Origin: Aminobacterium sp. MB27-C1
Lineage (GTDB): Bacteria > Synergistota > Synergistia > Synergistales > Aminobacteriaceae
Length of the DNA stretch: 64,000 nt
NCBI RefSeq assembly: GCF_030908405.1
Contig: NZ_CP133089.1
Coordinates: forward strand, 930,001 to 994,000
Direction of reading: 5' to 3'
Every line of letters begins with the position of its first letter. Position 1 is the stretch's first letter. The notes beneath the pieces were generated by a model. The model saw only the letters and a program-made list of their open reading frames with translations, made no database searches and was not told the DNA's origin. A program made the position numbers and the translations under genes. This document shows positions 1 through 64,000 of the stretch, one piece after another.

Positions 1-993
1 GCGGATTTCATCGTATCAGAAATTAAAAAATTACATGATTTCCGAGGCTATAAATATGGAGACATGGCTGTTTTATATCGAATAAATGCAATGAGCCGTA
101 TTTATGAGCAAAAATGTATTGAAAAAGGAGTTCCTTATAGAGTAGTGCGAGGAACAGCTTTCTATGATCGTAAAGAAATTAAAGATGTAATATCCTTTAT
201 GCGGTTGGCTGTCAATCCTCTTGATGGAGCATCACTTTCGAGAATAGCAAACGTTCCTACACGTGGCCTGGGGAAGAAAAGTTTAGAAAAGCTTTCTTCT
301 ATATTGGCCTCCTTCCCAGCGATGGAAGCAGAGCAAGTATGGTCTGTTCTTTCTTCGGGGAAAGATTTAGATTTGACAGGTAAAGCTAAAACAGGCGCTA
401 TGGAGTTAGCTACACATATGGAAAACATCTTAAGAAAATCCGGATGTTTCCGCGATGTTCTTCTTTACATTCTTGATAGCATAGGGTATGAAGATCAATT
501 AAAGAAAGATGACCCAGATGGTTGGGAAGAGCGAGTTGAGAATATCAGGGAATTAGGTTCGTTAATTTCTACTGGTGGAGATTTAGCTGAGGTCTTGGCG
601 GAAGTAGCTCTTTTTACAGATTTTGAAACAACTGATATGGACGATATGGGGGCTGTTAATTTCCTTACGTTACATGCCGCGAAGGGATTGGAGTTTCCCG
701 TAGTTTTTCTTGTCGGACTCGAAGAAGCTATTTTCCCTCACTTTAAATGTTTAGAAGATCAAGATAGTCTCGAAGAAGAACGACGCTTGTGCTATGTTGG
801 TATGACACGGGCAGAAGAGAAATTATATATGACTGGAGCGCGAAGTCGGCGCCTTTTTGGAACCGTTTTCCGTAATGGCCTTTCCCGTTTTTTATGGGAG
901 ATTCCAGACGGGACCAAAAATGTTGATGATCGGGGCGAGGAGGAGATGTCCTATGCTAGTTTTGGGCGTGACAGGAGACGTTGGGGCTGGTAA
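1..993 (+). CDS. pcrA: ATP-dependent DNA helicase PcrA/UvrD, C-terminal part (5' end outside window)
   Basis: The frame is open from base 1, so this is the 3' part of a superfamily 1A 3'-5' helicase used in repair and replication-fork clearing. Visible are the 2B region, motif V-like NFLTLHAAKGLEFPVVF followed by LVGLEEAIFPH, and motif VI-like EEERRLCYVGMTRAEEK. After the 2B domain the protein runs only about 40 more residues and ends in an Arg/Trp-rich tail. The Tudor-like C-terminal domain of Bacillus PcrA is not seen. The last 41 bases overlap coaE in another frame, so the two are probably translated from one transcript. Assignment to PcrA/UvrD is firm; PcrA versus another UvrD-like paralogue cannot be decided without the N-terminus. 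Confidence 0.9.
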   Translation, partial: ADFIVSEIKKLHDFRGYKYGDMAVLYRINAMSRIYEQKCIEKGVPYRVVRGTAFYDRKEIKDVISFMRLAVNPLDGASLSRIANVPTRGLGKKSLEKLSSILASFPAMEAEQVWSVLSSGKDLDLTGKAKTGAMELATHMENILRKSGCFRDVLLYILDSIGYEDQLKKDDPDGWEERVENIRELGSLISTGGDLAEVLAEVALFTDFETTDMDDMGAVNFLTLHAAKGLEFPVVFLVGLEEAIFPHFKCLEDQDSLEEERRLCYVGMTRAEEKLYMTGARSRRLFGTVFRNGLSRFLWEIPDGTKNVDDRGEEEMSYASFGRDRRRWGW

Positions 994-1834
994 GTCTACT
1001 GTAAGTCGAATCTGGAAAAGCCTTGGTGCAAGTATTATTGATGCAGACGTCTTGGCGCATGAAGCGTGGAAGGATTCCACTGTTTTAAGACGAGCAAGTG
1101 AGAGATGGGGAAGCCAGGTTCTTCTTTCTAACGGACAGATTAACCCTTCTGCTGTAGCATCAATTGTTTTTTCTGACTCCTCTGAATATGAATGGGTATG
1201 TTCTATGCTTCACCCTACAATTCGCATGGAAATGGAGCGACAAGTAACGTCTTTAAATGGATGGGTTGTTGCCGAAATACCGCTTCTTTTTGAAAACGGC
1301 GTTCCATGGTGGATTGACTTTACTGTCTATGTTACAGCTCCCCTTGAGCTGCGTCTTGCAAGAAATGAAGTTCGAGGCTGGACGAAAGAGGAGATAGAAC
1401 GTCGAGAGCGGTTTCTTCGCAATGCTGATGAGAAAGCGGAAGAAGCCGATTTAGTTGTGAGAAACGATGTTTCTATTCATGATCTTGAGCAAAGTCTAAG
1501 CCGATATGCTGCTATGTTTAAAAAAATGGCAGCTTTTTGTGAAATCAGAGCATATTCTTCCCATGAACTTATTCTTCGTAAAGCGGCCATACGGCTAGGA
1601 GCATCAGGTCTCGTGTCAAGAATTGAAATCGAGCCTTTGACGAATGCTCTTGTGCAAGGCGGAACTCTTTCCATGGGCAAGCGGTATATGATGCGTGGCT
1701 ATTCATGTGAATTTCATTGGCCTTCTCTCGAAAAAATGTTATATGAAGAAAGTATTGAAGACGCTGAATGTTACGCTCTTCGTCGGTTATCTCGACCTCT
1801 TAGAAATAATCTGGTGGAGGAAATTGTCGGGTGA
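953..1834 (+). CDS. coaE: Dephospho-CoA kinase with a C-terminal CutA-like extension
   Basis: Last step of CoA synthesis: ATP-dependent phosphorylation of dephospho-CoA in the cytoplasm. The ATG at 953 is chosen because it follows GAGGAGG-type ribosome binding sequence and places the P-loop GVTGDVGAGKST at residues 5-16. The conserved VAEIPLLFENG lies near 106-116 and the lid-region RxxxR segment near 141-155. CoaE is normally about 200 residues; this one is 293. Residues about 196-290 resemble a CutA (divalent-cation tolerance) ferredoxin-like fold in spacing: a strand, an 'SSHELILRKAA' helix, an 'SRIEIEPL' strand, then a helix ending 'DAECYAL'. The CutA relation is by eye and uncertain. The start overlaps pcrA and the stop overlaps the next gene by 4 nt (GTGA), indicating translational coupling. 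Confidence 0.9.
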   Translation: MLVLGVTGDVGAGKSTVSRIWKSLGASIIDADVLAHEAWKDSTVLRRASERWGSQVLLSNGQINPSAVASIVFSDSSEYEWVCSMLHPTIRMEMERQVTSLNGWVVAEIPLLFENGVPWWIDFTVYVTAPLELRLARNEVRGWTKEEIERRERFLRNADEKAEEADLVVRNDVSIHDLEQSLSRYAAMFKKMAAFCEIRAYSSHELILRKAAIRLGASGLVSRIEIEPLTNALVQGGTLSMGKRYMMRGYSCEFHWPSLEKMLYEESIEDAECYALRRLSRPLRNNLVEEIVG

Positions 1835-4449
1835 AAATAATAACGAGTCATATGGGCAATGATTTTGATTCTATAGCGAGTATGGTTGCTGCGTCGAAGC
1901 TGTATCCTGATGCTGTTCTTTCTTTATCCGGATCAACCAGTAGAACTGTGCGCGACTTTTTAAGGAAATTCCCTCAACGTTGGCCCATCGTGACTCCCCG
2001 TAAAGTAAGAAAAGATGAGGTAACGCAGCTTATTGTTGTCGATACACGTTCCCGATCAAGAATTGGTCCCTTTGCCACACTTTTGGGTAGACATGACGTT
2101 TCAGTTCATGTATATGATCACCATCCTCCTTCATCAGATGATATTGATGGAGAATTAATGGTTATTGATCCTGTAGGTGCTACGAGCACTCTTCTTGTAG
2201 AAATTCTTTTACAGCGTCATATTCATATAACTCCCCATGAAGCGACTCTATTTGCCATGGGAATCTACGAAGATACGGGTGGTTTAACTTTCGGTGGTAC
2301 AACTGTTAGAGATTTTACAGCTATATCGAATTTGAAAGAACTGGGCGCTGATTTAACGATTATCCCAGCTCATATTGAAATGAGTTTCTCAGCCTCTGAA
2401 CGGAGAATATTGGATTTACTTATAGAAAATGCATGGGTTCGTTATATTAATGGAGCGCGGGTAGTTCTTTCTTATACCGCGTCTTCTGTATATGTTGATG
2501 GCCTTTCTCTTTTCGTTCACCGCTTGCGTGACTATTTCACGGCAGATATTGCATTAGCTGCTGTTCGGATGGAGAAGAGAACGTATGTTGTCGCGCGAAG
2601 CCATGAAAACATACTCGATGTATCAAAGTTTTTAGCCCATCTTGGCGGAGGAGGTCATCCTCAAGCTTCCTCTGTTACTCTACATAATGTTCGCCCTCTT
2701 TCCATTCTTGAAACGTTGGAAAAGAAATTGGAAGAATCAATCCAACCACGGCTCAAAGTTGAAGATATTATGACGAGTCCTGTTATGGCTGTTGAGCCTG
2801 ATTCTTCTGTAAATGATGCTTACCGAACAATGATTCGTTATGGACATTCAGCACTCCCCGTTGTTTTTGCAGGGAGGGTCCGAGGTATTATTACTCGGAA
2901 AGACCTTGATAAAGCTCAGCTTCATGGTTTCGGATTAGCCCTTGTCAAAGAATTTATGACAGAGAGTGTTATTTCCGTAGCAAAAGAAGCCTCCATTTCA
3001 GAAGCTCATCGAATTCTTGTCTTTCATAACATAGGAAGACTTCCAGTGCTTGATGGGAAAGAGTTAGTAGGTATCATTACACGTACAGATCTCGTAAGAG
3101 CACTGTATCCAGAATCGCTCCCTCCTGAAGAGAGAAAAATTGCGCCGGAGCTTCCATGGTCTGACAATTTAGAACTTCTTTTGCAGAAGAAGTTGAAACC
3201 AAGGCAATTAGAAGTGCTTACCTATCTGGGAGAAAGAGCGGAAGCTCTTGGCATGAAAGCATATATCGTTGGAGGCATAGTGAGAGACCTCATGCTCGGT
3301 AGAGAAAGCCTTGATTTAGATGTTGTTGTTGAGGGTAATGCTGTCGATTTTTTAAAAAGTTTAAAACAGGAAGATTGTCACATATCAGTTCATGAACGTT
3401 ATAAGACTGGGACTCTTGTTTTTGGAGATGGTGTAAAAGTAGATGTTGCTACAGCTAGACGTGAATTTTATGAATATCCACTTGCTCAGCCAAAAGTATC
3501 AAGCGACTCATTAAAACATGATCTTTATCGACGAGACTTTACTATTAATGCTATGGCAATTTCTATCACTCCTTCAACATGGGGAACTCTTGTCGATTAT
3601 TTTGGCGGTCGGCGGGATTTGAAGAAGAAGACGCTCAAGGTTTTACACAATTTAAGTTTTGTAGAAGATTCTACGCGAGTTATACGTGGTATTCGCCTTG
3701 AACAACGCTTAAATTTCCATATAGAAGATAATACGTTAAGGCTTTTAACGAGTTGTTTGCGTGGTGGTTTGTTATCTCGATTATCTGGGTACCGCCTTCG
3801 TAGTGAACTAGAGTTGACAATGCAGGAAAAAAATCCCTATCCTGCATTAAAAAGAATGTCGGAATTATCGGTATGGGATATTCTTTTCCCAGGAATACGA
3901 ATTGGTAAAACGACAATGAGAACCATTCGTCGTCTTTCGGCGTTTCTGGCTAGAATCTCAAGAGATTTTCCTGATTTTAAAGGGGACGAGTGGCTTGCTT
4001 TTCTTGCAGCACTAGCAATGGAATCTGACGAAACTATACAATCATCGGTATTAGATCGTTTAAGTCTTGCTCCAAGAGAACGGGAAATCATGGTACAATC
4101 CCTCGACGGACTTGGTGCAGCTGAGCAAGATCTCGGCGGTCGAATTCCGAAAAAGAATTCAGAGATTTACCACTATTTTTATGAAGTATCTCCAGTAACA
4201 GCGTTGTTCTGGAGCGCTGCAACGGAGCGATGGAGAGTACGACGGCGAATACTTTCTTTCTTAACGAAGCTCCATAAAACAAAGAGCTACTTGACTGGCC
4301 GTGACTTAATTCAAATGGGATATCGCGGAGGGCCGCAACTTGGACAAATTTTATCTCAGTTGAGAGATCGTTGTCTTGATGAAGAGCTAACGTCTCAAGA
4401 AGAGGAGCTCGCTTGGGTGCAACGCAACTTCCCCATTAAAGGAGTGTGA
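1831..4449 (+). CDS. DHH phosphoesterase-CBS-CCA/poly(A) nucleotidyltransferase fusion
   Basis: Large multidomain protein (872 aa) of the type found in several deep-branching bacteria, where it matures tRNA 3' ends. Order: a DHH/RecJ-like phosphoesterase (GNDFDS near 9-14, DHH near 97, GGGGHPQASS near 272), two CBS domains (VEDIMTSPV near 309; VKEFMTESV near 372), then a class II nucleotidyltransferase head (GGIVRDLMLG near 478 with DLDVVVEG just after; LYRRDFTINAM near 568) and a helical RNA-binding body. Residues for metal binding are present in both catalytic halves. CBS pairs usually bind adenosine nucleotides, so activity may respond to energy state (inference). Whether it adds CCA, A or C alone cannot be read from sequence. 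GTG start inside the coaE stop; 4-nt overlap. Confidence 0.88.
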   Translation: MKIITSHMGNDFDSIASMVAASKLYPDAVLSLSGSTSRTVRDFLRKFPQRWPIVTPRKVRKDEVTQLIVVDTRSRSRIGPFATLLGRHDVSVHVYDHHPPSSDDIDGELMVIDPVGATSTLLVEILLQRHIHITPHEATLFAMGIYEDTGGLTFGGTTVRDFTAISNLKELGADLTIIPAHIEMSFSASERRILDLLIENAWVRYINGARVVLSYTASSVYVDGLSLFVHRLRDYFTADIALAAVRMEKRTYVVARSHENILDVSKFLAHLGGGGHPQASSVTLHNVRPLSILETLEKKLEESIQPRLKVEDIMTSPVMAVEPDSSVNDAYRTMIRYGHSALPVVFAGRVRGIITRKDLDKAQLHGFGLALVKEFMTESVISVAKEASISEAHRILVFHNIGRLPVLDGKELVGIITRTDLVRALYPESLPPEERKIAPELPWSDNLELLLQKKLKPRQLEVLTYLGERAEALGMKAYIVGGIVRDLMLGRESLDLDVVVEGNAVDFLKSLKQEDCHISVHERYKTGTLVFGDGVKVDVATARREFYEYPLAQPKVSSDSLKHDLYRRDFTINAMAISITPSTWGTLVDYFGGRRDLKKKTLKVLHNLSFVEDSTRVIRGIRLEQRLNFHIEDNTLRLLTSCLRGGLLSRLSGYRLRSELELTMQEKNPYPALKRMSELSVWDILFPGIRIGKTTMRTIRRLSAFLARISRDFPDFKGDEWLAFLAALAMESDETIQSSVLDRLSLAPREREIMVQSLDGLGAAEQDLGGRIPKKNSEIYHYFYEVSPVTALFWSAATERWRVRRRILSFLTKLHKTKSYLTGRDLIQMGYRGGPQLGQILSQLRDRCLDEELTSQEEELAWVQRNFPIKGV

Positions 4450-4457
4450 GAGTAACA

Positions 4458-5060
4458 ATGCATTTTCCGTCTCTACCTGAATTATTATTGAGTCTTCCTG
4501 CCGTATTGTGGGCGATAACATTTCACGAGTTTTGCCATGGCTATATGGCTTACATATTAGGTGATCCTACAGCTGAAAGAGCAGGACGATTGACACTTAA
4601 CCCCTTAGCACACTTAGATCCCGTTGGAGCAATAATGCTTCTGATTTTCCGTTTTGGCTGGGCCAAACCAGTTCCCATAGATTCTCGTTATTTCAAAAAA
4701 CCGAGACGAGATCTCTTTCTTGTTTCTATTGCTGGAGTGGTGGGCAACTTGCTTACAGCGGCTTTGGTAGGAATACTTGTTCGTATCTTCCCTTCTTTCT
4801 TTTTGGGTAATCCGGCTCTTCGACTTTTTATGTTTCTCATGGTTGTAATCAACGTGGGATTGGCTGTCTTTAACTTAATCCCAATTCCGCCACTTGATGG
4901 TTCAAAAGTTCTTTACTCTATTATGCCTCCTCACTGGCTGGAAAAGTACTTCTGGCTGGAACGTTATGGGTTCATCATTCTTATGCTTTTGCTGGCTCTC
5001 GGTGTAATCCAAGCCGTAATGAACCCCATTGTATTTTTCCTGATTCGCTTGATATTGTAG
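4458..5060 (+). CDS. Site-2-protease-like membrane metallopeptidase (M50 family)
   Basis: Small integral membrane zinc protease of the minimal S2P group. The active-site HExxH is HEFCH in the first membrane segment, and the partner zinc ligand is in the NLIPIPPLDGSKVL loop (NxxPxxxxDG motif). NPLAHLDPVGA is the conserved loop after the first segment. Four or more hydrophobic segments are visible and no PDZ domain is present, so it is not a classical RseP. A GTG at 4446 would overlap the preceding stop by 4 nt (GTGA), but the AAAGGAG at 4438-4444 is too close for it. I prefer the ATG at 4458, though either start is possible. The substrate is unknown. Confidence 0.85.
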   Translation: MHFPSLPELLLSLPAVLWAITFHEFCHGYMAYILGDPTAERAGRLTLNPLAHLDPVGAIMLLIFRFGWAKPVPIDSRYFKKPRRDLFLVSIAGVVGNLLTAALVGILVRIFPSFFLGNPALRLFMFLMVVINVGLAVFNLIPIPPLDGSKVLYSIMPPHWLEKYFWLERYGFIILMLLLALGVIQAVMNPIVFFLIRLIL

Positions 5061-5092
5061 TGATATTGATATGCAGAGTTGAGAGAGGATGA

Positions 5093-5881
5093 GTGATATT
5101 GAAGATACTTTTGACAAATGACGATGGTGTATTTGCGCCGGGTCTTGTAACGTTAGCTTCCTATCTTTCCAGTAAAGGATATACATGGACGGTTGTTGCT
5201 CCTGATAGAGAGAGAAGCAGTGTTGGACATGCCATTACTTTGACTCGCCCTCTTCGTTTATCAGAAATTAGCCAGGGGGTCTATCCCTCAGGTCAGAGGG
5301 TTTATGCTTGTGATGGTACTCCGTCTGATTGTGTTGTTTTAGGAGTCGAGGAAGTATCTCCTGAGGTCAACATGGTTATATCGGGAATAAACAATGGGCC
5401 TAATGTAGGAGATGATCTCACCTATTCAGGGACTGTTTCGGCAGCTATGGAAGGCGTTATTATGGGGCGCCCCTCAATTGCTGTCTCACTGAATTGCAGC
5501 AGTCGTGACGAAGTATGCCATTATGATACGGCAGCTATCGTTATAGGAAAAATTCTAGAAGTTCTAGAGAAGGAACCGCTAGATGAAGGTGTCTTGCTTA
5601 ATGTAAATGTGCCTAATCTTCCTATCCCTCTTTTAAAAGGAGTACGTGTTACACGCAAAGGCGTGCGCCTTTATGAAGGAAAAGTTACACAACTGAGAGA
5701 TCCCCATGGCCGAGTTTATTTTTGGGTATCAGGTCGTCCCGAAGATCAGCTTATTGAAGGTTGTGATGTTTGGGCTTTGGCGAACGGTTATGTGTCGATT
5801 ACGCCTGTACATATGGATATGACTCATTATCCGTCGGTTGAACGTTATTCGAATAATGGACTTGAAAAAATAAACTTTTAG
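5093..5881 (+). CDS. surE: 5'/3'-nucleotidase SurE
   Basis: Survival protein SurE, a metal-dependent phosphatase that removes phosphate from nucleoside monophosphates and short polyphosphate. The N-terminal LLTNDDG (first metal-binding Asp pair), CDGTPSDCV, and SGINNGPNVGDDLTYSGTV with its metal-binding Asn are all intact, and 262 aa is the normal length. Start is GTG at 5093 after GAGAGG. It lies 32 nt after the peptidase gene and is followed by a new promoter, so it probably ends the first transcription unit. No terminator hairpin is evident between its stop and the argG promoter. Confidence 0.95.
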   Translation: MILKILLTNDDGVFAPGLVTLASYLSSKGYTWTVVAPDRERSSVGHAITLTRPLRLSEISQGVYPSGQRVYACDGTPSDCVVLGVEEVSPEVNMVISGINNGPNVGDDLTYSGTVSAAMEGVIMGRPSIAVSLNCSSRDEVCHYDTAAIVIGKILEVLEKEPLDEGVLLNVNVPNLPIPLLKGVRVTRKGVRLYEGKVTQLRDPHGRVYFWVSGRPEDQLIEGCDVWALANGYVSITPVHMDMTHYPSVERYSNNGLEKINF

Positions 5882-5899
5882 TCACTTTAAAAAAAATAG

Positions 5900-5927
5900 T
5901 TGACAAAGGTTCATTGTCGTGTATAAT
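5900..5927 (+). promoter_or_regulatory. Sigma-70-type promoter for the argG leader
   Basis: Consensus TTGACA at 5900-5905, 16-nt spacer, consensus TATAAT at 5922-5927. The expected start site is about 5933-5936, just before the T-box leader. The -10 lies inside the left arm of a perfect palindrome (5921-5956). Confidence 0.85.
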
Positions 5928-5956
5928 GCTTTCAATAAATAAAAAAAGCATTATAC
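5921..5956. repeat. 12-bp perfect inverted repeat over the argG -10 box
   Basis: Left arm GTATAATGCTTT (5921-5932) and right arm AAAGCATTATAC (5945-5956) are exact reverse complements separated by 12 A/T-rich bases. Because the left arm contains the -10 element and transcription should start within the spacer, only the right arm would be in the RNA. The repeat is therefore more likely a protein operator than an RNA hairpin. Its size suits a dimeric repressor, which is not identified. Confidence 0.75.
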
Positions 5957-6205
5957 GGCAATGAAAGGGAAGAGTATTCCCTCCTCTTTTCGACAGAGAG
6001 AAAAGGTCACCGGCTGAGAGCCTTTTTAGTTAAACGGGGGAAGAATAGAGCCCTTGAGCTAACCTCGAAGAAAGACGAATAGTCAAGTAGAGGTAATGAA
6101 GTGAGTGAAAGAAACAAAATTTTATTTTTGGTCTTTCGCTAATATGGGTGGCACCGCGGGTATCAAGCCCGTCCCTGGTAATACTGGGGACGGGCTTGTT
6201 TTTTT
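5934..6205 (+). promoter_or_regulatory. T-box leader with intrinsic terminator upstream of argG (tentative Arg specifier)
   Basis: The T-box sequence GGGTGGCACCGCGGG is at 6146-6160, immediately followed by a terminator: stem arms at 6165-6175 and 6187-6197, then a T-run to 6205. Stem I has the AGAGAG/GCTGAGAG distal elements near 5995-6020. A lower helix AAGGG/CCCTT (5965-5969 with 6051-6055) and an upper helix TTCCC/GGGAA enclose an internal loop with AGTA on the 5' side (5973-5976) and GAATAGAG on the 3' side (6043-6050). AGA at 6047-6049 is a plausible arginine specifier, which would match the downstream gene. Uncharged tRNA-Arg would then favour read-through. The T-box call is firm; the specifier is inference. 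Confidence 0.9.
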
Positions 6206-6233
6206 AAGGATGAGTGAAAGGGGAGCTTTTGAA

Positions 6234-7454
6234 ATGCTTGATAAGAAAAAGGTGGTACTTGCTTATAGTGGCGGTCTTGATACGTCTGTAGCAACTATGT
6301 GGCTCAAAGAAAAAGGATATGAAGTCATTACTATGACTGCTGATGTTGGACAGACTGTGGATTTGGAAGAAGCAAAACAGAAAGCACTTAAAAGTGGTGC
6401 ATCTAAAGCGTATGTTATGGATTTAAAAGATGAATTTGTTAAAGAGTTTGTTTGGCCAGCTTTGAAGGCAAATGCTACGTACCAAGGAACGTATCCCCTT
6501 AACTCTGCACTTTCACGTCCTTTGATTGCCAAGGCTATGGCCATGGTGGCTAAAAAGGAGAATGCCGGAGCAGTAGCTCATGGATGTACAGGGAAAGGAC
6601 AAGATCAGGTGCGTATAGAAGTATGCACTAACGCCTTGAACCCAGAACTTGACGTACTTGCTCCAGTTAGAGATTGGCACTTTAGCCGAGAAGCTGAAAT
6701 GGAATATGCTCAGCAACACGGAATTCCTGTTAAGGCAACTACGGCATCTCCATACAGTATTGATGAAAATCTTTGGGGACGATCCATCGAATGTGGAATT
6801 TTAGAAGATCCATGGAATGAGCCACCTTCTGATGCATATACATTGACTGTAGATCCTTGGAACGCTCCTGACCATCAGGAATTTGTTGAAATAACTTTTG
6901 AAAAAGGAATACCGGTGGCGCTAAACGGAGAAAAAATGGATGGTCCCTCACTCATTCTTGCTCTAAATGCAATTGCTGGAAAACACGGCGTGGGTCGAAT
7001 AGATATGGTAGAAGATCGTCTTGTAGGCTTTAAGAGTAGGGAAGTGTATGAATGTCCAGCAGCTATTACACTTATTGCGGCTCATAAAGCATTGGAAACA
7101 CTAACTCTTGATAAAAAAGTGTTGGCAGCAAAGAAAGAACTGGAAGCTACATATGCAGAACTCACATATGAGGGATATTGGTATTCGCCTTTGAAGGAAG
7201 CTATAGATAGTTTTGTTGATACGACACAAGAATATGTAAATGGCGTTGTTAAAGTTCGCTTCTATAAAGGACAAGCCGTTGTTCGAGGCATGAAATCTGA
7301 GAGTTCTATATATCAACAGAATTTAGCGACATACTCAGAGGGAGACGCCTTCGATCACCAGGCCGCAGTTGGGTTCATCAAAATCTGGGGGCTTCCTTTA
7401 AAGACTTGGAAACAGGTACATAAGGATAAAGTGCCAGTTGAGATTTTTTGTTAA
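6234..7454 (+). CDS. argG: Argininosuccinate synthase
   Basis: Joins citrulline and aspartate with ATP to give argininosuccinate, the penultimate step of arginine synthesis. The ATP-pyrophosphatase motif LAYSGGLDTSVA is near residues 8-19, and family blocks such as GCTGKGQDQVR and ECGILEDPWNEPP are present. The ATG at 6234 gives 406 aa, the usual size, with AAAGGGGAG 8 nt upstream. An in-frame start further upstream would lie inside the T-box leader and is rejected. The gene is controlled by the T-box and perhaps by the palindrome over its promoter. The next gene starts 36 nt after its stop without a terminator, so both are probably in one mRNA. Confidence 0.96.
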   Translation: MLDKKKVVLAYSGGLDTSVATMWLKEKGYEVITMTADVGQTVDLEEAKQKALKSGASKAYVMDLKDEFVKEFVWPALKANATYQGTYPLNSALSRPLIAKAMAMVAKKENAGAVAHGCTGKGQDQVRIEVCTNALNPELDVLAPVRDWHFSREAEMEYAQQHGIPVKATTASPYSIDENLWGRSIECGILEDPWNEPPSDAYTLTVDPWNAPDHQEFVEITFEKGIPVALNGEKMDGPSLILALNAIAGKHGVGRIDMVEDRLVGFKSREVYECPAAITLIAAHKALETLTLDKKVLAAKKELEATYAELTYEGYWYSPLKEAIDSFVDTTQEYVNGVVKVRFYKGQAVVRGMKSESSIYQQNLATYSEGDAFDHQAAVGFIKIWGLPLKTWKQVHKDKVPVEIFC

Positions 7455-7490
7455 CTATACATTACAAAAGTGTTGAGGGGAGAGATGATA

Positions 7491-8258
7491 ATGAAAAAGG
7501 TAGTTTTAGGGTTGGTGGTTTTAGCGCTTATTGTAGGAATGATAGGAGTGCCGGCTTATGCTGCTTCAATTATGGACAAGGACACCATAATTGTAGGAAC
7601 ATCTGGTTCATATCCTCCTTTTGAGTTTCATGATAAAACAGGAGCTCTTGTAGGTTTTGATATTGACCTTGCTAATGAAGTTGGGAAACGCCTTGGGAAG
7701 AAAGTTGAATGGGTGGATATGGCTTTTGATGGAGTGATTCCTTCGCTGCTAACGGGAAAAATTAACATGATAGCTGCTGCTTTGAGTATTACTGAGGAGC
7801 GAAGCAAGAAGGTAGCATTTTCTACCCCATATATGGTGAGTTTGAGTGCTTTTGTTCTTCCTGTTGGTAGCGCTGAGATGAAGAGTCTTGAAGATTTTAA
7901 AGGGAAGACAATCGCTGTTCAGCTTGCTACAACGCAAGATGTGTTTGTTTCTGAAATTGAAGGTATAACGGTGAAACGGTTTCCAAAATTGAATGACGCT
8001 GTTCGAGAAGTGGCTCTGAAGAGGGCGGATGCTTCATTTATGGATGAGACTGTTGCTGAAACATATATTAACAGTGACGAATTTAAGGGGCAGCTTGAAA
8101 AATCCTTTACAGTAGAGCTTAAAGGAGCTAAACAGGCACTAGCTGTAAGCAAGGAAGATCCCGCTTTTCTTGATGCTGTAAATGGAGTTCTAAAAGAACT
8201 AGAAGAAGAAGGGTTTATTTCCGAGCTACATAAAAAGTGGAATACTAAAAAGAATTAG
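7491..8258 (+). CDS. Amino-acid ABC transporter substrate-binding protein (family 3)
   Basis: Periplasmic solute-binding protein of the polar amino-acid family. A signal peptide occupies about residues 1-24 (KK start, hydrophobic core, VPAYA-A cleavage site). It has no lipobox Cys, so the mature protein should be free in the periplasm of a diderm. Family motifs include GTSGSYPPFEF, LVGFDIDLANEVGKRLG and a MIAAALSITEERSKKV block. The ATG at 7491 is chosen over the ATG at 7485 because GAGGGGAG is then about 7 nt upstream. No permease or ATPase gene follows, so it is an orphan binding protein. Its position behind argG and the T-box suggests arginine or a related amino acid as ligand (inference). 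Confidence 0.9.
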   Translation: MKKVVLGLVVLALIVGMIGVPAYAASIMDKDTIIVGTSGSYPPFEFHDKTGALVGFDIDLANEVGKRLGKKVEWVDMAFDGVIPSLLTGKINMIAAALSITEERSKKVAFSTPYMVSLSAFVLPVGSAEMKSLEDFKGKTIAVQLATTQDVFVSEIEGITVKRFPKLNDAVREVALKRADASFMDETVAETYINSDEFKGQLEKSFTVELKGAKQALAVSKEDPAFLDAVNGVLKELEEEGFISELHKKWNTKKN

Positions 8259-8291
8259 TTTTCTAAAAATTGTAAGAGTAAGAAATACTAT

Positions 8292-8328
8292 AAAAGCACA
8301 TTAGCCATATTGGTTGGTGTGCTTTTTT
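8292..8328 (+). terminator. Intrinsic terminator after the binding-protein gene
   Basis: Stem AAAAGCACA (8292-8300) pairs with TGTGCTTTT (8318-8326) and runs into a T-tract. It closes the argG transcription unit. Confidence 0.8.
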
Positions 8329-8331
8329 GTT

Positions 8332-8360
8332 TTGGCAGACTCTTTATTACGTTGTACAAT
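8332..8360 (+). promoter_or_regulatory. Promoter for the small membrane-protein gene
   Basis: TTGGCA at 8332-8337, 17-nt spacer, TACAAT at 8355-8360; the gene starts 50 nt downstream behind AAGGAGG. Confidence 0.6.
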
Positions 8361-8409
8361 ATAAATTGATATCGTAGCTCTTACTTCATTAAGGAGGATG
8401 CTATAACAA

Positions 8410-8604
8410 ATGACAGAACCTAAAAAATTGACTCCTCGCGGTAAGGTCCTCATTGCCTTAACAATTATAGTTATTTTTATTTTTGGCTTAACAGCTTTTC
8501 TAGGTCGAGAAAGTATCGGGACTCTATTTCAAGGTAAACTTAGATATTTTTGGGTCGTTATTCTTCTTGCTGTGGGCTATTTTTCTGCTCACGAGACAAA
8601 ATAA
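8410..8604 (+). CDS. Small two-segment membrane protein, unknown function
   Basis: 64 residues: a charged N-terminus (TEPKKLTPRGK), a strongly hydrophobic segment at about 12-30, a polar linker, and a second hydrophobic segment at about 45-60 ending in SAHETK. A promoter-like TTGGCA-17-TACAAT and AAGGAGGA upstream support a real gene. The ribosome-site spacing of about 12 nt is long. Its last 47 bases overlap the 3' end of the convergent hydrolase-like gene, the terminal gene of the polysaccharide cluster. I do not recognise a family. It may have nothing to do with the cluster. Confidence 0.6.
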   Translation: MTEPKKLTPRGKVLIALTIIVIFIFGLTAFLGRESIGTLFQGKLRYFWVVILLAVGYFSAHETK

Positions 8605-10237
8605 AAGGTAGCATTTCGAGGTCTTCTTTATTAAGTAAATAGTACGAATTTAAAAGAGTATATTGTGGAAAGACTGAAAGTGAACTTCTAATAGCTTCCA
8701 ACAGGGGGATTCCCTGACTTTCAGCATTTAAAACAATACCTGTACGGTTTTCATCATAATGCTCATTCAATACACGAACAAGAGAGTTTACTCTCTCTTG
8801 TTGTTCCAGATCAGGGGCATAGGGTTCTCTGACGATATACGGTATTTTGTTCTCCTTAGCTAAGAAAAGAAGGGACTGGCTATCAATTCCAGCTGTTTCT
8901 GCAAGGTGCTGAGAGCTAAGAGAATCAAGCATAATCAAGGCAACTTCTTTATTCTGGAACTGATCTTCTTTCATCAGCTCTTTTAAAAGTTGTGTATATA
9001 TCTGAGTCAAAGTTTCTCTTCTTGTTTGAAGCAATGTTGTTTGATCTTCTTCACTAATATCCTTTCCAGGCAAAAAGAAAGAAGCGGGATCTTTCCTATG
9101 TATTTGTGCGTAGCTTTCTCTGAAGCTTGGATGCATAGGCGTAAAACGTGCGGGGTCGCCAATTCCTTCGTCGGGATGTTCAAAATATAGATCTGCAATA
9201 TAGATACCATCCCAAGAAAAGGAATTGAGGTGTTTCTGCAAAAAACGGATGGTTTCTTTGAAGCAATTTGGGTCTTCAAGAGCCATAAGAGGTCGCCATT
9301 CAATGAAAGCATCGGAGAGCAAGGCTGTCTTTTCCCGCCACTCAGGGTATGTATTCCAAAACTCTTCCGAAACCAATGGAAGTTCAAGCCACGCTTCTAT
9401 TGTCATATTTTGTTTGTGAGCTTCTTCAATAAATTTTTTTGTGAAGTCAACATAATCAGGCGAAGTGTACCAGGCACTTAAAATACATCGTGAAAAGCCT
9501 TCAGAAGCGATTTGCTTCGCAAAAGAAACAGGATCTCGATCATAGAAAAAGCCCCAGTCAATCATGATAGAAAGAGTAGATATATTTTTTTCAGGGGCGT
9601 GTTTTTCGGGCAAAATATTCCATTCATATTGCAAAAGGTCAAAGAAAAAGGGATACACTGTTCCGATGTCAATGGAAGCACCGAGAGGAAGCGCGCTGTA
9701 AACGCAGCGAACATTTTTATACTTAAATTCAACGCAAAGTGGTTCATTGAGAGCTGTCTCGGCCAATATGCGGCTTTGAGACGGGGCGCTAAATACTTCA
9801 AAAGGTAATGATGAAGGAAGTTCTACAACGTTTTTTCTTTTTCCTTGCCAAAGATAGAAAGGTACCAACCCTTTTTTTGATGACCAAGAGAGACCAATTG
9901 TTTGTGACAGCAGGCTAGGTGAGTCTGTTAAAAGTGTTGCAGATTGTTTAATTGTTCTTAGTAACTCTTCGATATCTTTCTGAGACATTTCTTGTGCACT
10001 TTCTCCTGGAACGATGACCAATGAAGCTTGTTGAGCAGTGCGAATGTCTGAAGACATTGTCGCTTTAAAACCATAATTGTTTAAAAGAGAAAGAAGAGAA
10101 GAGTCTGAGGTCTCTTTTGTTGTTAAGACAAAAATATCTGGATTTTGAGTTTCATTGGGTAAAGGGGAAGCATAGACCAATTTCGTTTGAGTAGCCAATA
10201 TAAGGCATAAAAGAAACATGCAGAGCATTTTCTTCAT
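8558..10237 (-). CDS. Secreted TIM-barrel glycoside-hydrolase-like protein, last gene of the polysaccharide cluster
   Basis: About 559 aa. A signal peptide ends near VYA-S. An N-terminal Rossmann/GATase-like domain (about 30-215) is followed by a hydrolase-like barrel: TLSIMIDWGFFYD near 225, then FIEEAHKQNMTIEAWLELP, and WDGIYIADLYFE, where the Asp is at the position expected for an acidic catalytic residue. This arrangement resembles the GHL10/GHL13 families and the C-terminal hydrolase half of PgaB. It probably trims or binds exported polysaccharide in the periplasm (inference). The ATG at 10237 is preferred over an upstream GTG because GAGG then sits 8 nt away. It starts 11 nt after the beta-barrel gene. 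Confidence 0.7.
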   Translation of the reverse strand: MKKMLCMFLLCLILATQTKLVYASPLPNETQNPDIFVLTTKETSDSSLLSLLNNYGFKATMSSDIRTAQQASLVIVPGESAQEMSQKDIEELLRTIKQSATLLTDSPSLLSQTIGLSWSSKKGLVPFYLWQGKRKNVVELPSSLPFEVFSAPSQSRILAETALNEPLCVEFKYKNVRCVYSALPLGASIDIGTVYPFFFDLLQYEWNILPEKHAPEKNISTLSIMIDWGFFYDRDPVSFAKQIASEGFSRCILSAWYTSPDYVDFTKKFIEEAHKQNMTIEAWLELPLVSEEFWNTYPEWREKTALLSDAFIEWRPLMALEDPNCFKETIRFLQKHLNSFSWDGIYIADLYFEHPDEGIGDPARFTPMHPSFRESYAQIHRKDPASFFLPGKDISEEDQTTLLQTRRETLTQIYTQLLKELMKEDQFQNKEVALIMLDSLSSQHLAETAGIDSQSLLFLAKENKIPYIVREPYAPDLEQQERVNSLVRVLNEHYDENRTGIVLNAESQGIPLLEAIRSSLSVFPQYTLLNSYYLLNKEDLEMLPFILSREQKNSPQQEE

Positions 10238-10248
10238 ATCATTCACCT

Positions 10249-11709
10249 CTAAAAGTTTACTTCTGTTCTAAAATGCCACATGTTGTTGTCGAGATAGTCT
10301 GCCTCAGCGTCCCCGTAATGAATATCGTCATAAAGTAGTTCAAAGAAGGCAGAAGGGGTAATATGGTAACGAACGCCGATAGACCAGTTTGTAGTGTCGT
10401 AATCATTTCCGCCTGTGTTCTCATAGCGTATATTGGCGTATCGCTGAAAGGTAGTCCATTTTTCAGAAATATCTTGAACAGTCTTTATAAAAAATACGTT
10501 TGTAGAAAACTCACCTAAGTGAGGGGTAACTTCGAAAGAGTATTTATTCCATGGCTGATGGTCTGTCTTAAAGTTTTTGTCGAAATGTGCGTATTCAATC
10601 CAGAGGTTTGTCAATTTTAATTGTTCTTGTTTTATGTCAAGAATAGCCTTCCATGCCTGAGGAGATTGATCGTCTGGATAGGCCCATTTCTCAAGATCCT
10701 CAACGTACCAAGCTCCCCTAAAAAAGGTGTTGAAATTCAGGGCATATTCGAAATCGAGCCATGCGACTTTCCAGTCAGAAATATCGGGGTTTGTTCTTGA
10801 ATCATTAAAATAATCGTGATAGAGGCCGTTAATAGCTAGGCGGAAGCGCTCATCAAAGCGATGTGTCCATCTAATGCCGTAAAGACTTTGTTCTTCTTCA
10901 GATGTTACTTTGTCATCATGTGCTACAAAGAGAACAAATTGCCCTAATGGCAGATTTTTCGTCAGGTAATATCCAGTATGAATAGTATCTCCCATAAAAG
11001 CATCTGCATCTGTATAAATTTGGGATTCGGCTTCCCAATCGTAGTACCAACGTCCAGTCCTTAATGCGAAATCTCGGGGAAGCGTAAGATCAATCCAATA
11101 ATAATCCCATTTTAAATTTTCCTTGTAATTGGGGTCATTACTATCATAGTGACCTAATCGTCCTACAAATGTTGTTTTGCTGTCGATAATTTTAGAAAAC
11201 CAGAGATAAAAATCAGCAGGACGAAAATCATGGGTTCCTATTCCTGGCCCCATGTCTTCCTTAAATCGTCTACCGTCAAATTGAAAGGTTCCCCAAAATC
11301 TCCAATTTCCAATGTTTTCTTCTAATGTAGTTATCCTTTTGTCTAGAAGGTCGGTTTTAGAAGGAATAGCCGTAAGCTCATATTGGAATTCGCGTAACAG
11401 CTTTTTTAAAGCGATCACTTGGGCAACATCGATTTTTTCGATATCGACATGGTCAATGGTTTTAGCTAACATTTCTGCAACTTCATAACGTCTAAGCAAT
11501 ATGTCTCCCCGTAGGGAATGGTCAGGATAGCCTTTTATAATTCCTGCAGAAGCAAGTTGATGAATGGCATCATATGCCCAATGGCCTTCTGGTAAGTCTG
11601 TAAAAGGGGATTGTGCTTCTGAGGGAGAATACCCCCAGAAGCAAAGAAAAACAATTAACGTTATATATATTTTCTTTTTGTGGTTGCAAAGCATAGAAAT
11701 AATTGTCAT
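10249..11709 (-). CDS. SLH-domain outer-membrane beta-barrel protein (OmpM/porin-like)
   Basis: 486 aa with a signal peptide (hydrophobic core near 15-28), one SLH domain at about 34-85 (FTDLPEGHWAYDAIHQLASAGIIKG-type start, later RRYEVAEMLAK), a coiled-coil-like linker (about 86-130), and a long run of alternating amphipathic strands rich in Trp/Tyr that ends in Phe (EVNF). This is the plan of OmpM-type proteins of Negativicutes and Synergistota, where SLH binds peptidoglycan-linked polymer and tethers the outer membrane. Sitting between BcsB and a hydrolase gene, it probably acts as the exit pore for the polymer, in place of BcsC or PgaA (inference). AGGAG lies 6 nt before the ATG. Confidence 0.8.
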   Translation of the reverse strand: MTIISMLCNHKKKIYITLIVFLCFWGYSPSEAQSPFTDLPEGHWAYDAIHQLASAGIIKGYPDHSLRGDILLRRYEVAEMLAKTIDHVDIEKIDVAQVIALKKLLREFQYELTAIPSKTDLLDKRITTLEENIGNWRFWGTFQFDGRRFKEDMGPGIGTHDFRPADFYLWFSKIIDSKTTFVGRLGHYDSNDPNYKENLKWDYYWIDLTLPRDFALRTGRWYYDWEAESQIYTDADAFMGDTIHTGYYLTKNLPLGQFVLFVAHDDKVTSEEEQSLYGIRWTHRFDERFRLAINGLYHDYFNDSRTNPDISDWKVAWLDFEYALNFNTFFRGAWYVEDLEKWAYPDDQSPQAWKAILDIKQEQLKLTNLWIEYAHFDKNFKTDHQPWNKYSFEVTPHLGEFSTNVFFIKTVQDISEKWTTFQRYANIRYENTGGNDYDTTNWSIGVRYHITPSAFFELLYDDIHYGDAEADYLDNNMWHFRTEVNF

Positions 11710-11752
11710 TTTTATCTCCTATACATCCCCCAGAAATATCCCTTACATGCTC

Positions 11753-14242
11753 TTATTTCCGTCGTATTCGCGCAAAGAGAGTAATGAGGAGTATTGACAT
11801 TATGGCTACTGCTACAAGAGTAAAGATTCCAAGATAGTTTCGATCAGACGAGAAGAGAAGGAGTACCTTTTGCCAGAAAGAAAGAGTAGGCTTTTCTTCT
11901 ATTTTTTCCTCGGTTATAGAGGTGAAGAAAGGAATTGCATCACCAATGGGGGATATAAATGCAACGTCCCCATCGATATTCCAATCTAAAAGGGCCTGTC
12001 TGAAAGATACAGTTGTAGGCATTCTATGATTCCATGTGGAAATAAATTGAATACCTCCATTTTGTTTAGTTAATGAAAGAAGTGCACTTTGGTTTGCAAA
12101 TGCAGGAAGCACTGGAATTTTCTCACCAGAGAGAATTTCTTCTTTTTCCGGATCGTACCCAACAGGAAGAGGAACGCCTTTTTCATGCAATGTCGCTACA
12201 GAAACAAGCAGCACCTGATTCTCTTCATTGTTTCCTGCTGTCCATTCGTCAAATGATTTGATATGAAATACTACTTTCCACGGCAATGTTCTTTGCCATG
12301 CAGAAAGAATAACAGAAAGCGCAGAAAGCTCTTTGCCTGTGGGTTCTTTTTCTGTGTAGATAGTTAGCTCTCTTTTCCCGTCTAATAGGTAAGGCATGTT
12401 GGAAAGTCGTGCTGTCAAAGGTACGATGTCGTGAGGAATATGTAGATACGAGTTTCTATCGATAGTTAGCCATGCACTCTCCATAAAGCGTTTTGTGCAA
12501 TCTGGAATGTCTATATCAAGATAACTTTTCAACTGGAAAGAGATGAAACCATTATTCAATCTCTCTGCCGGAATCGGAACAGATAGACGCCCGTCATTTG
12601 CATTTTCAGGAGTAAGAGCGACTCCTTTCATTGGAACATTGTTTACATCAACTTCAAGAGCTGATTTTTTTCCTTCCAGATTTGGGGCGTGGCGGAACAT
12701 AAGAACTAGAATAGGGTTCCCCTTAATTTTCCAGTTAGGTGGAATCTGATAATTTACTGTCTCTTGATGTTGTAAAATTCCACGAAATACAACATCGCTT
12801 CGTCCTATATCGACTAGACTGACATCTGCAACGTCACGAGGAACGTCTATTGTCTTGGGAAGAGGTAATGACGTTGGAATGGCCGATGCGGAGGCAAGCA
12901 TTTGTTTGCGTGTTTCAGGTGTTAACAATGCTTGTACGGCGAAGCAAAGATCTTCTCCATTCCCAGCTGTAATAAGCATACGTCCGAAGGCTTCTTTATT
13001 CAAAAATACAGAGGCAAAAACATTCCCCTTTTCAAGTTTTTGGGTTGAATCGAATGTATTTAACAGCTCTTGTGTGAAACGGTCTTCATTTCCTAAATAT
13101 AAAATGTGATGTTTCATTGCGATATCTCGAGTTACATCACTCATTGTTACTATTAAGGGGTAAAAATCCTTAAAAGGCACATTGTGAGTGAAACTTGAGA
13201 TAAGGTCTACAGCTGCTTGAATTTCAAGACTTGATGGCGCATCTGGAAGAACAATAAGGGTATTGTCCGTCTGATAGTTTTCTGGTTCAAAGAAAGGAGC
13301 CGGGAATTGATTAAGGGCTAATTCTACAGACGGTACATATTTAAGATGAACCAGGCTTTCTCTATGAATTCGCAGCCAGTTTCCTGGGTTATTTACATTT
13401 GAGCATCTATCTTGATTAGAGTGCAGCATAGCATCTATTGTAAGCGAATTGACTCCCTCTACCATGCTATCGGGATCGAGAGGAATTTTTGAGATCCCTT
13501 TCCATTGGTTAATATCTTTCATACGTAATGTTGTAGTTCTACGTCCGTTAAGTGTTACAGTAAGACTGGAAATATCTGTATCGAGTATTTCAGAGTGGCT
13601 TGTAATAAGCTCCAGATATGATCCTTCCAGAGCTTTCCAGTTTGCAGGGAGGTTGAAGTAAAGGGTTGTTCCGCTGAAGATTATGTGCATGGGAATGTCT
13701 TCTACTGCTAAAACAGTATTAAGACTCTCTCCAGGAGGAAGTACTATTCCAGTATGGTGCTGGAGTACGTGGTTAGCTACTATTGAATCTTTATCAACGG
13801 CTTCATCAGTTATTGAAACTGCTTTTTTTTCTGCTTCGCCTACCTCTGCTATGGGTTGTTTGGGAGGCGTATAGTCTATTTTTCGAATATCTACAACAAT
13901 GCGATCTGGATTCTTAAGGATATAGTGATTTACAGAAAGATTTCGCTCCAAAAGAAAAACCGTAGCTTTGGTTTCTCCAGCTGTTCCTTGAACAGAGAAG
14001 GAACGGGCCGGGGAGGGCAGCTGACCAGTGAAGGGGCGATAAAGTCCATCTGCTATTGTAAGAGTAATCTGATTAGCATTCTGTGTAAAAGAATACGAAG
14101 CTGGTCTGTTCATATCAATGACGAGGCGAATACCTCCTGTATGAATTCCCCAACGGACGTTTGTTATTTCTGCTTTCGCTTGTGGCGTTAAAACGAATAA
14201 AAATACCAATATGAAGCATATAAAAGTTGTTATTCGTTTCAT
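11753..14242 (-). CDS. BcsB-like cellulose synthase regulatory subunit with N-terminal AMIN domain
   Basis: 829 aa: signal peptide, an AMIN-like domain at about 25-122 (ITNVRWGIHTGGIRLVIDM start, DRIVVDIRK end), an acidic linker, a BcsB-type carbohydrate-binding/flavodoxin-like region (about 165-760), and one C-terminal transmembrane helix (about 800-823) followed by RIRRK. In Bcs systems BcsB sits in the periplasm, docks on the synthase through its C-terminal helix and guides the nascent glucan. AMIN domains bind peptidoglycan or cell-envelope structures, so this subunit may anchor the complex to the wall. It lies 2 nt after the GT2 synthase gene, consistent with a synthase-BcsB pair. Confidence 0.82.
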   Translation of the reverse strand: MKRITTFICFILVFLFVLTPQAKAEITNVRWGIHTGGIRLVIDMNRPASYSFTQNANQITLTIADGLYRPFTGQLPSPARSFSVQGTAGETKATVFLLERNLSVNHYILKNPDRIVVDIRKIDYTPPKQPIAEVGEAEKKAVSITDEAVDKDSIVANHVLQHHTGIVLPPGESLNTVLAVEDIPMHIIFSGTTLYFNLPANWKALEGSYLELITSHSEILDTDISSLTVTLNGRRTTTLRMKDINQWKGISKIPLDPDSMVEGVNSLTIDAMLHSNQDRCSNVNNPGNWLRIHRESLVHLKYVPSVELALNQFPAPFFEPENYQTDNTLIVLPDAPSSLEIQAAVDLISSFTHNVPFKDFYPLIVTMSDVTRDIAMKHHILYLGNEDRFTQELLNTFDSTQKLEKGNVFASVFLNKEAFGRMLITAGNGEDLCFAVQALLTPETRKQMLASASAIPTSLPLPKTIDVPRDVADVSLVDIGRSDVVFRGILQHQETVNYQIPPNWKIKGNPILVLMFRHAPNLEGKKSALEVDVNNVPMKGVALTPENANDGRLSVPIPAERLNNGFISFQLKSYLDIDIPDCTKRFMESAWLTIDRNSYLHIPHDIVPLTARLSNMPYLLDGKRELTIYTEKEPTGKELSALSVILSAWQRTLPWKVVFHIKSFDEWTAGNNEENQVLLVSVATLHEKGVPLPVGYDPEKEEILSGEKIPVLPAFANQSALLSLTKQNGGIQFISTWNHRMPTTVSFRQALLDWNIDGDVAFISPIGDAIPFFTSITEEKIEEKPTLSFWQKVLLLFSSDRNYLGIFTLVAVAIMSILLITLFARIRRK

Positions 14243-14244
14243 GT

Positions 14245-15507
14245 TTATCCCGTCCTTTCAGTCTTGTGCCAGAAGGTTTCTTCTTTTTTAAATATTTTTA
14301 TTAATGGGTGGAACAAGGCATTGAACATTACTAAAAGCCAAAGTTGCGTATAAGAAAAATACATTAAAAATCCTAAAAAGATGTTTTTGAGACGATCTTC
14401 TCCTGGTTCCGCCGTAAGTGTTATTGAAAGCTCTACAACAAATAGAAGAGTGGAAAGAGCCCATAGTGCATTGAATGGACCTTGTAGATTAATTCGGCTC
14501 AAACCAGAGATTCCCAAAATAAAGATGCATAAAGAAGCCGTGAGACTCGTTAAGAAAAGAAAGTAGATCATAAAGAGATAAAGCATATCGAAAAAAAGTT
14601 TCCATTGGCCTTCAAACAAAAGAGGAAAGAAGTATTTTTTCAGAACATAAATATTTCCTCGTGCCCATCGGGTTCTTTGTTTAAACCACACTCTCCACAA
14701 CGATGGTTCTTCTTCCCATGTTATAGCGTAAGGAACCATTTTTATTGCTTTTTTACGAAGATAGATACGTATAGAAAGTTCCGTATCTTCAGTAAGAGCT
14801 CGTTCATCCCAGCCTCCAAGAGACTGTATAAGATCTTTCCATATTACAAAGTTTGTTCCTGGAATTGTAGCGAGTTTATATAATTTCCAACGCCCTGCTT
14901 GAGTCGTCCATTGAAAGAAAATGGTTTCAAGATTGATAAAGCGTGTTAATAAATTACGATCTTTATTCCGCGTACGAAATTTACCGATAACAGCACCGAG
15001 ACGTGCTCTATCTTCTATGAGATTGCGCACAAGGTAGAGAAGAGCATTTTTCTCAGGAGTATTGTCAGCATCGTAAACGGCGATAACTTCTCCCTGTGCG
15101 ACCTCTAATCCATAATTTAAAACGGCCGATTTCCCTTTTTTACCTCTGTCTTCAGGAACATCAACGACTTCCACATAAGGGCCAATGCTCCGCGCGGCTT
15201 TTCTGGCTACTTCGCCTGTTCTGTCTGTGGAGTTATCGTTTAGGCAAATAATTTCGAGCAAATGTTTAGGATACTCAAGTCGTCCTATAGCTATAAGTGT
15301 TTTTTCTATAACAAGTTCTTCATTATGTGCTGGAATAAGTATAGAGACATAAGGTAGGTTTTCTGCTGTTGTTGAATCGAAGTGCCATTTTTCTCGTTCT
15401 GCGTGCACAGAATATTTGTAGCCGCTAAATGACAGCACGGCATGGTAAAGAAGCATTGTCCATATAACGATAAGACTGAACAGAAAAACGCCGTCTATTA
15501 GTGTCAT
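14245..15507 (-). CDS. Processive family 2 glycosyltransferase (BcsA/PgaC-like polysaccharide synthase)
   Basis: 420 aa: N-terminal membrane helix (about 6-27), GT-A catalytic domain with SILIPAHNEE, DADN at 146-149 (metal/UDP-sugar), TED at 239-241 (catalytic base motif) and QRTRW at 277-281 (the Q(Q/R)xRW motif of processive synthases), then about three to four C-terminal membrane helices. All catalytic signatures are intact. It is much shorter than BcsA and has no PilZ domain, so c-di-GMP control, if any, must come from another protein. Its start overlaps the upstream stop by 4 nt (ATGA) and bcsB-like follows after 2 nt. The sugar polymerised (glucose, GlcNAc or another) cannot be determined from sequence. 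Confidence 0.88.
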   Translation of the reverse strand: MTLIDGVFLFSLIVIWTMLLYHAVLSFSGYKYSVHAEREKWHFDSTTAENLPYVSILIPAHNEELVIEKTLIAIGRLEYPKHLLEIICLNDNSTDRTGEVARKAARSIGPYVEVVDVPEDRGKKGKSAVLNYGLEVAQGEVIAVYDADNTPEKNALLYLVRNLIEDRARLGAVIGKFRTRNKDRNLLTRFINLETIFFQWTTQAGRWKLYKLATIPGTNFVIWKDLIQSLGGWDERALTEDTELSIRIYLRKKAIKMVPYAITWEEEPSLWRVWFKQRTRWARGNIYVLKKYFFPLLFEGQWKLFFDMLYLFMIYFLFLTSLTASLCIFILGISGLSRINLQGPFNALWALSTLLFVVELSITLTAEPGEDRLKNIFLGFLMYFSYTQLWLLVMFNALFHPLIKIFKKEETFWHKTERTG

Positions 15508-17036
15508 TTAAAAAGATCCTTTCTTCGCCGTCTGGTAAGGCGAACATACACAAAAAGTAAGATGAAAGCGGTTATCCCTCCTGCTATAAGAGGGAACCAT
15601 GCCCAAAGCATTTTTTGTGAATCAGAAGGAGGAACAGGCCATAAATCTGGCACCTCTTTAGGAGTATATAAAAGTTTGGCTCCCATGGTTCCTGTATCGA
15701 CAAAACTGTATCCCATATTTCTAATAAAAGGTATAAGTTCCTTTAAATACTCATCGCCCGCTAAATAAGGATGATAAAAGAAGCAGATAAAGGGATCGCG
15801 CACGATAGATGTAATAATACGCACCTTTTCCTCAATAGTTTTCAATGAAAGAAGCTGGGTTCCTGAAGCTATATATCCAACTTGTTCTGGCAGAACGCTA
15901 AGCCCTGACACTGTTTTCCTTATAATATAGGGAAAAGATTGTGTTGTTTGATATGTTTTATTGTTAACCATAAGCTCTCCAGCAATAGTGTTAAAGTAAT
16001 TTATTAACTCTTCTTGCAATGAAAGAGGAAAGTTATAGTGAGGTGCTTCGAAGTAATTTGGCTGTAACCCTGCCTGATGAAATATCCAAAGTCCGTATTG
16101 CATGCGTTCGTGAAAGTATTTTCTTTCATTGGGTATAGGACGATCTACAGATATATCCCAAAATTCTGAGCCTTCTCCAGATATCCACTTATATTGGTGT
16201 GATGTCCCATGCATAATTATCGTTCCGCCATGCTCAACAGCATACTTTAATGTTTCTAAAAACGGTTTATTATCAACAAGCCGTATTGCATATTTAGATT
16301 CTGGAGTTACAAAAACAGGATAAACCGCCATGGCAAAGGGAACAGAGTTTGATGCGAGGTAATCTATAGTTTGTCGTAATTTTTTTAAGCTTTCTCTAGA
16401 ATATGATGGATTTAAATCTTCAAGACGAACCATTGCCTTCTTTACGTGAGCATGAGGAATCCCCAAAACGTCATGTAAAAGATCAGCAAATATAAGATAG
16501 CTTATTCCGGACGTAGCTACGCCTTGAAAAATCCATGTATTCCCTTTACGTGCAACATAGGGTATAAGCTGCTCTCCGTCATCAAGCGTTGAAAGTACTT
16601 TCCATTCATCTCCCAATTGAAGAGGATACATGCGAAATAACGTTTCTCTGAAACGTATATCCTTATACGTTATATGTGTCGTTGTTATTGGAGTAGTACT
16701 CGTTCCAAGCCAACGATGTGTTCCAACATAACAGGTTGTTTTCTCTCTTGAGCTAAGAACATTTTGAATTTCGATTGATGGAGAATTTGAGTCTATGCTC
16801 GATACATAAAAGATGACATCAGGTTCGAGTAATGTCTTTGCTGTTGTTTTTTGTAGCGTATTCATTGTTATATTTATGTATTCAAAATGGCCTAATAAGT
16901 TGGCAACAAACATAGCACTATCTCTTTCAGGTTCGTCATAAAGAACAGTAACCTGATAAGGCGCCCCATAAAGGGGGAAAGCAAAAAATAGAAAAATCAT
17001 ACATCCCATTAAAAGAAGCAATATATATTTTTTCAT
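15504..17036 (-). CDS. Membrane-anchored DUF2334 polysaccharide-deacetylase-like protein
   Basis: 510 aa: signal/anchor segment 5-23, an N-terminal Rossmann-like region (about 26-195), a DUF2334 deacetylase-type barrel with RLED (Asp207), MHGTSHQY (His276 and His280, the HxxxH metal pair) and a later FFYHPYL, then a C-terminal transmembrane helix (about 475-500) followed by RRRRK. The Asp-His-His triad suggests a working metal-dependent carbohydrate esterase facing the periplasm. It may remove acetyl groups from the polymer made by the adjacent synthase (inference). No clear Shine-Dalgarno precedes the ATG, which lies 20 nt after the degenerate-GGDEF gene. The stop overlaps the GT2 start by 4 nt. 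Confidence 0.78.
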   Translation of the reverse strand: MKKYILLLLMGCMIFLFFAFPLYGAPYQVTVLYDEPERDSAMFVANLLGHFEYINITMNTLQKTTAKTLLEPDVIFYVSSIDSNSPSIEIQNVLSSREKTTCYVGTHRWLGTSTTPITTTHITYKDIRFRETLFRMYPLQLGDEWKVLSTLDDGEQLIPYVARKGNTWIFQGVATSGISYLIFADLLHDVLGIPHAHVKKAMVRLEDLNPSYSRESLKKLRQTIDYLASNSVPFAMAVYPVFVTPESKYAIRLVDNKPFLETLKYAVEHGGTIIMHGTSHQYKWISGEGSEFWDISVDRPIPNERKYFHERMQYGLWIFHQAGLQPNYFEAPHYNFPLSLQEELINYFNTIAGELMVNNKTYQTTQSFPYIIRKTVSGLSVLPEQVGYIASGTQLLSLKTIEEKVRIITSIVRDPFICFFYHPYLAGDEYLKELIPFIRNMGYSFVDTGTMGAKLLYTPKEVPDLWPVPPSDSQKMLWAWFPLIAGGITAFILLFVYVRLTRRRRKDLFK

Positions 17037-17056
17037 ACTTTTATTAATTTCATTTT

Positions 17057-17923
17057 TTAATGATGACTATACTCGTACTCTTTACGTGCTAATGTCATTA
17101 AAGAGACATACTCTTGACTATCTGCCGGACAAACAGCACTTCCTGTTTGTGGTGTCAATCGAATACGCCTAAAGTCATTTTCTCCCAGTGCGATATCTAC
17201 ATATTGTAATTTTTGCCGAATACGTTCTGCGAAAATATCAGTTCCTTCTCTTTCAGTATTAGGCAGCAAAAAGGCGAATTCTGCTTCATCTATTCGGGCA
17301 AGAAGATCTTCTGTTCTTTTACTAGACTTCAATATTTGAGCAACGTTACGTATAACGAGTCCTTTTGCTCTTTCTCCGTGCACATCTGTTAATTCTTTTA
17401 GAAAGGCGACTTTAATAAGCAGAATAGAGAAGTATCCCCCATATCTTTTTTGTCTGGCCAACTCTTCATTCATACGGAAGGCAAAACGTTTTGATGTTTC
17501 AAGACCGGTTTGTTCATCAATGACTACAAGAGAATCAATTTGTGTAGAGAGAATTGTCAGCCGTTCAGTTATATCTGAAATAATTTTCTCTAAGCCACCA
17601 CCCACATATCCACTAAAGGGAACGATAAGAAGCCAAAAGAGACGAGAAGCATCAACAGGTGTTTGATTCTGCCTCCATAAGGCAAAACCAACCTTAAAAC
17701 TCCCATAAAGGAAGAGGATGACAAGAGAAAATATGAGCGAGGTGGTACTGCCACAGATCGATCCGATGAAAAGAGCAGTTGCTGCAAGGAGAGTCATGAC
17801 ATAATCTTCAAAGGGGATGGCATAGTTGATGAAAAACCACGTCATTACGACAGAAAAACCAATAAAGATCGCAAACGCAAAGAGCAGTAAACGCTTCTTG
17901 TATATCTGGGTTTGCCCTGTCAA
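17057..17923 (-). CDS. Membrane protein with degenerate GGDEF domain and intact c-di-GMP I-site
   Basis: 288 aa. Three to four membrane helices lie in the first 110 residues, then a coiled-coil-like stretch (about 110-135) and a GGDEF fold (about 135-285). The active-site loop, which should read GGDEF, is DEAEF at 212-216, so the substrate-binding glycines and the metal-binding acid are lost. The inhibitory-site motif RxxD is kept as RTED at 203-206 with correct spacing. The protein is therefore predicted to bind c-di-GMP and not to make it, like PelD, although no GAF domain is seen. The start is probably TTG at 17923, about 8 nt after a GGGGGGA run. It would supply the c-di-GMP sensing that the synthase lacks. 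Confidence 0.78.
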   Translation of the reverse strand: MTGQTQIYKKRLLLFAFAIFIGFSVVMTWFFINYAIPFEDYVMTLLAATALFIGSICGSTTSLIFSLVILFLYGSFKVGFALWRQNQTPVDASRLFWLLIVPFSGYVGGGLEKIISDITERLTILSTQIDSLVVIDEQTGLETSKRFAFRMNEELARQKRYGGYFSILLIKVAFLKELTDVHGERAKGLVIRNVAQILKSSKRTEDLLARIDEAEFAFLLPNTEREGTDIFAERIRQKLQYVDIALGENDFRRIRLTPQTGSAVCPADSQEYVSLMTLARKEYEYSHH

Positions 17924-17977
17924 GGGATATCCCCCCTTATATTTTAAAAAATATTCTTAACATATTATTAAATTATT

Positions 17978-19054
17978 TTACATGGATATTTTTACTTTGT
18001 AAAGCAATTCCCTGGCTATGAGAGCAATAAGGTTATCAAAAGCCCAGACAGTTTGCGTTTTGTCTTCTTGTTCGTATCCTAAGAGACCTTTATATTTGCC
18101 TTCATCAATAATGAAATCGCTCAATTTAGAATATGCTTTTTCGGCAGCTTCATCAAAACCGCAGTCTTTAAAAAAAAGAGAGGCAAGGGCATAAACAGTA
18201 ATATTTTCATTGCCGCTTTTATCTGTAATTTTCCCAGTGGAGAGAAGTTCGATAGCGTATTTTCTCCCATATGATGTAGGAATTATTCCAATTGACGATA
18301 AGAAGTGTAGGTGAAGCATTGTATTTATGAGGTTTTCCTCATTATAAGTAAATTCTTTTTTTTCAAAGGAATATCCCCACGCATTTTTCTCTTCAAGAAA
18401 AAGCCCTGTTATGACGAAACCAGATGTTTTGACAAGTATAGGAAGCCAATTTTCATCACGTTTTGCTAGCATCTTCATAGCGCGCAAATCTGCGTATGAG
18501 AGAGTCAATTCACTTGTATTTTTAGTGATTGCAAGAGGTTTAAACCAGGATTGTTTCCATGAAGCTCCGTCGAGTAAGGTGTCATTTTCTGTGTTGTATA
18601 TTCGTATTTTTTCAGCCAAAGTTATAAGAGGTTTTTTAAAGTTTTCTTTTGGCCATAGTTCATCTGCAAGAAGCAGGGCGTAACATGTTCGGAGGTCATC
18701 TATACTTGCGTTTGATGTCGCTTTCTTTCCTGTAGATGAGAGTTCCCACGCCAGAAGTCCACTGGGAGAAACGAAATATTTCTGCATAAGCGAAACTTGT
18801 GTTTTAAATCGTTTCAGGTCTCCACGCAGAGCAGCAAGTTCCATTTCAAGGGAATGAGTTTCTGAAAGAAAGGTTTTCTTGTCGTTGCGCGTATAGAGAA
18901 GCCCATTAGGGGCGCGAAGAACACGTTCCAGGCCTATTTCAACAGCAGGCCCCCAGTCGGGTGATGGCAGCACAATATTATTTGCATAGGCTGGATTACA
19001 TAAAAACATAGAAAGGCATATACAATTCAAGATTAACATTTTAAGTCTTTTCAT
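17978..19054 (-). CDS. Secreted GH8-like (BcsZ-type) alpha/alpha-barrel hydrolase, divergent
   Basis: About 358 aa with a signal peptide ending near NPAYA. The region LSETHSLEMELAALRGD aligns by eye with the SEGQGYGM segment of GH8 enzymes and keeps the acid Glu (about residue 65). SGLLAWEL and NASIDDLRTCYALLLADELW (about 115-134) correspond to the LLAW and ASDxDxxxAxxLLxA signature, but with the order of the first acidic residue changed (SIDD for SDAD). BcsZ is the GH8 endoglucanase of Bcs clusters, so this is a likely functional counterpart at the head of the operon. The ATG at 19054 is preferred over GTG at 19066 because AAGGTGAG lies about 8 nt before it. Activity is uncertain. Confidence 0.65.
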   Translation of the reverse strand: MKRLKMLILNCICLSMFLCNPAYANNIVLPSPDWGPAVEIGLERVLRAPNGLLYTRNDKKTFLSETHSLEMELAALRGDLKRFKTQVSLMQKYFVSPSGLLAWELSSTGKKATSNASIDDLRTCYALLLADELWPKENFKKPLITLAEKIRIYNTENDTLLDGASWKQSWFKPLAITKNTSELTLSYADLRAMKMLAKRDENWLPILVKTSGFVITGLFLEEKNAWGYSFEKKEFTYNEENLINTMLHLHFLSSIGIIPTSYGRKYAIELLSTGKITDKSGNENITVYALASLFFKDCGFDEAAEKAYSKLSDFIIDEGKYKGLLGYEQEDKTQTVWAFDNLIALIARELLYKVKISM

Positions 19055-19098
19055 AGGGGTTCTCACCTTATAAAAAAGATTTAGAAATAACCATTGAT

Positions 19099-19139
19099 CA
19101 TATCATAACTCAGGAGAAGAACTCCTGAGTTATGATATG
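19099..19139. repeat. 18-bp perfect palindrome before the polysaccharide cluster
   Basis: Arms 19099-19116 (CATATCATAACTCAGGAG) and 19122-19139 are exact reverse complements around a 5-nt loop. It lies between the pur operon stop and the first polysaccharide gene, both on the minus strand. No T-run follows directly on either strand, so it is not a textbook terminator. It may end pur transcripts by another route, protect mRNA ends, or be an operator. Confidence 0.8.
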
Positions 19140-19158
19140 TCTTTATATGTATTCTAAA

Positions 19159-20973
19159 CTAATTTTCTGCGAATGCATCTGAAGGGGCAACTGGCAAATC
19201 AACAATACTTTCTCTGCCCTGTTGGATTTTTTGTGCTTCCTCTTTCATATATAAAGAAAGCTTATTTTTTACGTGGTCATCTTGGCGGGCTAAAATGCGA
19301 ATAGCCATGAGAGAAGCATTTTTAGCGCCATCTATTCCAGTCGCTGCTACAGGTACACCAGGAGGCATTTGGGCTATGGAAAGAAGGGCATCTAATCCGC
19401 CTAGGGTTCCAGCTGAGATAGGAACACCTATAACTGGCAGAAGCGTATGGGCAGCAAGTACTCCAGGGAGCGCTGCTGATAATCCAGCCATAGCAATAAG
19501 AACCTCAATACCTCTTTTTTCTGCCAGAGATGCGTATTTTGCAGCATCTTCAGGCGTTCTGTGAGCAGAAGCGATGGTTACTTCAAAGGGAATTTCAAAT
19601 TGTTTAAGGATGTCTGCCGCTTTATGGGCTGCAGGCAGATCTGATTTCGATCCTAACATAATTCCAACGCGGGGTGTTTGCGCATTCATGCTGATCACTC
19701 CTCGTCTGGCTTTAGCCGTTATATCGTTACGATAATGGGCTCCTTCGAAATGTATCTTGGCAACACTGTCATACGACCGTTTCAAAGCCTCATCTAAAGT
19801 ATCACCAATACCTATTACATTCAGAACTCTTCCTCCAGCAGTAACTATTTCTCCTTTTTCGTTCAGAGCTGTTCCAGCATGGAAGACCATAACGTTATCT
19901 GTCTTGGCGACCTTATCCAGCCCCGTTATGGGTAGGCCTTTTGTGTATGGACCAGGATAGCCGCCTGAAGACATGACAACATCAACAGCCCACTTTGCAG
20001 AAACTATTTCAGGCAATGTATCAAGTTCTTCATTGCAAGAGGCATTTATAAGCTCTGCGAAATCTACGCTAAGAAGCGGTAAAATGACTTCCGCTTCAGG
20101 ATCACCGAAACGAACGTTGTATTCTACAACCCGAGGAGATCCATTATTATCTATCATAAGCCCAAAATAGAGAATACCGCAGAACGGAATTTTTTCAGAT
20201 TGAAGCCCCTTAAAGGTAGGAAGAATGATCTTTTCTTCAATTTTCTGAAGCAATTCTTTTCCCACCCATGGTACTGGAGAATACGCACCCATTCCGCCGG
20301 TATTGGGACCTTCATCGTTATCAAAGACCCTTTTATGGTCCTGGCTGCAAGGCAGAATGCGGTAACTTTTCCCATCGCTGATACAAAGTACCGTTAATTC
20401 AAGGCCGGGCATAAAGTCTTCTACAACGATCTTTTCTCCTGATACTCCAAGTTCTTTTTTCACAAGGAGATTGGAGACTGTTGTCAAAGCATCCTCTTTT
20501 GTCTTTAAGACAAATGCGCCCTTACCTGCTGCCAGACCATCTGCTTTAACAACAAATGGGGCAGTGCGTTTATCCAGGGCTTTCTGGGCTTCTTCTACAG
20601 TAGTACAAACATCAAAAGGTGCTGTAGGAATAGCGTTGCGCAACATGAACTGTTTAGCAAAGATTTTGCTTCCTTCCAGTTGAGCACCTTTAGAACCGGG
20701 ACCAAAGACGGTAAATCCATTTTCTCTTAAAACATCTGCGGCCCCATTGACCAACGGAACCTCGGGGCCAATGATGATCACATCAGGATGAAGTGAATTT
20801 GCTAAAGAGAGCAGGTCATTGTTATTTGACACGTCAACTTTATGCAAGGTGGCAAGATTTGACATCCCTGCATTTCCTGGAGCGACGTGTATCGTCTCTA
20901 CATGTTGCGATTGTGATAGAGCCCACACAAGAGCATGTTCCCGGCCGCCACTTCCTATAACGAGAAAGTTCAT
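19159..20973 (-). CDS. purD-purE: Phosphoribosylamine-glycine ligase fused to N5-CAIR mutase (PurD-PurE)
   Basis: 604 aa. Residues 1-430 are PurD (GAR synthetase, ATP-grasp): GSGGREHAL, VVKADGLAAGKGAF, NTGGMGAYSP and VEYNVRFGDPEAE. Residues about 435-600 are PurE: GIMLGSKSDLP, IASAHRTPEDA, AMAGLSAALPGV and VPISAGTLGGLDALL. The ATG at 20973 has AAGGAG 8 nt upstream. Inside the frame an ATG at 19689 precedes the PurE part and carries its own GAGGAG at 19698-19703 (8-nt spacing), so free PurE (176 aa) may also be made. PurD and PurE catalyse steps 2 and 6 of purine synthesis. No purK is seen nearby. It is the last gene of the pur operon. Confidence 0.93.
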   Translation of the reverse strand: MNFLVIGSGGREHALVWALSQSQHVETIHVAPGNAGMSNLATLHKVDVSNNNDLLSLANSLHPDVIIIGPEVPLVNGAADVLRENGFTVFGPGSKGAQLEGSKIFAKQFMLRNAIPTAPFDVCTTVEEAQKALDKRTAPFVVKADGLAAGKGAFVLKTKEDALTTVSNLLVKKELGVSGEKIVVEDFMPGLELTVLCISDGKSYRILPCSQDHKRVFDNDEGPNTGGMGAYSPVPWVGKELLQKIEEKIILPTFKGLQSEKIPFCGILYFGLMIDNNGSPRVVEYNVRFGDPEAEVILPLLSVDFAELINASCNEELDTLPEIVSAKWAVDVVMSSGGYPGPYTKGLPITGLDKVAKTDNVMVFHAGTALNEKGEIVTAGGRVLNVIGIGDTLDEALKRSYDSVAKIHFEGAHYRNDITAKARRGVISMNAQTPRVGIMLGSKSDLPAAHKAADILKQFEIPFEVTIASAHRTPEDAAKYASLAEKRGIEVLIAMAGLSAALPGVLAAHTLLPVIGVPISAGTLGGLDALLSIAQMPPGVPVAATGIDGAKNASLMAIRILARQDDHVKNKLSLYMKEEAQKIQQGRESIVDLPVAPSDAFAEN

Positions 20974-20985
20974 AGAGCTCACTCC

Positions 20986-22515
20986 TTAATGACGGAATGT
21001 TCGCCAGTCACTGATAAACATACTTAAGCCTAATTCTTCGGTTCTCTTGAAAACTTCTTCGTCTCGTACTGAGCCACCTGGTTGAATAATAGCTACAATC
21101 CCAGCTTTAGCAGCTGCTTCTACGCCATCTGCGAAGGGGAAGAATGCGTCACTGGCCATAACGGCTCCCTGCGCTTTTTCTTGTGCCTGCTGTGTAGCAA
21201 AATCAACAGCGAAAACGCGGCTGCAGAAACCCATGCCAATACCGACTGCTTCTTTATCTTTAACAATAGCAACCGAATTGCTCTTTGAAAGAGCTGCAAC
21301 TTTCCATGCCAGAAGCATGTCATTCCACAGATCATCACGACGTTTTCCAATCCATGTGCCTTTATCAGGATTTGGAAGGGGAGGTAACATGTCTTCCTGC
21401 ATGAGGAAGCCGCTCCACGTACTTGTGATCTGCCATGGAAGGACTCTGCCGCCCTGCCACTTTAAAATACGTAAAGAAGGTTTTTTCTCTTTGAAATAGT
21501 TAAGAGTGTCTTCGTCAATATCAGGAGTGAGGATTACCTCTGTGAAGTGTTCAGAAATAACAAGGGCCGTTTCCATATCAAGAGGACGGGAAAGGCCGAC
21601 AACTCCTCCAAAGGCAGAGAGAGAGTCGCATCTGAAGGCTTTTTCATAAGCTTCCTTTATTGTAGCTCCATATGCCATTCCGCATGGAGTTGTGTGTTTT
21701 ATAACAAGAGCTCCAGGTGCATCCTGCAAAAGGGAAGCACCTCTCATGGCGCAATCCAAGTCAAGTATATTATTGTAGGAAAGAGGTTTACCAGAAAGTT
21801 GCTCCCAAGGCAATTCTTTCAGTGCGGGTGTATATAACGCAGCTTTCTGATGAGGATTTTCTCCGTAACGAAGCTCCTGCTTTTTCTTCAAGGAGAAGTT
21901 GAGCTCCTCATGTAATTCTTTTTCTACGCCAATTTCTGCAGAGAGACCTTCTGTGATTGTTCCATCATAGGTGGCAGTATGGGCAAATGCCTTAAGAGCC
22001 AGTTTTTGGCGTGTTGCTGTGCGTACGCAACCTTCCGCATCAAGTTCATCAAGCACCGCTTTATAGTCTGACGGATCAGTAAGAATAATAACGTGAGGAT
22101 AATTCTTTGCGCTGGCACGAATGAGTGTAACGCCACCAATGTCTATATTCTCAAGAAGCTCATCAATGGTTGCTCCCTTTTTTGCAACTTCTTCGAATGG
22201 ATATAGGTTACAAACCACCATATCGATAAGAGGAATTTTAAAGTTCTCAACATCCTTTAAGTCGCTTTCTAAATGGCGACGTGCGAGAATTCCTCCAGAG
22301 ATAAGGGGATGGAGTGTCTTTACTCGTCCACCTAAAATATGGGGAAAACCTGTAAGATCTGAAACTTCAATAACCTCAAGTCCAGCTTCACGAAGTTTTT
22401 TAGCGGTTCCAGAACTTGAAACAATTTCCCAACCTCTTTCTACGAGGCTTTTAGCAAATTCTTCAATGCCCTCTTTGTCAAAAACAGAGATAAGGGCTCT
22501 TTTAGTTGCAGCCAT
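20986..22515 (-). CDS. purH: AICAR transformylase / IMP cyclohydrolase
   Basis: Bifunctional enzyme for the last two steps to IMP. The N-terminal cyclohydrolase (MGS-like) begins ALISVFDKEGIEEFA and contains GGRVKTLHP. The C-terminal transformylase contains LRYGENPHQKAALY, VIKHTTPCGMA and the Ser/Asn-rich SKSNSVAIVKD. 509 aa is the family length. ATG at 22515 with AAAGGAG 8 nt upstream. It overlaps the end of purN by 14 nt and is followed after 12 nt by purD-purE. The C-terminal block ADGVEAAAKAGIVAIIQPGGS is intact, so the enzyme should be functional. Confidence 0.96.
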   Translation of the reverse strand: MAATKRALISVFDKEGIEEFAKSLVERGWEIVSSSGTAKKLREAGLEVIEVSDLTGFPHILGGRVKTLHPLISGGILARRHLESDLKDVENFKIPLIDMVVCNLYPFEEVAKKGATIDELLENIDIGGVTLIRASAKNYPHVIILTDPSDYKAVLDELDAEGCVRTATRQKLALKAFAHTATYDGTITEGLSAEIGVEKELHEELNFSLKKKQELRYGENPHQKAALYTPALKELPWEQLSGKPLSYNNILDLDCAMRGASLLQDAPGALVIKHTTPCGMAYGATIKEAYEKAFRCDSLSAFGGVVGLSRPLDMETALVISEHFTEVILTPDIDEDTLNYFKEKKPSLRILKWQGGRVLPWQITSTWSGFLMQEDMLPPLPNPDKGTWIGKRRDDLWNDMLLAWKVAALSKSNSVAIVKDKEAVGIGMGFCSRVFAVDFATQQAQEKAQGAVMASDAFFPFADGVEAAAKAGIVAIIQPGGSVRDEEVFKRTEELGLSMFISDWRTFRH

Positions 22516-23107
22516 CGATAGATCTCCTTTCACAAAAAGAATATGAACCTTCAAAAAGTTTTTTCAGAGTTTTCCAATATAATAAATGCTCTGTCTCATG
22601 TATTTTCACGGTGAGACTTTCAAGAGTATCTTGATTTTCAATGGGTACTGCCTTTTGAGCCAGAATAATTCCAGAGTCAACACCATGGTCGACTAAATGG
22701 ATTGTAACACCTGTGATTTTTACCCCATAATCCCAAGCATCTTTTATCCCATTTGTTCCCGGGAAAGAAGGCAGCAAAGCCGGATGTATATTAACAATTT
22801 TATTTTCCCAACGACGCACAAATTTTGATGAGAGAATTTTCATGAAACCGGCAAGAACGATCCATTCAATATGTTCGGAAATGCAAAGTTCGTGCAAAAA
22901 TTCTTCTGCATCTTCTCTTGATTGCGCTTTGTAAGGAAGAACAACTGTTTTTACGCCTATGCTCTCTGCATAGTGAAGTCCTCCGGCATTCGGATTATCA
23001 CTTGCAACAAAAGCAACATCACATGGGAGGTCGCCTTTGTTAATCTTGTTGAGTATTGTTGCCATATTCGTGCCAGTTCCAGAAATGAGGATGGCTACAC
23101 GAGTCAT
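22502..23107 (-). CDS. purN: Phosphoribosylglycinamide formyltransferase
   Basis: 10-formyl-THF-dependent GAR transformylase, step 3 of purine synthesis. SGTGTNMATI near the N-terminus binds phosphate, and the catalytic block NIHPALLPSFPG with downstream HLVDHGVDSG carries the Asn-His-Asp triad. About 201 aa, normal length. The ATG at 23107 overlaps the purM stop by 4 nt (ATGA), showing coupling. The C-terminus ends within purH. Confidence 0.95.
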   Translation of the reverse strand: MTRVAILISGTGTNMATILNKINKGDLPCDVAFVASDNPNAGGLHYAESIGVKTVVLPYKAQSREDAEEFLHELCISEHIEWIVLAGFMKILSSKFVRRWENKIVNIHPALLPSFPGTNGIKDAWDYGVKITGVTIHLVDHGVDSGIILAQKAVPIENQDTLESLTVKIHETEHLLYWKTLKKLFEGSYSFCERRSIDGCN

Positions 23108-24102
23108 GACCGACAAACCTCACCGAATAGTACGGGATGTTCTCCTTCCTCAGTTAATATCTTCATAAAGTCATCAGCTTCTGAGGCAGGAAGAATAAAT
23201 GTATATCCAATTCCAAGGTTAAATACGTGACGCATTTCTTTTTCTTCAACACCTGCATTGGCTATAACCTCAAAAATAGCAGGACGTTTCCACGATGAAA
23301 AGTCGACGTGTAACGTTAAACCTGAGGGAAGAACTCTCTGTATGTTTTCCTCAAGTCCGCCTCCCGTTATATGGGCCATACCATGAATTGGTGCCTTTTT
23401 AACGGTTTTCATAACAATTTTAGGGTAGAGGCGAGTAGGGCGAAGAAGAGCTTTCGAAAGAGGCTCTCCAAGCTCTGGAAGCGTAACGTCTATCGATAGG
23501 GCATTTTCGCCTTCTAAAAGGACTTTTCTTACAAGAGTATAACCATTGCTGTGAACGCCGGAACTCGGAAGGCCGACAAGCACGTCTCCTTCTTCTACAT
23601 TGTGCCCATCTATTACATCTTTAGGGGAAACCATTCCGACGGCAAAACCTGCGAGGTCTATGCCTGTTTCGGGATATACGTCGGGCATTTCTGCCGTTTC
23701 TCCTCCAAGTAGGGCACATGTACTTTCCTCGCAAGCTTCGGCAACGCTTTTGACAATAGGTTCAAGAACGGTCTCATTGAGACGACCGCACGCAATATAA
23801 TCAAGAAAGAAGAGAGGCTGGGCTCCGCATGTAATGAGGTCGTTAACGTTCATGGCAACGAGGTCTTGACCAAGTCCGCTGTAATCAGATGCAAGTTTGG
23901 CAACCTCAAGTTTTGTTCCCACTCCGTCGCAACATCCAGCAAGGAGAATGTCATCATTTATCTTGTAGAGGCCGCTGAAACCGCCGATTCCACCCACTAC
24001 GTTCGGATTTTTAGGCAGAGATGACATAATACGGCCAATGGTTTTAACCCATTTGTTACCACCGTCAATATCAACTCCGGCTTCCTTATAACTCAAGCTC
24101 AT
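23104..24102 (-). CDS. purM: Phosphoribosylformylglycinamidine cyclo-ligase (AIR synthetase)
   Basis: Closes the imidazole ring to give AIR, step 5. Family features: SYKEAGVDIDGGN at the N-terminus, GLGQDLVAMNVNDLITCGA in the middle, LLGGETAEMPDVY, and MAHITGGGLEENI near the C-terminus. 332 aa. The ATG at 24102 is chosen because GGAG lies 9 nt upstream and the protein then begins at the family's usual position; it overlaps the purF end by 17 nt. Confidence 0.96.
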   Translation of the reverse strand: MSLSYKEAGVDIDGGNKWVKTIGRIMSSLPKNPNVVGGIGGFSGLYKINDDILLAGCCDGVGTKLEVAKLASDYSGLGQDLVAMNVNDLITCGAQPLFFLDYIACGRLNETVLEPIVKSVAEACEESTCALLGGETAEMPDVYPETGIDLAGFAVGMVSPKDVIDGHNVEEGDVLVGLPSSGVHSNGYTLVRKVLLEGENALSIDVTLPELGEPLSKALLRPTRLYPKIVMKTVKKAPIHGMAHITGGGLEENIQRVLPSGLTLHVDFSSWKRPAIFEVIANAGVEEKEMRHVFNLGIGYTFILPASEADDFMKILTEEGEHPVLFGEVCRS

Positions 24103-25459
24103 CCTGTGTGTCTCCTTCCATATATTCTCCTGTAAAACAGGCAGTACATAATTCATTTCGGGGCAATCCTATCGCATTGATAAGATCTTCTTGGGTAATA
24201 TATTCGAGAGAATCGGCCCCAATAATTTTACGAAGTTCCTCTATTTCCATTCGAGCTGCTGCCAGTTCCACCCTGCTGGGCGTATCTATGCCGTAATAAC
24301 AGGGGAAACATACAGGTGGAGAAGAGATACGTACGTGAACTTCATCTGCTCCTCCGTCACGAATCATGGCGATAATTCGTTGACTTGTTGTCCCTCTAAC
24401 GATGGAATCGTCGATGACAACCAATTTACGGTTTTTAATAAGATTGCAGATTGGGTTTAATTTTATACGTACGCCAAGTTCTCTTACCCGTTGTGTCGGA
24501 TCAATGAAAGTACGTCCAACGTAGCGGTTACGAACAATAGCTTTTTCATAAGGAATAGTACTACCTTCAGCGAATCCCATAGAAGCAATAGTTCCGCTGT
24601 CTGGCATTCCTGTAACCATATCAGCGCTCGGACAAGGAGCTCTTTTTGCTAAGCAATGCCCCAACGCTTTACGGACGGCGTAAACAGAACGACCTGCAAT
24701 AATACTGTCAGGACGAGCAAAATAGACGTACTCGAAAGAACACTGGTAATGTCGTTTTGTCTGTACAGGAATTTTAATGCTATGGATTCCTTCTTTATCT
24801 ATGACAACAACTTCACCAGGAGAAACCTCCCGAACTAATTGAGCCCCAACAAGATCTAACGCACAAGTTTCAGAAGAGACATAAATAATATTGTCACGCT
24901 GACCTATTGAAAGGGGACGGAATCCCCAGGGATCTCTTGCAGCTACAAGTTTTCCCTCTAAGATCATTGCCAGAGAGTACGCCCCTCTAAGTCGTCGTAA
25001 CGAATCGACAAAGGCGTCAATAGTTGGTTTATGGGGCTGATGAGCCATTAGGTGCAGAAGCACCTCTGTATCTGTGAGAGACTGAAAGATAGAGCCCCTA
25101 TTCTCTAAATATTGTTTTAACGCTTCAGCATTCGTTATGTTTCCATTATGAGAAACAGCTACAGAACCTTTTGAGTTACTAGCTGTTAAAGGTTGTATAT
25201 TTCGAGGATCGGAACCACCGGCAGTGGAGTAGCGAACATGACCAATTGCACATCGAGTGTCTATCTTTGCAAGTTCACTCTGGTCAAGGGCTAAATGGAC
25301 AAGCCCGCTTCCCTTTTGTGTTCGTACTGCATTGTTTTCGTCTACCCAGGCCACTCCTGCAGATTCTTGCCCTCTATGCTGAAGAGCATAGAGGCCTAAA
25401 TAGACATCTTCGAGAACGGGGCCTCCGTTTCTAGTGTAAGCGCCGAAGATTCCGCACAT
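24086..25459 (-). CDS. purF: Amidophosphoribosyltransferase (Fe-S type)
   Basis: First committed step: PRPP plus glutamine to phosphoribosylamine. Cys2 of MCGIFGAY is the N-terminal nucleophile, so the initiator Met must be removed and there is no long propeptide. The PRPP loop is VVIDDSIVRGTTS. The cysteines of CFPCYYGIDTP and CTACFTGEY match the [4Fe-4S] cluster of the Bacillus-type enzyme, whose cluster makes the protein oxygen-sensitive, which suits an anaerobe. 457 aa. ATG at 25459 directly abuts the purL stop, with GGGAGG about 8 nt upstream. Confidence 0.96.
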   Translation of the reverse strand: MCGIFGAYTRNGGPVLEDVYLGLYALQHRGQESAGVAWVDENNAVRTQKGSGLVHLALDQSELAKIDTRCAIGHVRYSTAGGSDPRNIQPLTASNSKGSVAVSHNGNITNAEALKQYLENRGSIFQSLTDTEVLLHLMAHQPHKPTIDAFVDSLRRLRGAYSLAMILEGKLVAARDPWGFRPLSIGQRDNIIYVSSETCALDLVGAQLVREVSPGEVVVIDKEGIHSIKIPVQTKRHYQCSFEYVYFARPDSIIAGRSVYAVRKALGHCLAKRAPCPSADMVTGMPDSGTIASMGFAEGSTIPYEKAIVRNRYVGRTFIDPTQRVRELGVRIKLNPICNLIKNRKLVVIDDSIVRGTTSQRIIAMIRDGGADEVHVRISSPPVCFPCYYGIDTPSRVELAAARMEIEELRKIIGADSLEYITQEDLINAIGLPRNELCTACFTGEYMEGDTQDELEL

Positions 25460-27613
25460 TTAACGACCCTCCCATTTTTCTGTAAGAACGGGAACGGGAA
25501 GATCAAAAATATTTTCAAGTGTAAGGTAGTTTCCACCAATCCTTCCCAGCTCAACAAAGGGGAAACCATTCCATATAAGACGGAACTGAACAACTTTGTT
25601 TGAAGGAACGGCATAAATAGCCCGAGGAGTTCCTTCTCCAAATAAAAATACATCGAGACGGGTGGGGAAAGACATCTTCATGGCGGCACCGATTCCTGTC
25701 ATGATTGCTTCTTTTGCCAATGCTACGGCAAGGCCTCCACCAGCTAAAGGACGACCGCTATGAGCTAATTCCTCATGGGCTACCTTAAGAGCTCTATCAC
25801 GAAAATCTTTTTCTGTTTCTGGAGTAAAGGGCAATGGACGTCCTTGGTTTTTCCCAGTGGTGCGCAGAAGATATTGGCTTCCATTCAACGGCGCATTCAT
25901 AGCACCGACAAGGAAAAGATGATCGCCTTCCTGCCAAGCGCCACTTCGGAGGTAATGTTCTGGAGTATCTATAACCCCTACAGTCCCTACAACAGGTGTG
26001 GGGAGAATTCGCTGAGTGGAACTTTCATTATAGAGGCTTACATTTCCTGAAACGACAGGACATTCAAGCTCTTTGCAGCAGTCAGACATTCCGTGAACAA
26101 CTTCTTCCAGTTCCCAATATTGTTCGGGATTTTCTGGAGAGGGGAAATTCAAGCAGTCAGTCAAACCGAGAGGGGTAGCTCCTGCTACGGCGAGGGCTCT
26201 GATTGATCTCGCCACTGTCTCAGCTCCGCCACGATATGGATCAAGATAGCATTTCCAAGGATCCGACTCCATAGCCATGGCAACAAGGCGCTTAGAATCT
26301 TTTATTCTAATAACGCTGACAGGAGCGCCAGGGCCCTGAACCGTATTAACCTGCACCATCTGGTCGTATTGTTCGTAAACCCATTTTTTGTCAGAAAGAG
26401 ATGGAGATGTTACGAGATTCAGAACTGTTTCATTGAAATCTTCTGGTAATGGCAGGGTCTCAATTTCAAAATCCCATCGTTTTTCAAGGTCTTCCGGACG
26501 TTTTGAAGGCCAGTGAATGCCGGGACACTTATCGCCAATCAATGAAGCAGGCATTTGAGCAACTATTTCTGAATCCCATAAAATAGTATATTGATCACCT
26601 GGAACAGTTTCTCCTATATCAGTACAATCGAGTCCCCATTTTTTGGCGATTACTGCGACTTCGTCAAAATCATCAGGCTCGATAATGAGCAACATTCGTT
26701 CTTGTGACTCGGAAAGTGCTATTTCCCAGGGAGTCATTCCTTCTTCACGAAGGGGAACTTTATCGAAGTGAAGAATCATGCCGACACCGCTTTTTGCGGC
26801 GATTTCACTGGATGATGATGTAATTCCTGCCGCACCCATATCCTGCATACTGACGATTAGATTTTTATCTCTTAGCTCAAGACAAGCTTCAATAAGTAAT
26901 TTTTCTGCGAAAGGGTCTCCAATCTGTATAGATGGGCGACTTGACTTCGTATCATCAGAAAGCTCTGCAGAAGCAAAAGCTGCTCCGGCTATGCCGTCGC
27001 GTCCTGTTTTTGAGCCAAGAATGAGTACGCGGAGGCCAGGCTTTGCTGTCTGTGAACTAACGAGCTGATCAAGTCGAACCAGACCGAGATTAAAAGCGTT
27101 AACAAGAGGGTTGTCAGTATAACATGTATCATATGCTGTCTTCCCGCCTACTGTAGGAACGCCGACTGCGTTTCCATAGCCGCCTATTCCGGCTACGATT
27201 CCCTCAGAAAGGTTTTGAGTCCTCTTGTTTTCAGGATCTCCAAAGAAGAGTCCGTCCATGGAAGCTGCCGGTCTTGCACCCAATGCGAGAATATCGCGGA
27301 TAATTCCGCCAACACCGGTAGCGGCTCCCTGGTAAGGGGCAACAGCTGATGGATGGTTATGACTTTCTGCTTTAAAAGCAGCTCCCCATCCGTCACCTAC
27401 ATCAACTACGCCTGCATTTTCCCCAGGCCCTAACACTACTTTTTCCCCTTTAGTAGGGAAATTGCGCAAAAGGTGTTTCGTCGATTTATAACTGCAATGT
27501 TCTGACCACATAACCCCCATGATTCTGAGTTCATTTTCGTTGGGTTCGCGGCCAAGAACACGTTTCATTTCTTCATATTCATCTTCACGTAATCCAGCCA
27601 GTCGATAATCCAT
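25460..27613 (-). CDS. purL: FGAR amidotransferase large subunit (small-type PurL)
   Basis: Synthetase subunit of the three-part PurL-PurS-PurQ enzyme (step 4, FGAR to FGAM). The length of about 717 aa and the neighbouring purS and purQ show this is the short Gram-positive/archaeal form and not the 1300-residue proteobacterial one. Motifs: [32 protein letters not shown], and [15 protein letters not shown] near the C-terminus. The ATG at 27613 starts 1 nt after the purQ stop, with an AGGTG ribosome site inside purQ. A GTG nine bases earlier is less likely. Confidence 0.96.
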
Positions 27614-27614
27614 A

Positions 27615-28319
27615 TCAGACACCTGCCTTATTTATCCATGCATTGATTGATTGCCACATGAGTGCTCCATCCTCGCCGCCAAGAAGTTTTTCGCTCGCTC
27701 TTTCAGGGTGTGGCATAAGTCCGAGGATATTTCCTTTTTTATTTATAATTCCTGCAATATTGTTCAGAGCTCCATTAGGTGTGTGCTCTTCTGAAACTTC
27801 CCCGTTGACCGAAGCGTAACGAAATACAACTTGATTATTTTTTTCCAATTCGTTGAGTTCATTTTCGGGAAGATAGAAAAGGCCTTCATGGTGAGCTATG
27901 GGAAATTGAACGATCTGACCTTTCGTATAATTGAGAGTAAAGGGTAAATCGTTGCGTTCTACCCGTAAATAGCATGGCTTACAAATGAAGCGAAGAGTTT
28001 TGTTGGGGAGCAATGCACCTGGTAAGAGGCCAGTTTCTGTAAGAATTTGGAAACCATTACATATTCCTAAAACAAGGCCTCCCTCTTCAGCATATTTGTG
28101 TACGGCGTCCATGATTGGAGAAAGGGAAGCTATAGCGCCCGTACGAAGATAGTCACCGTAAGAGAATCCTCCAGGTAAAACGACAAGATCAGTGCCAGAA
28201 GGCAGCTCTTTCTCTCCGTGCCACAAGGTTTCTACTGTGGCTCCCACAACATGTCTGAGGGCATATACGACATCCTGGTCGCAGTTGCTTCCAGGAAAGA
28301 CAATAACTTGTGCTTTCAC
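27615..28319 (-). CDS. purQ: FGAR amidotransferase glutaminase subunit
   Basis: Class I glutaminase that feeds ammonia to PurL. Catalytic Cys lies in [12 protein letters not shown], with the His/Glu of MPHPERASE near the C-terminus completing the triad. [19 protein letters not shown] is the PurQ-specific block. 234 aa. The start is GTG at 28319 with GGAGG about 9 nt upstream, 4 nt after the purS stop. Confidence 0.95.
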
Positions 28320-28323
28320 GGCC

Positions 28324-28575
28324 CTAAGCCTCCACTGCGATGATGGAAAAGTCTTCTATAAGTGAATTGACAAGAAGATCATCACACATGTTCTCTACTT
28401 GCTTTCGGGCGTCTTCTGCAGTGTCGCTATTGATAGAGAGTTGAATATATCTACCTACACGAACGCTTTTTAAAGCTGTATAGCCTAAAGATGTAAGAGA
28501 GCTGGCTACCGCCTTGCCCTGGGTATCAAGTACGCCTTCTTTGGGATAAATGAGAAGTTTTACAAGAAATGACAT
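28324..28575 (-). CDS. purS: FGAR amidotransferase small subunit
   Basis: 83-residue PurS, the bridging subunit of the PurLQS complex. VKLLIYPKEGVLDTQGKAV and SVRVGRYIQLSI are typical of the family. The ATG directly abuts the purC stop, and purQ follows after 4 nt. Confidence 0.94.
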   Translation of the reverse strand: MSFLVKLLIYPKEGVLDTQGKAVASSLTSLGYTALKSVRVGRYIQLSINSDTAEDARKQVENMCDDLLVNSLIEDFSIIAVEA

Positions 28576-29295
28576 TTATTTGCCCTCCTTTTCTGATACG
28601 CGACGCCAGATTTCTCTGTATGCGCCAAGAACATCTCCGAGATCTTTGCGGAATCTATCTTTATCAAGCTTTTGCATAGTTGTCTTATCCCAGAACCGGC
28701 ATGTATCAGGGGACATCTCATCAGCAAGAATAATTTGCCCCTCTGTATCAACACCAAATTCCAATTTGAAATCGACGAGGATAATATTTAAAGAGTCAAA
28801 ATATGCGCTCATTAGTTTGTTTACTTTTAAACTTGTTTCTTTCATAAAAACAATCTGTTCTCTTGTAGCCCACCCGAAGAGTTCTGCGTGATCTTCAAGA
28901 ATAAGTGGGTCTCCCAGTTCATCGTTCTTATAATAAAACTCTACAAGAGGATGCGGAAGGTGGATGTTTTCTTCAACGCCGAGGCGTTTGCATAAAGTAC
29001 CAGTCGTTATATTTCGAACGACAACTTCTACGGGAAGGATGCTAACTTTTTTGACGATCTGATGTGTATCGTCAACTTTTTCAACAAAATGATTAGGAAT
29101 CCCGTTATTTTTCATGTAGGTGAAAAGAGATGAGCTAATAGCGTTATTGAGTGAACCTTTACCTTCGATAGAATCTTTTTTTTGAGCATTAAATGCTGTA
29201 AGGTCATTTTTGTATTCCACAAGAATGAGATTTGGATCATTGGTACTGTACATTTTTTTGGCCTTGCCTTCGTACAAGAGCTCTCTTTTTTCCAT
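28576..29295 (-). CDS. purC: SAICAR synthetase
   Basis: Joins CAIR and aspartate with ATP. N-terminal LLYEGKAKKMYSTNDPN, the EVVVRNITTGTL-like region, and LVDFKLEFGVDTEG with DEMSPDTCRFW are characteristic. 239 aa. The ATG at 29295 has GGAGG 8 nt upstream; a GTG nine bases earlier is within the ribosome site. First gene of the purine operon, which has no purB or purK. Confidence 0.96.
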   Translation of the reverse strand: MEKRELLYEGKAKKMYSTNDPNLILVEYKNDLTAFNAQKKDSIEGKGSLNNAISSSLFTYMKNNGIPNHFVEKVDDTHQIVKKVSILPVEVVVRNITTGTLCKRLGVEENIHLPHPLVEFYYKNDELGDPLILEDHAELFGWATREQIVFMKETSLKVNKLMSAYFDSLNIILVDFKLEFGVDTEGQIILADEMSPDTCRFWDKTTMQKLDKDRFRKDLGDVLGAYREIWRRVSEKEGK

Positions 29296-29328
29296 AAGAG
29301 GCACCTCCAGAAAGGTTATGTTGCTTAC

Positions 29329-29357
29329 ATTATCATTCCTTCTCTTTTAAATGTCAA
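29329..29357 (-). promoter_or_regulatory. Promoter of the purine operon
   Basis: Minus strand: TTGACA (29352-29357), 17-nt spacer, GATAAT (29329-29334), only 33 nt before the purC start. The RNA leader is too short for a purine riboswitch, so control is more likely at the promoter. Two GAACA-containing motifs in inverted orientation lie upstream (29376-29380 and 29420-29424) and could be PurR sites. Confidence 0.8.
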
Positions 29358-29460
29358 TGATAACAGGGTTGTTTTGAACACAATAAATAAAAAGTTTTTC
29401 CCTTACATTATGGATTCTTGTTCTTTATAAAGGGAATATGTTTGAAGCTTCTTTTCAGGT

Positions 29461-29519
29461 ATAATTTCTCAGTACGATATAGGTGATGTGATATACTTCT
29501 GTCCCTTGGACAGAGAAGA
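29461..29519 (+). promoter_or_regulatory. lepA -10 box and leader hairpin
   Basis: TATAAT at 29461-29466 without a convincing -35. The leader then holds a perfect short hairpin TCTGTCC-CTT-GGACAGA at 29499-29515, about 50 nt before lepA. Role unknown. Confidence 0.45.
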
Positions 29520-29563
29520 AAGTAAGCCTTCGAAAAAGAAGAAGCGGAGGGAATAGTTTAAAT

Positions 29564-31375
29564 ATGGATCTTTCAAGAATTCGCAATTTTTGTATTATTG
29601 CTCATATCGATCATGGGAAATCAACGCTGGCTGATCGTCTTATTGAATCTACGGGTACTGTAGAAATAAGAAAGATGAAAGCACAGCTCCTTGATTCTCT
29701 TGATTTAGAACGAGAACGAGGAATTACCATTAAGCTTGTTCCGGTACGAATGCAATACAAAAGTAAGGATGGCAACAATTATATTTTAAATCTCATTGAT
29801 ACTCCAGGACACGTGGACTTTACTTACGAAGTGTCTCGATCTATAGCATCATGTGAAGGAGCGTTACTCGTTGTTGATGCTTCTCAGGGCGTTGAGGCAC
29901 AAACAGTTGCAAATGCCTACATGGCTGTTGATCATGGACTAGAGATTATTCCTGTTGTTAATAAGATTGATCTTCCATCGGCTCATCCTGAAGCGGTGCA
30001 AAAAGAGATAGAGGAGATTGTTGGAATCGATGCTACTGATGCGATTCTGGCAAGTGCTAAAGAAGGTACGGGAATTGAAGAAATTCTTGAAAGAATAATA
30101 GAGCAGGTGCCACCTCCTGAAGGCGATCCTAATGCATCATTGCAGGCTCTTATTTTTGATTCTGTCTACAATAATTATCGAGGTGTCATTTGCTACGTTC
30201 GAGTTGTCAATGGCACAATCAAGGCAGGACAGACTGTTCGTTTTATGGTAACGGGCTCTTCCTATCAAATAGAGGAAGTAGGAGTTTTTAGACCATTATT
30301 CGAACCTGTAGAGAGTCTTTCGGCTGGAGAAGTGGGATATGTCATCGCAAATATAAAGACAGTTGCAGAAGCCCATGTGGGAGATACTATTACTGATGAT
30401 GAAAGACCTGCTGTTAAGCCTTTGGCCGGGTATAAAAAAGTAAAACCAGTTGTGTTCTGCGGTTTTTATCCAGTAGAAAGAGACGATTATCCTCAACTTC
30501 GCGATGCTCTTGAAAAATTAACATTGAACGATTCGTCCATAACTTTCGAACCAGAGTCGTCTGAAGCTCTCGGATTCGGTTTCAGGTGTGGTTTCTTGGG
30601 GCTTTTACATATGGATGTGGCTAAAGAACGGTTACGTCGTGAATTTGGAGTTGAGCTTGTCGCTACGGCGCCTAACGTAATATATGAAGTAACGACAAAA
30701 GGGAATACTGTTATAGAAGCTCATCGGCCTTCTGACTTCCCTGATATTTCTGATATAGAAGAAGTCAGAGAACCTATTATTCGCTTGACAATGTTCCTTC
30801 CATCTGAATTTGTAGGTAAGGTTATGCAGCTTTGTCAGGATAAGCGCGGGACATTTGTGTCGATGGATTATCTTTCCCCCGAACGTGTTCGACTTGTATA
30901 TGATTTGCCTCTGGCAGAATTCATTCTTGATTTCCACGATAAACTGAAATCTCAAACGCGAGGTTTTGCTTCTCTTGATTATGAATATCGTGAATTAAAA
31001 GCAGCGGATCTTGTGCGAGTGGATGTTCTTATTAGTGGTGAGGCTGCTGATGCTTTTTCCTTTATTTGTCATAAAGACGCGGCTTTCCATAGAGGACAAG
31101 CTGTTGTAAGAAAGTTGAAGGAGCTTATCCCGAGACAGCTTTTCGAAGTTCCCATACAGGCTTCAGTGGGCCGACGTATTATTGTGCGGCAGAATGTAAA
31201 AGCTCTTCGTAAAGATGTTTTGGCAAAATGTTATGGTGGAGATATTTCTCGAAAGAGAAAGTTGCTAGAGAAACAGAAGGAAGGCAAAAAGAGAATGAAG
31301 CAGTTGGGAAAAGTTTCAATTCCACAAGAAGCCTTCCTTGCATTTCTTAAAGTTGACGAGGATGATGAACAATAG
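29564..31375 (+). CDS. lepA: Elongation factor 4 (LepA), back-translocating GTPase
   Basis: 603 aa translational GTPase. G-domain motifs: [10 protein letters not shown] (P-loop, residues 12-21), RERGITIK (switch I), DTPGHVDF (switch II), NKIDLP (NKxD) and SAKEGTG (G5). EF-G-like domains II, III and V follow, and the LepA-specific C-terminal domain includes [16 protein letters not shown] and [23 protein letters not shown]. It lacks EF-G domain IV, which distinguishes it from EF-G. The ATG at 29564 has a GGAGGG about 11 nt upstream. The 3' end overlaps the region where hemW must start. Confidence 0.97.
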
Positions 31376-32484
31376 AACCATTATTTATCTATCTTCATGT
31401 TCCTTTTTGTTTTCAAAAATGCCCCTATTGTGCTTTTTATAGTATGCGAGGCACAAAAAATGACATTGATGCCTACCTAACGGCTTTGGAAAAAGAATTA
31501 TTATGGTGGAAAGTGTATCTGGGCGACAAACCTAGGGCACTTTCCATATATATAGGTGGAGGAACTCCTACTTGCCTTTCTGTTGAGCAATGGCAGAGGC
31601 TTATTGATCTTTTACAGAGATATGTTAGAGTCAATAGCGATGTAGAAATTTCTGTGGAAGCTAATCCTGATTCCCTCACAGAGGAACATATGAAACTTTG
31701 GAAGGGATGGGGTGTCAAAAGGGTCAGTTTAGGCGTTCAAAGTCTATGTGATGAAGAGCTTTTGTGGTTGAAGCGAACTCATACAGCTAAAAGAGCTTTG
31801 TGGGCTATTGATCGACTTTTACATTTCGGATTCCACGTAAGTGGAGACCTTATGTTTGGTCTTGCAGGCCAGTCTTTAAGAAAGTGGCATACCTCTCTTT
31901 CCAACCTGGTTCATTCCGGAGTAACACATATCTCTATATATCAACTTTCAATAGAAGAAGGATCTGTTTGGGGGAAAAATCCTCCATCTGGAGTGCAGAA
32001 TGGATATGTTCACTATAGATGGGCCCAATGGTATTTGGAAAAAAGTGGATTTTCCCAGTATGAAATAGCAAGCTTCTCTCGACCGGGATATGAATGTCGA
32101 CATAATCAGGCATATTGGTTTGAGAAGAACGTGTTGCCTCTCGGCCCTTCTGCGTGGGGATATATAGATGGCACCCGTTTTTGGAATGTCAAAACTCTAG
32201 CAGAATACCTAAAAAGGGCCACTATGAATATTTCTCCAGTAGAGGGCAAAGAACGCCTGACTCTCGAAAAAAGCGGAAGAGAATCAGCTGTTCTCGCATT
32301 GCGAACTTCACGAGGAATACATATTCCTTCTTTTAAAGAACGTTACGGAGAAGATCTTATTAACTCTATTCTTTTTGAATTCGAAAATGTTCCGGAAGAT
32401 TGTTTGTGTTGGAAGGGAGATTTTTTGAGCCTTTCTCGAAAAGGTATGCGTGTGGCCAATTCCATATGGTCACTTATTATCTAA
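31372..32484 (+). CDS. hemW: HemW-like radical SAM protein (coproporphyrinogen III oxidase family), non-canonical or damaged start
   Basis: Radical SAM protein of the HemW/HemN-like family (haem chaperone or anaerobic porphyrin enzyme). SAM-cluster motif CFQKCPYC, then [27 protein letters not shown] and DLMFGLAGQ. The first in-frame ATG (31444) lies after the cysteine motif and would give a dead protein. The frame is open back to a stop at 31366-31368, yet contains no ATG, GTG or TTG before the cysteines. Either translation starts at an unusual codon such as ATA at 31372 (overlapping the lepA stop as ATAG), or the tandem TATCTATC at 31386-31393 is a 4-bp duplication that breaks the frame from the ATG at 31365. 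The coordinates given assume the former. Confidence 0.75.
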
Positions 32485-32503
32485 TAAAGAAAGGAAGAGG
32501 ATA

Positions 32504-33076
32504 TTGTATTGGTTACTGAAAATTACCGACGTTGACGAAGATCTTTTTCAACATCTCTTGTTTTTGATCCCCAAATTTTACGCAGAAAAAAGCAGACCAC
32601 CTTTTGGATACGAGTTGAAGGTGAAAGAAGATTTTATGAGATTTATAGATCACATGGCAGATGTTTCAAGTGCCGTATCCTATTGTCTGAAACATATGGT
32701 GAGAGTTTATGCTGCTGATAATAAAGATGAGTTAATGGTTCTTTTAGTGGGCTCAGATGCAGAAAATATTGGGGCTTGGATTGGAAAAGATGAGCTTATG
32801 CAGAATGCTTCTGTAACAATAGGGAGTTTTTCCACTGTTCCTGAGGCTGATTGGACAATAATGGGCATTGCCTTCCCCGGATGGCTGGTTGTTTTTGATG
32901 ATACGGCGGAAGTTGCCTGTAGGGATGATACAGATAAGGATTTTGACATTGTATATATTCCTCAAATAGAGAAATTTGAAGAACTCTTTGAGGATATGAC
33001 TCCTGATAAAAATGCGGAAGAGGCTGCGTCTATCCTATTGGATATGACGTTTCACTCTCTCCCGCTACGTTTGTAA
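32504..33076 (+). CDS. Conserved-looking hypothetical protein, unknown function
   Basis: About 190 aa, no signal peptide or membrane segment. It is rich in acidic residues, with a predicted mix of helices and strands (RVYAADNKDELMVLLVG, TIMGIAFPGWLVVFDD) and an acidic C-terminal stretch ending in EEAASILLDM. I do not recognise a family. The TTG at 32504 is preferred because AGGAAGAGG lies just upstream and it follows the hemW stop; a GTG at 32450 would overlap hemW. It is convergent with yedF, with only 18 bases between the stops. The base composition is like its neighbours, so it is probably native and cotranscribed with lepA-hemW. Confidence 0.65.
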   Translation: MYWLLKITDVDEDLFQHLLFLIPKFYAEKSRPPFGYELKVKEDFMRFIDHMADVSSAVSYCLKHMVRVYAADNKDELMVLLVGSDAENIGAWIGKDELMQNASVTIGSFSTVPEADWTIMGIAFPGWLVVFDDTAEVACRDDTDKDFDIVYIPQIEKFEELFEDMTPDKNAEEAASILLDMTFHSLPLRL

Positions 33077-33094
33077 TTTGTAAACGAAATAAAG

Positions 33095-33703
33095 TTACAT
33101 TGAAATAACTTTTGAGGCTTTTAATAGGGTGTCGGTGATTTCAAACATATTTGAAATTGTTCCGACACCAATTTTTTCTGTAATTCCGAAATGATTAGAG
33201 CATGTCCCGCATACGAGAATTGTTGTTCCTTTTGACGCTATATCCTGAAGGTGTTCGCATGTTGGGGTTCCTTTAAGAGCCAGTTTTACGCCTTCGTTCA
33301 TAAGCGCTATATATGCCGGAGGAACATCAAGCTGGGCCAACGTTCCTAAAAAGCCTTTAATTAAAACTTCCCCTAGCTCTTTGTCATCTCCACCCATTAC
33401 GTTATGTGAAATAAAAATGGCATTTTTTTCTTCAGGGCAGGATTTTGCCTGAGCTGATGCAGCTTTTTTCTGAGGATCTTGGGAAAGGTTGCCTGTTAGC
33501 TGTGCTTCTACTATAAGATCGCCGTTATCATCACGAAGTGATACTGAAAATCCCTGTTTTGATAGAAAACGTTGTACGTTAGATGCAGCTACAGGGTTAT
33601 CAAGAAAGACTGTAACATCTTTTGCACCATTATCAACAGCTTGTTTTGTCATCATAACAGGTTGGGGGCATGCTTTGCCACGGGCATCAATTTTGGTTGT
33701 CAT
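33095..33703 (-). CDS. yedF: YedF-type selenium metabolism protein (TusA-like + DsrE-like)
   Basis: 202 aa. The N-terminal TusA-like domain (about 1-72) has the sulfurtransferase CPxP motif as KACPQPVMM. A linker rich in Ala/Gln is followed by a DsrE-like domain (about 90-200) with CGTCSNHFGI and CEHLQDIASKG. This two-domain form occurs with selenium-using bacteria, and the neighbouring divergent selA and selB support that role, possibly selenium delivery for selenophosphate (inference). TTTGTTTCCTCC upstream on the plus strand reads as a GGAGGAAA ribosome site on the coding strand. Confidence 0.88.
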   Translation of the reverse strand: MTTKIDARGKACPQPVMMTKQAVDNGAKDVTVFLDNPVAASNVQRFLSKQGFSVSLRDDNGDLIVEAQLTGNLSQDPQKKAASAQAKSCPEEKNAIFISHNVMGGDDKELGEVLIKGFLGTLAQLDVPPAYIALMNEGVKLALKGTPTCEHLQDIASKGTTILVCGTCSNHFGITEKIGVGTISNMFEITDTLLKASKVISM

Positions 33704-33866
33704 TGTTTGTTTCCTCCTTTATAGCGTGTACAATGGTTTTAACATCAAAGATATGTTACTCTAACTTTAGGAATAACAGTTATGAATGTATCTCATTATC
33801 TTAATTTTTTCCAGTTATTTTTAAGAGCATTGAATAAACTTCAAGTTATCAGGAAGGTAGGGAATA

Positions 33867-35267
33867 GTGGTGGAATCTGATAAAAACAAAATATTAAAAA
33901 ATCTACCCGCCATGGATGTTTTGCTTAATCAAAAATGGGTTTCCCCCTATGAAAAAGAGCTCGGAAGAGACATGATCAAGAAGGTTTTTACCTCTTTGTT
34001 GGCGGAGACGAGAAAGGCAGTTCTTCAGAACGAACATGTAGAGACATCTATTGAGGGTCTGAACCAGAAAGCCCTTTCAATCTTTAAAAGACGAGTTGCT
34101 CATAGCTTGCAGTCTGTAGTTAATGCAACAGGAGTGACTGTTCACACAAATCTTGGACGTTCTTGTCTTCCTTCGGAAGCGGTGGAAGCCGTATGTAATG
34201 TGGCAGCGCACTATAATACTCTCGAATTTAACCTGGAGGAAGGAAAAAGAGGGCAAAGGAATTCTCATGTGGAATGGCTTCTTTGTGAAGTGACAGGTGC
34301 TGAAGCAGCCATTGTTGTTAATAATAATGCAGGAGCGGTTTTACTCTGTCTTGCCGCTTTGGCCCGTGATAAAGAGGTTATCGTTTCCCGTGGAGAGCTT
34401 GTGGAGATTGGTGGTTCCTTTAGAATTCCTGATATTATGACTTTTTCGGGTGCGCGGCTGGTAGAGGTTGGAGCTACGAACAGAACTCATCTCAAAGACT
34501 TTGTTCAAGCTTTTTCAGAAGAAACGGCTATGGTGTTAAAAGTACATCCATCCAATTTTAAAATAGAGGGATTTAGTTCTACTGTTCCCCGAGAGGATTT
34601 AAGCCGTTTGGCAAAGGATAAAAACGTTATCTTCATGGAAGATTTGGGAAGTGGAGTGCTTATTGATCTCTCTCCGTGGGGACTTTATGGTGAGCCCACA
34701 GTTAGAGATTGTATTGCGTCAGGCGTTGATATCGTTACTTTCTCGGGAGATAAAATGCTGGGAGGCCCTCAGATTGGAGCAGTGGTTGGCAAAAAAGAGC
34801 TGATAGATAAATTAAGAACGTATCCTCTTCTGCGAGCAATGCGCGTTGATAAGATGACTTTGGCAGCTTTTGAATCTGTTCTGAGAATGTATTTGCAGGG
34901 AAGGTGGCAAGAAATACCCACTCTTAATATGCTGACTGCTTCTTTGAAAGACCTAAAGAAAAAGGCACAACGACTTCGTCGGAAAATAAAAAGGGCTTTT
35001 CCTGATCTTGATGTTTCGGTTGTTGAGGTCAATGATGCTGTAGGCGGAGGAGCCTTCCCCGTAACGGAGTTAAAAGGGTACGGTGTAGCTCTTAGAAACA
35101 CGAACAGGGGAAGCGCTGGAACCCTCCAAGCCCTTCTCAGAGAGGCGCCAGAGCCAATAGTTGCAGGTGCAGGTGAAGATACCCTTCTTTTCCATGTTCG
35201 AACGCTTTTAGATGGAGATATGGAGCGAATACTCAGCGGACTAGCATGGATGTTGGAGGTGAAATAG
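33867..35267 (+). CDS. selA: L-seryl-tRNA(Sec) selenium transferase
   Basis: PLP enzyme converting Ser-tRNA(Sec) to Sec-tRNA(Sec) with selenophosphate. 466 aa, normal length. The N-terminal tRNA-binding region is followed by the fold-type I core: NATGVTVHTNLGR, GAEAAIVVNNNAGAV, EDLGSGVLID, and the PLP lysine in FSGDKMLGGPQIG. GTG start at 33867 after AGGAAGG; a second GTG codon follows directly. selB begins 2 nt after the stop. selD and tRNA-Sec are not in this window. Confidence 0.96.
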   Translation: MVESDKNKILKNLPAMDVLLNQKWVSPYEKELGRDMIKKVFTSLLAETRKAVLQNEHVETSIEGLNQKALSIFKRRVAHSLQSVVNATGVTVHTNLGRSCLPSEAVEAVCNVAAHYNTLEFNLEEGKRGQRNSHVEWLLCEVTGAEAAIVVNNNAGAVLLCLAALARDKEVIVSRGELVEIGGSFRIPDIMTFSGARLVEVGATNRTHLKDFVQAFSEETAMVLKVHPSNFKIEGFSSTVPREDLSRLAKDKNVIFMEDLGSGVLIDLSPWGLYGEPTVRDCIASGVDIVTFSGDKMLGGPQIGAVVGKKELIDKLRTYPLLRAMRVDKMTLAAFESVLRMYLQGRWQEIPTLNMLTASLKDLKKKAQRLRRKIKRAFPDLDVSVVEVNDAVGGGAFPVTELKGYGVALRNTNRGSAGTLQALLREAPEPIVAGAGEDTLLFHVRTLLDGDMERILSGLAWMLEVK

Positions 35268-35269
35268 TA

Positions 35270-37204
35270 GTGAATGAACAGGAAATATCCCTTGTTTTGG
35301 GTACGGCTGGTCATATTGACCATGGCAAAACAACACTTGTTCGAGCTCTGACAGGTCTTGATTGCGATAGACTCAACGAAGAGAAAAAACGTGGAATAAC
35401 CATAGAATTAGGGTTTGCTCCTTTAAAGTTGTCTGATGGTCGGATTGTCAGTATTGTGGACGTTCCGGGGCATGAGAAGTTTATTCGACAAATGGTTGCA
35501 GGAGCTTCAGGCGTAGATGCAGTAATGTTGGTTGTTGCAGCTGATGAAGGCGTTATGCCTCAGACTCGAGAACATCTAGCTATCCTCAACCTTCTGGGTG
35601 TGAAAGATGGGCTGATTGTCATTACAAAGTCAGATATGGTTGATGATGAACTTTTGGAACTTGCAGTAGCTGATGTAGCTGACTTTGTTCAGGGGACCTT
35701 TTTGCAAGGGAAGGCAATTATACCGGTCTCTTCTGTAACGAATAAAAACATACCTCTTCTTATGGAAGAATTAGCGAAGTTGGTTGATAGAGTTAATCCT
35801 CGAACTCGTAGCGGTCCCTTTTTTATGCCAATAGACAGAGCTTTTCCTATTTCTGGTTTTGGAACGGTAGTGACTGGTACTGCCTATAGGGGGCAGGTGT
35901 CACCAGGAATGGATCTTTCTATTTTGCCCGCCGATCAGGAAGTTCGCGTTCGGAGTGTACAGGTGCATAGTCATGGTGTTGAGGTGGCCTGGGCCGGTCA
36001 ACGTGTTGCTATGAGTCTTTCTGGCGTATCCTTAGACGATCTGACGCGAGGAGACGTCGTGTGTGCTAAGGATATTTACAAAAAGACAAAATGCTGTGAC
36101 GTAGAGTTGAGGCTTCTTCAATCTTCTCCCGAGCCCCTGAAACACTGGCAACGAGTTCGACTTCACATTGGAACAGCAGATGTTATTGCTCGAGTTTCCC
36201 TGTTTGATAAGACTACTCTTTTACCAGGGGAATCGACAGTTGCGCAACTTGTACTGGAAGAAGATATTGTTGCTTCTATTGATCAGCGTTTTGTAATTCG
36301 GTTTTACAGTCCCCTTGTTACAATTGGAGGGGGAAGAATATTATTTGCCTATGGAAGAAAACCGAAGGGGAAAGGTGCAAAAAACAGTTACAAGCATCGT
36401 CTTGAAAGTTTGATGAGCGCCAATGATTTACAAGAGAGAATCAATATCCTTGTTAAATCTCATGGCTCCATTTCACGTGGAGACATAATATTCGACCTGC
36501 AGGAGTTGCCAGAAGATATTATAGTAATGGCCCAAAAATTGGAAGAAGAAGGGGAAATGGTGATACTCTCAGCTTCGACTGATTATTATATGTCCCCAGA
36601 AACTTTCAAAGAATATCACGATGCAGTAGAACAATTCTTGACCAACTTCCACAGCGAACGCCCCCATCAGGCGGGGTGTATTATAGATGATATCTTAACA
36701 GGTCCTTTAAAGCTGCTTGAGAGAAAACTTGCACGAACATTGCTTGATACGATAAGTCAAAGAAATCTTATTGTCATTGACGGTAATTTTGTACGGTTAT
36801 CAGATTTTACTCCACAGGATGATACTCTTTTCTTTAAACGTCTTGAGGAATTCCACGCATATTGCGAAGAACTTGGATTTCAACTTCCGCTTATCGAAGA
36901 AGTGCAACAAAAGATGGCTATGAGTGAAAAAGATTTTTCGCTCTTCTTAAAAGATCTTCGTGAACGTGGAGAATCCTTTATTGTTGGCAGCAAGTATATT
37001 TTGTCAAAAAAAGTTGAGGAAAGACTTCTCTTTATCTTGAAAGATATTAAAGACAACATAACAATTGCTACTGTTCGCGATGTTACTGGAAGTAGTAGAA
37101 AATTTGTTTTGCCCCTTCTTGAGTATATGGATGCCAGGGGATATACCCGAAGGGTCGGGGAGAAAAGAGTTTTACTCTTACACAAATTGGAAGCAAAAAG
37201 TTAA
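35270..37204 (+). CDS. selB: Selenocysteine-specific elongation factor SelB
   Basis: 644 aa. GTPase motifs: TAGHIDHGKTTL, KKRGITIELGFA, VDVPGHEKFI and TKSD (the NKxD variant of SelB). EF-Tu-like domains II and III follow, then a long C-terminal region (about 370-644) of winged-helix repeats that bind SECIS hairpins in selenoprotein mRNAs. GTG at 35270 with GGAGGTGA 7 nt upstream, nearly abutting selA. An in-frame ATG at 35246 inside selA is less likely. Together with SelA it shows that this organism makes selenoproteins. Confidence 0.96.
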   Translation: MNEQEISLVLGTAGHIDHGKTTLVRALTGLDCDRLNEEKKRGITIELGFAPLKLSDGRIVSIVDVPGHEKFIRQMVAGASGVDAVMLVVAADEGVMPQTREHLAILNLLGVKDGLIVITKSDMVDDELLELAVADVADFVQGTFLQGKAIIPVSSVTNKNIPLLMEELAKLVDRVNPRTRSGPFFMPIDRAFPISGFGTVVTGTAYRGQVSPGMDLSILPADQEVRVRSVQVHSHGVEVAWAGQRVAMSLSGVSLDDLTRGDVVCAKDIYKKTKCCDVELRLLQSSPEPLKHWQRVRLHIGTADVIARVSLFDKTTLLPGESTVAQLVLEEDIVASIDQRFVIRFYSPLVTIGGGRILFAYGRKPKGKGAKNSYKHRLESLMSANDLQERINILVKSHGSISRGDIIFDLQELPEDIIVMAQKLEEEGEMVILSASTDYYMSPETFKEYHDAVEQFLTNFHSERPHQAGCIIDDILTGPLKLLERKLARTLLDTISQRNLIVIDGNFVRLSDFTPQDDTLFFKRLEEFHAYCEELGFQLPLIEEVQQKMAMSEKDFSLFLKDLRERGESFIVGSKYILSKKVEERLLFILKDIKDNITIATVRDVTGSSRKFVLPLLEYMDARGYTRRVGEKRVLLLHKLEAKS

Positions 37205-37242
37205 AAATAAGGTAACAATTTCGCGAGGTTTTAGCCACATTG

Positions 37243-37272
37243 TTTGTGTTTTATGTATTTTTGTGTTATAAT
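37243..37272 (+). promoter_or_regulatory. Probable promoter of veg
   Basis: A consensus TATAAT is at 37267-37272; the -35 (TTTGTG at 37243-37248, 18-nt spacer) is weak. The region is T-rich and 30 nt before the gene. Confidence 0.5.
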
Positions 37273-37303
37273 TCATAAAACTTAACAGTAGGAGTGACCC
37301 TTT

Positions 37304-37543
37304 ATGGCTGGAAACCTTGCTTCGATTCGTGAGCAAGTGGCATTGTACAAGGGATTGCGCGTGAAATACCGGACATCAAAAGGACGCCGAAAAATTGAAG
37401 AAAAACAGGGTGTCGTACTAGAAACATATCCGAACCTCTTTACGCTTTATGTTGAATCTCAAGATAGTAAAGTATCGTTCAGTTATGTGGAACTTCTTAC
37501 AAAAGAAGTTGAATTGGAGCCGATGTCTGGAGACAATACATAA
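37304..37543 (+). CDS. veg: Veg family protein
   Basis: 79-residue Veg (DUF1021) protein: IREQVALYKGLRVKYRTSKGRRK and a C-terminal strand block (GVVLETYPNLFTLYVE, SFSYVELL). In Bacillus, Veg stimulates biofilm formation by opposing SinR, and the gene precedes ispE and purR there too. The same order is kept here, supporting orthology. AGGAGTGA lies 7-8 nt before the ATG. An intrinsic terminator follows directly. SinR-dependent action is not assured in this organism, and the role is taken from Bacillus. Confidence 0.9.
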   Translation: MAGNLASIREQVALYKGLRVKYRTSKGRRKIEEKQGVVLETYPNLFTLYVESQDSKVSFSYVELLTKEVELEPMSGDNT

Positions 37544-37566
37544 TAAGCCTTGTATGTAACCTTAAG

Positions 37567-37600
37567 CCCCTGGCGCTGTAATGCGCCGGGGTATTTTTTT
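37567..37600 (+). terminator. Intrinsic terminator after veg
   Basis: GC-rich stem CCCCTGGCGC / GCGCCGGGG with a short loop, followed by a run of eight T. Confidence 0.88.
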
Positions 37601-37619
37601 TGTCTAGGGAGGAGCATTG

Positions 37620-38495
37620 ATGCGATATTCTGTCTCTTCTGATGGAAAATTAAATTTGACTTTACGGCTGACCCGAAAATTAGAGAATGGATATCATTCC
37701 TTAGTTTCTCTTTTTGGGCGGTTACCGGCAATCGAGACATTGACAATTTCCACTAGTAAAGAAGATAATGTCAGGGAATTAGAGCTACGAAGCAATATGA
37801 AGATCAATGGAGAAAATTCTGTAGAAAAGACAATGCGCTTTTTAAGAAATGATGGTTGGCTTCTTCCTCATCTTAATATTTATCTATCAAAGCGTATTCC
37901 TCCAGGAACTGGCCTGGGGGCGGGAAGTGGAAATGCAGCTTCTTTTGCTCGTTGGGCTCGCTTTTTTGAGGGAAAGCCTGTTTCTCCACATATTTTAGAA
38001 AAAGTTGGGGCTGATGTTCCTTTTCTTTACAGTGATTCTTCTCTAGCTCTTGTGCAAGGAGTAGGTGAGAAGTATACATATAAAGCATCCTTTCCACCCT
38101 TTAAGATACTTGTTGCCATACCAGAATGGAGGGTGTCTACTCCTTGGGCTTATGCGGAAGTAGATAAATTTTATAAAATAGCTGAGGGAGGAAATTTTCC
38201 TCTCGACGAAGAAAAGAGTCTTGACGAAGCAGAAAAGTATTATGAAGCTTTGTCACGGGGCGAAAATGTAGGGCTTTTACCCAATGATTTTTACCCATGG
38301 TTGTTTGGAATGCATTCTGAATACGAGGAATTTTTTAATGCGTGTAAACAAAGTGGCGCTATCGCCTATGGACTGTCGGGGAGTGGAAGTAGTGTCTTTG
38401 CTTTATTTAACTCTGAAGATGCGTGCGTAAAACTATCCGACTTTGAAAAAATGCAGTGGATTCAACAAATTCTATTTTGGAGTGATGATCGTTGA
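37620..38495 (+). CDS. ispE: 4-diphosphocytidyl-2-C-methyl-D-erythritol kinase
   Basis: GHMP kinase of the MEP isoprenoid pathway. SSDGKLNLTL at the N-terminus is the substrate loop, PPGTGLGAGSGNAA the ATP-binding GHMP motif 2 (near 98-112), and AYGLSGSGSSVFAL the C-terminal motif 3. 291 aa. The ATG at 37620 has GGGAGGAG about 6 nt upstream; a TTG immediately before it is unlikely. The stop overlaps the purR start by 4 nt (TTGA). Confidence 0.93.
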   Translation: MRYSVSSDGKLNLTLRLTRKLENGYHSLVSLFGRLPAIETLTISTSKEDNVRELELRSNMKINGENSVEKTMRFLRNDGWLLPHLNIYLSKRIPPGTGLGAGSGNAASFARWARFFEGKPVSPHILEKVGADVPFLYSDSSLALVQGVGEKYTYKASFPPFKILVAIPEWRVSTPWAYAEVDKFYKIAEGGNFPLDEEKSLDEAEKYYEALSRGENVGLLPNDFYPWLFGMHSEYEEFFNACKQSGAIAYGLSGSGSSVFALFNSEDACVKLSDFEKMQWIQQILFWSDDR

Positions 38496-39289
38496 AAGGA
38501 CAGAGAACGGAACGTCTTATCAGGACTGTATGCCGTTTTTTGACAACGCCGTCTCGACAAATTTCCCTTACAGCACTTTCGAACGATTTTGGCGTTTCAA
38601 AAACCGTTATTAGTGATGATGTGGTAATGATCGATTCGGCTTTAACCCAGGAAGGTCTGGGGGGAATTCAAGTCGACAGGGGGAGAACCGGAGGAGCTTC
38701 TTTTGTTCCGGCAATGTCGCAAGAAGTAAAAGATGAACTTTTTAACGAAATAATATCTCTTCTTTCTCACGAAGATCGAATTTTACCTGGAGGACTAATC
38801 TATTACAGTGATATCCTCTTCAATCCATATTATACTTCTCGTCTTGGGCTTGTTATGGCGAGCCTTTTTCAGGCATCTAAACCTGACATAGTGATGACAT
38901 CTGAGGTAAAGGGAATTCCTCTTGGACTTTTTACAGCCCATGCTCTTGGAGTTCCTCTTGCGGTTTGCCGCTTTAGAAATCGTCCCAGTGACGGTTCTGC
39001 TGTTGCTGTTCATTTCCCGACAAAGACAGGGGAAGTGAAGGCTATGTATATGGGAACAAAACAGCTTCAGCGAGGCAGTAGAGTCTTAATAGTAGACGAC
39101 TTCATGAGAGGTGGCAGTACGGCTGCCGGAATGTTGCTTGTTGCGAAAGAGTTTGGAGCAGATGTTTGCGGCATTGGCGTCTTCCTTGCTGCGTCGGAAC
39201 CGGAAGTAAAGGCTGTTTCTGACTATGTTGCTTTATTCCATCTAAAAGGGATCGGGAAATCAACCCCTGAAGTTACTTTTTCAAAATAA
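38492..39289 (+). CDS. purR: PurR purine operon regulator (Bacillus type)
   Basis: 265 aa: an N-terminal winged helix (about 1-75; RLIRTVCRFLTTPSRQISL and DFGVSKTVISDDV) and a phosphoribosyltransferase-like effector domain with the PRPP loop VLIVDDFMRGGSTAAGM. In Bacillus, PurR represses pur genes and PRPP prevents binding. The purine operon in this window is a probable target. TTG start overlapping the ispE stop; GGAG lies about 9 nt upstream. Confidence 0.93.
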   Translation: MKGQRTERLIRTVCRFLTTPSRQISLTALSNDFGVSKTVISDDVVMIDSALTQEGLGGIQVDRGRTGGASFVPAMSQEVKDELFNEIISLLSHEDRILPGGLIYYSDILFNPYYTSRLGLVMASLFQASKPDIVMTSEVKGIPLGLFTAHALGVPLAVCRFRNRPSDGSAVAVHFPTKTGEVKAMYMGTKQLQRGSRVLIVDDFMRGGSTAAGMLLVAKEFGADVCGIGVFLAASEPEVKAVSDYVALFHLKGIGKSTPEVTFSK

Positions 39290-39315
39290 GCTCAAAATAA
39301 GATTGAGAACAAAGT

Positions 39316-39344
39316 TTGACTCTGAATCTGACCTGATATAAAAT
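39316..39344 (+). promoter_or_regulatory. Promoter of the ferredoxin gene
   Basis: TTGACT (39316-39321), 17-nt spacer, TAAAAT (39339-39344), then AGGAGGAGGT before the start codon at 39374. Confidence 0.65.
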
Positions 39345-39373
39345 CCTGCTTCAGGAGGAGGTGACCGGTCTTC

Positions 39374-39556
39374 ATGCGTGTAAGTCTCGACAAAAACGAG
39401 TGCATAGGTTGCGGCGTATGTGCTCAGATTTGCCCAGAGGTATTTTCATTGGACGAGGATGCCGGGGTAGCGAAAGTAATGAAGCCGGAAGGTGCTGAGT
39501 GTGTTAGCGATGCAGCTGAAAGCTGTCCTGTAGGCTGTATTACAGTTGAGGAATAG
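39374..39556 (+). CDS. Single-cluster [4Fe-4S] ferredoxin, Thermotoga type
   Basis: 60 residues. CIGCGVCAQICPEVF supplies three cluster ligands of the first group, and ESCPVGCI the fourth. The extra cysteines at the CP of the first group and in AECVSD match the disulfide pair seen in Thermotoga maritima ferredoxin. Acidic throughout. Electron carrier, probably the partner of the NifJ pyruvate oxidoreductase encoded downstream and of hydrogenases elsewhere (inference). It has its own promoter and a strong AGGAGGAGGT ribosome site. Confidence 0.93.
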   Translation: MRVSLDKNECIGCGVCAQICPEVFSLDEDAGVAKVMKPEGAECVSDAAESCPVGCITVEE

Positions 39557-39616
39557 ATTCTTCGGTTGAAAAATCCCCCTTTAGTTGTGAAAAAAGATAT
39601 TTTAGTGATTTAGGGC

Positions 39617-39646
39617 TTGCAATTAGAGGGGAGTCGGGCGTATAAT
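39617..39646 (+). promoter_or_regulatory. Promoter of the CAU tRNA gene
   Basis: TTGCAA (39617-39622), 18-nt spacer, TATAAT (39641-39646), 16 nt before the tRNA. Confidence 0.75.
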
Positions 39647-39662
39647 GATCAGCGTTCTTTTC

Positions 39663-39739
39663 GGGCCTATAGCTCAAGTGGCTAGAGCCACCGGCTCATA
39701 ACCGGAAGGTTCCTGGTTCGAGTCCAGGTAGGCCCACCA
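39663..39739 (+). tRNA. tRNA with CAT anticodon (Ile2 or elongator Met)
   Basis: Seven-pair acceptor stem GGGCCTA/TAGGCCC, D-arm GCTC...GAGC, anticodon loop CTCATAA (anticodon CAT), T-arm CCTGG-TTCGAGT-CCAGG and an encoded CCA. The paired first base excludes initiator tRNA. Whether it is lysidine-modified tRNA-Ile or elongator tRNA-Met cannot be settled by eye. The first anticodon-stem pair appears to be A-A. Confidence 0.93.
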
Positions 39740-39750
39740 TCGAAGATAAG

Positions 39751-39781
39751 AGCCGTTTCCCTGCAGGAAGCGGCTTTTTTT
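39751..39781 (+). terminator. Intrinsic terminator after the tRNA
   Basis: Stem AGCCGTTTCC / GGAAGCGGCT with a five-base loop, then T7. Confidence 0.88.
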
Positions 39782-39822
39782 GTATGGTGTGAATGGCGTA
39801 AGAGATTTTGGGAGGTGAAATA

Positions 39823-40599
39823 ATGAAAGTAGCTGATTTGCTTCGTTATATTGAAACTTTTGCCCCCATGAAAATTGCTGAGCCTTGGGATAATAGTGGC
39901 CTTATGGTTGGAGATAGAGATTGGATGGTTTCAAAAATCGGGCTAGCCCTTGATCCTTCTTTAGATTCAGTGGAGAAGGCCATTTCAAGAGATTGCGACT
40001 GCCTTGTAGTACACCACCCACTGATTTTTTCTCCGCTGAAAGCAATAGATTTAAGTACGCCGATAGCGCGGATTATCGAAAAAGCCCTTGCTCATAAATT
40101 AACCATTATCAGCATGCATACTAATTGGGACAAGGCTGACAGAGGTGTAAATACCCAACTTGCCAAAACCTTTTTGCGTGAGGATTTTTCGGCTCTTATA
40201 ACCGATGAAAATAAAGTTGGGGTAGGGGCATGGGGATGGTTAAAAACGCCATGTTCTTTAAGAGAATTAATGGTTTTCTTAAAGAAAGAGTGGAATCTTA
40301 CTTGGATTACAGCATATGGTGATGTTGACAGAGTAATACATAAAGCGGCATTATGCGGCGGTTCTGGTGGCGATTTATGGGAAAATGCTTTGGAAAAGTC
40401 AGTAGATGTGTATATTACGGCAGATATGAAATACCATCAGATTTTAGATATTTGTGCTTTGGGAATGGCTCTTTGTGTCGTAGATCATGGAGAAATGGAA
40501 AGATATTCTCTTCGCGCGCTTAAAGACATTTTTGAAAAACAAGGTGTTTCTGTGGAAATAGTAAGAGAGAATGGGCCAGATAGGCTGCAAATCGAGTAA
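39823..40599 (+). CDS. Nif3/YbgI-family dinuclear metal protein
   Basis: 258 aa. Metal-ligand blocks VHHPLIF, ISMHTNWDKADRGVN and VVDHGEMERYS place it in the NIF3 family (annotated in many genomes as GTP cyclohydrolase I type 2, though the real role is unsettled). AEPWDNSGLMVGD near the N-terminus is the family signature. The ATG at 39823 has GGGAGGTGA about 6 nt upstream; a start 15 bases earlier lies over the ribosome site. It stands between a tRNA and trpS. Confidence 0.9.
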   Translation: MKVADLLRYIETFAPMKIAEPWDNSGLMVGDRDWMVSKIGLALDPSLDSVEKAISRDCDCLVVHHPLIFSPLKAIDLSTPIARIIEKALAHKLTIISMHTNWDKADRGVNTQLAKTFLREDFSALITDENKVGVGAWGWLKTPCSLRELMVFLKKEWNLTWITAYGDVDRVIHKAALCGGSGGDLWENALEKSVDVYITADMKYHQILDICALGMALCVVDHGEMERYSLRALKDIFEKQGVSVEIVRENGPDRLQIE

Positions 40600-40671
40600 A
40601 ATAAACCAGGATATCAAGGTAAAGTGATATATATAAATTTTTACTAAATAAATAATAGAGGTGGGAAGAAC

Positions 40672-41667
40672 ATGGCAAAAAGAGTTTTCAGCGGTATGCG
40701 TCCTACGGGAAAACTTCATCTTGGCCATTTGGCTGGAGCGTTGACAAATTGGGTTCGCCTTCAAAATGAATACGAGTGTTTTTATAGTATTGTCGATTGG
40801 CATGCCCTAATGTCTGATTATGCTGATAGCAGCAAAATTAGAAATAATTCTAGAGAGGCTCTTTTAGACTGGCTTGCAGCTGGCTTGGATCCTGAAAAGT
40901 GTACAATTTTCATGCAATCTCATGTTCCTCAGCATGCAGAGTTGCACTTGGCTTTATCGATGGTGTCCCCTCTTGGATGGCTCCAGCGAAACCCCACATA
41001 TAAAGAACAGATTCTGAATATCCAAAATAAAGATTTGAGTACCTATGCTTTCTTAGGATATCCTGTTCTTATGGCTGCTGATATTTTATTGTACAAGGCA
41101 GAGCTCGTTCCTGTTGGAGAAGACCAAAATGCTCATCTTGAGATAAGCAGAGAGATGGCTCGCCGTTTCAATAATTTCTATGGCGAAATTTTCCCAGAGC
41201 CTCAGATGCTTTTGACACCAACCCCTAAAGTGCCCGGCACTGATGGACGTAAGATGAGTAAGTCTTATGGCAACGGTATCGATATTGCAGATACCCTTGA
41301 GGAAATGTGGGAGAAAATAAGAACGATGATGACGGATCCAGCTCGACAGAGAAGAAAAGATCCAGGCGATCCGGATAAATGTCCTGTATGGGATATTCAT
41401 AAGGTATTTAACGAAGATAAAGAACAGCATAAAGAGATTGTTCACGGGTGTAAAACGGCAGGAATCGGATGTATCGAGTGTAAAAAGATGCTTATGGAGC
41501 ATATTACTCACATAATGGAACCAATACATGAACGTCGCCGTTATTTTGAGGCACATTCAGATAATTTAAGAGATATTCTCTTGAGTGGTGCTGAGCGTGC
41601 TAAGGTAGTTGCCCAACAAACCATAGATGAGGTCGTAGAGGCTATTGGTTTTGTGCCAAGAGCTTAA
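40672..41667 (+). CDS. trpS: Tryptophanyl-tRNA synthetase
   Basis: Class I synthetase, 331 aa. The HIGH motif is LHLGHLAG (residues 16-23) and the KMSKS motif is GRKMSKSYGN. SGMRPTGKLHLG and VGEDQNAHLEISR are the usual TrpRS blocks. AGGTGGGAAG lies upstream of the ATG. No T-box precedes it, unlike argG. Confidence 0.96.
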   Translation: MAKRVFSGMRPTGKLHLGHLAGALTNWVRLQNEYECFYSIVDWHALMSDYADSSKIRNNSREALLDWLAAGLDPEKCTIFMQSHVPQHAELHLALSMVSPLGWLQRNPTYKEQILNIQNKDLSTYAFLGYPVLMAADILLYKAELVPVGEDQNAHLEISREMARRFNNFYGEIFPEPQMLLTPTPKVPGTDGRKMSKSYGNGIDIADTLEEMWEKIRTMMTDPARQRRKDPGDPDKCPVWDIHKVFNEDKEQHKEIVHGCKTAGIGCIECKKMLMEHITHIMEPIHERRRYFEAHSDNLRDILLSGAERAKVVAQQTIDEVVEAIGFVPRA

Positions 41668-41680
41668 AAGGAAATAGCTC

Positions 41681-42445
41681 GTGGAAAAGGGTACCTTTCC
41701 TCTTCGTGTAGAAATAGAGGGGTTTTCAGGGCCTTTGGACTTACTCTGCTATCTTGTAGAAAGTCGCCAATTTGAAGCGACGCAGATAAAGGTGTCAGAC
41801 TTAGTACATATTTATGGGGCCTATTTAGCTAATTCTAAAAAAACATCGCTCTATGTTATAGCTGAGTTTCTTTCTTTAGCTGCTGGCCTTGTTCTTGAAA
41901 AGATACTTGCACTTTTGCCTGGACAGGTAAAAGTGGATCAAATAGAGTCTGAGGGGCCTATATCCGAAGAAGAATTAATGAATAATCTTTCTCGCTATAG
42001 GCCCTATCGTCGGGCTGCCTTTTGGCTTTTAGAAAAAAAAGAAAAACACGATAATTTCTTTAAACGAGAAAGTCCGATTGAGGAAACGCCCACATATGAT
42101 TTAGGAGATTTATATAGTTTAAGTCATCTTTGGTGGCATATGATCGCATCTTATTCTCCTCAGGAGTCAGCAAAAACTTTAGATGAGAGATCAAATATAA
42201 ATTGGCGAGGAATTCCCGTTGCTGTGCCAGAGGAATTCCAAATTGATAAAAAAATTAAAGAAATTGAGATGTACTTTGAAAAACGTTCTTTTTTGTTGCT
42301 TTCTGATATTGTCAAAAACACTGCTTCCCGATCAGTTGTCGTCGTAACACTATTGGCTCTTTTAGAAATGTCCAGAATAGGACGTGTATCCATTACGCAA
42401 AAGGAGATGTTTGGTGATGTTATCGTCTCTAGCAAAGCAGATTGA
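41681..42445 (+). CDS. scpA: Segregation and condensation protein A
   Basis: Kleisin subunit of the SMC-ScpAB condensin. FSGPLDLLCYLVESRQF at the N-terminus binds the SMC neck, AEFLSLAAGLVLEKI follows, and a C-terminal winged helix (ITQKEMFGDVIV) contacts the SMC head. 254 aa. GTG start at 41681, 13 nt after trpS; it overlaps scpB by 29 nt. Confidence 0.92.
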   Translation: MEKGTFPLRVEIEGFSGPLDLLCYLVESRQFEATQIKVSDLVHIYGAYLANSKKTSLYVIAEFLSLAAGLVLEKILALLPGQVKVDQIESEGPISEEELMNNLSRYRPYRRAAFWLLEKKEKHDNFFKRESPIEETPTYDLGDLYSLSHLWWHMIASYSPQESAKTLDERSNINWRGIPVAVPEEFQIDKKIKEIEMYFEKRSFLLLSDIVKNTASRSVVVVTLLALLEMSRIGRVSITQKEMFGDVIVSSKAD

Positions 42446-42959
42446 AGTAATTCTCTTCATAGCGACATCCCCTGTCTCAGAAAGTGAGTTGTCTGATCAT
42501 TTAGGCGTCTCCCTTAAGGATATACGTTCTACATTGAATGAACTGGCAAACCATTATTTAGAAGAGCATGGTCTTGTCTTGTGTAAAGTTGCTGAAGGCT
42601 GGGAGATATATACTGATCCAGAATTTTCAGATGTAGTTTCAGCTTTTAGGGAAACATCTTTGAGGCAAAAGGTGCGGTTGAGCAGGGCTGCAGTAGAAAG
42701 TCTTGCAGTGATAGCATATAACCAGCCTGTAACGAGGTCGGAAATAGAAGAGATACGAGGAGTACGTTGCGAGCGAGTTCTTGATACACTTCTTTCATAC
42801 GGACTTATTCGTATTGCGGGGCGTAGAAAAGGAACGGGTTCGCCTCTTTTGTACAGGACTACACCTGTTTTTCTTGAACATTTTGGTCTTGAATCTATAT
42901 CGGATTTACCAACACTCGAAGAAGTTGAAGAGTTTGTTGCAGAGGAGTGTAAAAAATAA
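42417..42959 (+). CDS. scpB: Segregation and condensation protein B
   Basis: About 180 aa, two winged-helix domains. LAKQIEVILFIATSPVSESELSDHLG begins the first; RAAVESLAVIAYNQPVTRSEIEEIRG is the diagnostic ScpB block in the second. It partners ScpA in chromosome condensation. The ATG at 42417 follows AAGGAG by 10 nt and lies within the end of scpA. GTG and TTG codons just before it are alternatives. Confidence 0.92.
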   Translation: MLSSLAKQIEVILFIATSPVSESELSDHLGVSLKDIRSTLNELANHYLEEHGLVLCKVAEGWEIYTDPEFSDVVSAFRETSLRQKVRLSRAAVESLAVIAYNQPVTRSEIEEIRGVRCERVLDTLLSYGLIRIAGRRKGTGSPLLYRTTPVFLEHFGLESISDLPTLEEVEEFVAEECKK

Positions 42960-42963
42960 ATAA

Positions 42964-43686
42964 ATGGGAATAAGACTGAATAAGTATCTTGCCTCATGCG
43001 GCCTTGCTTCACGTAGAAAAGCGGAAGAGCTTATCTCTTCTGGCCGCGTTGCTATTAATGGAAACATTGTACGGGTTTTTTCGACAGTTGTAGAAGATGA
43101 AGATACAGTAACTCTTGATGGAGAAGCTATTTCCCCGGATAAAAAAATATATGTTGTTATGAATAAACCTATAGGTGTAGTTTGCGCTGTCGAAGACCGT
43201 TTTGATACAACAGTCGTCGATATCCTTCCTACTCAGTATTCGAAACTGAGACTTTTCCCTGTCGGTCGCCTCGATAAAGAGAGCGAAGGATTACTTGTCT
43301 TGACCAATGATGGTGATTTCGCACATTTTCTTATGCATCCTTCTTCGAATATTGCGAAACTTTACGAAGTCTTATTGAATAAAGAAATAACAGAAGAAAA
43401 GATAGAATCCTGGTTGAAGGGGGTTGAAATAGAAGGAGGGCTCGTTCGTCCTTTAGCAGTGTGCCCTCTTCGAAGATCTCCTTATGGAAGATGGGTCTCT
43501 GTTACTATTTCGGAAGGATTGAAAAGAGAAATTCGTCTTATGGCTGAGCAACTTGGATTCAGGGTGAGGATGCTTATTCGTCGAAGAATTGGTAGAATGG
43601 AATTGCGAAATCTTAAAAAAGGACAAACTATCGAAATTTCGCGGAGTGAGCTTTTAGAAAAGATACAGCAGGGCGGAGTAGTGTAG
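42964..43686 (+). CDS. rluB: RluB/RsuA-family pseudouridine synthase
   Basis: 240 aa: N-terminal S4 domain (RLNKYLASCGLASRRKAEELI) and catalytic domain with GRLDKESEGLLVLTNDG (catalytic Asp in GRLD) and SEGLKREIRLM-type C-terminal motif. Modifies a uridine in 23S or 16S rRNA; the RluB assignment rests on the S4 pattern and the position next to scpAB, as in Firmicutes. The ATG follows the scpB stop by 4 nt. Confidence 0.9.
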   Translation: MGIRLNKYLASCGLASRRKAEELISSGRVAINGNIVRVFSTVVEDEDTVTLDGEAISPDKKIYVVMNKPIGVVCAVEDRFDTTVVDILPTQYSKLRLFPVGRLDKESEGLLVLTNDGDFAHFLMHPSSNIAKLYEVLLNKEITEEKIESWLKGVEIEGGLVRPLAVCPLRRSPYGRWVSVTISEGLKREIRLMAEQLGFRVRMLIRRRIGRMELRNLKKGQTIEISRSELLEKIQQGGVV

Positions 43687-43717
43687 GTTCTTTCAATAAG
43701 GATATGGGGGGCATGCC

Positions 43718-44608
43718 ATGAACACGATGGACGATCGGTCCAGGGAATTGATCAAGTCGCGCATTATTAATCGCGTAAAGGAAATTAAATCGTTCCCTCA
43801 GTTTGTTATCGAAACCCTTAGGTTGTTGAATGACCCTGAAAGTAGTGCTAAAGACGTTGCTCGAAGCCTGGCGCGTGATGAAGGATTAGTTATTCGAACT
43901 CTTCGACTTGCTAATTCTGCTGCATATGGGGTATCCCGTGAAATCAGCAGTGTTGCAGAGGCAATAGCTCTCTTAGGGTATAAAAATATTAGTAATATTG
44001 TTTTGGCTGCAACCGTTTATTCTTTCATGGATAAACCTTTAAGCGGATATGCTTTAGATCGGGGAGAACTATGGAGACACTCTTTAACAGTTGCTTATGC
44101 TTCACGATATATAGCGCAACGAACAGGGAAAGTTTCTTTGGAAGAAGCATATGTTGCAGGTTTGCTTCATGATATCGGAAAAGTTGTTTTAAATGACTAT
44201 GTACGATTTGGCTACAGTATAATTATTAAACTTGTAGAAGAAGAAAAAGTACCCTTTCTTGATGCTGAAACGCAGGTTTTAGGTTTTGATCATGCTCTTG
44301 TTGGTGCGTTGCTTGTGGAAAAATGGGAGCTCCCAGAACAATATCAATACGTTGCCGCTTTTCACCACACACCAGACCGTCTTCCAGAGGAAGGGGAAAA
44401 ATTTCAGCCTCTTGTCGATACGGTTCATCTAGCCAATGCATTATGTCTTATGCTGGGGGTTGGCATAGGTGCTGAGGGGCTACAGAACCCTCTCTATCCA
44501 GAAGTGTTTGAACGCCTTGGCATTTCAGATTATGAACTATTATTATCAGAGATAGTGGATTTTGTCTCAGTAGCAACACAGGAATTGGAAGAGATGGGAG
44601 ATTTATAA
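43718..44608 (+). CDS. HDOD-domain signalling protein
   Basis: 296 aa. An HDOD domain (about 20-220) with LARDEGLVIRTLRLANSAAYG and SVAEAIALLGYKN, and an HD metal centre that looks complete: WRHSLTVAY, LLHDIGKVVL, FDHALVGALL and FHH. The presence of HD residues is worth noting because many HDOD proteins have lost them. Such proteins act in signalling, often with c-di-GMP or stress pathways, but no target is visible here. GGGGGGC lies 6 nt before the ATG. It sits between rluB and cmk in a housekeeping run. Confidence 0.85.
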   Translation: MNTMDDRSRELIKSRIINRVKEIKSFPQFVIETLRLLNDPESSAKDVARSLARDEGLVIRTLRLANSAAYGVSREISSVAEAIALLGYKNISNIVLAATVYSFMDKPLSGYALDRGELWRHSLTVAYASRYIAQRTGKVSLEEAYVAGLLHDIGKVVLNDYVRFGYSIIIKLVEEEKVPFLDAETQVLGFDHALVGALLVEKWELPEQYQYVAAFHHTPDRLPEEGEKFQPLVDTVHLANALCLMLGVGIGAEGLQNPLYPEVFERLGISDYELLLSEIVDFVSVATQELEEMGDL

Positions 44609-44611
44609 TAA

Positions 44612-45289
44612 ATGGCGATGAAAAATCTTGTTGTAGCTATTGATGGACCTGCGGGTGCAGGCAAAAGCTCTGTCGCTAAAAAGGTAGCTGAACAGCTTGG
44701 GCTAGACTATCTTGATACAGGTGCAATTTACAGAGCTTTGGCTTTTTATTTAAACACAATGGGGTTTGAAGCGAAGGAAGAACCAGCTCTTATGGAGGTT
44801 CTTTCTAAAATAAAAGTTTCTCTCAGTGATGGATGTGTCTATATTAATGGGGCAGATGTCACAGAACATATACGCTCCCCTTGGGTTGATAGTATTGTCT
44901 CTGCTTACGCTGCACTTCCAACGGTGCGGCGCTGTTTGCTTTCTATTCAGAGAGAACAAGCTGAAGAAAGTGGATTAGTAGCTGATGGCAGAGATATGGG
45001 AACAGTTGTGTTTCCTGAAGCGGCAGTTAAAATCTTCCTTACGGCGACGGATGAGGTTCGAGCGAAAAGGCGTCATTTGCAGTTAATTGACAGGGGAGAG
45101 CATGTTTCTTTTGAAGAAGTTTTGCGACAGATCAGAACTCGTGATCAATTTGATTCAACACGAAAGGTTGCTCCCCTTCGCAAAGCTGAAGATTCTATTG
45201 TAGTGGATACTTCTTCTATGACTGAAAATGAAGTGGTTGCTTATCTTATAAAAATAGTAAAAGAACATAATAAACAGGTGGCTCTATGA
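44612..45289 (+). CDS. cmk: Cytidylate kinase
   Basis: 225 aa NMP kinase: P-loop AIDGPAGAGKSSVAK (residues 9-23), YLDTGAIYRA, VADGRDMGTVVFP and RTRDQFDSTR (lid and CMP-binding). Phosphorylates CMP and dCMP. It starts 3 nt after the HDOD gene and overlaps plsC by 4 nt (ATGA). Confidence 0.95.
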   Translation: MAMKNLVVAIDGPAGAGKSSVAKKVAEQLGLDYLDTGAIYRALAFYLNTMGFEAKEEPALMEVLSKIKVSLSDGCVYINGADVTEHIRSPWVDSIVSAYAALPTVRRCLLSIQREQAEESGLVADGRDMGTVVFPEAAVKIFLTATDEVRAKRRHLQLIDRGEHVSFEEVLRQIRTRDQFDSTRKVAPLRKAEDSIVVDTSSMTENEVVAYLIKIVKEHNKQVAL

Positions 45290-45912
45290 AACGATTATTT
45301 TATGCAGTAGTGAAAAATTTTTGTTTGGTCTTTTTTAAACTTTATAATCGTCTTTCTGTTCGATGGATTGCGCCGATGCCTAAAGAAGATCCCGTTATTG
45401 TTGTTGCTAATCATTGTAGTAACCTTGACCCAGTTCTTGTAGGATCTGTTTTTCCAAGGCGTTTAAGATATCTTGCAAAGGCAGAGCTTTTTTCTTCGTG
45501 GATAATGAGAGTTCTCATTCGAACATTAGGGGCTATTCCAGTAAATAAACAGGATCAACAGAGCGCGGGAATGGCTTTAAAAGCGTTTTTAGAGCTATTG
45601 GAGAACGGGGAGAATGTTCTTCTTTTCCCAGAAGGTGCTCGTTCTTTAGATGGGAAGCTTCAATCTTTGCAAGGGGGAGCGGCTCTTATTGCTTTAAAAA
45701 GTGGTGCGCCAGTTGTCCCTGCATATATTAAAGGGAGTTTTGAATCAATGCCGCCGGGGGCAAAATTTATACGAGCGACATCGATTACTGTTCTTTTTGG
45801 CGAAACTATATATCCCAAAGAGATAAGTGAGGGCGAATCTCCAAAAGAAAGTCGGAAGAAGTTTTTAGATAAGATATCTGAGGCGTTGAGCGACCTTGAA
45901 AAGAGTGTTTGA
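45286..45912 (+). CDS. plsC: 1-acyl-sn-glycerol-3-phosphate acyltransferase
   Basis: 208 aa membrane-associated acyltransferase forming phosphatidic acid. Motif I is NHCSNLDP (NHxxxxD); motif III is LLFPEGARS. A hydrophobic N-terminus anchors it. cmk-plsC coupling through an ATGA overlap is a common arrangement in Firmicutes and Synergistota. Confidence 0.92.
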   Translation: MKRLFYAVVKNFCLVFFKLYNRLSVRWIAPMPKEDPVIVVANHCSNLDPVLVGSVFPRRLRYLAKAELFSSWIMRVLIRTLGAIPVNKQDQQSAGMALKAFLELLENGENVLLFPEGARSLDGKLQSLQGGAALIALKSGAPVVPAYIKGSFESMPPGAKFIRATSITVLFGETIYPKEISEGESPKESRKKFLDKISEALSDLEKSV

Positions 45913-47032
45913 TCTTAGAAAAGAACATCGTCATCAGCGTGCAGTTATTGCTGCATTAGATATGCCTGTACAAGCCTATGATACACGAGTTCTTTTAGAC
46001 GAGCTCGCAATGCTTTTGAGAAGTCTCAATATTGAAGTTGTTGGAGAAATTATTCAAAAACGAGATAAACCAGATCCTGCTTATATGTTAGGCAAAGGGA
46101 AAATTGCAGAAAGCGCTCTTTTTTGCAAAGAGGTACGGGCCGATATCTTTGTATGTAATGAGCAACTTACCCCAGGCCAACGTGTCAATATGCAGAAAAT
46201 TTTAGGCATTGAAATTTGGGACAGGCCTTTCGTTATTATGAAAATTTTTGAGCGGAGAGCTAGAACTACAGAAGCACGTCTACAGGTAGAACTGGCCATG
46301 TGTCAATATGAAATCCCTCATTTAAAAGGATTAGGACGACAAATGTCTCGGTTAGGAGCAGGGATAGGAACTCGTGGACCTGGAGAAACCGAGTTTGAAC
46401 GGCATCGACGGAAACTAGAAAGACGCGTTCGAGATATTAATGATAAGCTTCTGCAAGTACGTAAGCGGAGAACTTTTCAACGTTATCGACGTGAAAAAGC
46501 TGGAATACCGACAGTTGCTTTAGCCGGATACACGAACAGTGGAAAGTCGACTCTTTTACAGCAGTTAAGCGAAGGCCGAGATCTTTATATAGCAGATCAG
46601 CTCTTTTCTACATTAGATACTTTTGTTCGAAAAGTTAAGCTCCCTGCAGGACATAATGTGCTTGTGTCTGATACAGTAGGGTTTATACGAGACCTTCCTC
46701 CAACGCTTATTGCGGCTTTCCGAACAACTCTAGAAGAAATATCTTTGGCATCGCTCATTCTTCTTGTTCTTGATGGAAGTATGCCTGATGTTCTGGAGAC
46801 ATTGGAAGTTGTTGAGGATACTCTTTTTGACATAGATGCGTCTACTATTCCTCGCATTGTAGTATTGAATAAAATAGATAAGCTTGATTCGACCCTCATA
46901 CCTTTTCTTCAGACACGTTTGGAACTTCAAAGTAAAGCTCCTGTGAAAGTGATTAGTGCTCTTACGGGAGAAGGTATTGAGGATCTCTTGCAAGAAGTCG
47001 AATCTCAGCTTTTTAATAAAACAATTACGTAG
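45896..47032 (+). CDS. hflX: Ribosome-associated GTPase HflX
   Basis: 378 aa. The N-terminal HflX domain has AYMLGKGKI and VCNEQLTPGQ; the linker has the glycine-rich SRLGAGIGTRGPGETEFE. The G domain has GYTNSGKSTL, DTVGFIRDLP and NKIDKLD. HflX rescues or splits stalled 70S ribosomes under stress. The start is TTG at 45896 or GTG at 45905, both inside plsC; GAGG is about 11 nt before the TTG. Confidence 0.94.
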   Translation: MKRVFDLRKEHRHQRAVIAALDMPVQAYDTRVLLDELAMLLRSLNIEVVGEIIQKRDKPDPAYMLGKGKIAESALFCKEVRADIFVCNEQLTPGQRVNMQKILGIEIWDRPFVIMKIFERRARTTEARLQVELAMCQYEIPHLKGLGRQMSRLGAGIGTRGPGETEFERHRRKLERRVRDINDKLLQVRKRRTFQRYRREKAGIPTVALAGYTNSGKSTLLQQLSEGRDLYIADQLFSTLDTFVRKVKLPAGHNVLVSDTVGFIRDLPPTLIAAFRTTLEEISLASLILLVLDGSMPDVLETLEVVEDTLFDIDASTIPRIVVLNKIDKLDSTLIPFLQTRLELQSKAPVKVISALTGEGIEDLLQEVESQLFNKTIT

Positions 47033-47057
47033 CCCATAAAAGACGGGAGGATTTATT

Positions 47058-47942
47058 GTGCTTTTAAGCATGACAGGTTTTAGTCGGGAGAATCAAACAT
47101 TTCCATGGGGGACACTCGTTGTGGAAATGTCTACAATTAATCATCGATATCAAGACATATCTATACGATTACCAAGAGAACTTTCTTATTGCGAACCAAT
47201 CTTGAATAATCAACTGAGGCAATCTATCAGACGAGGTAAAGTTAGGCTTAATGTCGATGTTTCGTGGTCTTCATCGTTTAGGGCTGTTTCGATAGATGCT
47301 CAGATTTTGCAGGATTACTATTACCAGATACAGGATATACAAAAAAAACTAAGCGTCTCGGCACCAATTCGAGTAGAATCTTTACTTCATTTACCTGGCG
47401 TTACTGATTCTCCTGAGGGAAGAGAATCGATTGAGCAGGAAATACAGAAAACACTTTCTGAAATGGTTTCGAAAGCCGTCGACTCTTTGCAAAATATGCG
47501 AGAAAAAGAAGGGAATCATCTGGAAGTCGATATAAGAACACATCTTGATTTGTTTTCATCCTTGATCGATCAAATTTCCTCTCTTTGGGAAAAAGCTCAA
47601 GAGGAAGCCATGAATGAGACAAGAGAACGAATTAAAAAGATATTTGAAGATAACGGGCCAATAGTCGATGAAAATAGAATAGCTCAAGAAATAGCCCTTA
47701 TGGCTGATAAGTGGGATATTTCAGAAGAGATAACCAGAGCACGAAGTCATATCGACAAATTTAATACTATTTTGAGCGGGAAAGTTTCTGAAGGACGGAA
47801 AATGGATTTTTTGATTCAGGAGATGAATCGAGAGATAAATACGATAGGGTCTAAAGTGACTCACGCAGAAATACGCTGGCTTGCCGTAGAGGCAAAGACG
47901 GCACTTGAGCGGATACGAGAACAAGTACAGAATGTGGAGTGA
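47058..47942 (+). CDS. yicC: YicC-family endoribonuclease
   Basis: 294 aa. The N-terminal [14 protein letters not shown] and [16 protein letters not shown], and the C-terminal [12 protein letters not shown], are diagnostic. YicC proteins are recently recognised metal-dependent endoribonucleases. Position before remA-gmk-rpoZ matches the Bacillus yloC order. GTG start with GGGAGG 7-8 nt upstream. Confidence 0.92.
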
Positions 47943-47947
47943 TGGTG

Positions 47948-48211
47948 ATGTCGTATCGATTAGTTCACATTGGCTTTGGCAATATGATTGTAGCAGAGCG
48001 TATTGTTGCCATTATTCATCCTAGTTCAGCTCCTATTAAGCGGTTGAAAGAGGAAGCTAAAGACGAAGGGCGATTAATTGATGCTACTCAAGGTAGAAAA
48101 ACTCGTGCTATCCTCATTACTGATAGCAATCATGTAGTTCTTTCGGCCATTCAACCTGAAACTATAGTTAATCGATTTGAGGAAGAAGCGGACAATGAGG
48201 AGTACAAATAA
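47948..48211 (+). CDS. remA: RemA family DNA-binding regulator
   Basis: 87 aa DUF370/RemA protein: [44 protein letters not shown] and [13 protein letters not shown]. In Bacillus RemA is a ring-forming activator of matrix and osmoprotection operons. The gene is always next to gmk, as here. ATG at 47948 with GGAG 8 nt upstream; two earlier in-frame starts overlap the ribosome site and the yicC stop. It may regulate the polysaccharide cluster at 8.5-19 kb, but no direct evidence exists. Confidence 0.92.
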
Positions 48212-48779
48212 AAAAGGGAACTTATTTGTTATATCGGGACCTAGCGGTGCTGGAAAGGGAACAGTTAGAAAGACACTTTTTCAGCACATGCCTGAATTAG
48301 TTTACTCTATCTCTTGTACAACTCGAGAACCTAGAAATGGTGAAATAGATGGGGTTGATTATAGGTTTTTGAATGAGACTACTTTTCAAGGGTTGGTTAA
48401 AGAAGAAAAATTTCTCGAATGGGCTAATGTTCATGATCATTCGTATGGGACGTTAAAATCGGATGTAGAGAAAGAGTTGCAGGCTGGGAATGATGTTGTT
48501 CTTGAAATAGATGTGCAAGGCGCACTTCAGGTAAAAAACGCTTTTGCTGACGCGGTTCTTATCTTTATAATGCCTCCTTCTACTGAAGAGCTTGAACGGA
48601 GACTACGAAAAAGAGGAACGGAAGAAGAGAAGACTGTTCAACTTCGTCTTCACAATGCCATAAAAGAAATGGCAAAGGCAGAAGCTTACGATTTTGTTGT
48701 TGTAAATGATTGCGTGGAACGGGCTGCACTTGAAATAAAAAAAATTATTCTCAGTTATAAACTAGAGTGCTGTTTATAG
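48195..48779 (+). CDS. gmk: Guanylate kinase
   Basis: 194 aa: P-loop [36 protein letters not shown] (GMP-binding), [14 protein letters not shown] and [16 protein letters not shown] to GDP. The ATG at 48195 lies within remA; an upstream TTG (48177) is less likely because the family begins just before the P-loop strand. Confidence 0.95.
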
Positions 48780-48794
48780 TGGGGAGGTTAAAAA

Positions 48795-49046
48795 ATGAAG
48801 TTTTATGATATTGATAGTTTAGAAAAAAAGACTGGAATAGACAATAAATATTTATTAACAGTTCTTGTCGCTAATTGGAGCCGTCGGATAAGTGAACAAA
48901 AGAGTCGCATGCTTGAAGAAGACATAGAAGAGCATCTTTCATTAGCAATGGAGGATATCGCGAAAGGACGAGTCAAATACAGAATCCCTTCTTCACGGGC
49001 AAAGATATTGTTCCCTGGAGACTCCGATGCTAACGTGGAAAAATAA
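48795..49046 (+). CDS. rpoZ: RNA polymerase omega subunit
   Basis: 83 aa. DSLEKKTGIDNKYLLTVLVANWSRRI resembles the omega helix that clamps the beta' C-terminus, although the usual RPQ..A.RA core is diverged. The position between gmk and coaBC, where rpoZ is found in many bacteria, supports the call. GGGGAGG precedes the ATG. The end overlaps coaBC by 20 nt. Confidence 0.85.
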   Translation: MKFYDIDSLEKKTGIDNKYLLTVLVANWSRRISEQKSRMLEEDIEEHLSLAMEDIAKGRVKYRIPSSRAKILFPGDSDANVEK

Positions 49047-50253
49047 GCGACGAGTTGTTTTTTGCGTTACTGGCGGAATTGCCGCTTATAAGGCTCCTGA
49101 GATTCTTCGTACTCTACAAAAAGCAGACTGTGAAGTCGAAGTTATATTAACAGAGGGAGCAGAAGCTTTTGTAAGTCCAATGGTTCTTTCAACCTTGGCT
49201 GGACGTCGTGTATGGAGACAGCAAGATTTTCTTTCAGCAGATCGCGGTTGGGAAATTCCGCATATACATTTGGCAGATTGGGCTGAAATTGTGCTTGTTG
49301 CTCCATGTACTGCTGAAACTCTTGCTTGTTTAGCTCAAGGTCATGGAGAACGGTTGCTTGATGCTACTGTTTTAGCTACAGAGGCTCCTGTGTTGCTTTT
49401 TCCTGCAATGAATGAGCATATGCTTGTTCATCCTGCTACTGTAAAGAATATCGAAAGAGTGAAAGAGCTGGGATATGTAGTTGTGGAGCCAGATACTGGG
49501 AATCTAGCTTGTGGATATGAGGGAAGAGGACGACTACCAGACGCTACCGTAATTATGGAAGAAGTATGGAAAAGTCTCTCTCCTAAGAAAGATTTCTTGA
49601 ATAGAAGCATACTTGTGACAGCGGGACCTACGTGGGAATTTTTAGATCCCGTTCGTTTTATCAGTAATCCAAGTAGTGGAAAGATGGGTTTTGCTCTTGC
49701 TCGTGCAGCTTGGTACAGAGGTGCAACTGTCAAGCTTATTTCGGGACCGGTCTCTCTCTCTGATCCCTATGGCATACCTTGTCAGCGAGTGGAGTCTGGT
49801 ATGGATATGTATAAAGCAGTTATGGATGAAATGTCCAGTGCTGACATTATCATAAAAGCGGCAGCAGTAAGTGATTATAGAACTGCATCTATTGAAACTG
49901 AGAAGATGAAAAGAGAAGGGAAAGATACGCTTTCTCTTGACCTAGTTCAAAATCCGGATATTGCTGCTGAGGTTGGGAAAAGGAAAACTTCTAAACAGGT
50001 ACTTGTTGGATTTGCTGCAGAAAGTAGTCATCTTATCGAACATGCTAAAGGCAAGATGGAAAGAAAGAACCTTGATCTTATCGTGGCTAACGATATTACG
50101 GCTTGTGATGCCGGTTTTGCCGTCGATACGAATCGGGTTAAAGTTATAATGAAAAAGGGCGATTTTTTTGAGCTTGAAGGAAGCAAAGAAGAAGTAGCTT
50201 GGGGAATCTTAAATACTGTTGCTGAACTGTGTCACAAGGAAGCGATCAATTGA
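49027..50253 (+). CDS. coaBC: Phosphopantothenoylcysteine decarboxylase/synthetase
   Basis: 408 aa bifunctional CoA enzyme. N-terminal flavoprotein CoaC has [12 protein letters not shown], the catalytic-His block [11 protein letters not shown], and PAMNEHM. C-terminal CoaB has [24 protein letters not shown] and AAAVSDYR. Together with coaE and coaD, the window holds three of the CoA genes. The start ATG is inside rpoZ. Confidence 0.95.
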
Positions 50254-52064
50254 CGTTGATTGATGTTGTTGTTCCTGGGCCGTGGTGGAATTCTCTATCG
50301 TATGAGTATGAAGGGGATGTGAAGCCGGGTGTTCGTGTACTTGTTCCCATGGGGCCTTCAAAACGTGTGGGTTTTTCTCTTGGAAGGTCATCTGGCCCAT
50401 CGGAAAACAAAGAAATATTCCGTATTCGTTCCCTTATTCGGCCGTTAGATGAAGAAACTCTATTTCCAAATGATCTTTGGCTGTTGAGTCATTGGATAGG
50501 CGTTAATTTTCTGTGTGGTCGAGGAGAGGCATTACGGGTGATGTCTCCCTCTCAACTTTTAAAGGGAGAAGCGACAGAGCCTATCCCCCCTTCTGGAGTA
50601 GAAAAGCTCAATAGATCCTTTACGCAAAATTACTATTACTTTTCAGAGGATGAACAACGACATAAAAGGTATGTAGATATCTTACGGAATAACCAGGGCT
50701 CGGCTATTTTGCTTTTTCCTGAAAGAGCTTTAGCCGAGCTTTTTTATTCTCTTTTAGAGACACAAGGGTTTGAAAAAGTGCTGCTATGGCCTTCTGTTGG
50801 TGGCAAAAAGCTATGGGAAGCCTGGAACAAAGCTCGTATCGGAGATGTTAATATCATAGTAGGTGGTCCTGGTGCTGTTTTTGCCCCTCTATGTAACCCG
50901 GAGCTTATACTTGTAGATGAAGAAAGTAGCCCTGCATACCGCCTGCAATCTGTTCCCTTTCTGCAGATACGTTCAGTGGCTGTGCAGAGAGCACGTATAG
51001 CAAAAAGTTCTTTATATCTTTGTGGTCGATTACCTTCATCGAAAATATTCCTTCATAAAAAACCGGAGGAACAACTCGTTTCTCCGGAGAAAAGAGCCTT
51101 TTTTGTCGATACAAAGTTTGCTCCTAAACCTGATTTCCCGGGAATAAGCTCTTCTTTTCCACTAAGTGAGTCTTTGGTACGAGAAACGATGAAATGCTTG
51201 GGCGAGAAAAGAACAGCTTTATGGATTCTTGATCGAAAAGGGTATGCCGGAGAAATTACATGTGAGGAGTGCGGTGGCACACTTGTTTGTCATTCATGTG
51301 GAGTGGCATTGAGAGCGGAAGAAGAAGCAGTAAATGTCACCTGCCCGCTATGCGGGTACAAGGCTCCTTTCCCTAAAAAATGTCCAAAATGCGGAGGGTT
51401 TTTACTTAGTGGCAAGCGTCCTGGACTAGAGATTGTATTGAAAATAGCTCAGGCACTATGTGGAGAGGGCTATCCAGTGGTAGAATGGCATGCGGAAAAA
51501 AATACAAGCAAAAAAAGACTGAGAGAAATTAATGCGCATTTTGTTCATGGAGGAATAGTTGTTGGCTCACGAGCAGCTCTTTCACTTTGTGATTCTATGC
51601 TTGTTGGCATGATAGGTTGGATTGACGCCGATGCTGAGGCTCGTAAAGTGGTCTATCGGTCAAAATTTGATGCATATCGTATGGTACTTGAATCTTTCTG
51701 GCGTGGAAGAGAAGCGGCGCAAAGACGGGTTATCATACAATCTCGAAGGCCAGGAAAGGGTTGGCAGAGAGGAATTCTTGAGGGATGGACGTCCTTTTGG
51801 TATAAAGAGCTCAAAGAACGACAAGAATATGGTTTTCCACCCTTTAGTATTTTAGCAGAGATTACTCCGCCTCCTAACAAGAAAGAGGAGTTATTAGACT
51901 ATCTTGTAGAGAAAAATATAATGGCTATGGATCCGGGGGGTAAGGAGAAAACTTTATGGATTTTTGTTGAGCGCCCCGGGAAGCTAAAGAAAGTTCTTGA
52001 GCCGTGGTTTAATATTTCAAAATCGAGAGAGGGCTTTCCGTTGGTCTCTCTTTGGATCGATTAA
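50250..52064 (+). CDS. priA: PriA-like primosomal protein N', helicase motifs degenerate
   Basis: 604 aa, shorter than typical PriA (about 730). The N-terminal 3'-DNA-binding domain (VVVPGPWWNSLSYEYEG, PGVRVLVPMG) and the winged helix are present. The eight zinc cysteines are intact: CEECGG, CHSCG, CPLCG and CPKCGG. The Walker A loop GxTGSGKT is missing: the sequence runs from the winged helix straight to NNQGSAILLFPERALAE. The Walker B DEEH box is DEES. The protein probably recognises forks and recruits helicase without unwinding activity, as proposed for actinobacterial PriA. TTG at 50250 overlaps the coaBC stop with AAGGAAG 7-8 nt upstream; GTG at 50229 is an alternative. Confidence 0.88.
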   Translation: MTLIDVVVPGPWWNSLSYEYEGDVKPGVRVLVPMGPSKRVGFSLGRSSGPSENKEIFRIRSLIRPLDEETLFPNDLWLLSHWIGVNFLCGRGEALRVMSPSQLLKGEATEPIPPSGVEKLNRSFTQNYYYFSEDEQRHKRYVDILRNNQGSAILLFPERALAELFYSLLETQGFEKVLLWPSVGGKKLWEAWNKARIGDVNIIVGGPGAVFAPLCNPELILVDEESSPAYRLQSVPFLQIRSVAVQRARIAKSSLYLCGRLPSSKIFLHKKPEEQLVSPEKRAFFVDTKFAPKPDFPGISSSFPLSESLVRETMKCLGEKRTALWILDRKGYAGEITCEECGGTLVCHSCGVALRAEEEAVNVTCPLCGYKAPFPKKCPKCGGFLLSGKRPGLEIVLKIAQALCGEGYPVVEWHAEKNTSKKRLREINAHFVHGGIVVGSRAALSLCDSMLVGMIGWIDADAEARKVVYRSKFDAYRMVLESFWRGREAAQRRVIIQSRRPGKGWQRGILEGWTSFWYKELKERQEYGFPPFSILAEITPPPNKKEELLDYLVEKNIMAMDPGGKEKTLWIFVERPGKLKKVLEPWFNISKSREGFPLVSLWID

Positions 52065-52094
52065 ATAGAAATTTAAAGGAGGAATATAGGGAAA

Positions 52095-53405
52095 ATGCCC
52101 ATAATAGCAATAGTGGGAAGACCCAATGTAGGGAAATCTTCTCTTTTCAATAGAATTTTGGGTCGCCGTGATGCCATTGTAGATGATATGCCCGGTGTAA
52201 CCCGTGATCGCATTTATGGAGAGACAGAGTGGAAAGGGAGAAACTTTTATATTGTAGATACGGGTGGGCTTCTTGTTCGTGACGAACATCCACTTGTTGA
52301 TGGGATCAGAAAACAGGCGACGTTAGCCATTGAGGAAAGCCAGGTCATATTGTTTGTTATAGATGGTCTTGCGGGTCCTAATTGGATGGATGAAGACGTT
52401 GCACACATTCTTCGACGGTCGGGAAAACCAGTCATTGTTGTTGCCAATAAGCTTGATGATGGAGTGCATGAAGATAGAGTTTATGATGCTTACACCCTCG
52501 GTTTTGAACATGTAATAGGCATTAGTGCCCTCCATAAACGATATATTGACGATCTACTTGATTTAGCTGTTTCTCTTTTACCTGAAGAGGAAGAGGTGGA
52601 GATTGATCCAGAGGAAGTGCGGGTTTCGATTGTGGGGCGTCCGAATGTCGGAAAATCAAGCCTCGTCAATGCCTTTGCGGGCAACGATAGGGTATTGGTG
52701 AGTGATATACCAGGAACTACAAGAGATGCTACAGATACGATAGTAGAAACAAAGGAAGGAAAATTTCGTTTTATAGATACAGCGGGACTTCGGAAAAAGA
52801 GCCGCATTGATAGCGATATAGAGTATTACTCCTTTGTACGAACCCTTCAGGCGGTTGATCGGAGCGATGTTGCCCTTCTTGTTATGGATGCTAATGAACC
52901 AGCTACTGATCAAGATAAAAAGATGGCAGCGCAGGTTCTTGAAAAGGGAAAGGGCATAATTCTCATTGTTAATAAATGGGACACATTACAATCTACCGAT
53001 AAGTTGGGGGATGCGATGAAAAAGAAAATAAGGGAAGAGATGCCTTTCCTTTCTCATGCTCCCTTGCTTTTTGTTTCAGCTTTGACAAAAAGAGGTTTAC
53101 ATAAACTTACGGAAACAATTATACAAGTTCGGGATAATCGCCGAAAAAGAATAGGGACAAATATATTGAACCGTCTAATACGCGACATTTTGGCTTTTCA
53201 GGCGTTGCCTACAAGTCGTAAGGGTAGAATTTTGAAAATCTACTATTGCACACAGACTGATGCGGAACCGCCAACCTTTGTATTTTTTGTAAACGATCCG
53301 GAAATTGTTACAACGTCTTTTGCGAGACATATAGAGAATAAGTTAAGAGAAATAGAAACTTTTGATGGGGTCCCATTACGTTTATATTGGCGAGTTAAGT
53401 CATAA
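52095..53405 (+). CDS. der: Ribosome biogenesis GTPase Der (EngA)
   Basis: 436 aa with two tandem G domains: GRPNVGKSSLFN, PGVTRDR, DTGG and NKLD in the first; GRPNVGKSSLVN, PGTTRDA, DTAG and NKWD in the second. A C-terminal KH-like domain ends in a basic PLRLYWRVKS. Needed for 50S assembly. AAAGGAGGA lies about 12 nt before the ATG. Confidence 0.97.
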   Translation: MPIIAIVGRPNVGKSSLFNRILGRRDAIVDDMPGVTRDRIYGETEWKGRNFYIVDTGGLLVRDEHPLVDGIRKQATLAIEESQVILFVIDGLAGPNWMDEDVAHILRRSGKPVIVVANKLDDGVHEDRVYDAYTLGFEHVIGISALHKRYIDDLLDLAVSLLPEEEEVEIDPEEVRVSIVGRPNVGKSSLVNAFAGNDRVLVSDIPGTTRDATDTIVETKEGKFRFIDTAGLRKKSRIDSDIEYYSFVRTLQAVDRSDVALLVMDANEPATDQDKKMAAQVLEKGKGIILIVNKWDTLQSTDKLGDAMKKKIREEMPFLSHAPLLFVSALTKRGLHKLTETIIQVRDNRRKRIGTNILNRLIRDILAFQALPTSRKGRILKIYYCTQTDAEPPTFVFFVNDPEIVTTSFARHIENKLREIETFDGVPLRLYWRVKS

Positions 53406-53428
53406 TTTGATATTAGTGAAATTTCTAC

Positions 53429-53457
53429 TTGACCGCAGTGGCAGTTACTGGTAATAA
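53429..53457 (+). promoter_or_regulatory. Promoter of hup
   Basis: TTGACC (53429-53434), 17-nt spacer, TAATAA (53452-53457). A second possible -35 (TTGTCA at about 53477) lies nearer the gene. AAGGAGG precedes the GTG start. Confidence 0.6.
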
Positions 53458-53524
53458 TAAATCAGCGCAAAGCTTGTCAATTACATGATTTTATATTAAA
53501 TCAAAGAAAAGGAGGTAATTAGGG

Positions 53525-53800
53525 GTGACAAAGACAGATCTTGTTAATGCAGTAGCTAAAGCAACAGGTCTCAACAAGCGTGAAGCAGGTGCTGCCGTAG
53601 GTGCAGTGCTTGAGGCCATTGAGAATTCTCTTGCCAAAGGTGACAAAGTTCAGCTTGTTGGTTTCGGCACCTTTGAGGTTCGCGAGAGAGCTGCCAGAGA
53701 GGGAAGAAATCCTCAGGATCCTAAAAAAGTAATTAAGATTCCAGCAAAGAAAGTTCCAGTCTTCAGACCGGGTAAAGCACTGAAGGAGAAAGTGGAATAG
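53525..53800 (+). CDS. hup: HU-type nucleoid DNA-binding protein
   Basis: 91 aa. [21 protein letters not shown] starts the helical dimer region; [25 protein letters not shown] and [18 protein letters not shown] form the DNA-binding arm. GTG start after AAAAGGAGG. It has its own promoter and terminator, so it is probably transcribed alone at high level. Confidence 0.96.
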
Positions 53801-53825
53801 GAATTTTTCGTTTTTTATTGTAGAG

Positions 53826-53858
53826 AAGAGGCCCTTTAAAGGGCCTCTTTGTTTTTTT
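53826..53858 (+). terminator. Terminator of hup
   Basis: Perfect stem AAGAGGCCC / GGGCCTCTT around TTTAAA, then T-rich tail on the plus strand. It lies between the convergent hup and ksgA stops and may serve both directions. Confidence 0.85.
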
Positions 53859-54666
53859 AAAGGGAATTCAACGTTTTCCAGAGAGCGAGCCATTCCTCTC
53901 CAGTTAAATCTTCGGCTCTCAATGTTGGAGAAAAATTAAGGATCGAGAAACTTTCAATAAGGTTGTTTTTATTAATACCGTTGCGTGAAGCAGAGTTGAT
54001 TAATGTTTTTCTTCTCTGAGCAAAAGAAGCGCGAAGAAGATTTCTCCAACTTCCATGTTGGGCTAAATCAAAATTTTTATCAATATTTATCTTTATAACA
54101 GCAGAGTCTACATTAGGCTGTGGGAAAAAAGCCTGAGGGGGAACTTTGCGCAATATTTTACTTTTCCCCATGAGTTCTAAAGTAATGCCAAGAGGGTAGC
54201 GGTCCTTAGTCTTAGGAGGGGCTATTAAGCGCAAGGCAGCTTCTCGCTGAACCATAAAGAGCATAGATTGTAATCCCCTACCTGAAAACACCTCTAGGAG
54301 GCGCCAAATCAAGGGAGTAGTTATATTGTAGGGTATATTTGCCACAACTTTAGTAGGAGTTTCAGGTAAAGAATCTTCATAATCAAAGGTTACGGCGTCA
54401 CCCCAAAAGATAGTAAGACGAGGTTTATATTGTTCCTCTAACGGATCAAGATATGGATGTAATGATTTATCTATCTCTAGGGCAAAAACAGATTTACATG
54501 GAGAAAGAGCGAGTTGCTGAGTGAGGACGCCTTGTCCGGCTCCTACTTCCAAAATGACATCAGATTCTTCAATGGAGGCCCATTTGACAATCTGAGCCAA
54601 GATGTTTTTATCTTGTAGAAAGTTTTGTCCTAGACTTGATTTATGTTTAAACGTTTGGTCTTTCAT
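53857..54666 (-). CDS. ksgA: 16S rRNA dimethyladenosine transferase (KsgA/RsmA)
   Basis: 269 aa. HKSSLGQNFLQDKNIL at the N-terminus; SAM motif I EVGAGQGVLTQQLA; catalytic motif IV VANIPYNITTP; FFPQPNVDSAVI near the C-terminus. Dimethylates A1518 and A1519 of 16S rRNA. GGAGGGGAA directly precedes the ATG. It lies 21 nt after the CatB-like gene, so both are probably one transcript. Confidence 0.95.
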   Translation of the reverse strand: MKDQTFKHKSSLGQNFLQDKNILAQIVKWASIEESDVILEVGAGQGVLTQQLALSPCKSVFALEIDKSLHPYLDPLEEQYKPRLTIFWGDAVTFDYEDSLPETPTKVVANIPYNITTPLIWRLLEVFSGRGLQSMLFMVQREAALRLIAPPKTKDRYPLGITLELMGKSKILRKVPPQAFFPQPNVDSAVIKINIDKNFDLAQHGSWRNLLRASFAQRRKTLINSASRNGINKNNLIESFSILNFSPTLRAEDLTGEEWLALWKTLNSL

Positions 54667-54687
54667 TTCCCCTCCGTGTCTATTTTC

Positions 54688-55347
54688 TTATTTATCAACC
54701 GATTTTGTATTATGCCATAAATTATAGAGAGCGCGAACATTCTTAGAACAAAGAAGATGCATGTTCTCTTTTATCTGTTCCAGTGGCCACTCCCACCACG
54801 TCATTTCTAAAAGCATAGTTACTTCTTCGTCGGAGAATCTTTTTCGTATGAAACGAGCTGGATTTCCTCCGACAATAGAATAAGGGGTCACATCTTTTGT
54901 AACGAGGGCACGACTTCCGATGACAGCACCATGGCCGATTTTGACTCCAGGCATGATCATAGCTTCAGAGCCTATCCATACGTCACTCCCAATAACAGTA
55001 TCTCCCATAGGGGCGTAGCCGTCACATGCTTCAGAGAAAGCAAACTTTTCATTATGTGTATATTCATCTTGCGTGTAGAAAAAGGGGAAAGTTGTTATCC
55101 AGTCATAACGATGACCCTGGTTACCTGCCATAATAAAACTAGCCCCTGATCCTATAGAACAAAAACTGCCTATAATCAATTTGTCGACATCATTTCGGTC
55201 TGGCGATAAATAACGAACACACTCTTCAAAAGAGTGTTCATGATAGTATCCGGAGTAGTAGCTATATCGTCCAACTGTAATATTTGGATTTGTTATTTGC
55301 TCGGCAATGGGTTTTCCCCTGAAGGGGCTTTCAAAATAGTTTTTCAT
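54688..55347 (-). CDS. catB: CatB-like xenobiotic acetyltransferase (type B chloramphenicol acetyltransferase family)
   Basis: 219 aa left-handed beta-helix acetyltransferase. [12 protein letters not shown] at the N-terminus, [14 protein letters not shown], the catalytic-His block [16 protein letters not shown], hexapeptide repeats ([27 protein letters not shown]) and [14 protein letters not shown] all match xenobiotic acetyltransferases of the CatB/Vat group. Chloramphenicol is a likely substrate, but many chromosomal members are not proven resistance genes. It lies between a tRNA terminator and ksgA, and may have been acquired (codon test needed). The ribosome site GGGAGG is about 12 nt from the ATG. 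Confidence 0.88.
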
Positions 55348-55374
55348 TTGTTATTTTGCCTCCCAAATTTGCCA

Positions 55375-55403
55375 ATAAAAAAAGCGGGGTAAATACCCCG
55401 CTT
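55375..55403 (-). terminator. Terminator of tRNA-Pro
   Basis: On the minus strand, AAGCGGGGTA / TACCCCGCTT followed by a T-run, directly after the tRNA and before catB. Confidence 0.87.
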
Positions 55404-55412
55404 GTATACGCA

Positions 55413-55490
55413 TGGTCGGGACGAGAGGATTCGAACCTCCGACCACCTGCACCCCATGCAGGTGCGCTAGCCAGGCTGCGCTACGTCCCG
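55413..55490 (-). tRNA. tRNA-Pro (GGG)
   Basis: Minus strand: acceptor stem CGGGACG/CGTCCCG, D-arm GCGC...GCGC, anticodon stem CCTGC/GCAGG with loop ATGGGGT (anticodon GGG), T-arm GGAGG-TTCGAAT-CCTCT and an encoded CCA. 78 nt including CCA. Confidence 0.96.
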
Positions 55491-55572
55491 ATGACTTGGG
55501 TATTTTACCTAATATACCAGACTAGGTCAAGCTTTATAAAGGTCTTTCTATTATACATTCTTAGTCTTTTCA

Positions 55573-55607
55573 ATAAAAAAGAGCTGCCCCTTTCGGAGCA
55601 GCTCTTT
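55573..55607 (-). terminator. Terminator of nifJ
   Basis: Minus-strand stem AGAGCTGC / GCAGCTCT with TCC-GAAA-GGG inside, followed by T6, 18 nt after the nifJ stop. Confidence 0.88.
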
Positions 55608-55623
55608 AGCATCTTAAAATATC

Positions 55624-59181
<3,558 letters not shown>

Positions 59182-59210
59182 TCATGTACCCCCTCTGTAT
59201 TTTTTCAATA

Positions 59211-59252
59211 GAGAGCATTATGACCTCTGATTGAATCCAAAGCAATGCTCTC
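59211..59252 (-). repeat. Inverted repeat in the nifJ leader
   Basis: GAGAGCATT (59211-59219) and AATGCTCTC (59244-59252) are exact complements around 24 bases. The repeat lies in the nifJ untranslated leader, 30 nt before the start codon. No T-run follows, so it is not a standard terminator. It may stabilise or regulate the mRNA. Confidence 0.65.
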
Positions 59253-59387
59253 CTACTGAAATATAATAATAATTAAGTGCGAAAAAAGAAACAGCTATAT
59301 TTAAAGGTGAAATATTTGCAAGATATGAACATTCTAAAATCGCATTTTTCAAAAAAGACAAAAAAATCCATTCTGACATTCGCGTTG

Positions 59388-59415
59388 ATATTATCACAAT
59401 GAAAAGGACTGTCAA
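59388..59415 (-). promoter_or_regulatory. Probable nifJ promoter
   Basis: Minus strand TTGACA (59410-59415), 16-nt spacer, TAATAT (59388-59393). The resulting leader is about 200 nt. The rest of 59182-59530 shows no convincing gene. Confidence 0.6.
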
Positions 59416-59463
59416 TGTTATGATAGTCACGAATGGTATAGACTCTTTATTTTTTATAAAGCT

Positions 59464-59493
59464 CTGCAAGGAGAACTAAAAGGCTGTTATAAT
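59464..59493 (+). promoter_or_regulatory. Probable promoter of the trmB operon
   Basis: Consensus TATAAT at 59488-59493 with a weak -35 (CTGCAA at 59464-59469), 38 nt before the ATG. Confidence 0.5.
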
Positions 59494-59530
59494 CTATCTG
59501 CTTTTAAGTTTTGCTCTTAAGGAGGCGTTG

Positions 59531-60490
59531 ATGCCTGTGGCTTTTGTAACTCTTAAAGATGTTGTAATACGACCTGAGTTTATGCAACTTCCTTTTAAAC
59601 TTTCCCCTTATAAGAAAGAGGAGGGAAGGGATATTGTAGAAATAGGTTTTGGCAACGGCGAATTCCCCGTTTATATGGCAAAAAATAATTCTCAAGATAC
59701 CTTTTGGGGAATAGAAGTTTCACAAACATGTGTTTTGAAGGCAGCGAAAAGAGCGCGGAGCTTGGGAATCGCGAATTTATTCCTTATGTGTGGGGATGCA
59801 CGTTTCTTACTTAGAGAGTGTTTTGAAGATGAGAGCATCGATAAGGTCTATATGAATTTCCCATGTCCTTGGCCAAAATCTCGCCATGAGAAAAGAAGAG
59901 TTACATATATTGGTTTCGCAGATATGTTGGCAGCCGTTCTTAAATGTGGTGGAGTTTTCGAACTCGTTACAGATGAAGAATGGTATGCGGAAGAGGTTCG
60001 AGATGTTTTATCTTCACACAATGCTCTTCAATTGCGTACTTTCGAGAGGAATCCATCTCGTCCGGTAAAGACGAAGTATGAGAGAAAATGGCTGGCACAA
60101 GGTAAGGATATTTTTCTGGTTCAGATAGAGAAAAAAGAGAGATTTACAGTAGAACGCCTCATAAAGGAGGAAGAAACGGTGAACACAAAAATAGAGACTA
60201 GTGCATGGACTTTGGCAGACCTTGATTCACTCAATGGGTATGAGGGAACTGAAGAAGATTGCCATTGGACATATAAAGGATACTATACATCGCCTGAGGG
60301 TGCCTTTCTTATTCAGACCATAGCATCCGATGGTGGTTTTGAGCAGCGTTATTTTTTAAAGCTGGTAAAGAAAGAAAATGAGACTCTTATAAAACTTGAT
60401 AGTAATTGTGCAGCTTTTAGAACACCTGCATTAAAAAGATCACTTTATTATCTTGCTGATTATCTGGGCAGGGTAGTTGATCGTTCATGA
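59531..60490 (+). CDS. trmB: tRNA (guanine-N7-)-methyltransferase with C-terminal extension
   Basis: Methylates G46 of tRNA. The SAM motif [15 protein letters not shown] is near residues 36-50, and the TrmB signature [15 protein letters not shown] near 115-129, followed by [14 protein letters not shown]. The normal family end is near residue 205; here another 110 residues follow, unrelated to TrmB as far as I can see. At that junction an in-frame GTG (60179) carries a near-perfect AAAGGAGG (60163-60170) 8 nt upstream, so a separate 103-aa protein may also be translated. ATG at 59531 with AAGGAGG 5 nt upstream. First gene of a tightly coupled tRNA/rRNA-modification operon. Confidence 0.9.
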
Positions 60491-60885
60491 AGGGGTATTG
60501 TGTTAAACCTATTGGTATTGTGAAATCTTCTATAGGCGAACCTGTTTCTCCTGATTCATTTAAGGAACATCATTCTAGCATTCTTCTTGATCCTTTTTAT
60601 CTTCCTGCTTTTGAAGACATAAAGGAGGGCACCGAAATTTTAGTGATTTTTCGCTTTCACAGGTCTTCTGCCTTTCCTTTTCAGGTTCATCCAAGGGGAG
60701 ATTTGCGTCGGCCGTTGCAGAGTGTTTGTTCAACATGTTCTCCCCGTCGTCCAAACTTTTTGGGAACGACTCGTTGTCGACTTTTGAAAAAAGAGGGGAA
60801 CACTCTTTTTGTTGTTGGTCTTGATGCCATAGACGGTACTCCAATTCTTGATATCAAACCCTTTGTAATGGAGTCTTTCAAATGA
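60487..60885 (+). CDS. TrmO/TsaA-like tRNA-Thr A37 N6-methyltransferase family protein
   Basis: 132 aa UPF0066/TrmO beta-barrel: [13 protein letters not shown] at the N-terminus, [25 protein letters not shown]-like block here [20 protein letters not shown], and [16 protein letters not shown] at the C-terminus. TrmO methylates t6A37 in tRNA-Thr. The normal ST-R-PNP block is altered to STCSPRRPN, so substrate or activity may differ. Overlaps trmB and rsmD by 4 nt each (ATGA). Confidence 0.85.
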
Positions 60886-61394
60886 AGGACGTACGTCCTA
60901 CATCATCTAAAGTTCTTCAGGCGTTATTTAATATACTGGGGTCTCTTCAAGAGGTGGCTTTTCTTGATCTCTTTGCTGGTACCGGAAAGGTTGGTGCTTT
61001 TGCTTATGAGCGGGGAGCAAGGCCAGTTGTAGAGGTTGAGCTTGTGCGTAAGAGGGCTGAAGCTATTCGCAAAAATTTTAAAAAAGAGATAGATAGCGAT
61101 TCTTATATTGTGCTATCAATGGATATACGAAGGGCTTTGCAGTGGTTACAGAAAAAAAATCATTCTTTTGATATTATTTTTGCAGATCCCCCTTATGAAG
61201 AAGGGTGGCCCAATAGAATTCTGGATCTTCTGAAAGAAGCACCTGTTATTTTGAAAGATAATGGTTTAATTATAATAGAGCATTCAATACGAGAGCCTAT
61301 TATAATTCAAGGTGACGATTTTATTGTGACAGACTCACGTACTTATGGAGATACGAACCTCACCTTTTTAAAGAAGAAGGAGGTCTTTGAATGA
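60882..61394 (+). CDS. rsmD: 16S rRNA (guanine966-N2)-methyltransferase RsmD
   Basis: 170 aa. RPTSSKVLQALFNIL at the N-terminus, SAM motif FLDLFAGTGKVGAFAYERGA, and catalytic DPPYEEGW. The order rsmD-coaD is conserved in many bacteria. 4-nt overlaps on both sides. Confidence 0.93.
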   Translation: MKDVRPTSSKVLQALFNILGSLQEVAFLDLFAGTGKVGAFAYERGARPVVEVELVRKRAEAIRKNFKKEIDSDSYIVLSMDIRRALQWLQKKNHSFDIIFADPPYEEGWPNRILDLLKEAPVILKDNGLIIIEHSIREPIIIQGDDFIVTDSRTYGDTNLTFLKKKEVFE

Positions 61395-61891
61395 AACGCC
61401 CTATACGTGCTGTTTACCCGGGGTCTTTCGATCCTATTACGAACGGTCATATTTATATAGCGGAAAGGGCAGCTGCTTTGTTTGACGAACTTGTTGTCAG
61501 CGTGTTGCTTAATCCTCAGAAAAAAGCAACTTTTAGTGTAGAAGAGAGAAAAGCAATGGCTAGAGAAGCATTAAGTCATCTTCCTAATGTAAAGGTGAAT
61601 TCGTTTACCGGACTTCTTGTCGATTTTTTACGCCAAGAGCGAAGTCGTATTATCATTCGTGGTCTCCGTGCTTTATCGGATTTCGAATACGAATTTCAAC
61701 TAGCTCTCATGAACAGGCAATTAGCGCCGGACATAGAAACATTATTTATCGTTACGGAGGCTAAATACTCGTATCTTTCAAGCCACGCAGTGAAAGAGAT
61801 TTTCCATTTTGGAGGCCCTGTTCAGGAAATGGTTCCTCCAGGGGTATATCGTCGGCTGCGAGAACGTTACCCTAAGCCGTTTTCCAATTGA
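61391..61891 (+). CDS. coaD: Phosphopantetheine adenylyltransferase
   Basis: 166 aa. YPGSFDPITNGHIYI contains the nucleotidyltransferase HxGH-type motif (TNGH); IIRGLRALSDFEYEFQLALMNRQL and YSYLSSHAVKEI (SSS/T-R/K motif region) are typical. Fourth step of CoA synthesis. Overlaps rsmD by 4 nt and the convergent tmcAL by 25 nt. Confidence 0.96.
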   Translation: MKRPIRAVYPGSFDPITNGHIYIAERAAALFDELVVSVLLNPQKKATFSVEERKAMAREALSHLPNVKVNSFTGLLVDFLRQERSRIIIRGLRALSDFEYEFQLALMNRQLAPDIETLFIVTEAKYSYLSSHAVKEIFHFGGPVQEMVPPGVYRRLRERYPKPFSN

Positions 61892-63093
61892 TAAGGGATT
61901 GCTCGTAATTCATGTTCTGTGTACGGAGTATCTACGAGATATTCCCATAATGTCGATGCAATATTCTCAAGTTGGAGTAACCGACGAGATGGTCCTCTGA
62001 AAGAAGGAATATATCCTCTGGTAATAATGGGTAACGTTGTTTTGCTACGCATCTCTTTTAGCAATTTTTTCCCGCGGGAAGAAAAACCGAGAACACGTAT
62101 ATATTGAGGTCCCAGCCGTTGAAAGGCTCTGTTTTCCCAATGTTTGATGCCTAAAAGCCAATCAATGGCGAAGCGTTGAATTGTCCCCTTTGTGTAACGC
62201 TTAGATGTTGCTTGTGATACGAAATCATCCCAGGAAAGAGAGGTTCCGGCCAATTTATAAAATAGGTTTTCGAGACCTTCTTTCATCTCTGCTGTTTTTG
62301 CAATTTCTTGAGGTGTGCTTCGTAAAAGACTTGTTTGGAGAAAGGGCCATAATTTTTGGGCAGAGTATGCAATCCGACCACTCTTGCAGGCTTCTTCTAT
62401 GAGAGATCGGGAAAAGGATGGAAGAGCATCAAGTATGTTTTCCTGTTTTCCTCCTCTATATGCTTTTCGTATCGCTGAGGCACTTGCCCATGTTCCTTGA
62501 AAAGTTTCGTCGTGGTAGCCAGCTCCCTTTCTCTCTATAGGAACACAATGTAATGGGTATTTGTTTTTTTCGATGTGAAGAAGATACGCCAATGCAAGGG
62601 AGTTATTAGGTTGAGAGAGTATTGAACCTGAATCTGGAATTAATGCTTCCAGAGCCGAAGCACGCGCTTTCACATATGAAAAGCCTTTTTCAAGATATCT
62701 TCTGAGTTCTCTCTTGAAAGGTTCAGGTTCGTGAATTAGAATGTCAAGGATTGTGGATAAATCGCAATTATGGTTTTCCATACCAAAAGAAAGATGGGTT
62801 ACACTGTGACATGCTGCCAGAATATCTACCGCTCCTGCGGCAAAAACTCCGGCATTATGGCATGAAAAAAATACAGGTAGTTCTAATACTACGTCTGCGC
62901 CGGCTTCTAAGGCGAGAGCTGTGCGTTGCCATTTATCTAAAAAAGCAGGTTCTCCTCTTTGTGTAAAATGGGAAGAAAGAACGACGACGATTTCTGAAGC
63001 ATCTGTTTTCCGTGTTGCTTCATTTAACTGAAAAACATGCCCGTTATGTAAAGGGTTATACTCAGCGATGATGCCAACAACATTTTTTGACAT
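61867..63093 (-). CDS. tmcAL: tRNA(Met) cytidine acetate ligase TmcAL (YlbM)
   Basis: 408 aa nucleotidyltransferase-fold enzyme: GIIAEYNPLHNGHVFQL (HxGH motif HNGH), SSHFTQRGEPAFLDKWQRT and LELPVFFSCHNAG are characteristic. It forms ac4C34 in elongator tRNA-Met, using acetate and ATP. That use of acetate is notable next to the divergent ackA. Its 3' end overlaps coaD tail-to-tail. Confidence 0.93.
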   Translation of the reverse strand: MSKNVVGIIAEYNPLHNGHVFQLNEATRKTDASEIVVVLSSHFTQRGEPAFLDKWQRTALALEAGADVVLELPVFFSCHNAGVFAAGAVDILAACHSVTHLSFGMENHNCDLSTILDILIHEPEPFKRELRRYLEKGFSYVKARASALEALIPDSGSILSQPNNSLALAYLLHIEKNKYPLHCVPIERKGAGYHDETFQGTWASASAIRKAYRGGKQENILDALPSFSRSLIEEACKSGRIAYSAQKLWPFLQTSLLRSTPQEIAKTAEMKEGLENLFYKLAGTSLSWDDFVSQATSKRYTKGTIQRFAIDWLLGIKHWENRAFQRLGPQYIRVLGFSSRGKKLLKEMRSKTTLPIITRGYIPSFRGPSRRLLQLENIASTLWEYLVDTPYTEHELRAIPYQLENGLG

Positions 63094-63192
63094 AGGTAAT
63101 CACGCTTTCTATAAATATATAATAATACAGATACTCTTAAAGATACCCTGTAGAATTCTATCAGGTCAAGGAGAGGGAGGAATCCAAAAGCA

Positions 63193-64000
63193 ATGAAAGT
63201 ATTGGTTATTAACTGTGGAAGTTCATCTTTGAAGTATCAGCTTTTCGACATGGAGACAGAAGCTGTTCTCGCTAAGGGATTGGTTGAGCGTATTGGTATT
63301 GAAGGTTCTCGAATTAAGCACACGAAGGTTGGAATGGATGCTGTCATTCGTAATACAGAAATTTCTAACCATAAAGTGGCTATTAAATATGTTCTTGAGG
63401 CCCTTCTTGATCCTCAGCATGGGGTACTTAAGAGTCTTGATGAGCTCAATGCCGTAGGGCACAGAGTCGTTCACGGTGGAGAGAAATTTGCACGTTCAGT
63501 TATGATCGATAAAGATGTTATCGAAGCTCTTCAGGAGTGCGTGCCTCTTGCACCTCTTCATAACCCAGCAAACCTTATGGGCATTGAAGCTATGCAGGAA
63601 GTTCTTCCCAATGTTCCTCAGGTTGGAGTTTTTGACACAGCTTTCCACCAGACAATGCCTGGACAGGCTTATATGTACGGTGTTCCTTATCACTATTATG
63701 AAAAGTACAGAGTTCGCCGTTATGGCTTCCACGGAACAAGCCATTTCTATGTTTCTCATAGAGCAGCTGACTTCCTTGGTAAAAAAGTTGAAGATCTTAA
63801 GATTGTCACATGCCATTTAGGAAACGGAAGCTCCATAACAGCTGTTGATGGCGGAAAATCTGTTGATACTAGCATGGGATTCAGCCCCCTCCCCGGAGTT
63901 ATCATGGGAACACGTGCTGGTGATGTTGACCCTCAGCTTCTTACATTCCTTGCTGAGCAAGAAGATCTTGATCCCAAAGCCATGAGTCACATTTTGAATA
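63193..64000 (+). CDS. ackA: Acetate kinase, N-terminal part (3' end outside window)
   Basis: [17 protein letters not shown] (phosphate-1 motif), [32 protein letters not shown] and THLGNGSS-like [11 protein letters not shown] are typical of acetate kinase. Substrate-level phosphorylation from acetyl phosphate, completing the NifJ acetyl-CoA to acetate route. The reading frame is open to the window end at 269 codons of an expected 400 or so. The ATG is preceded by GGGAGG at a long spacing (about 13 nt). Confidence 0.96.

Follow-up and report, generated by a model that had tools for sequence, protein, structure and literature searches.

A predicted Yda/Pss-type exopolysaccharide synthase operon with two added genes in a diderm of the Synergistota

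The window analysed here, a stretch of 64,000 nucleotides from Aminobacterium sp. MB27-C1, contains seven closely spaced open reading frames (ORFs) on the minus strand between positions 8558 and 19054, and a check of the ORFs recovered all seven where an earlier note, made from the sequence alone, had placed them (Table 1). In order of transcription, they encode a GH126 hydrolase, a membrane GGDEF protein, a DUF2334 protein, a GT2 synthase, an AMIN-BcsB protein, an SLH porin and a TIM-barrel protein; the gaps between successive genes are 54, 20, -4, 2, 43 and 2 bp. The operon is flanked by purDE (19159) on one side and, on the other, by a convergent gene for an amino-acid-binding protein that ends at 8258. 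For the first gene, the ATG at 19054 is a likelier start than the automatically assigned GTG at 19066, because this upstream GTG sits within the ribosome-binding-like sequence AAGGTGAG. The degenerate-GGDEF, DUF2334, GT2, AMIN-BcsB and SLH-barrel domains named in the earlier note were returned by family searches, exactly or nearly so, and domain searches of the operon found neither a PilZ domain nor a TPR exporter, as had been claimed; the single PilZ found in the genome lies 0.48 Mb from the operon.

Table 1. Features of the operon, in order of position from the first gene transcribed, with a palindrome at its border
Feature	Position	Strand	Basis or remark
Secreted GH126 (alpha/alpha)6 glycosidase, PssZ/YdaJ-like	17978..19054	-	phmmer to 3REN and 6R2M; conserved residues
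Membrane protein with degenerate GGDEF and intact I-site RTED; predicted PssE/YdaK-like c-di-GMP receptor	17057..17923	-	PF00990, motifs, blastp
DUF2334 protein, YdaL/PssB-like: GATase-like N-domain, CE4-like deacetylase domain, C-terminal membrane anchor	15504..17036	-	PF10096, motifs, model
Processive GT2 synthase, PssC/YdaM/PgrC-like	14245..15507	-	Identity to PssC; DADN, TED, QRTRW
AMIN-BcsB protein with C-terminal membrane anchor, PssD-like periplasmic synthase partner	11753..14242	-	PF03170, AMIN, profile to PssD
SLH-domain outer-membrane beta-barrel, porin-like; candidate exit	10249..11709	-	SLH, Porin_O_P
Secreted GATase-like and TIM-barrel protein, PgaB-hydrolase-like (GH153 fold)	8558..10246	-	phmmer, model
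18-pair palindrome between purDE and the operon	19099..19139		Terminator-like on the + strand only

The product of the first gene is a hydrolase, as previously claimed, but its assignment to GH8 (BcsZ) was dropped in favour of GH126; the GH8 score reaches only 13.4 bits against a cut-off of 24, and the sole relatives among solved structures are 3REN (phmmer, 1.7e-14) and 6R2M (1.7e-13), the latter being PssZ of Listeria monocytogenes. Residues E69, D123, R126 and Y191, which match the catalytic residues named for the GH126 family, are kept in every relative aligned (29-30 of 29-30), and Y292 is kept in 25 of 29. The second protein matches the GGDEF family (PF00990, 1e-19 in a Pfam search), with IDEAEF in place of GGDEF and an intact I-site, RTED. 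Alignment of the GGDEF proteins of such operons with Listeria PssE shows the same pattern throughout, an invariant RxxD I-site and a lost GGDEF motif, and the protein of the window is related to PssE both by blastp (2e-14) and by profile (6e-70). By its sequence, it is most likely a c-di-GMP receptor of the PssE/YdaK kind: PssE binds c-di-GMP with a Kd of 0.79 uM (PMC4125290), YdaK is also a c-di-GMP binder, and the RxxD residues of YdaK, together with a diguanylate cyclase, are needed for exopolysaccharide (EPS) production (PMC5422440, PMC13274460). GGDEF domains occur at 12 places in the genome, eight of them with strong domain scores, and these are possible suppliers of the c-di-GMP.

The DUF2334 protein (PF10096, 5e-43) yields a profile that finds Listeria PssB at 2e-42. 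Its catalytic motifs (RLEDLNP, HGTSHQY, EAPHYN and FFYHPYL) are intact, whereas most of them are lost in PssB, as they are in the extra DUF2334 copies of two of the loci compared (L034 and L035). The structural model (pLDDT 93) pairs a GATase-like domain with one resembling CE4 deacetylases; its top Foldseek match is PelA (9CGY, 8e-10), and CE4 deacetylases align with Z scores of up to 19.7. The GT2 synthase (PF13641 in Pfam) is 47.5% identical to L. monocytogenes PssC over its full length (421 columns, E 6e-127) and 69% and 64-65% identical to other Synergistota GT2s, with which it forms one clade (100/99) in the GT2 tree; a group of diderm GT2s associated with DUF2334-TIM proteins forms another (100/98). 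The fifth protein combines BcsB (PF03170, 5e-47) and AMIN (1.7e-5) domains, and its profile retrieves Listeria PssD at 7e-166.

The earlier note had described a mosaic of Bcs, Pga and Pel parts, a resemblance that holds at the level of profiles and folds. A divergent cellulose system, in which BcsB would be paired with a BcsA that has lost its PilZ domain, could draw on the BcsB Pfam match and on the match of the CelA model to the GT2; that match, however, amounts to 71 bits against a cut-off of 699, every NCBIfam BcsB model falls far below its cut-off, the operon holds no PilZ, no BcsC TPR protein and no GH8 BcsZ, and the synthase to which the GT2 is 47.5% identical, PssC, makes a ManNAc/Gal polymer and not cellulose. 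A cellulose system is thus highly improbable. A PNAG (Pga/Ica) system with a recruited BcsB is likewise very unlikely: PgaC_IcaA is indeed the best NCBIfam model for the GT2, and the TIM barrel does fold like the PgaB hydrolase, but the score of 149 bits is far below the cut-off of 422, none of the seven proteins matches the PgaA or PgaD families, PgaB is recognised by fold only, and the GT2 falls among loci with the Pss set, several of which carry a UDP-GlcNAc 2-epimerase. As for Pel, no family match to PelF, PelG or PelD was found among the seven proteins, and PelA enters only as the nearest fold to the DUF2334 model.

The first five genes are assigned, by sequence, to a Yda/Pss-type EPS machine to which two further genes have been added, and all five features of that class (a PssC-like GT2, a BcsB partner, a degenerate GGDEF protein with an I-site, DUF2334 and GH126) are present. 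The L. monocytogenes genome was located through the PssZ sequence of the 6R2M alignment (100% match) and its pss locus was then read; the named and annotated record gives the order membrane protein, DUF2334, GT2, BcsB and GGDEF. We take YdaL, YdaM and YdaN of Bacillus subtilis to be the DUF2334, GT2 and BcsB-like proteins, respectively, and a DUF2334 family match was seen in that species. In the published account of pssA-E, PssD is the BcsB orthologue and PssE the degenerate GGDEF receptor with an I-site (PMC4125290), while the ydaJKLMN genes encode, in this order, a hydrolase, a c-di-GMP receptor and three EPS proteins (PMC5422440, PMC13274460); both pss and yda produce EPS (PMC4125290, PMC5422440). 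By description, B. subtilis yda resembles the present operon in its five-gene set and order, its RxxD receptor and its lack of PilZ and of a TPR exporter (PMC5422440, PMC13274460), but it belongs to a monoderm and has neither the SLH porin nor the PgaB-like TIM protein. Listeria pss shares homologues of PssB, PssC, PssD, PssE and PssZ (PMC4125290), but PssZ is encoded elsewhere, with dgcAB, and the GGDEF gene comes last; no ORF of the operon resembles the multi-TM PssA of Listeria, nor did blastp of the seven window proteins return a PssA match.

Two further loci are close in composition. At the Clostridioides difficile GT2/BcsB locus considered in PMC7710045, GGDEF, DUF2334, GT2 and BcsB genes are ordered as in the window, with a GH113 protein and a WecB-type epimerase in place of GH126, the SLH porin and the PgaB-like protein. 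In the diderm Acinetobacter baumannii, the gene for a GT2 43% identical to that of the window is accompanied by genes for a degenerate GGDEF-like protein, BcsB, a DUF4434 TIM protein, a UDP-GlcNAc 2-epimerase and a TPR-barrel protein; this locus matches the published PGR locus, whose authors liken PgrE to the C-terminus of PgaB, call PgrG a porin and predict a ManNAc polymer (PMC12507263). PGR thus shares with the window operon a diderm host, a degenerate GGDEF protein (PgrA), the GT2, BcsB, a PgaB-C-terminus-like protein and an outer-membrane porin; it differs in that PgrG joins TPR and barrel without SLH, PgrE is DUF4434-like, GH126 is absent and the catalytic part of DUF2334 is missing. Neither a TPR-barrel PgrG nor an epimerase PgrF occurs in the window operon, which has the SLH barrel instead and epimerase genes elsewhere in the genome. 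The earlier note found no named system for the cluster, and this point fell, as did the idea of an unnamed or categorically new one, once Listeria pss, B. subtilis yda and Acinetobacter PGR, the diderm version published in 2025 (PMC12507263), had been matched: the gene order is that of the known Yda/Pss type, while the Bcs and Pga types themselves are not matched. The operon is a variant of the Yda/Pss/PGR class, with a core already known and set apart by its two extra genes and its diderm host, and it is very probably a c-di-GMP-activated EPS synthase of the Yda/Pss type adapted to a diderm. The claim that the cluster serves EPS synthesis and secretion is supported.

Among 80 loci gathered by GT2 similarity, which are not a random sample, about 38 from Bacillota (including C. 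difficile, Paenibacillus, Tumebacillus and lactobacilli) have the order DUF2334-GT2-BcsB, usually with a GGDEF gene and often with GH126. The five-gene set and its order recur across phyla, and the arrangement is more than chance. The core is commonest in monoderms among the loci read, so that the proposal of a diderm-specific machine retains its force only for the last two genes. Of 188 Synergistota genomes, six have a close BcsB; two genomes (G109 and G186) carry the GH126-GGDEF-DUF2334-GT2-BcsB set, and in a third (G005) the set is rearranged and lacks GGDEF in the stretch examined. In one congener (G030) the flanks are the same but lie only ~0.37 kb apart, and another (G031) holds at the same place a different EPS-like cassette (TolC-like plus TIM, HlyD, TackOD1-GGDEF and GT2). 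The operon has a GC content of 38.9%, lower than the 41.5% of the window. Its origin would fit either gain at a hot spot or repeated loss. A literature search returned nothing on DUF2334 with BcsB, nor on Synergistetes with BcsB.

The two genes at the end of the operon encode a barrel with an SLH domain (2e-7) and a porin-like C-terminus (Porin_O_P, 2e-4), and a TIM-barrel protein related to a Dethiobacter protein (phmmer, 2e-54) and to the C-terminal half of DUF2334-GATase-TIM fusions (3e-39). These fusions, of ~1310 aa, are encoded directly upstream of related GT2s in Bacteroidota, Ignavibacteria and Acidobacteria; their loci have homologous GT2, DUF2334 and TIM-barrel domains in common with the window operon but differ in joining the last two in one protein and in the absence of BcsB and a GGDEF receptor nearby, and no name was found for such systems. 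The TIM-barrel model (pLDDT 79) best matches the hydrolase domain of Escherichia coli PgaB (Foldseek 8e-11; Z 21.0 over 294 aligned residues, rmsd 3.9). Other TIM hydrolases reach Z 18-19, and the fold match alone therefore cannot fix the activity; moreover, the conserved Glu of the AELYFE motif of its relatives is Asp in the window protein, and catalysis is therefore not assured.

The SLH barrel is, by analogy, a candidate for the exit of the polymer across the outer membrane, a role supported, short of proof, by Acinetobacter, a diderm in which the core is likewise joined by a TIM protein and an outer-membrane barrel. More tentatively, this lineage of Synergistota may have adapted the Yda/Pss core to a double-membrane envelope: a PgaB-like periplasmic hydrolase would have been added, and an SLH porin tethered to peptidoglycan would serve as the exit, with no TPR scaffold; to our knowledge, no described synthase-dependent polysaccharide system has such an exporter. 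It is also possible, if rather doubtful, that both genes are unrelated passengers and that the five-gene core alone constitutes the machine, the polymer leaving by another outer-membrane protein. Neither gene is found in the three Synergistota operons mentioned above (G109, G186 and G005), and SLH porins are a general, often multicopy family, present in 154 of 188 Synergistota genomes and with a paralogue in the Aminobacterium genome at 505779-507254; however, both genes lie on the same strand as the core at spacings of 43 and 2 bp, a domain homologous to the TIM-barrel protein is fused to DUF2334 beside related GT2s in other diderms, and Acinetobacter PGR appends equivalents of both. The SLH porin is not supported as an exporter subunit conserved throughout the EPS family: none of the other operon loci gathered by GT2 similarity encodes a homologue.

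The polymer made by the Yda/Pss-type core is, by analogy, likely a HexNAc, probably ManNAc. The Listeria Pss polymer consists of ManNAc with galactose, and a UDP-GlcNAc 2-epimerase gene adjoins or lies near the GT2 gene in C. difficile, in nine diderm loci and in Acinetobacter; for C. difficile, a partly deacetylated ManNAc-rich polymer has been proposed (PMC7710045). Three UDP-GlcNAc 2-epimerase genes are present in the Aminobacterium genome, all outside the operon. In B. subtilis, the Yda polymer was read by lectin as alpha-Gal/GalNAc (PMC13274460), and the sugar is therefore not settled.

A mechanism can be proposed from homology, gene order, motif conservation and folds. In this scheme, the membrane protein with the degenerate GGDEF domain would bind, at its I-site, c-di-GMP made elsewhere in the cell, and this binding would switch on the processive GT2; this synthase would polymerise an N-acetylhexosamine, most likely ManNAc supplied via UDP-GlcNAc 2-epimerase, and thread the chain across the inner membrane to its BcsB-like partner. 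Once in the periplasm, the chain would lose some of its N-acetyl groups to the DUF2334 enzyme and may be clipped or guided by the GH126 protein and the PgaB-like TIM barrel. It would leave the cell through a barrel in the outer membrane, the candidate being the SLH porin encoded in the operon. Several points count against the Yda/Pss reading: the absence of an epimerase from the operon, the missing PssA, the unsettled sugar, a porin that is general, multicopy and not found in the other Synergistota operons, and a TIM fold shared with other hydrolases.

With this operon, the Yda/Pss class under c-di-GMP control would reach beyond monoderms into one more diderm phylum, and one synthase family would join the monoderm Yda/Pss systems, Acinetobacter PGR and the unnamed fusions of Bacteroidota and Ignavibacteria. 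The operon offers a concrete candidate for the passage of a polymer across the outer membrane without a TPR exporter, and gives reason to seek deacetylated ManNAc-type polymers in the Synergistota.

In Bacteroidota, Ignavibacteria and Acidobacteria, the gene immediately upstream of a Pss-type GT2 encodes a fusion protein of ~1310 aa, in which DUF2334 is joined to a GATase-like domain and then to a TIM barrel resembling the PgaB hydrolase (L065, L066, L071, L075 and others); some of the loci also encode a UDP-GlcNAc 2-epimerase. These loci lack BcsB and GGDEF genes, and neither an outer-membrane exporter nor a name was found for them. More distant BcsB-like proteins (L039-L044) all come from one Synergistota family; the 7-20 kb stretches examined around their genes contain none of the other profile members. 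Two other Synergistota copies encode, adjoining the intact DUF2334 protein, a second one that has lost most catalytic motifs; PssB of the Listeria c-di-GMP-dependent EPS system is likewise degenerate. In lactobacilli, a GGDEF protein with an intact GGDEF/GGEEF is encoded near GH126, resembling Listeria dgcAB-pssZ.

Features and their coordinates
Feature	Source	Position
TolC-like + TIM protein, 739 aa	G031 cassette	within L147 6555-12569
HlyD protein	G031 cassette	within L147 6555-12569
TackOD1 + degenerate GGDEF protein	G031 cassette	within L147 6555-12569
GT2, 444 aa	G031 cassette	within L147 6555-12569
Degenerate DUF2334	Synergistota	L034 4834-6687
Degenerate DUF2334	Synergistota	L035 13384-15006
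Intact GGDEF/GGEEF protein	lactobacilli	L086 4609; L094 4777; L116 1138
purDE ORF	window	19159-20982
Palindrome	window	19099-19139

On the purDE side, the operon is separated from this ORF by a perfect 18-pair palindrome (CATATCATAACTCAGGAG..CTCCTGAGTTATGATATG). This palindrome occurs nowhere else in the window, and the minus strand lacks a strong run of Ts there. The purDE ORF itself is a single frame of 607 aa; its counterpart in the congener G030 consists of two reading frames, purD then purE-like, and its match in the congener G031 contains an internal stop. Between purDE and argG, G031 carries at the equivalent place a cassette unlike the window operon; the site looks like a hot spot for EPS cassettes linked to c-di-GMP.
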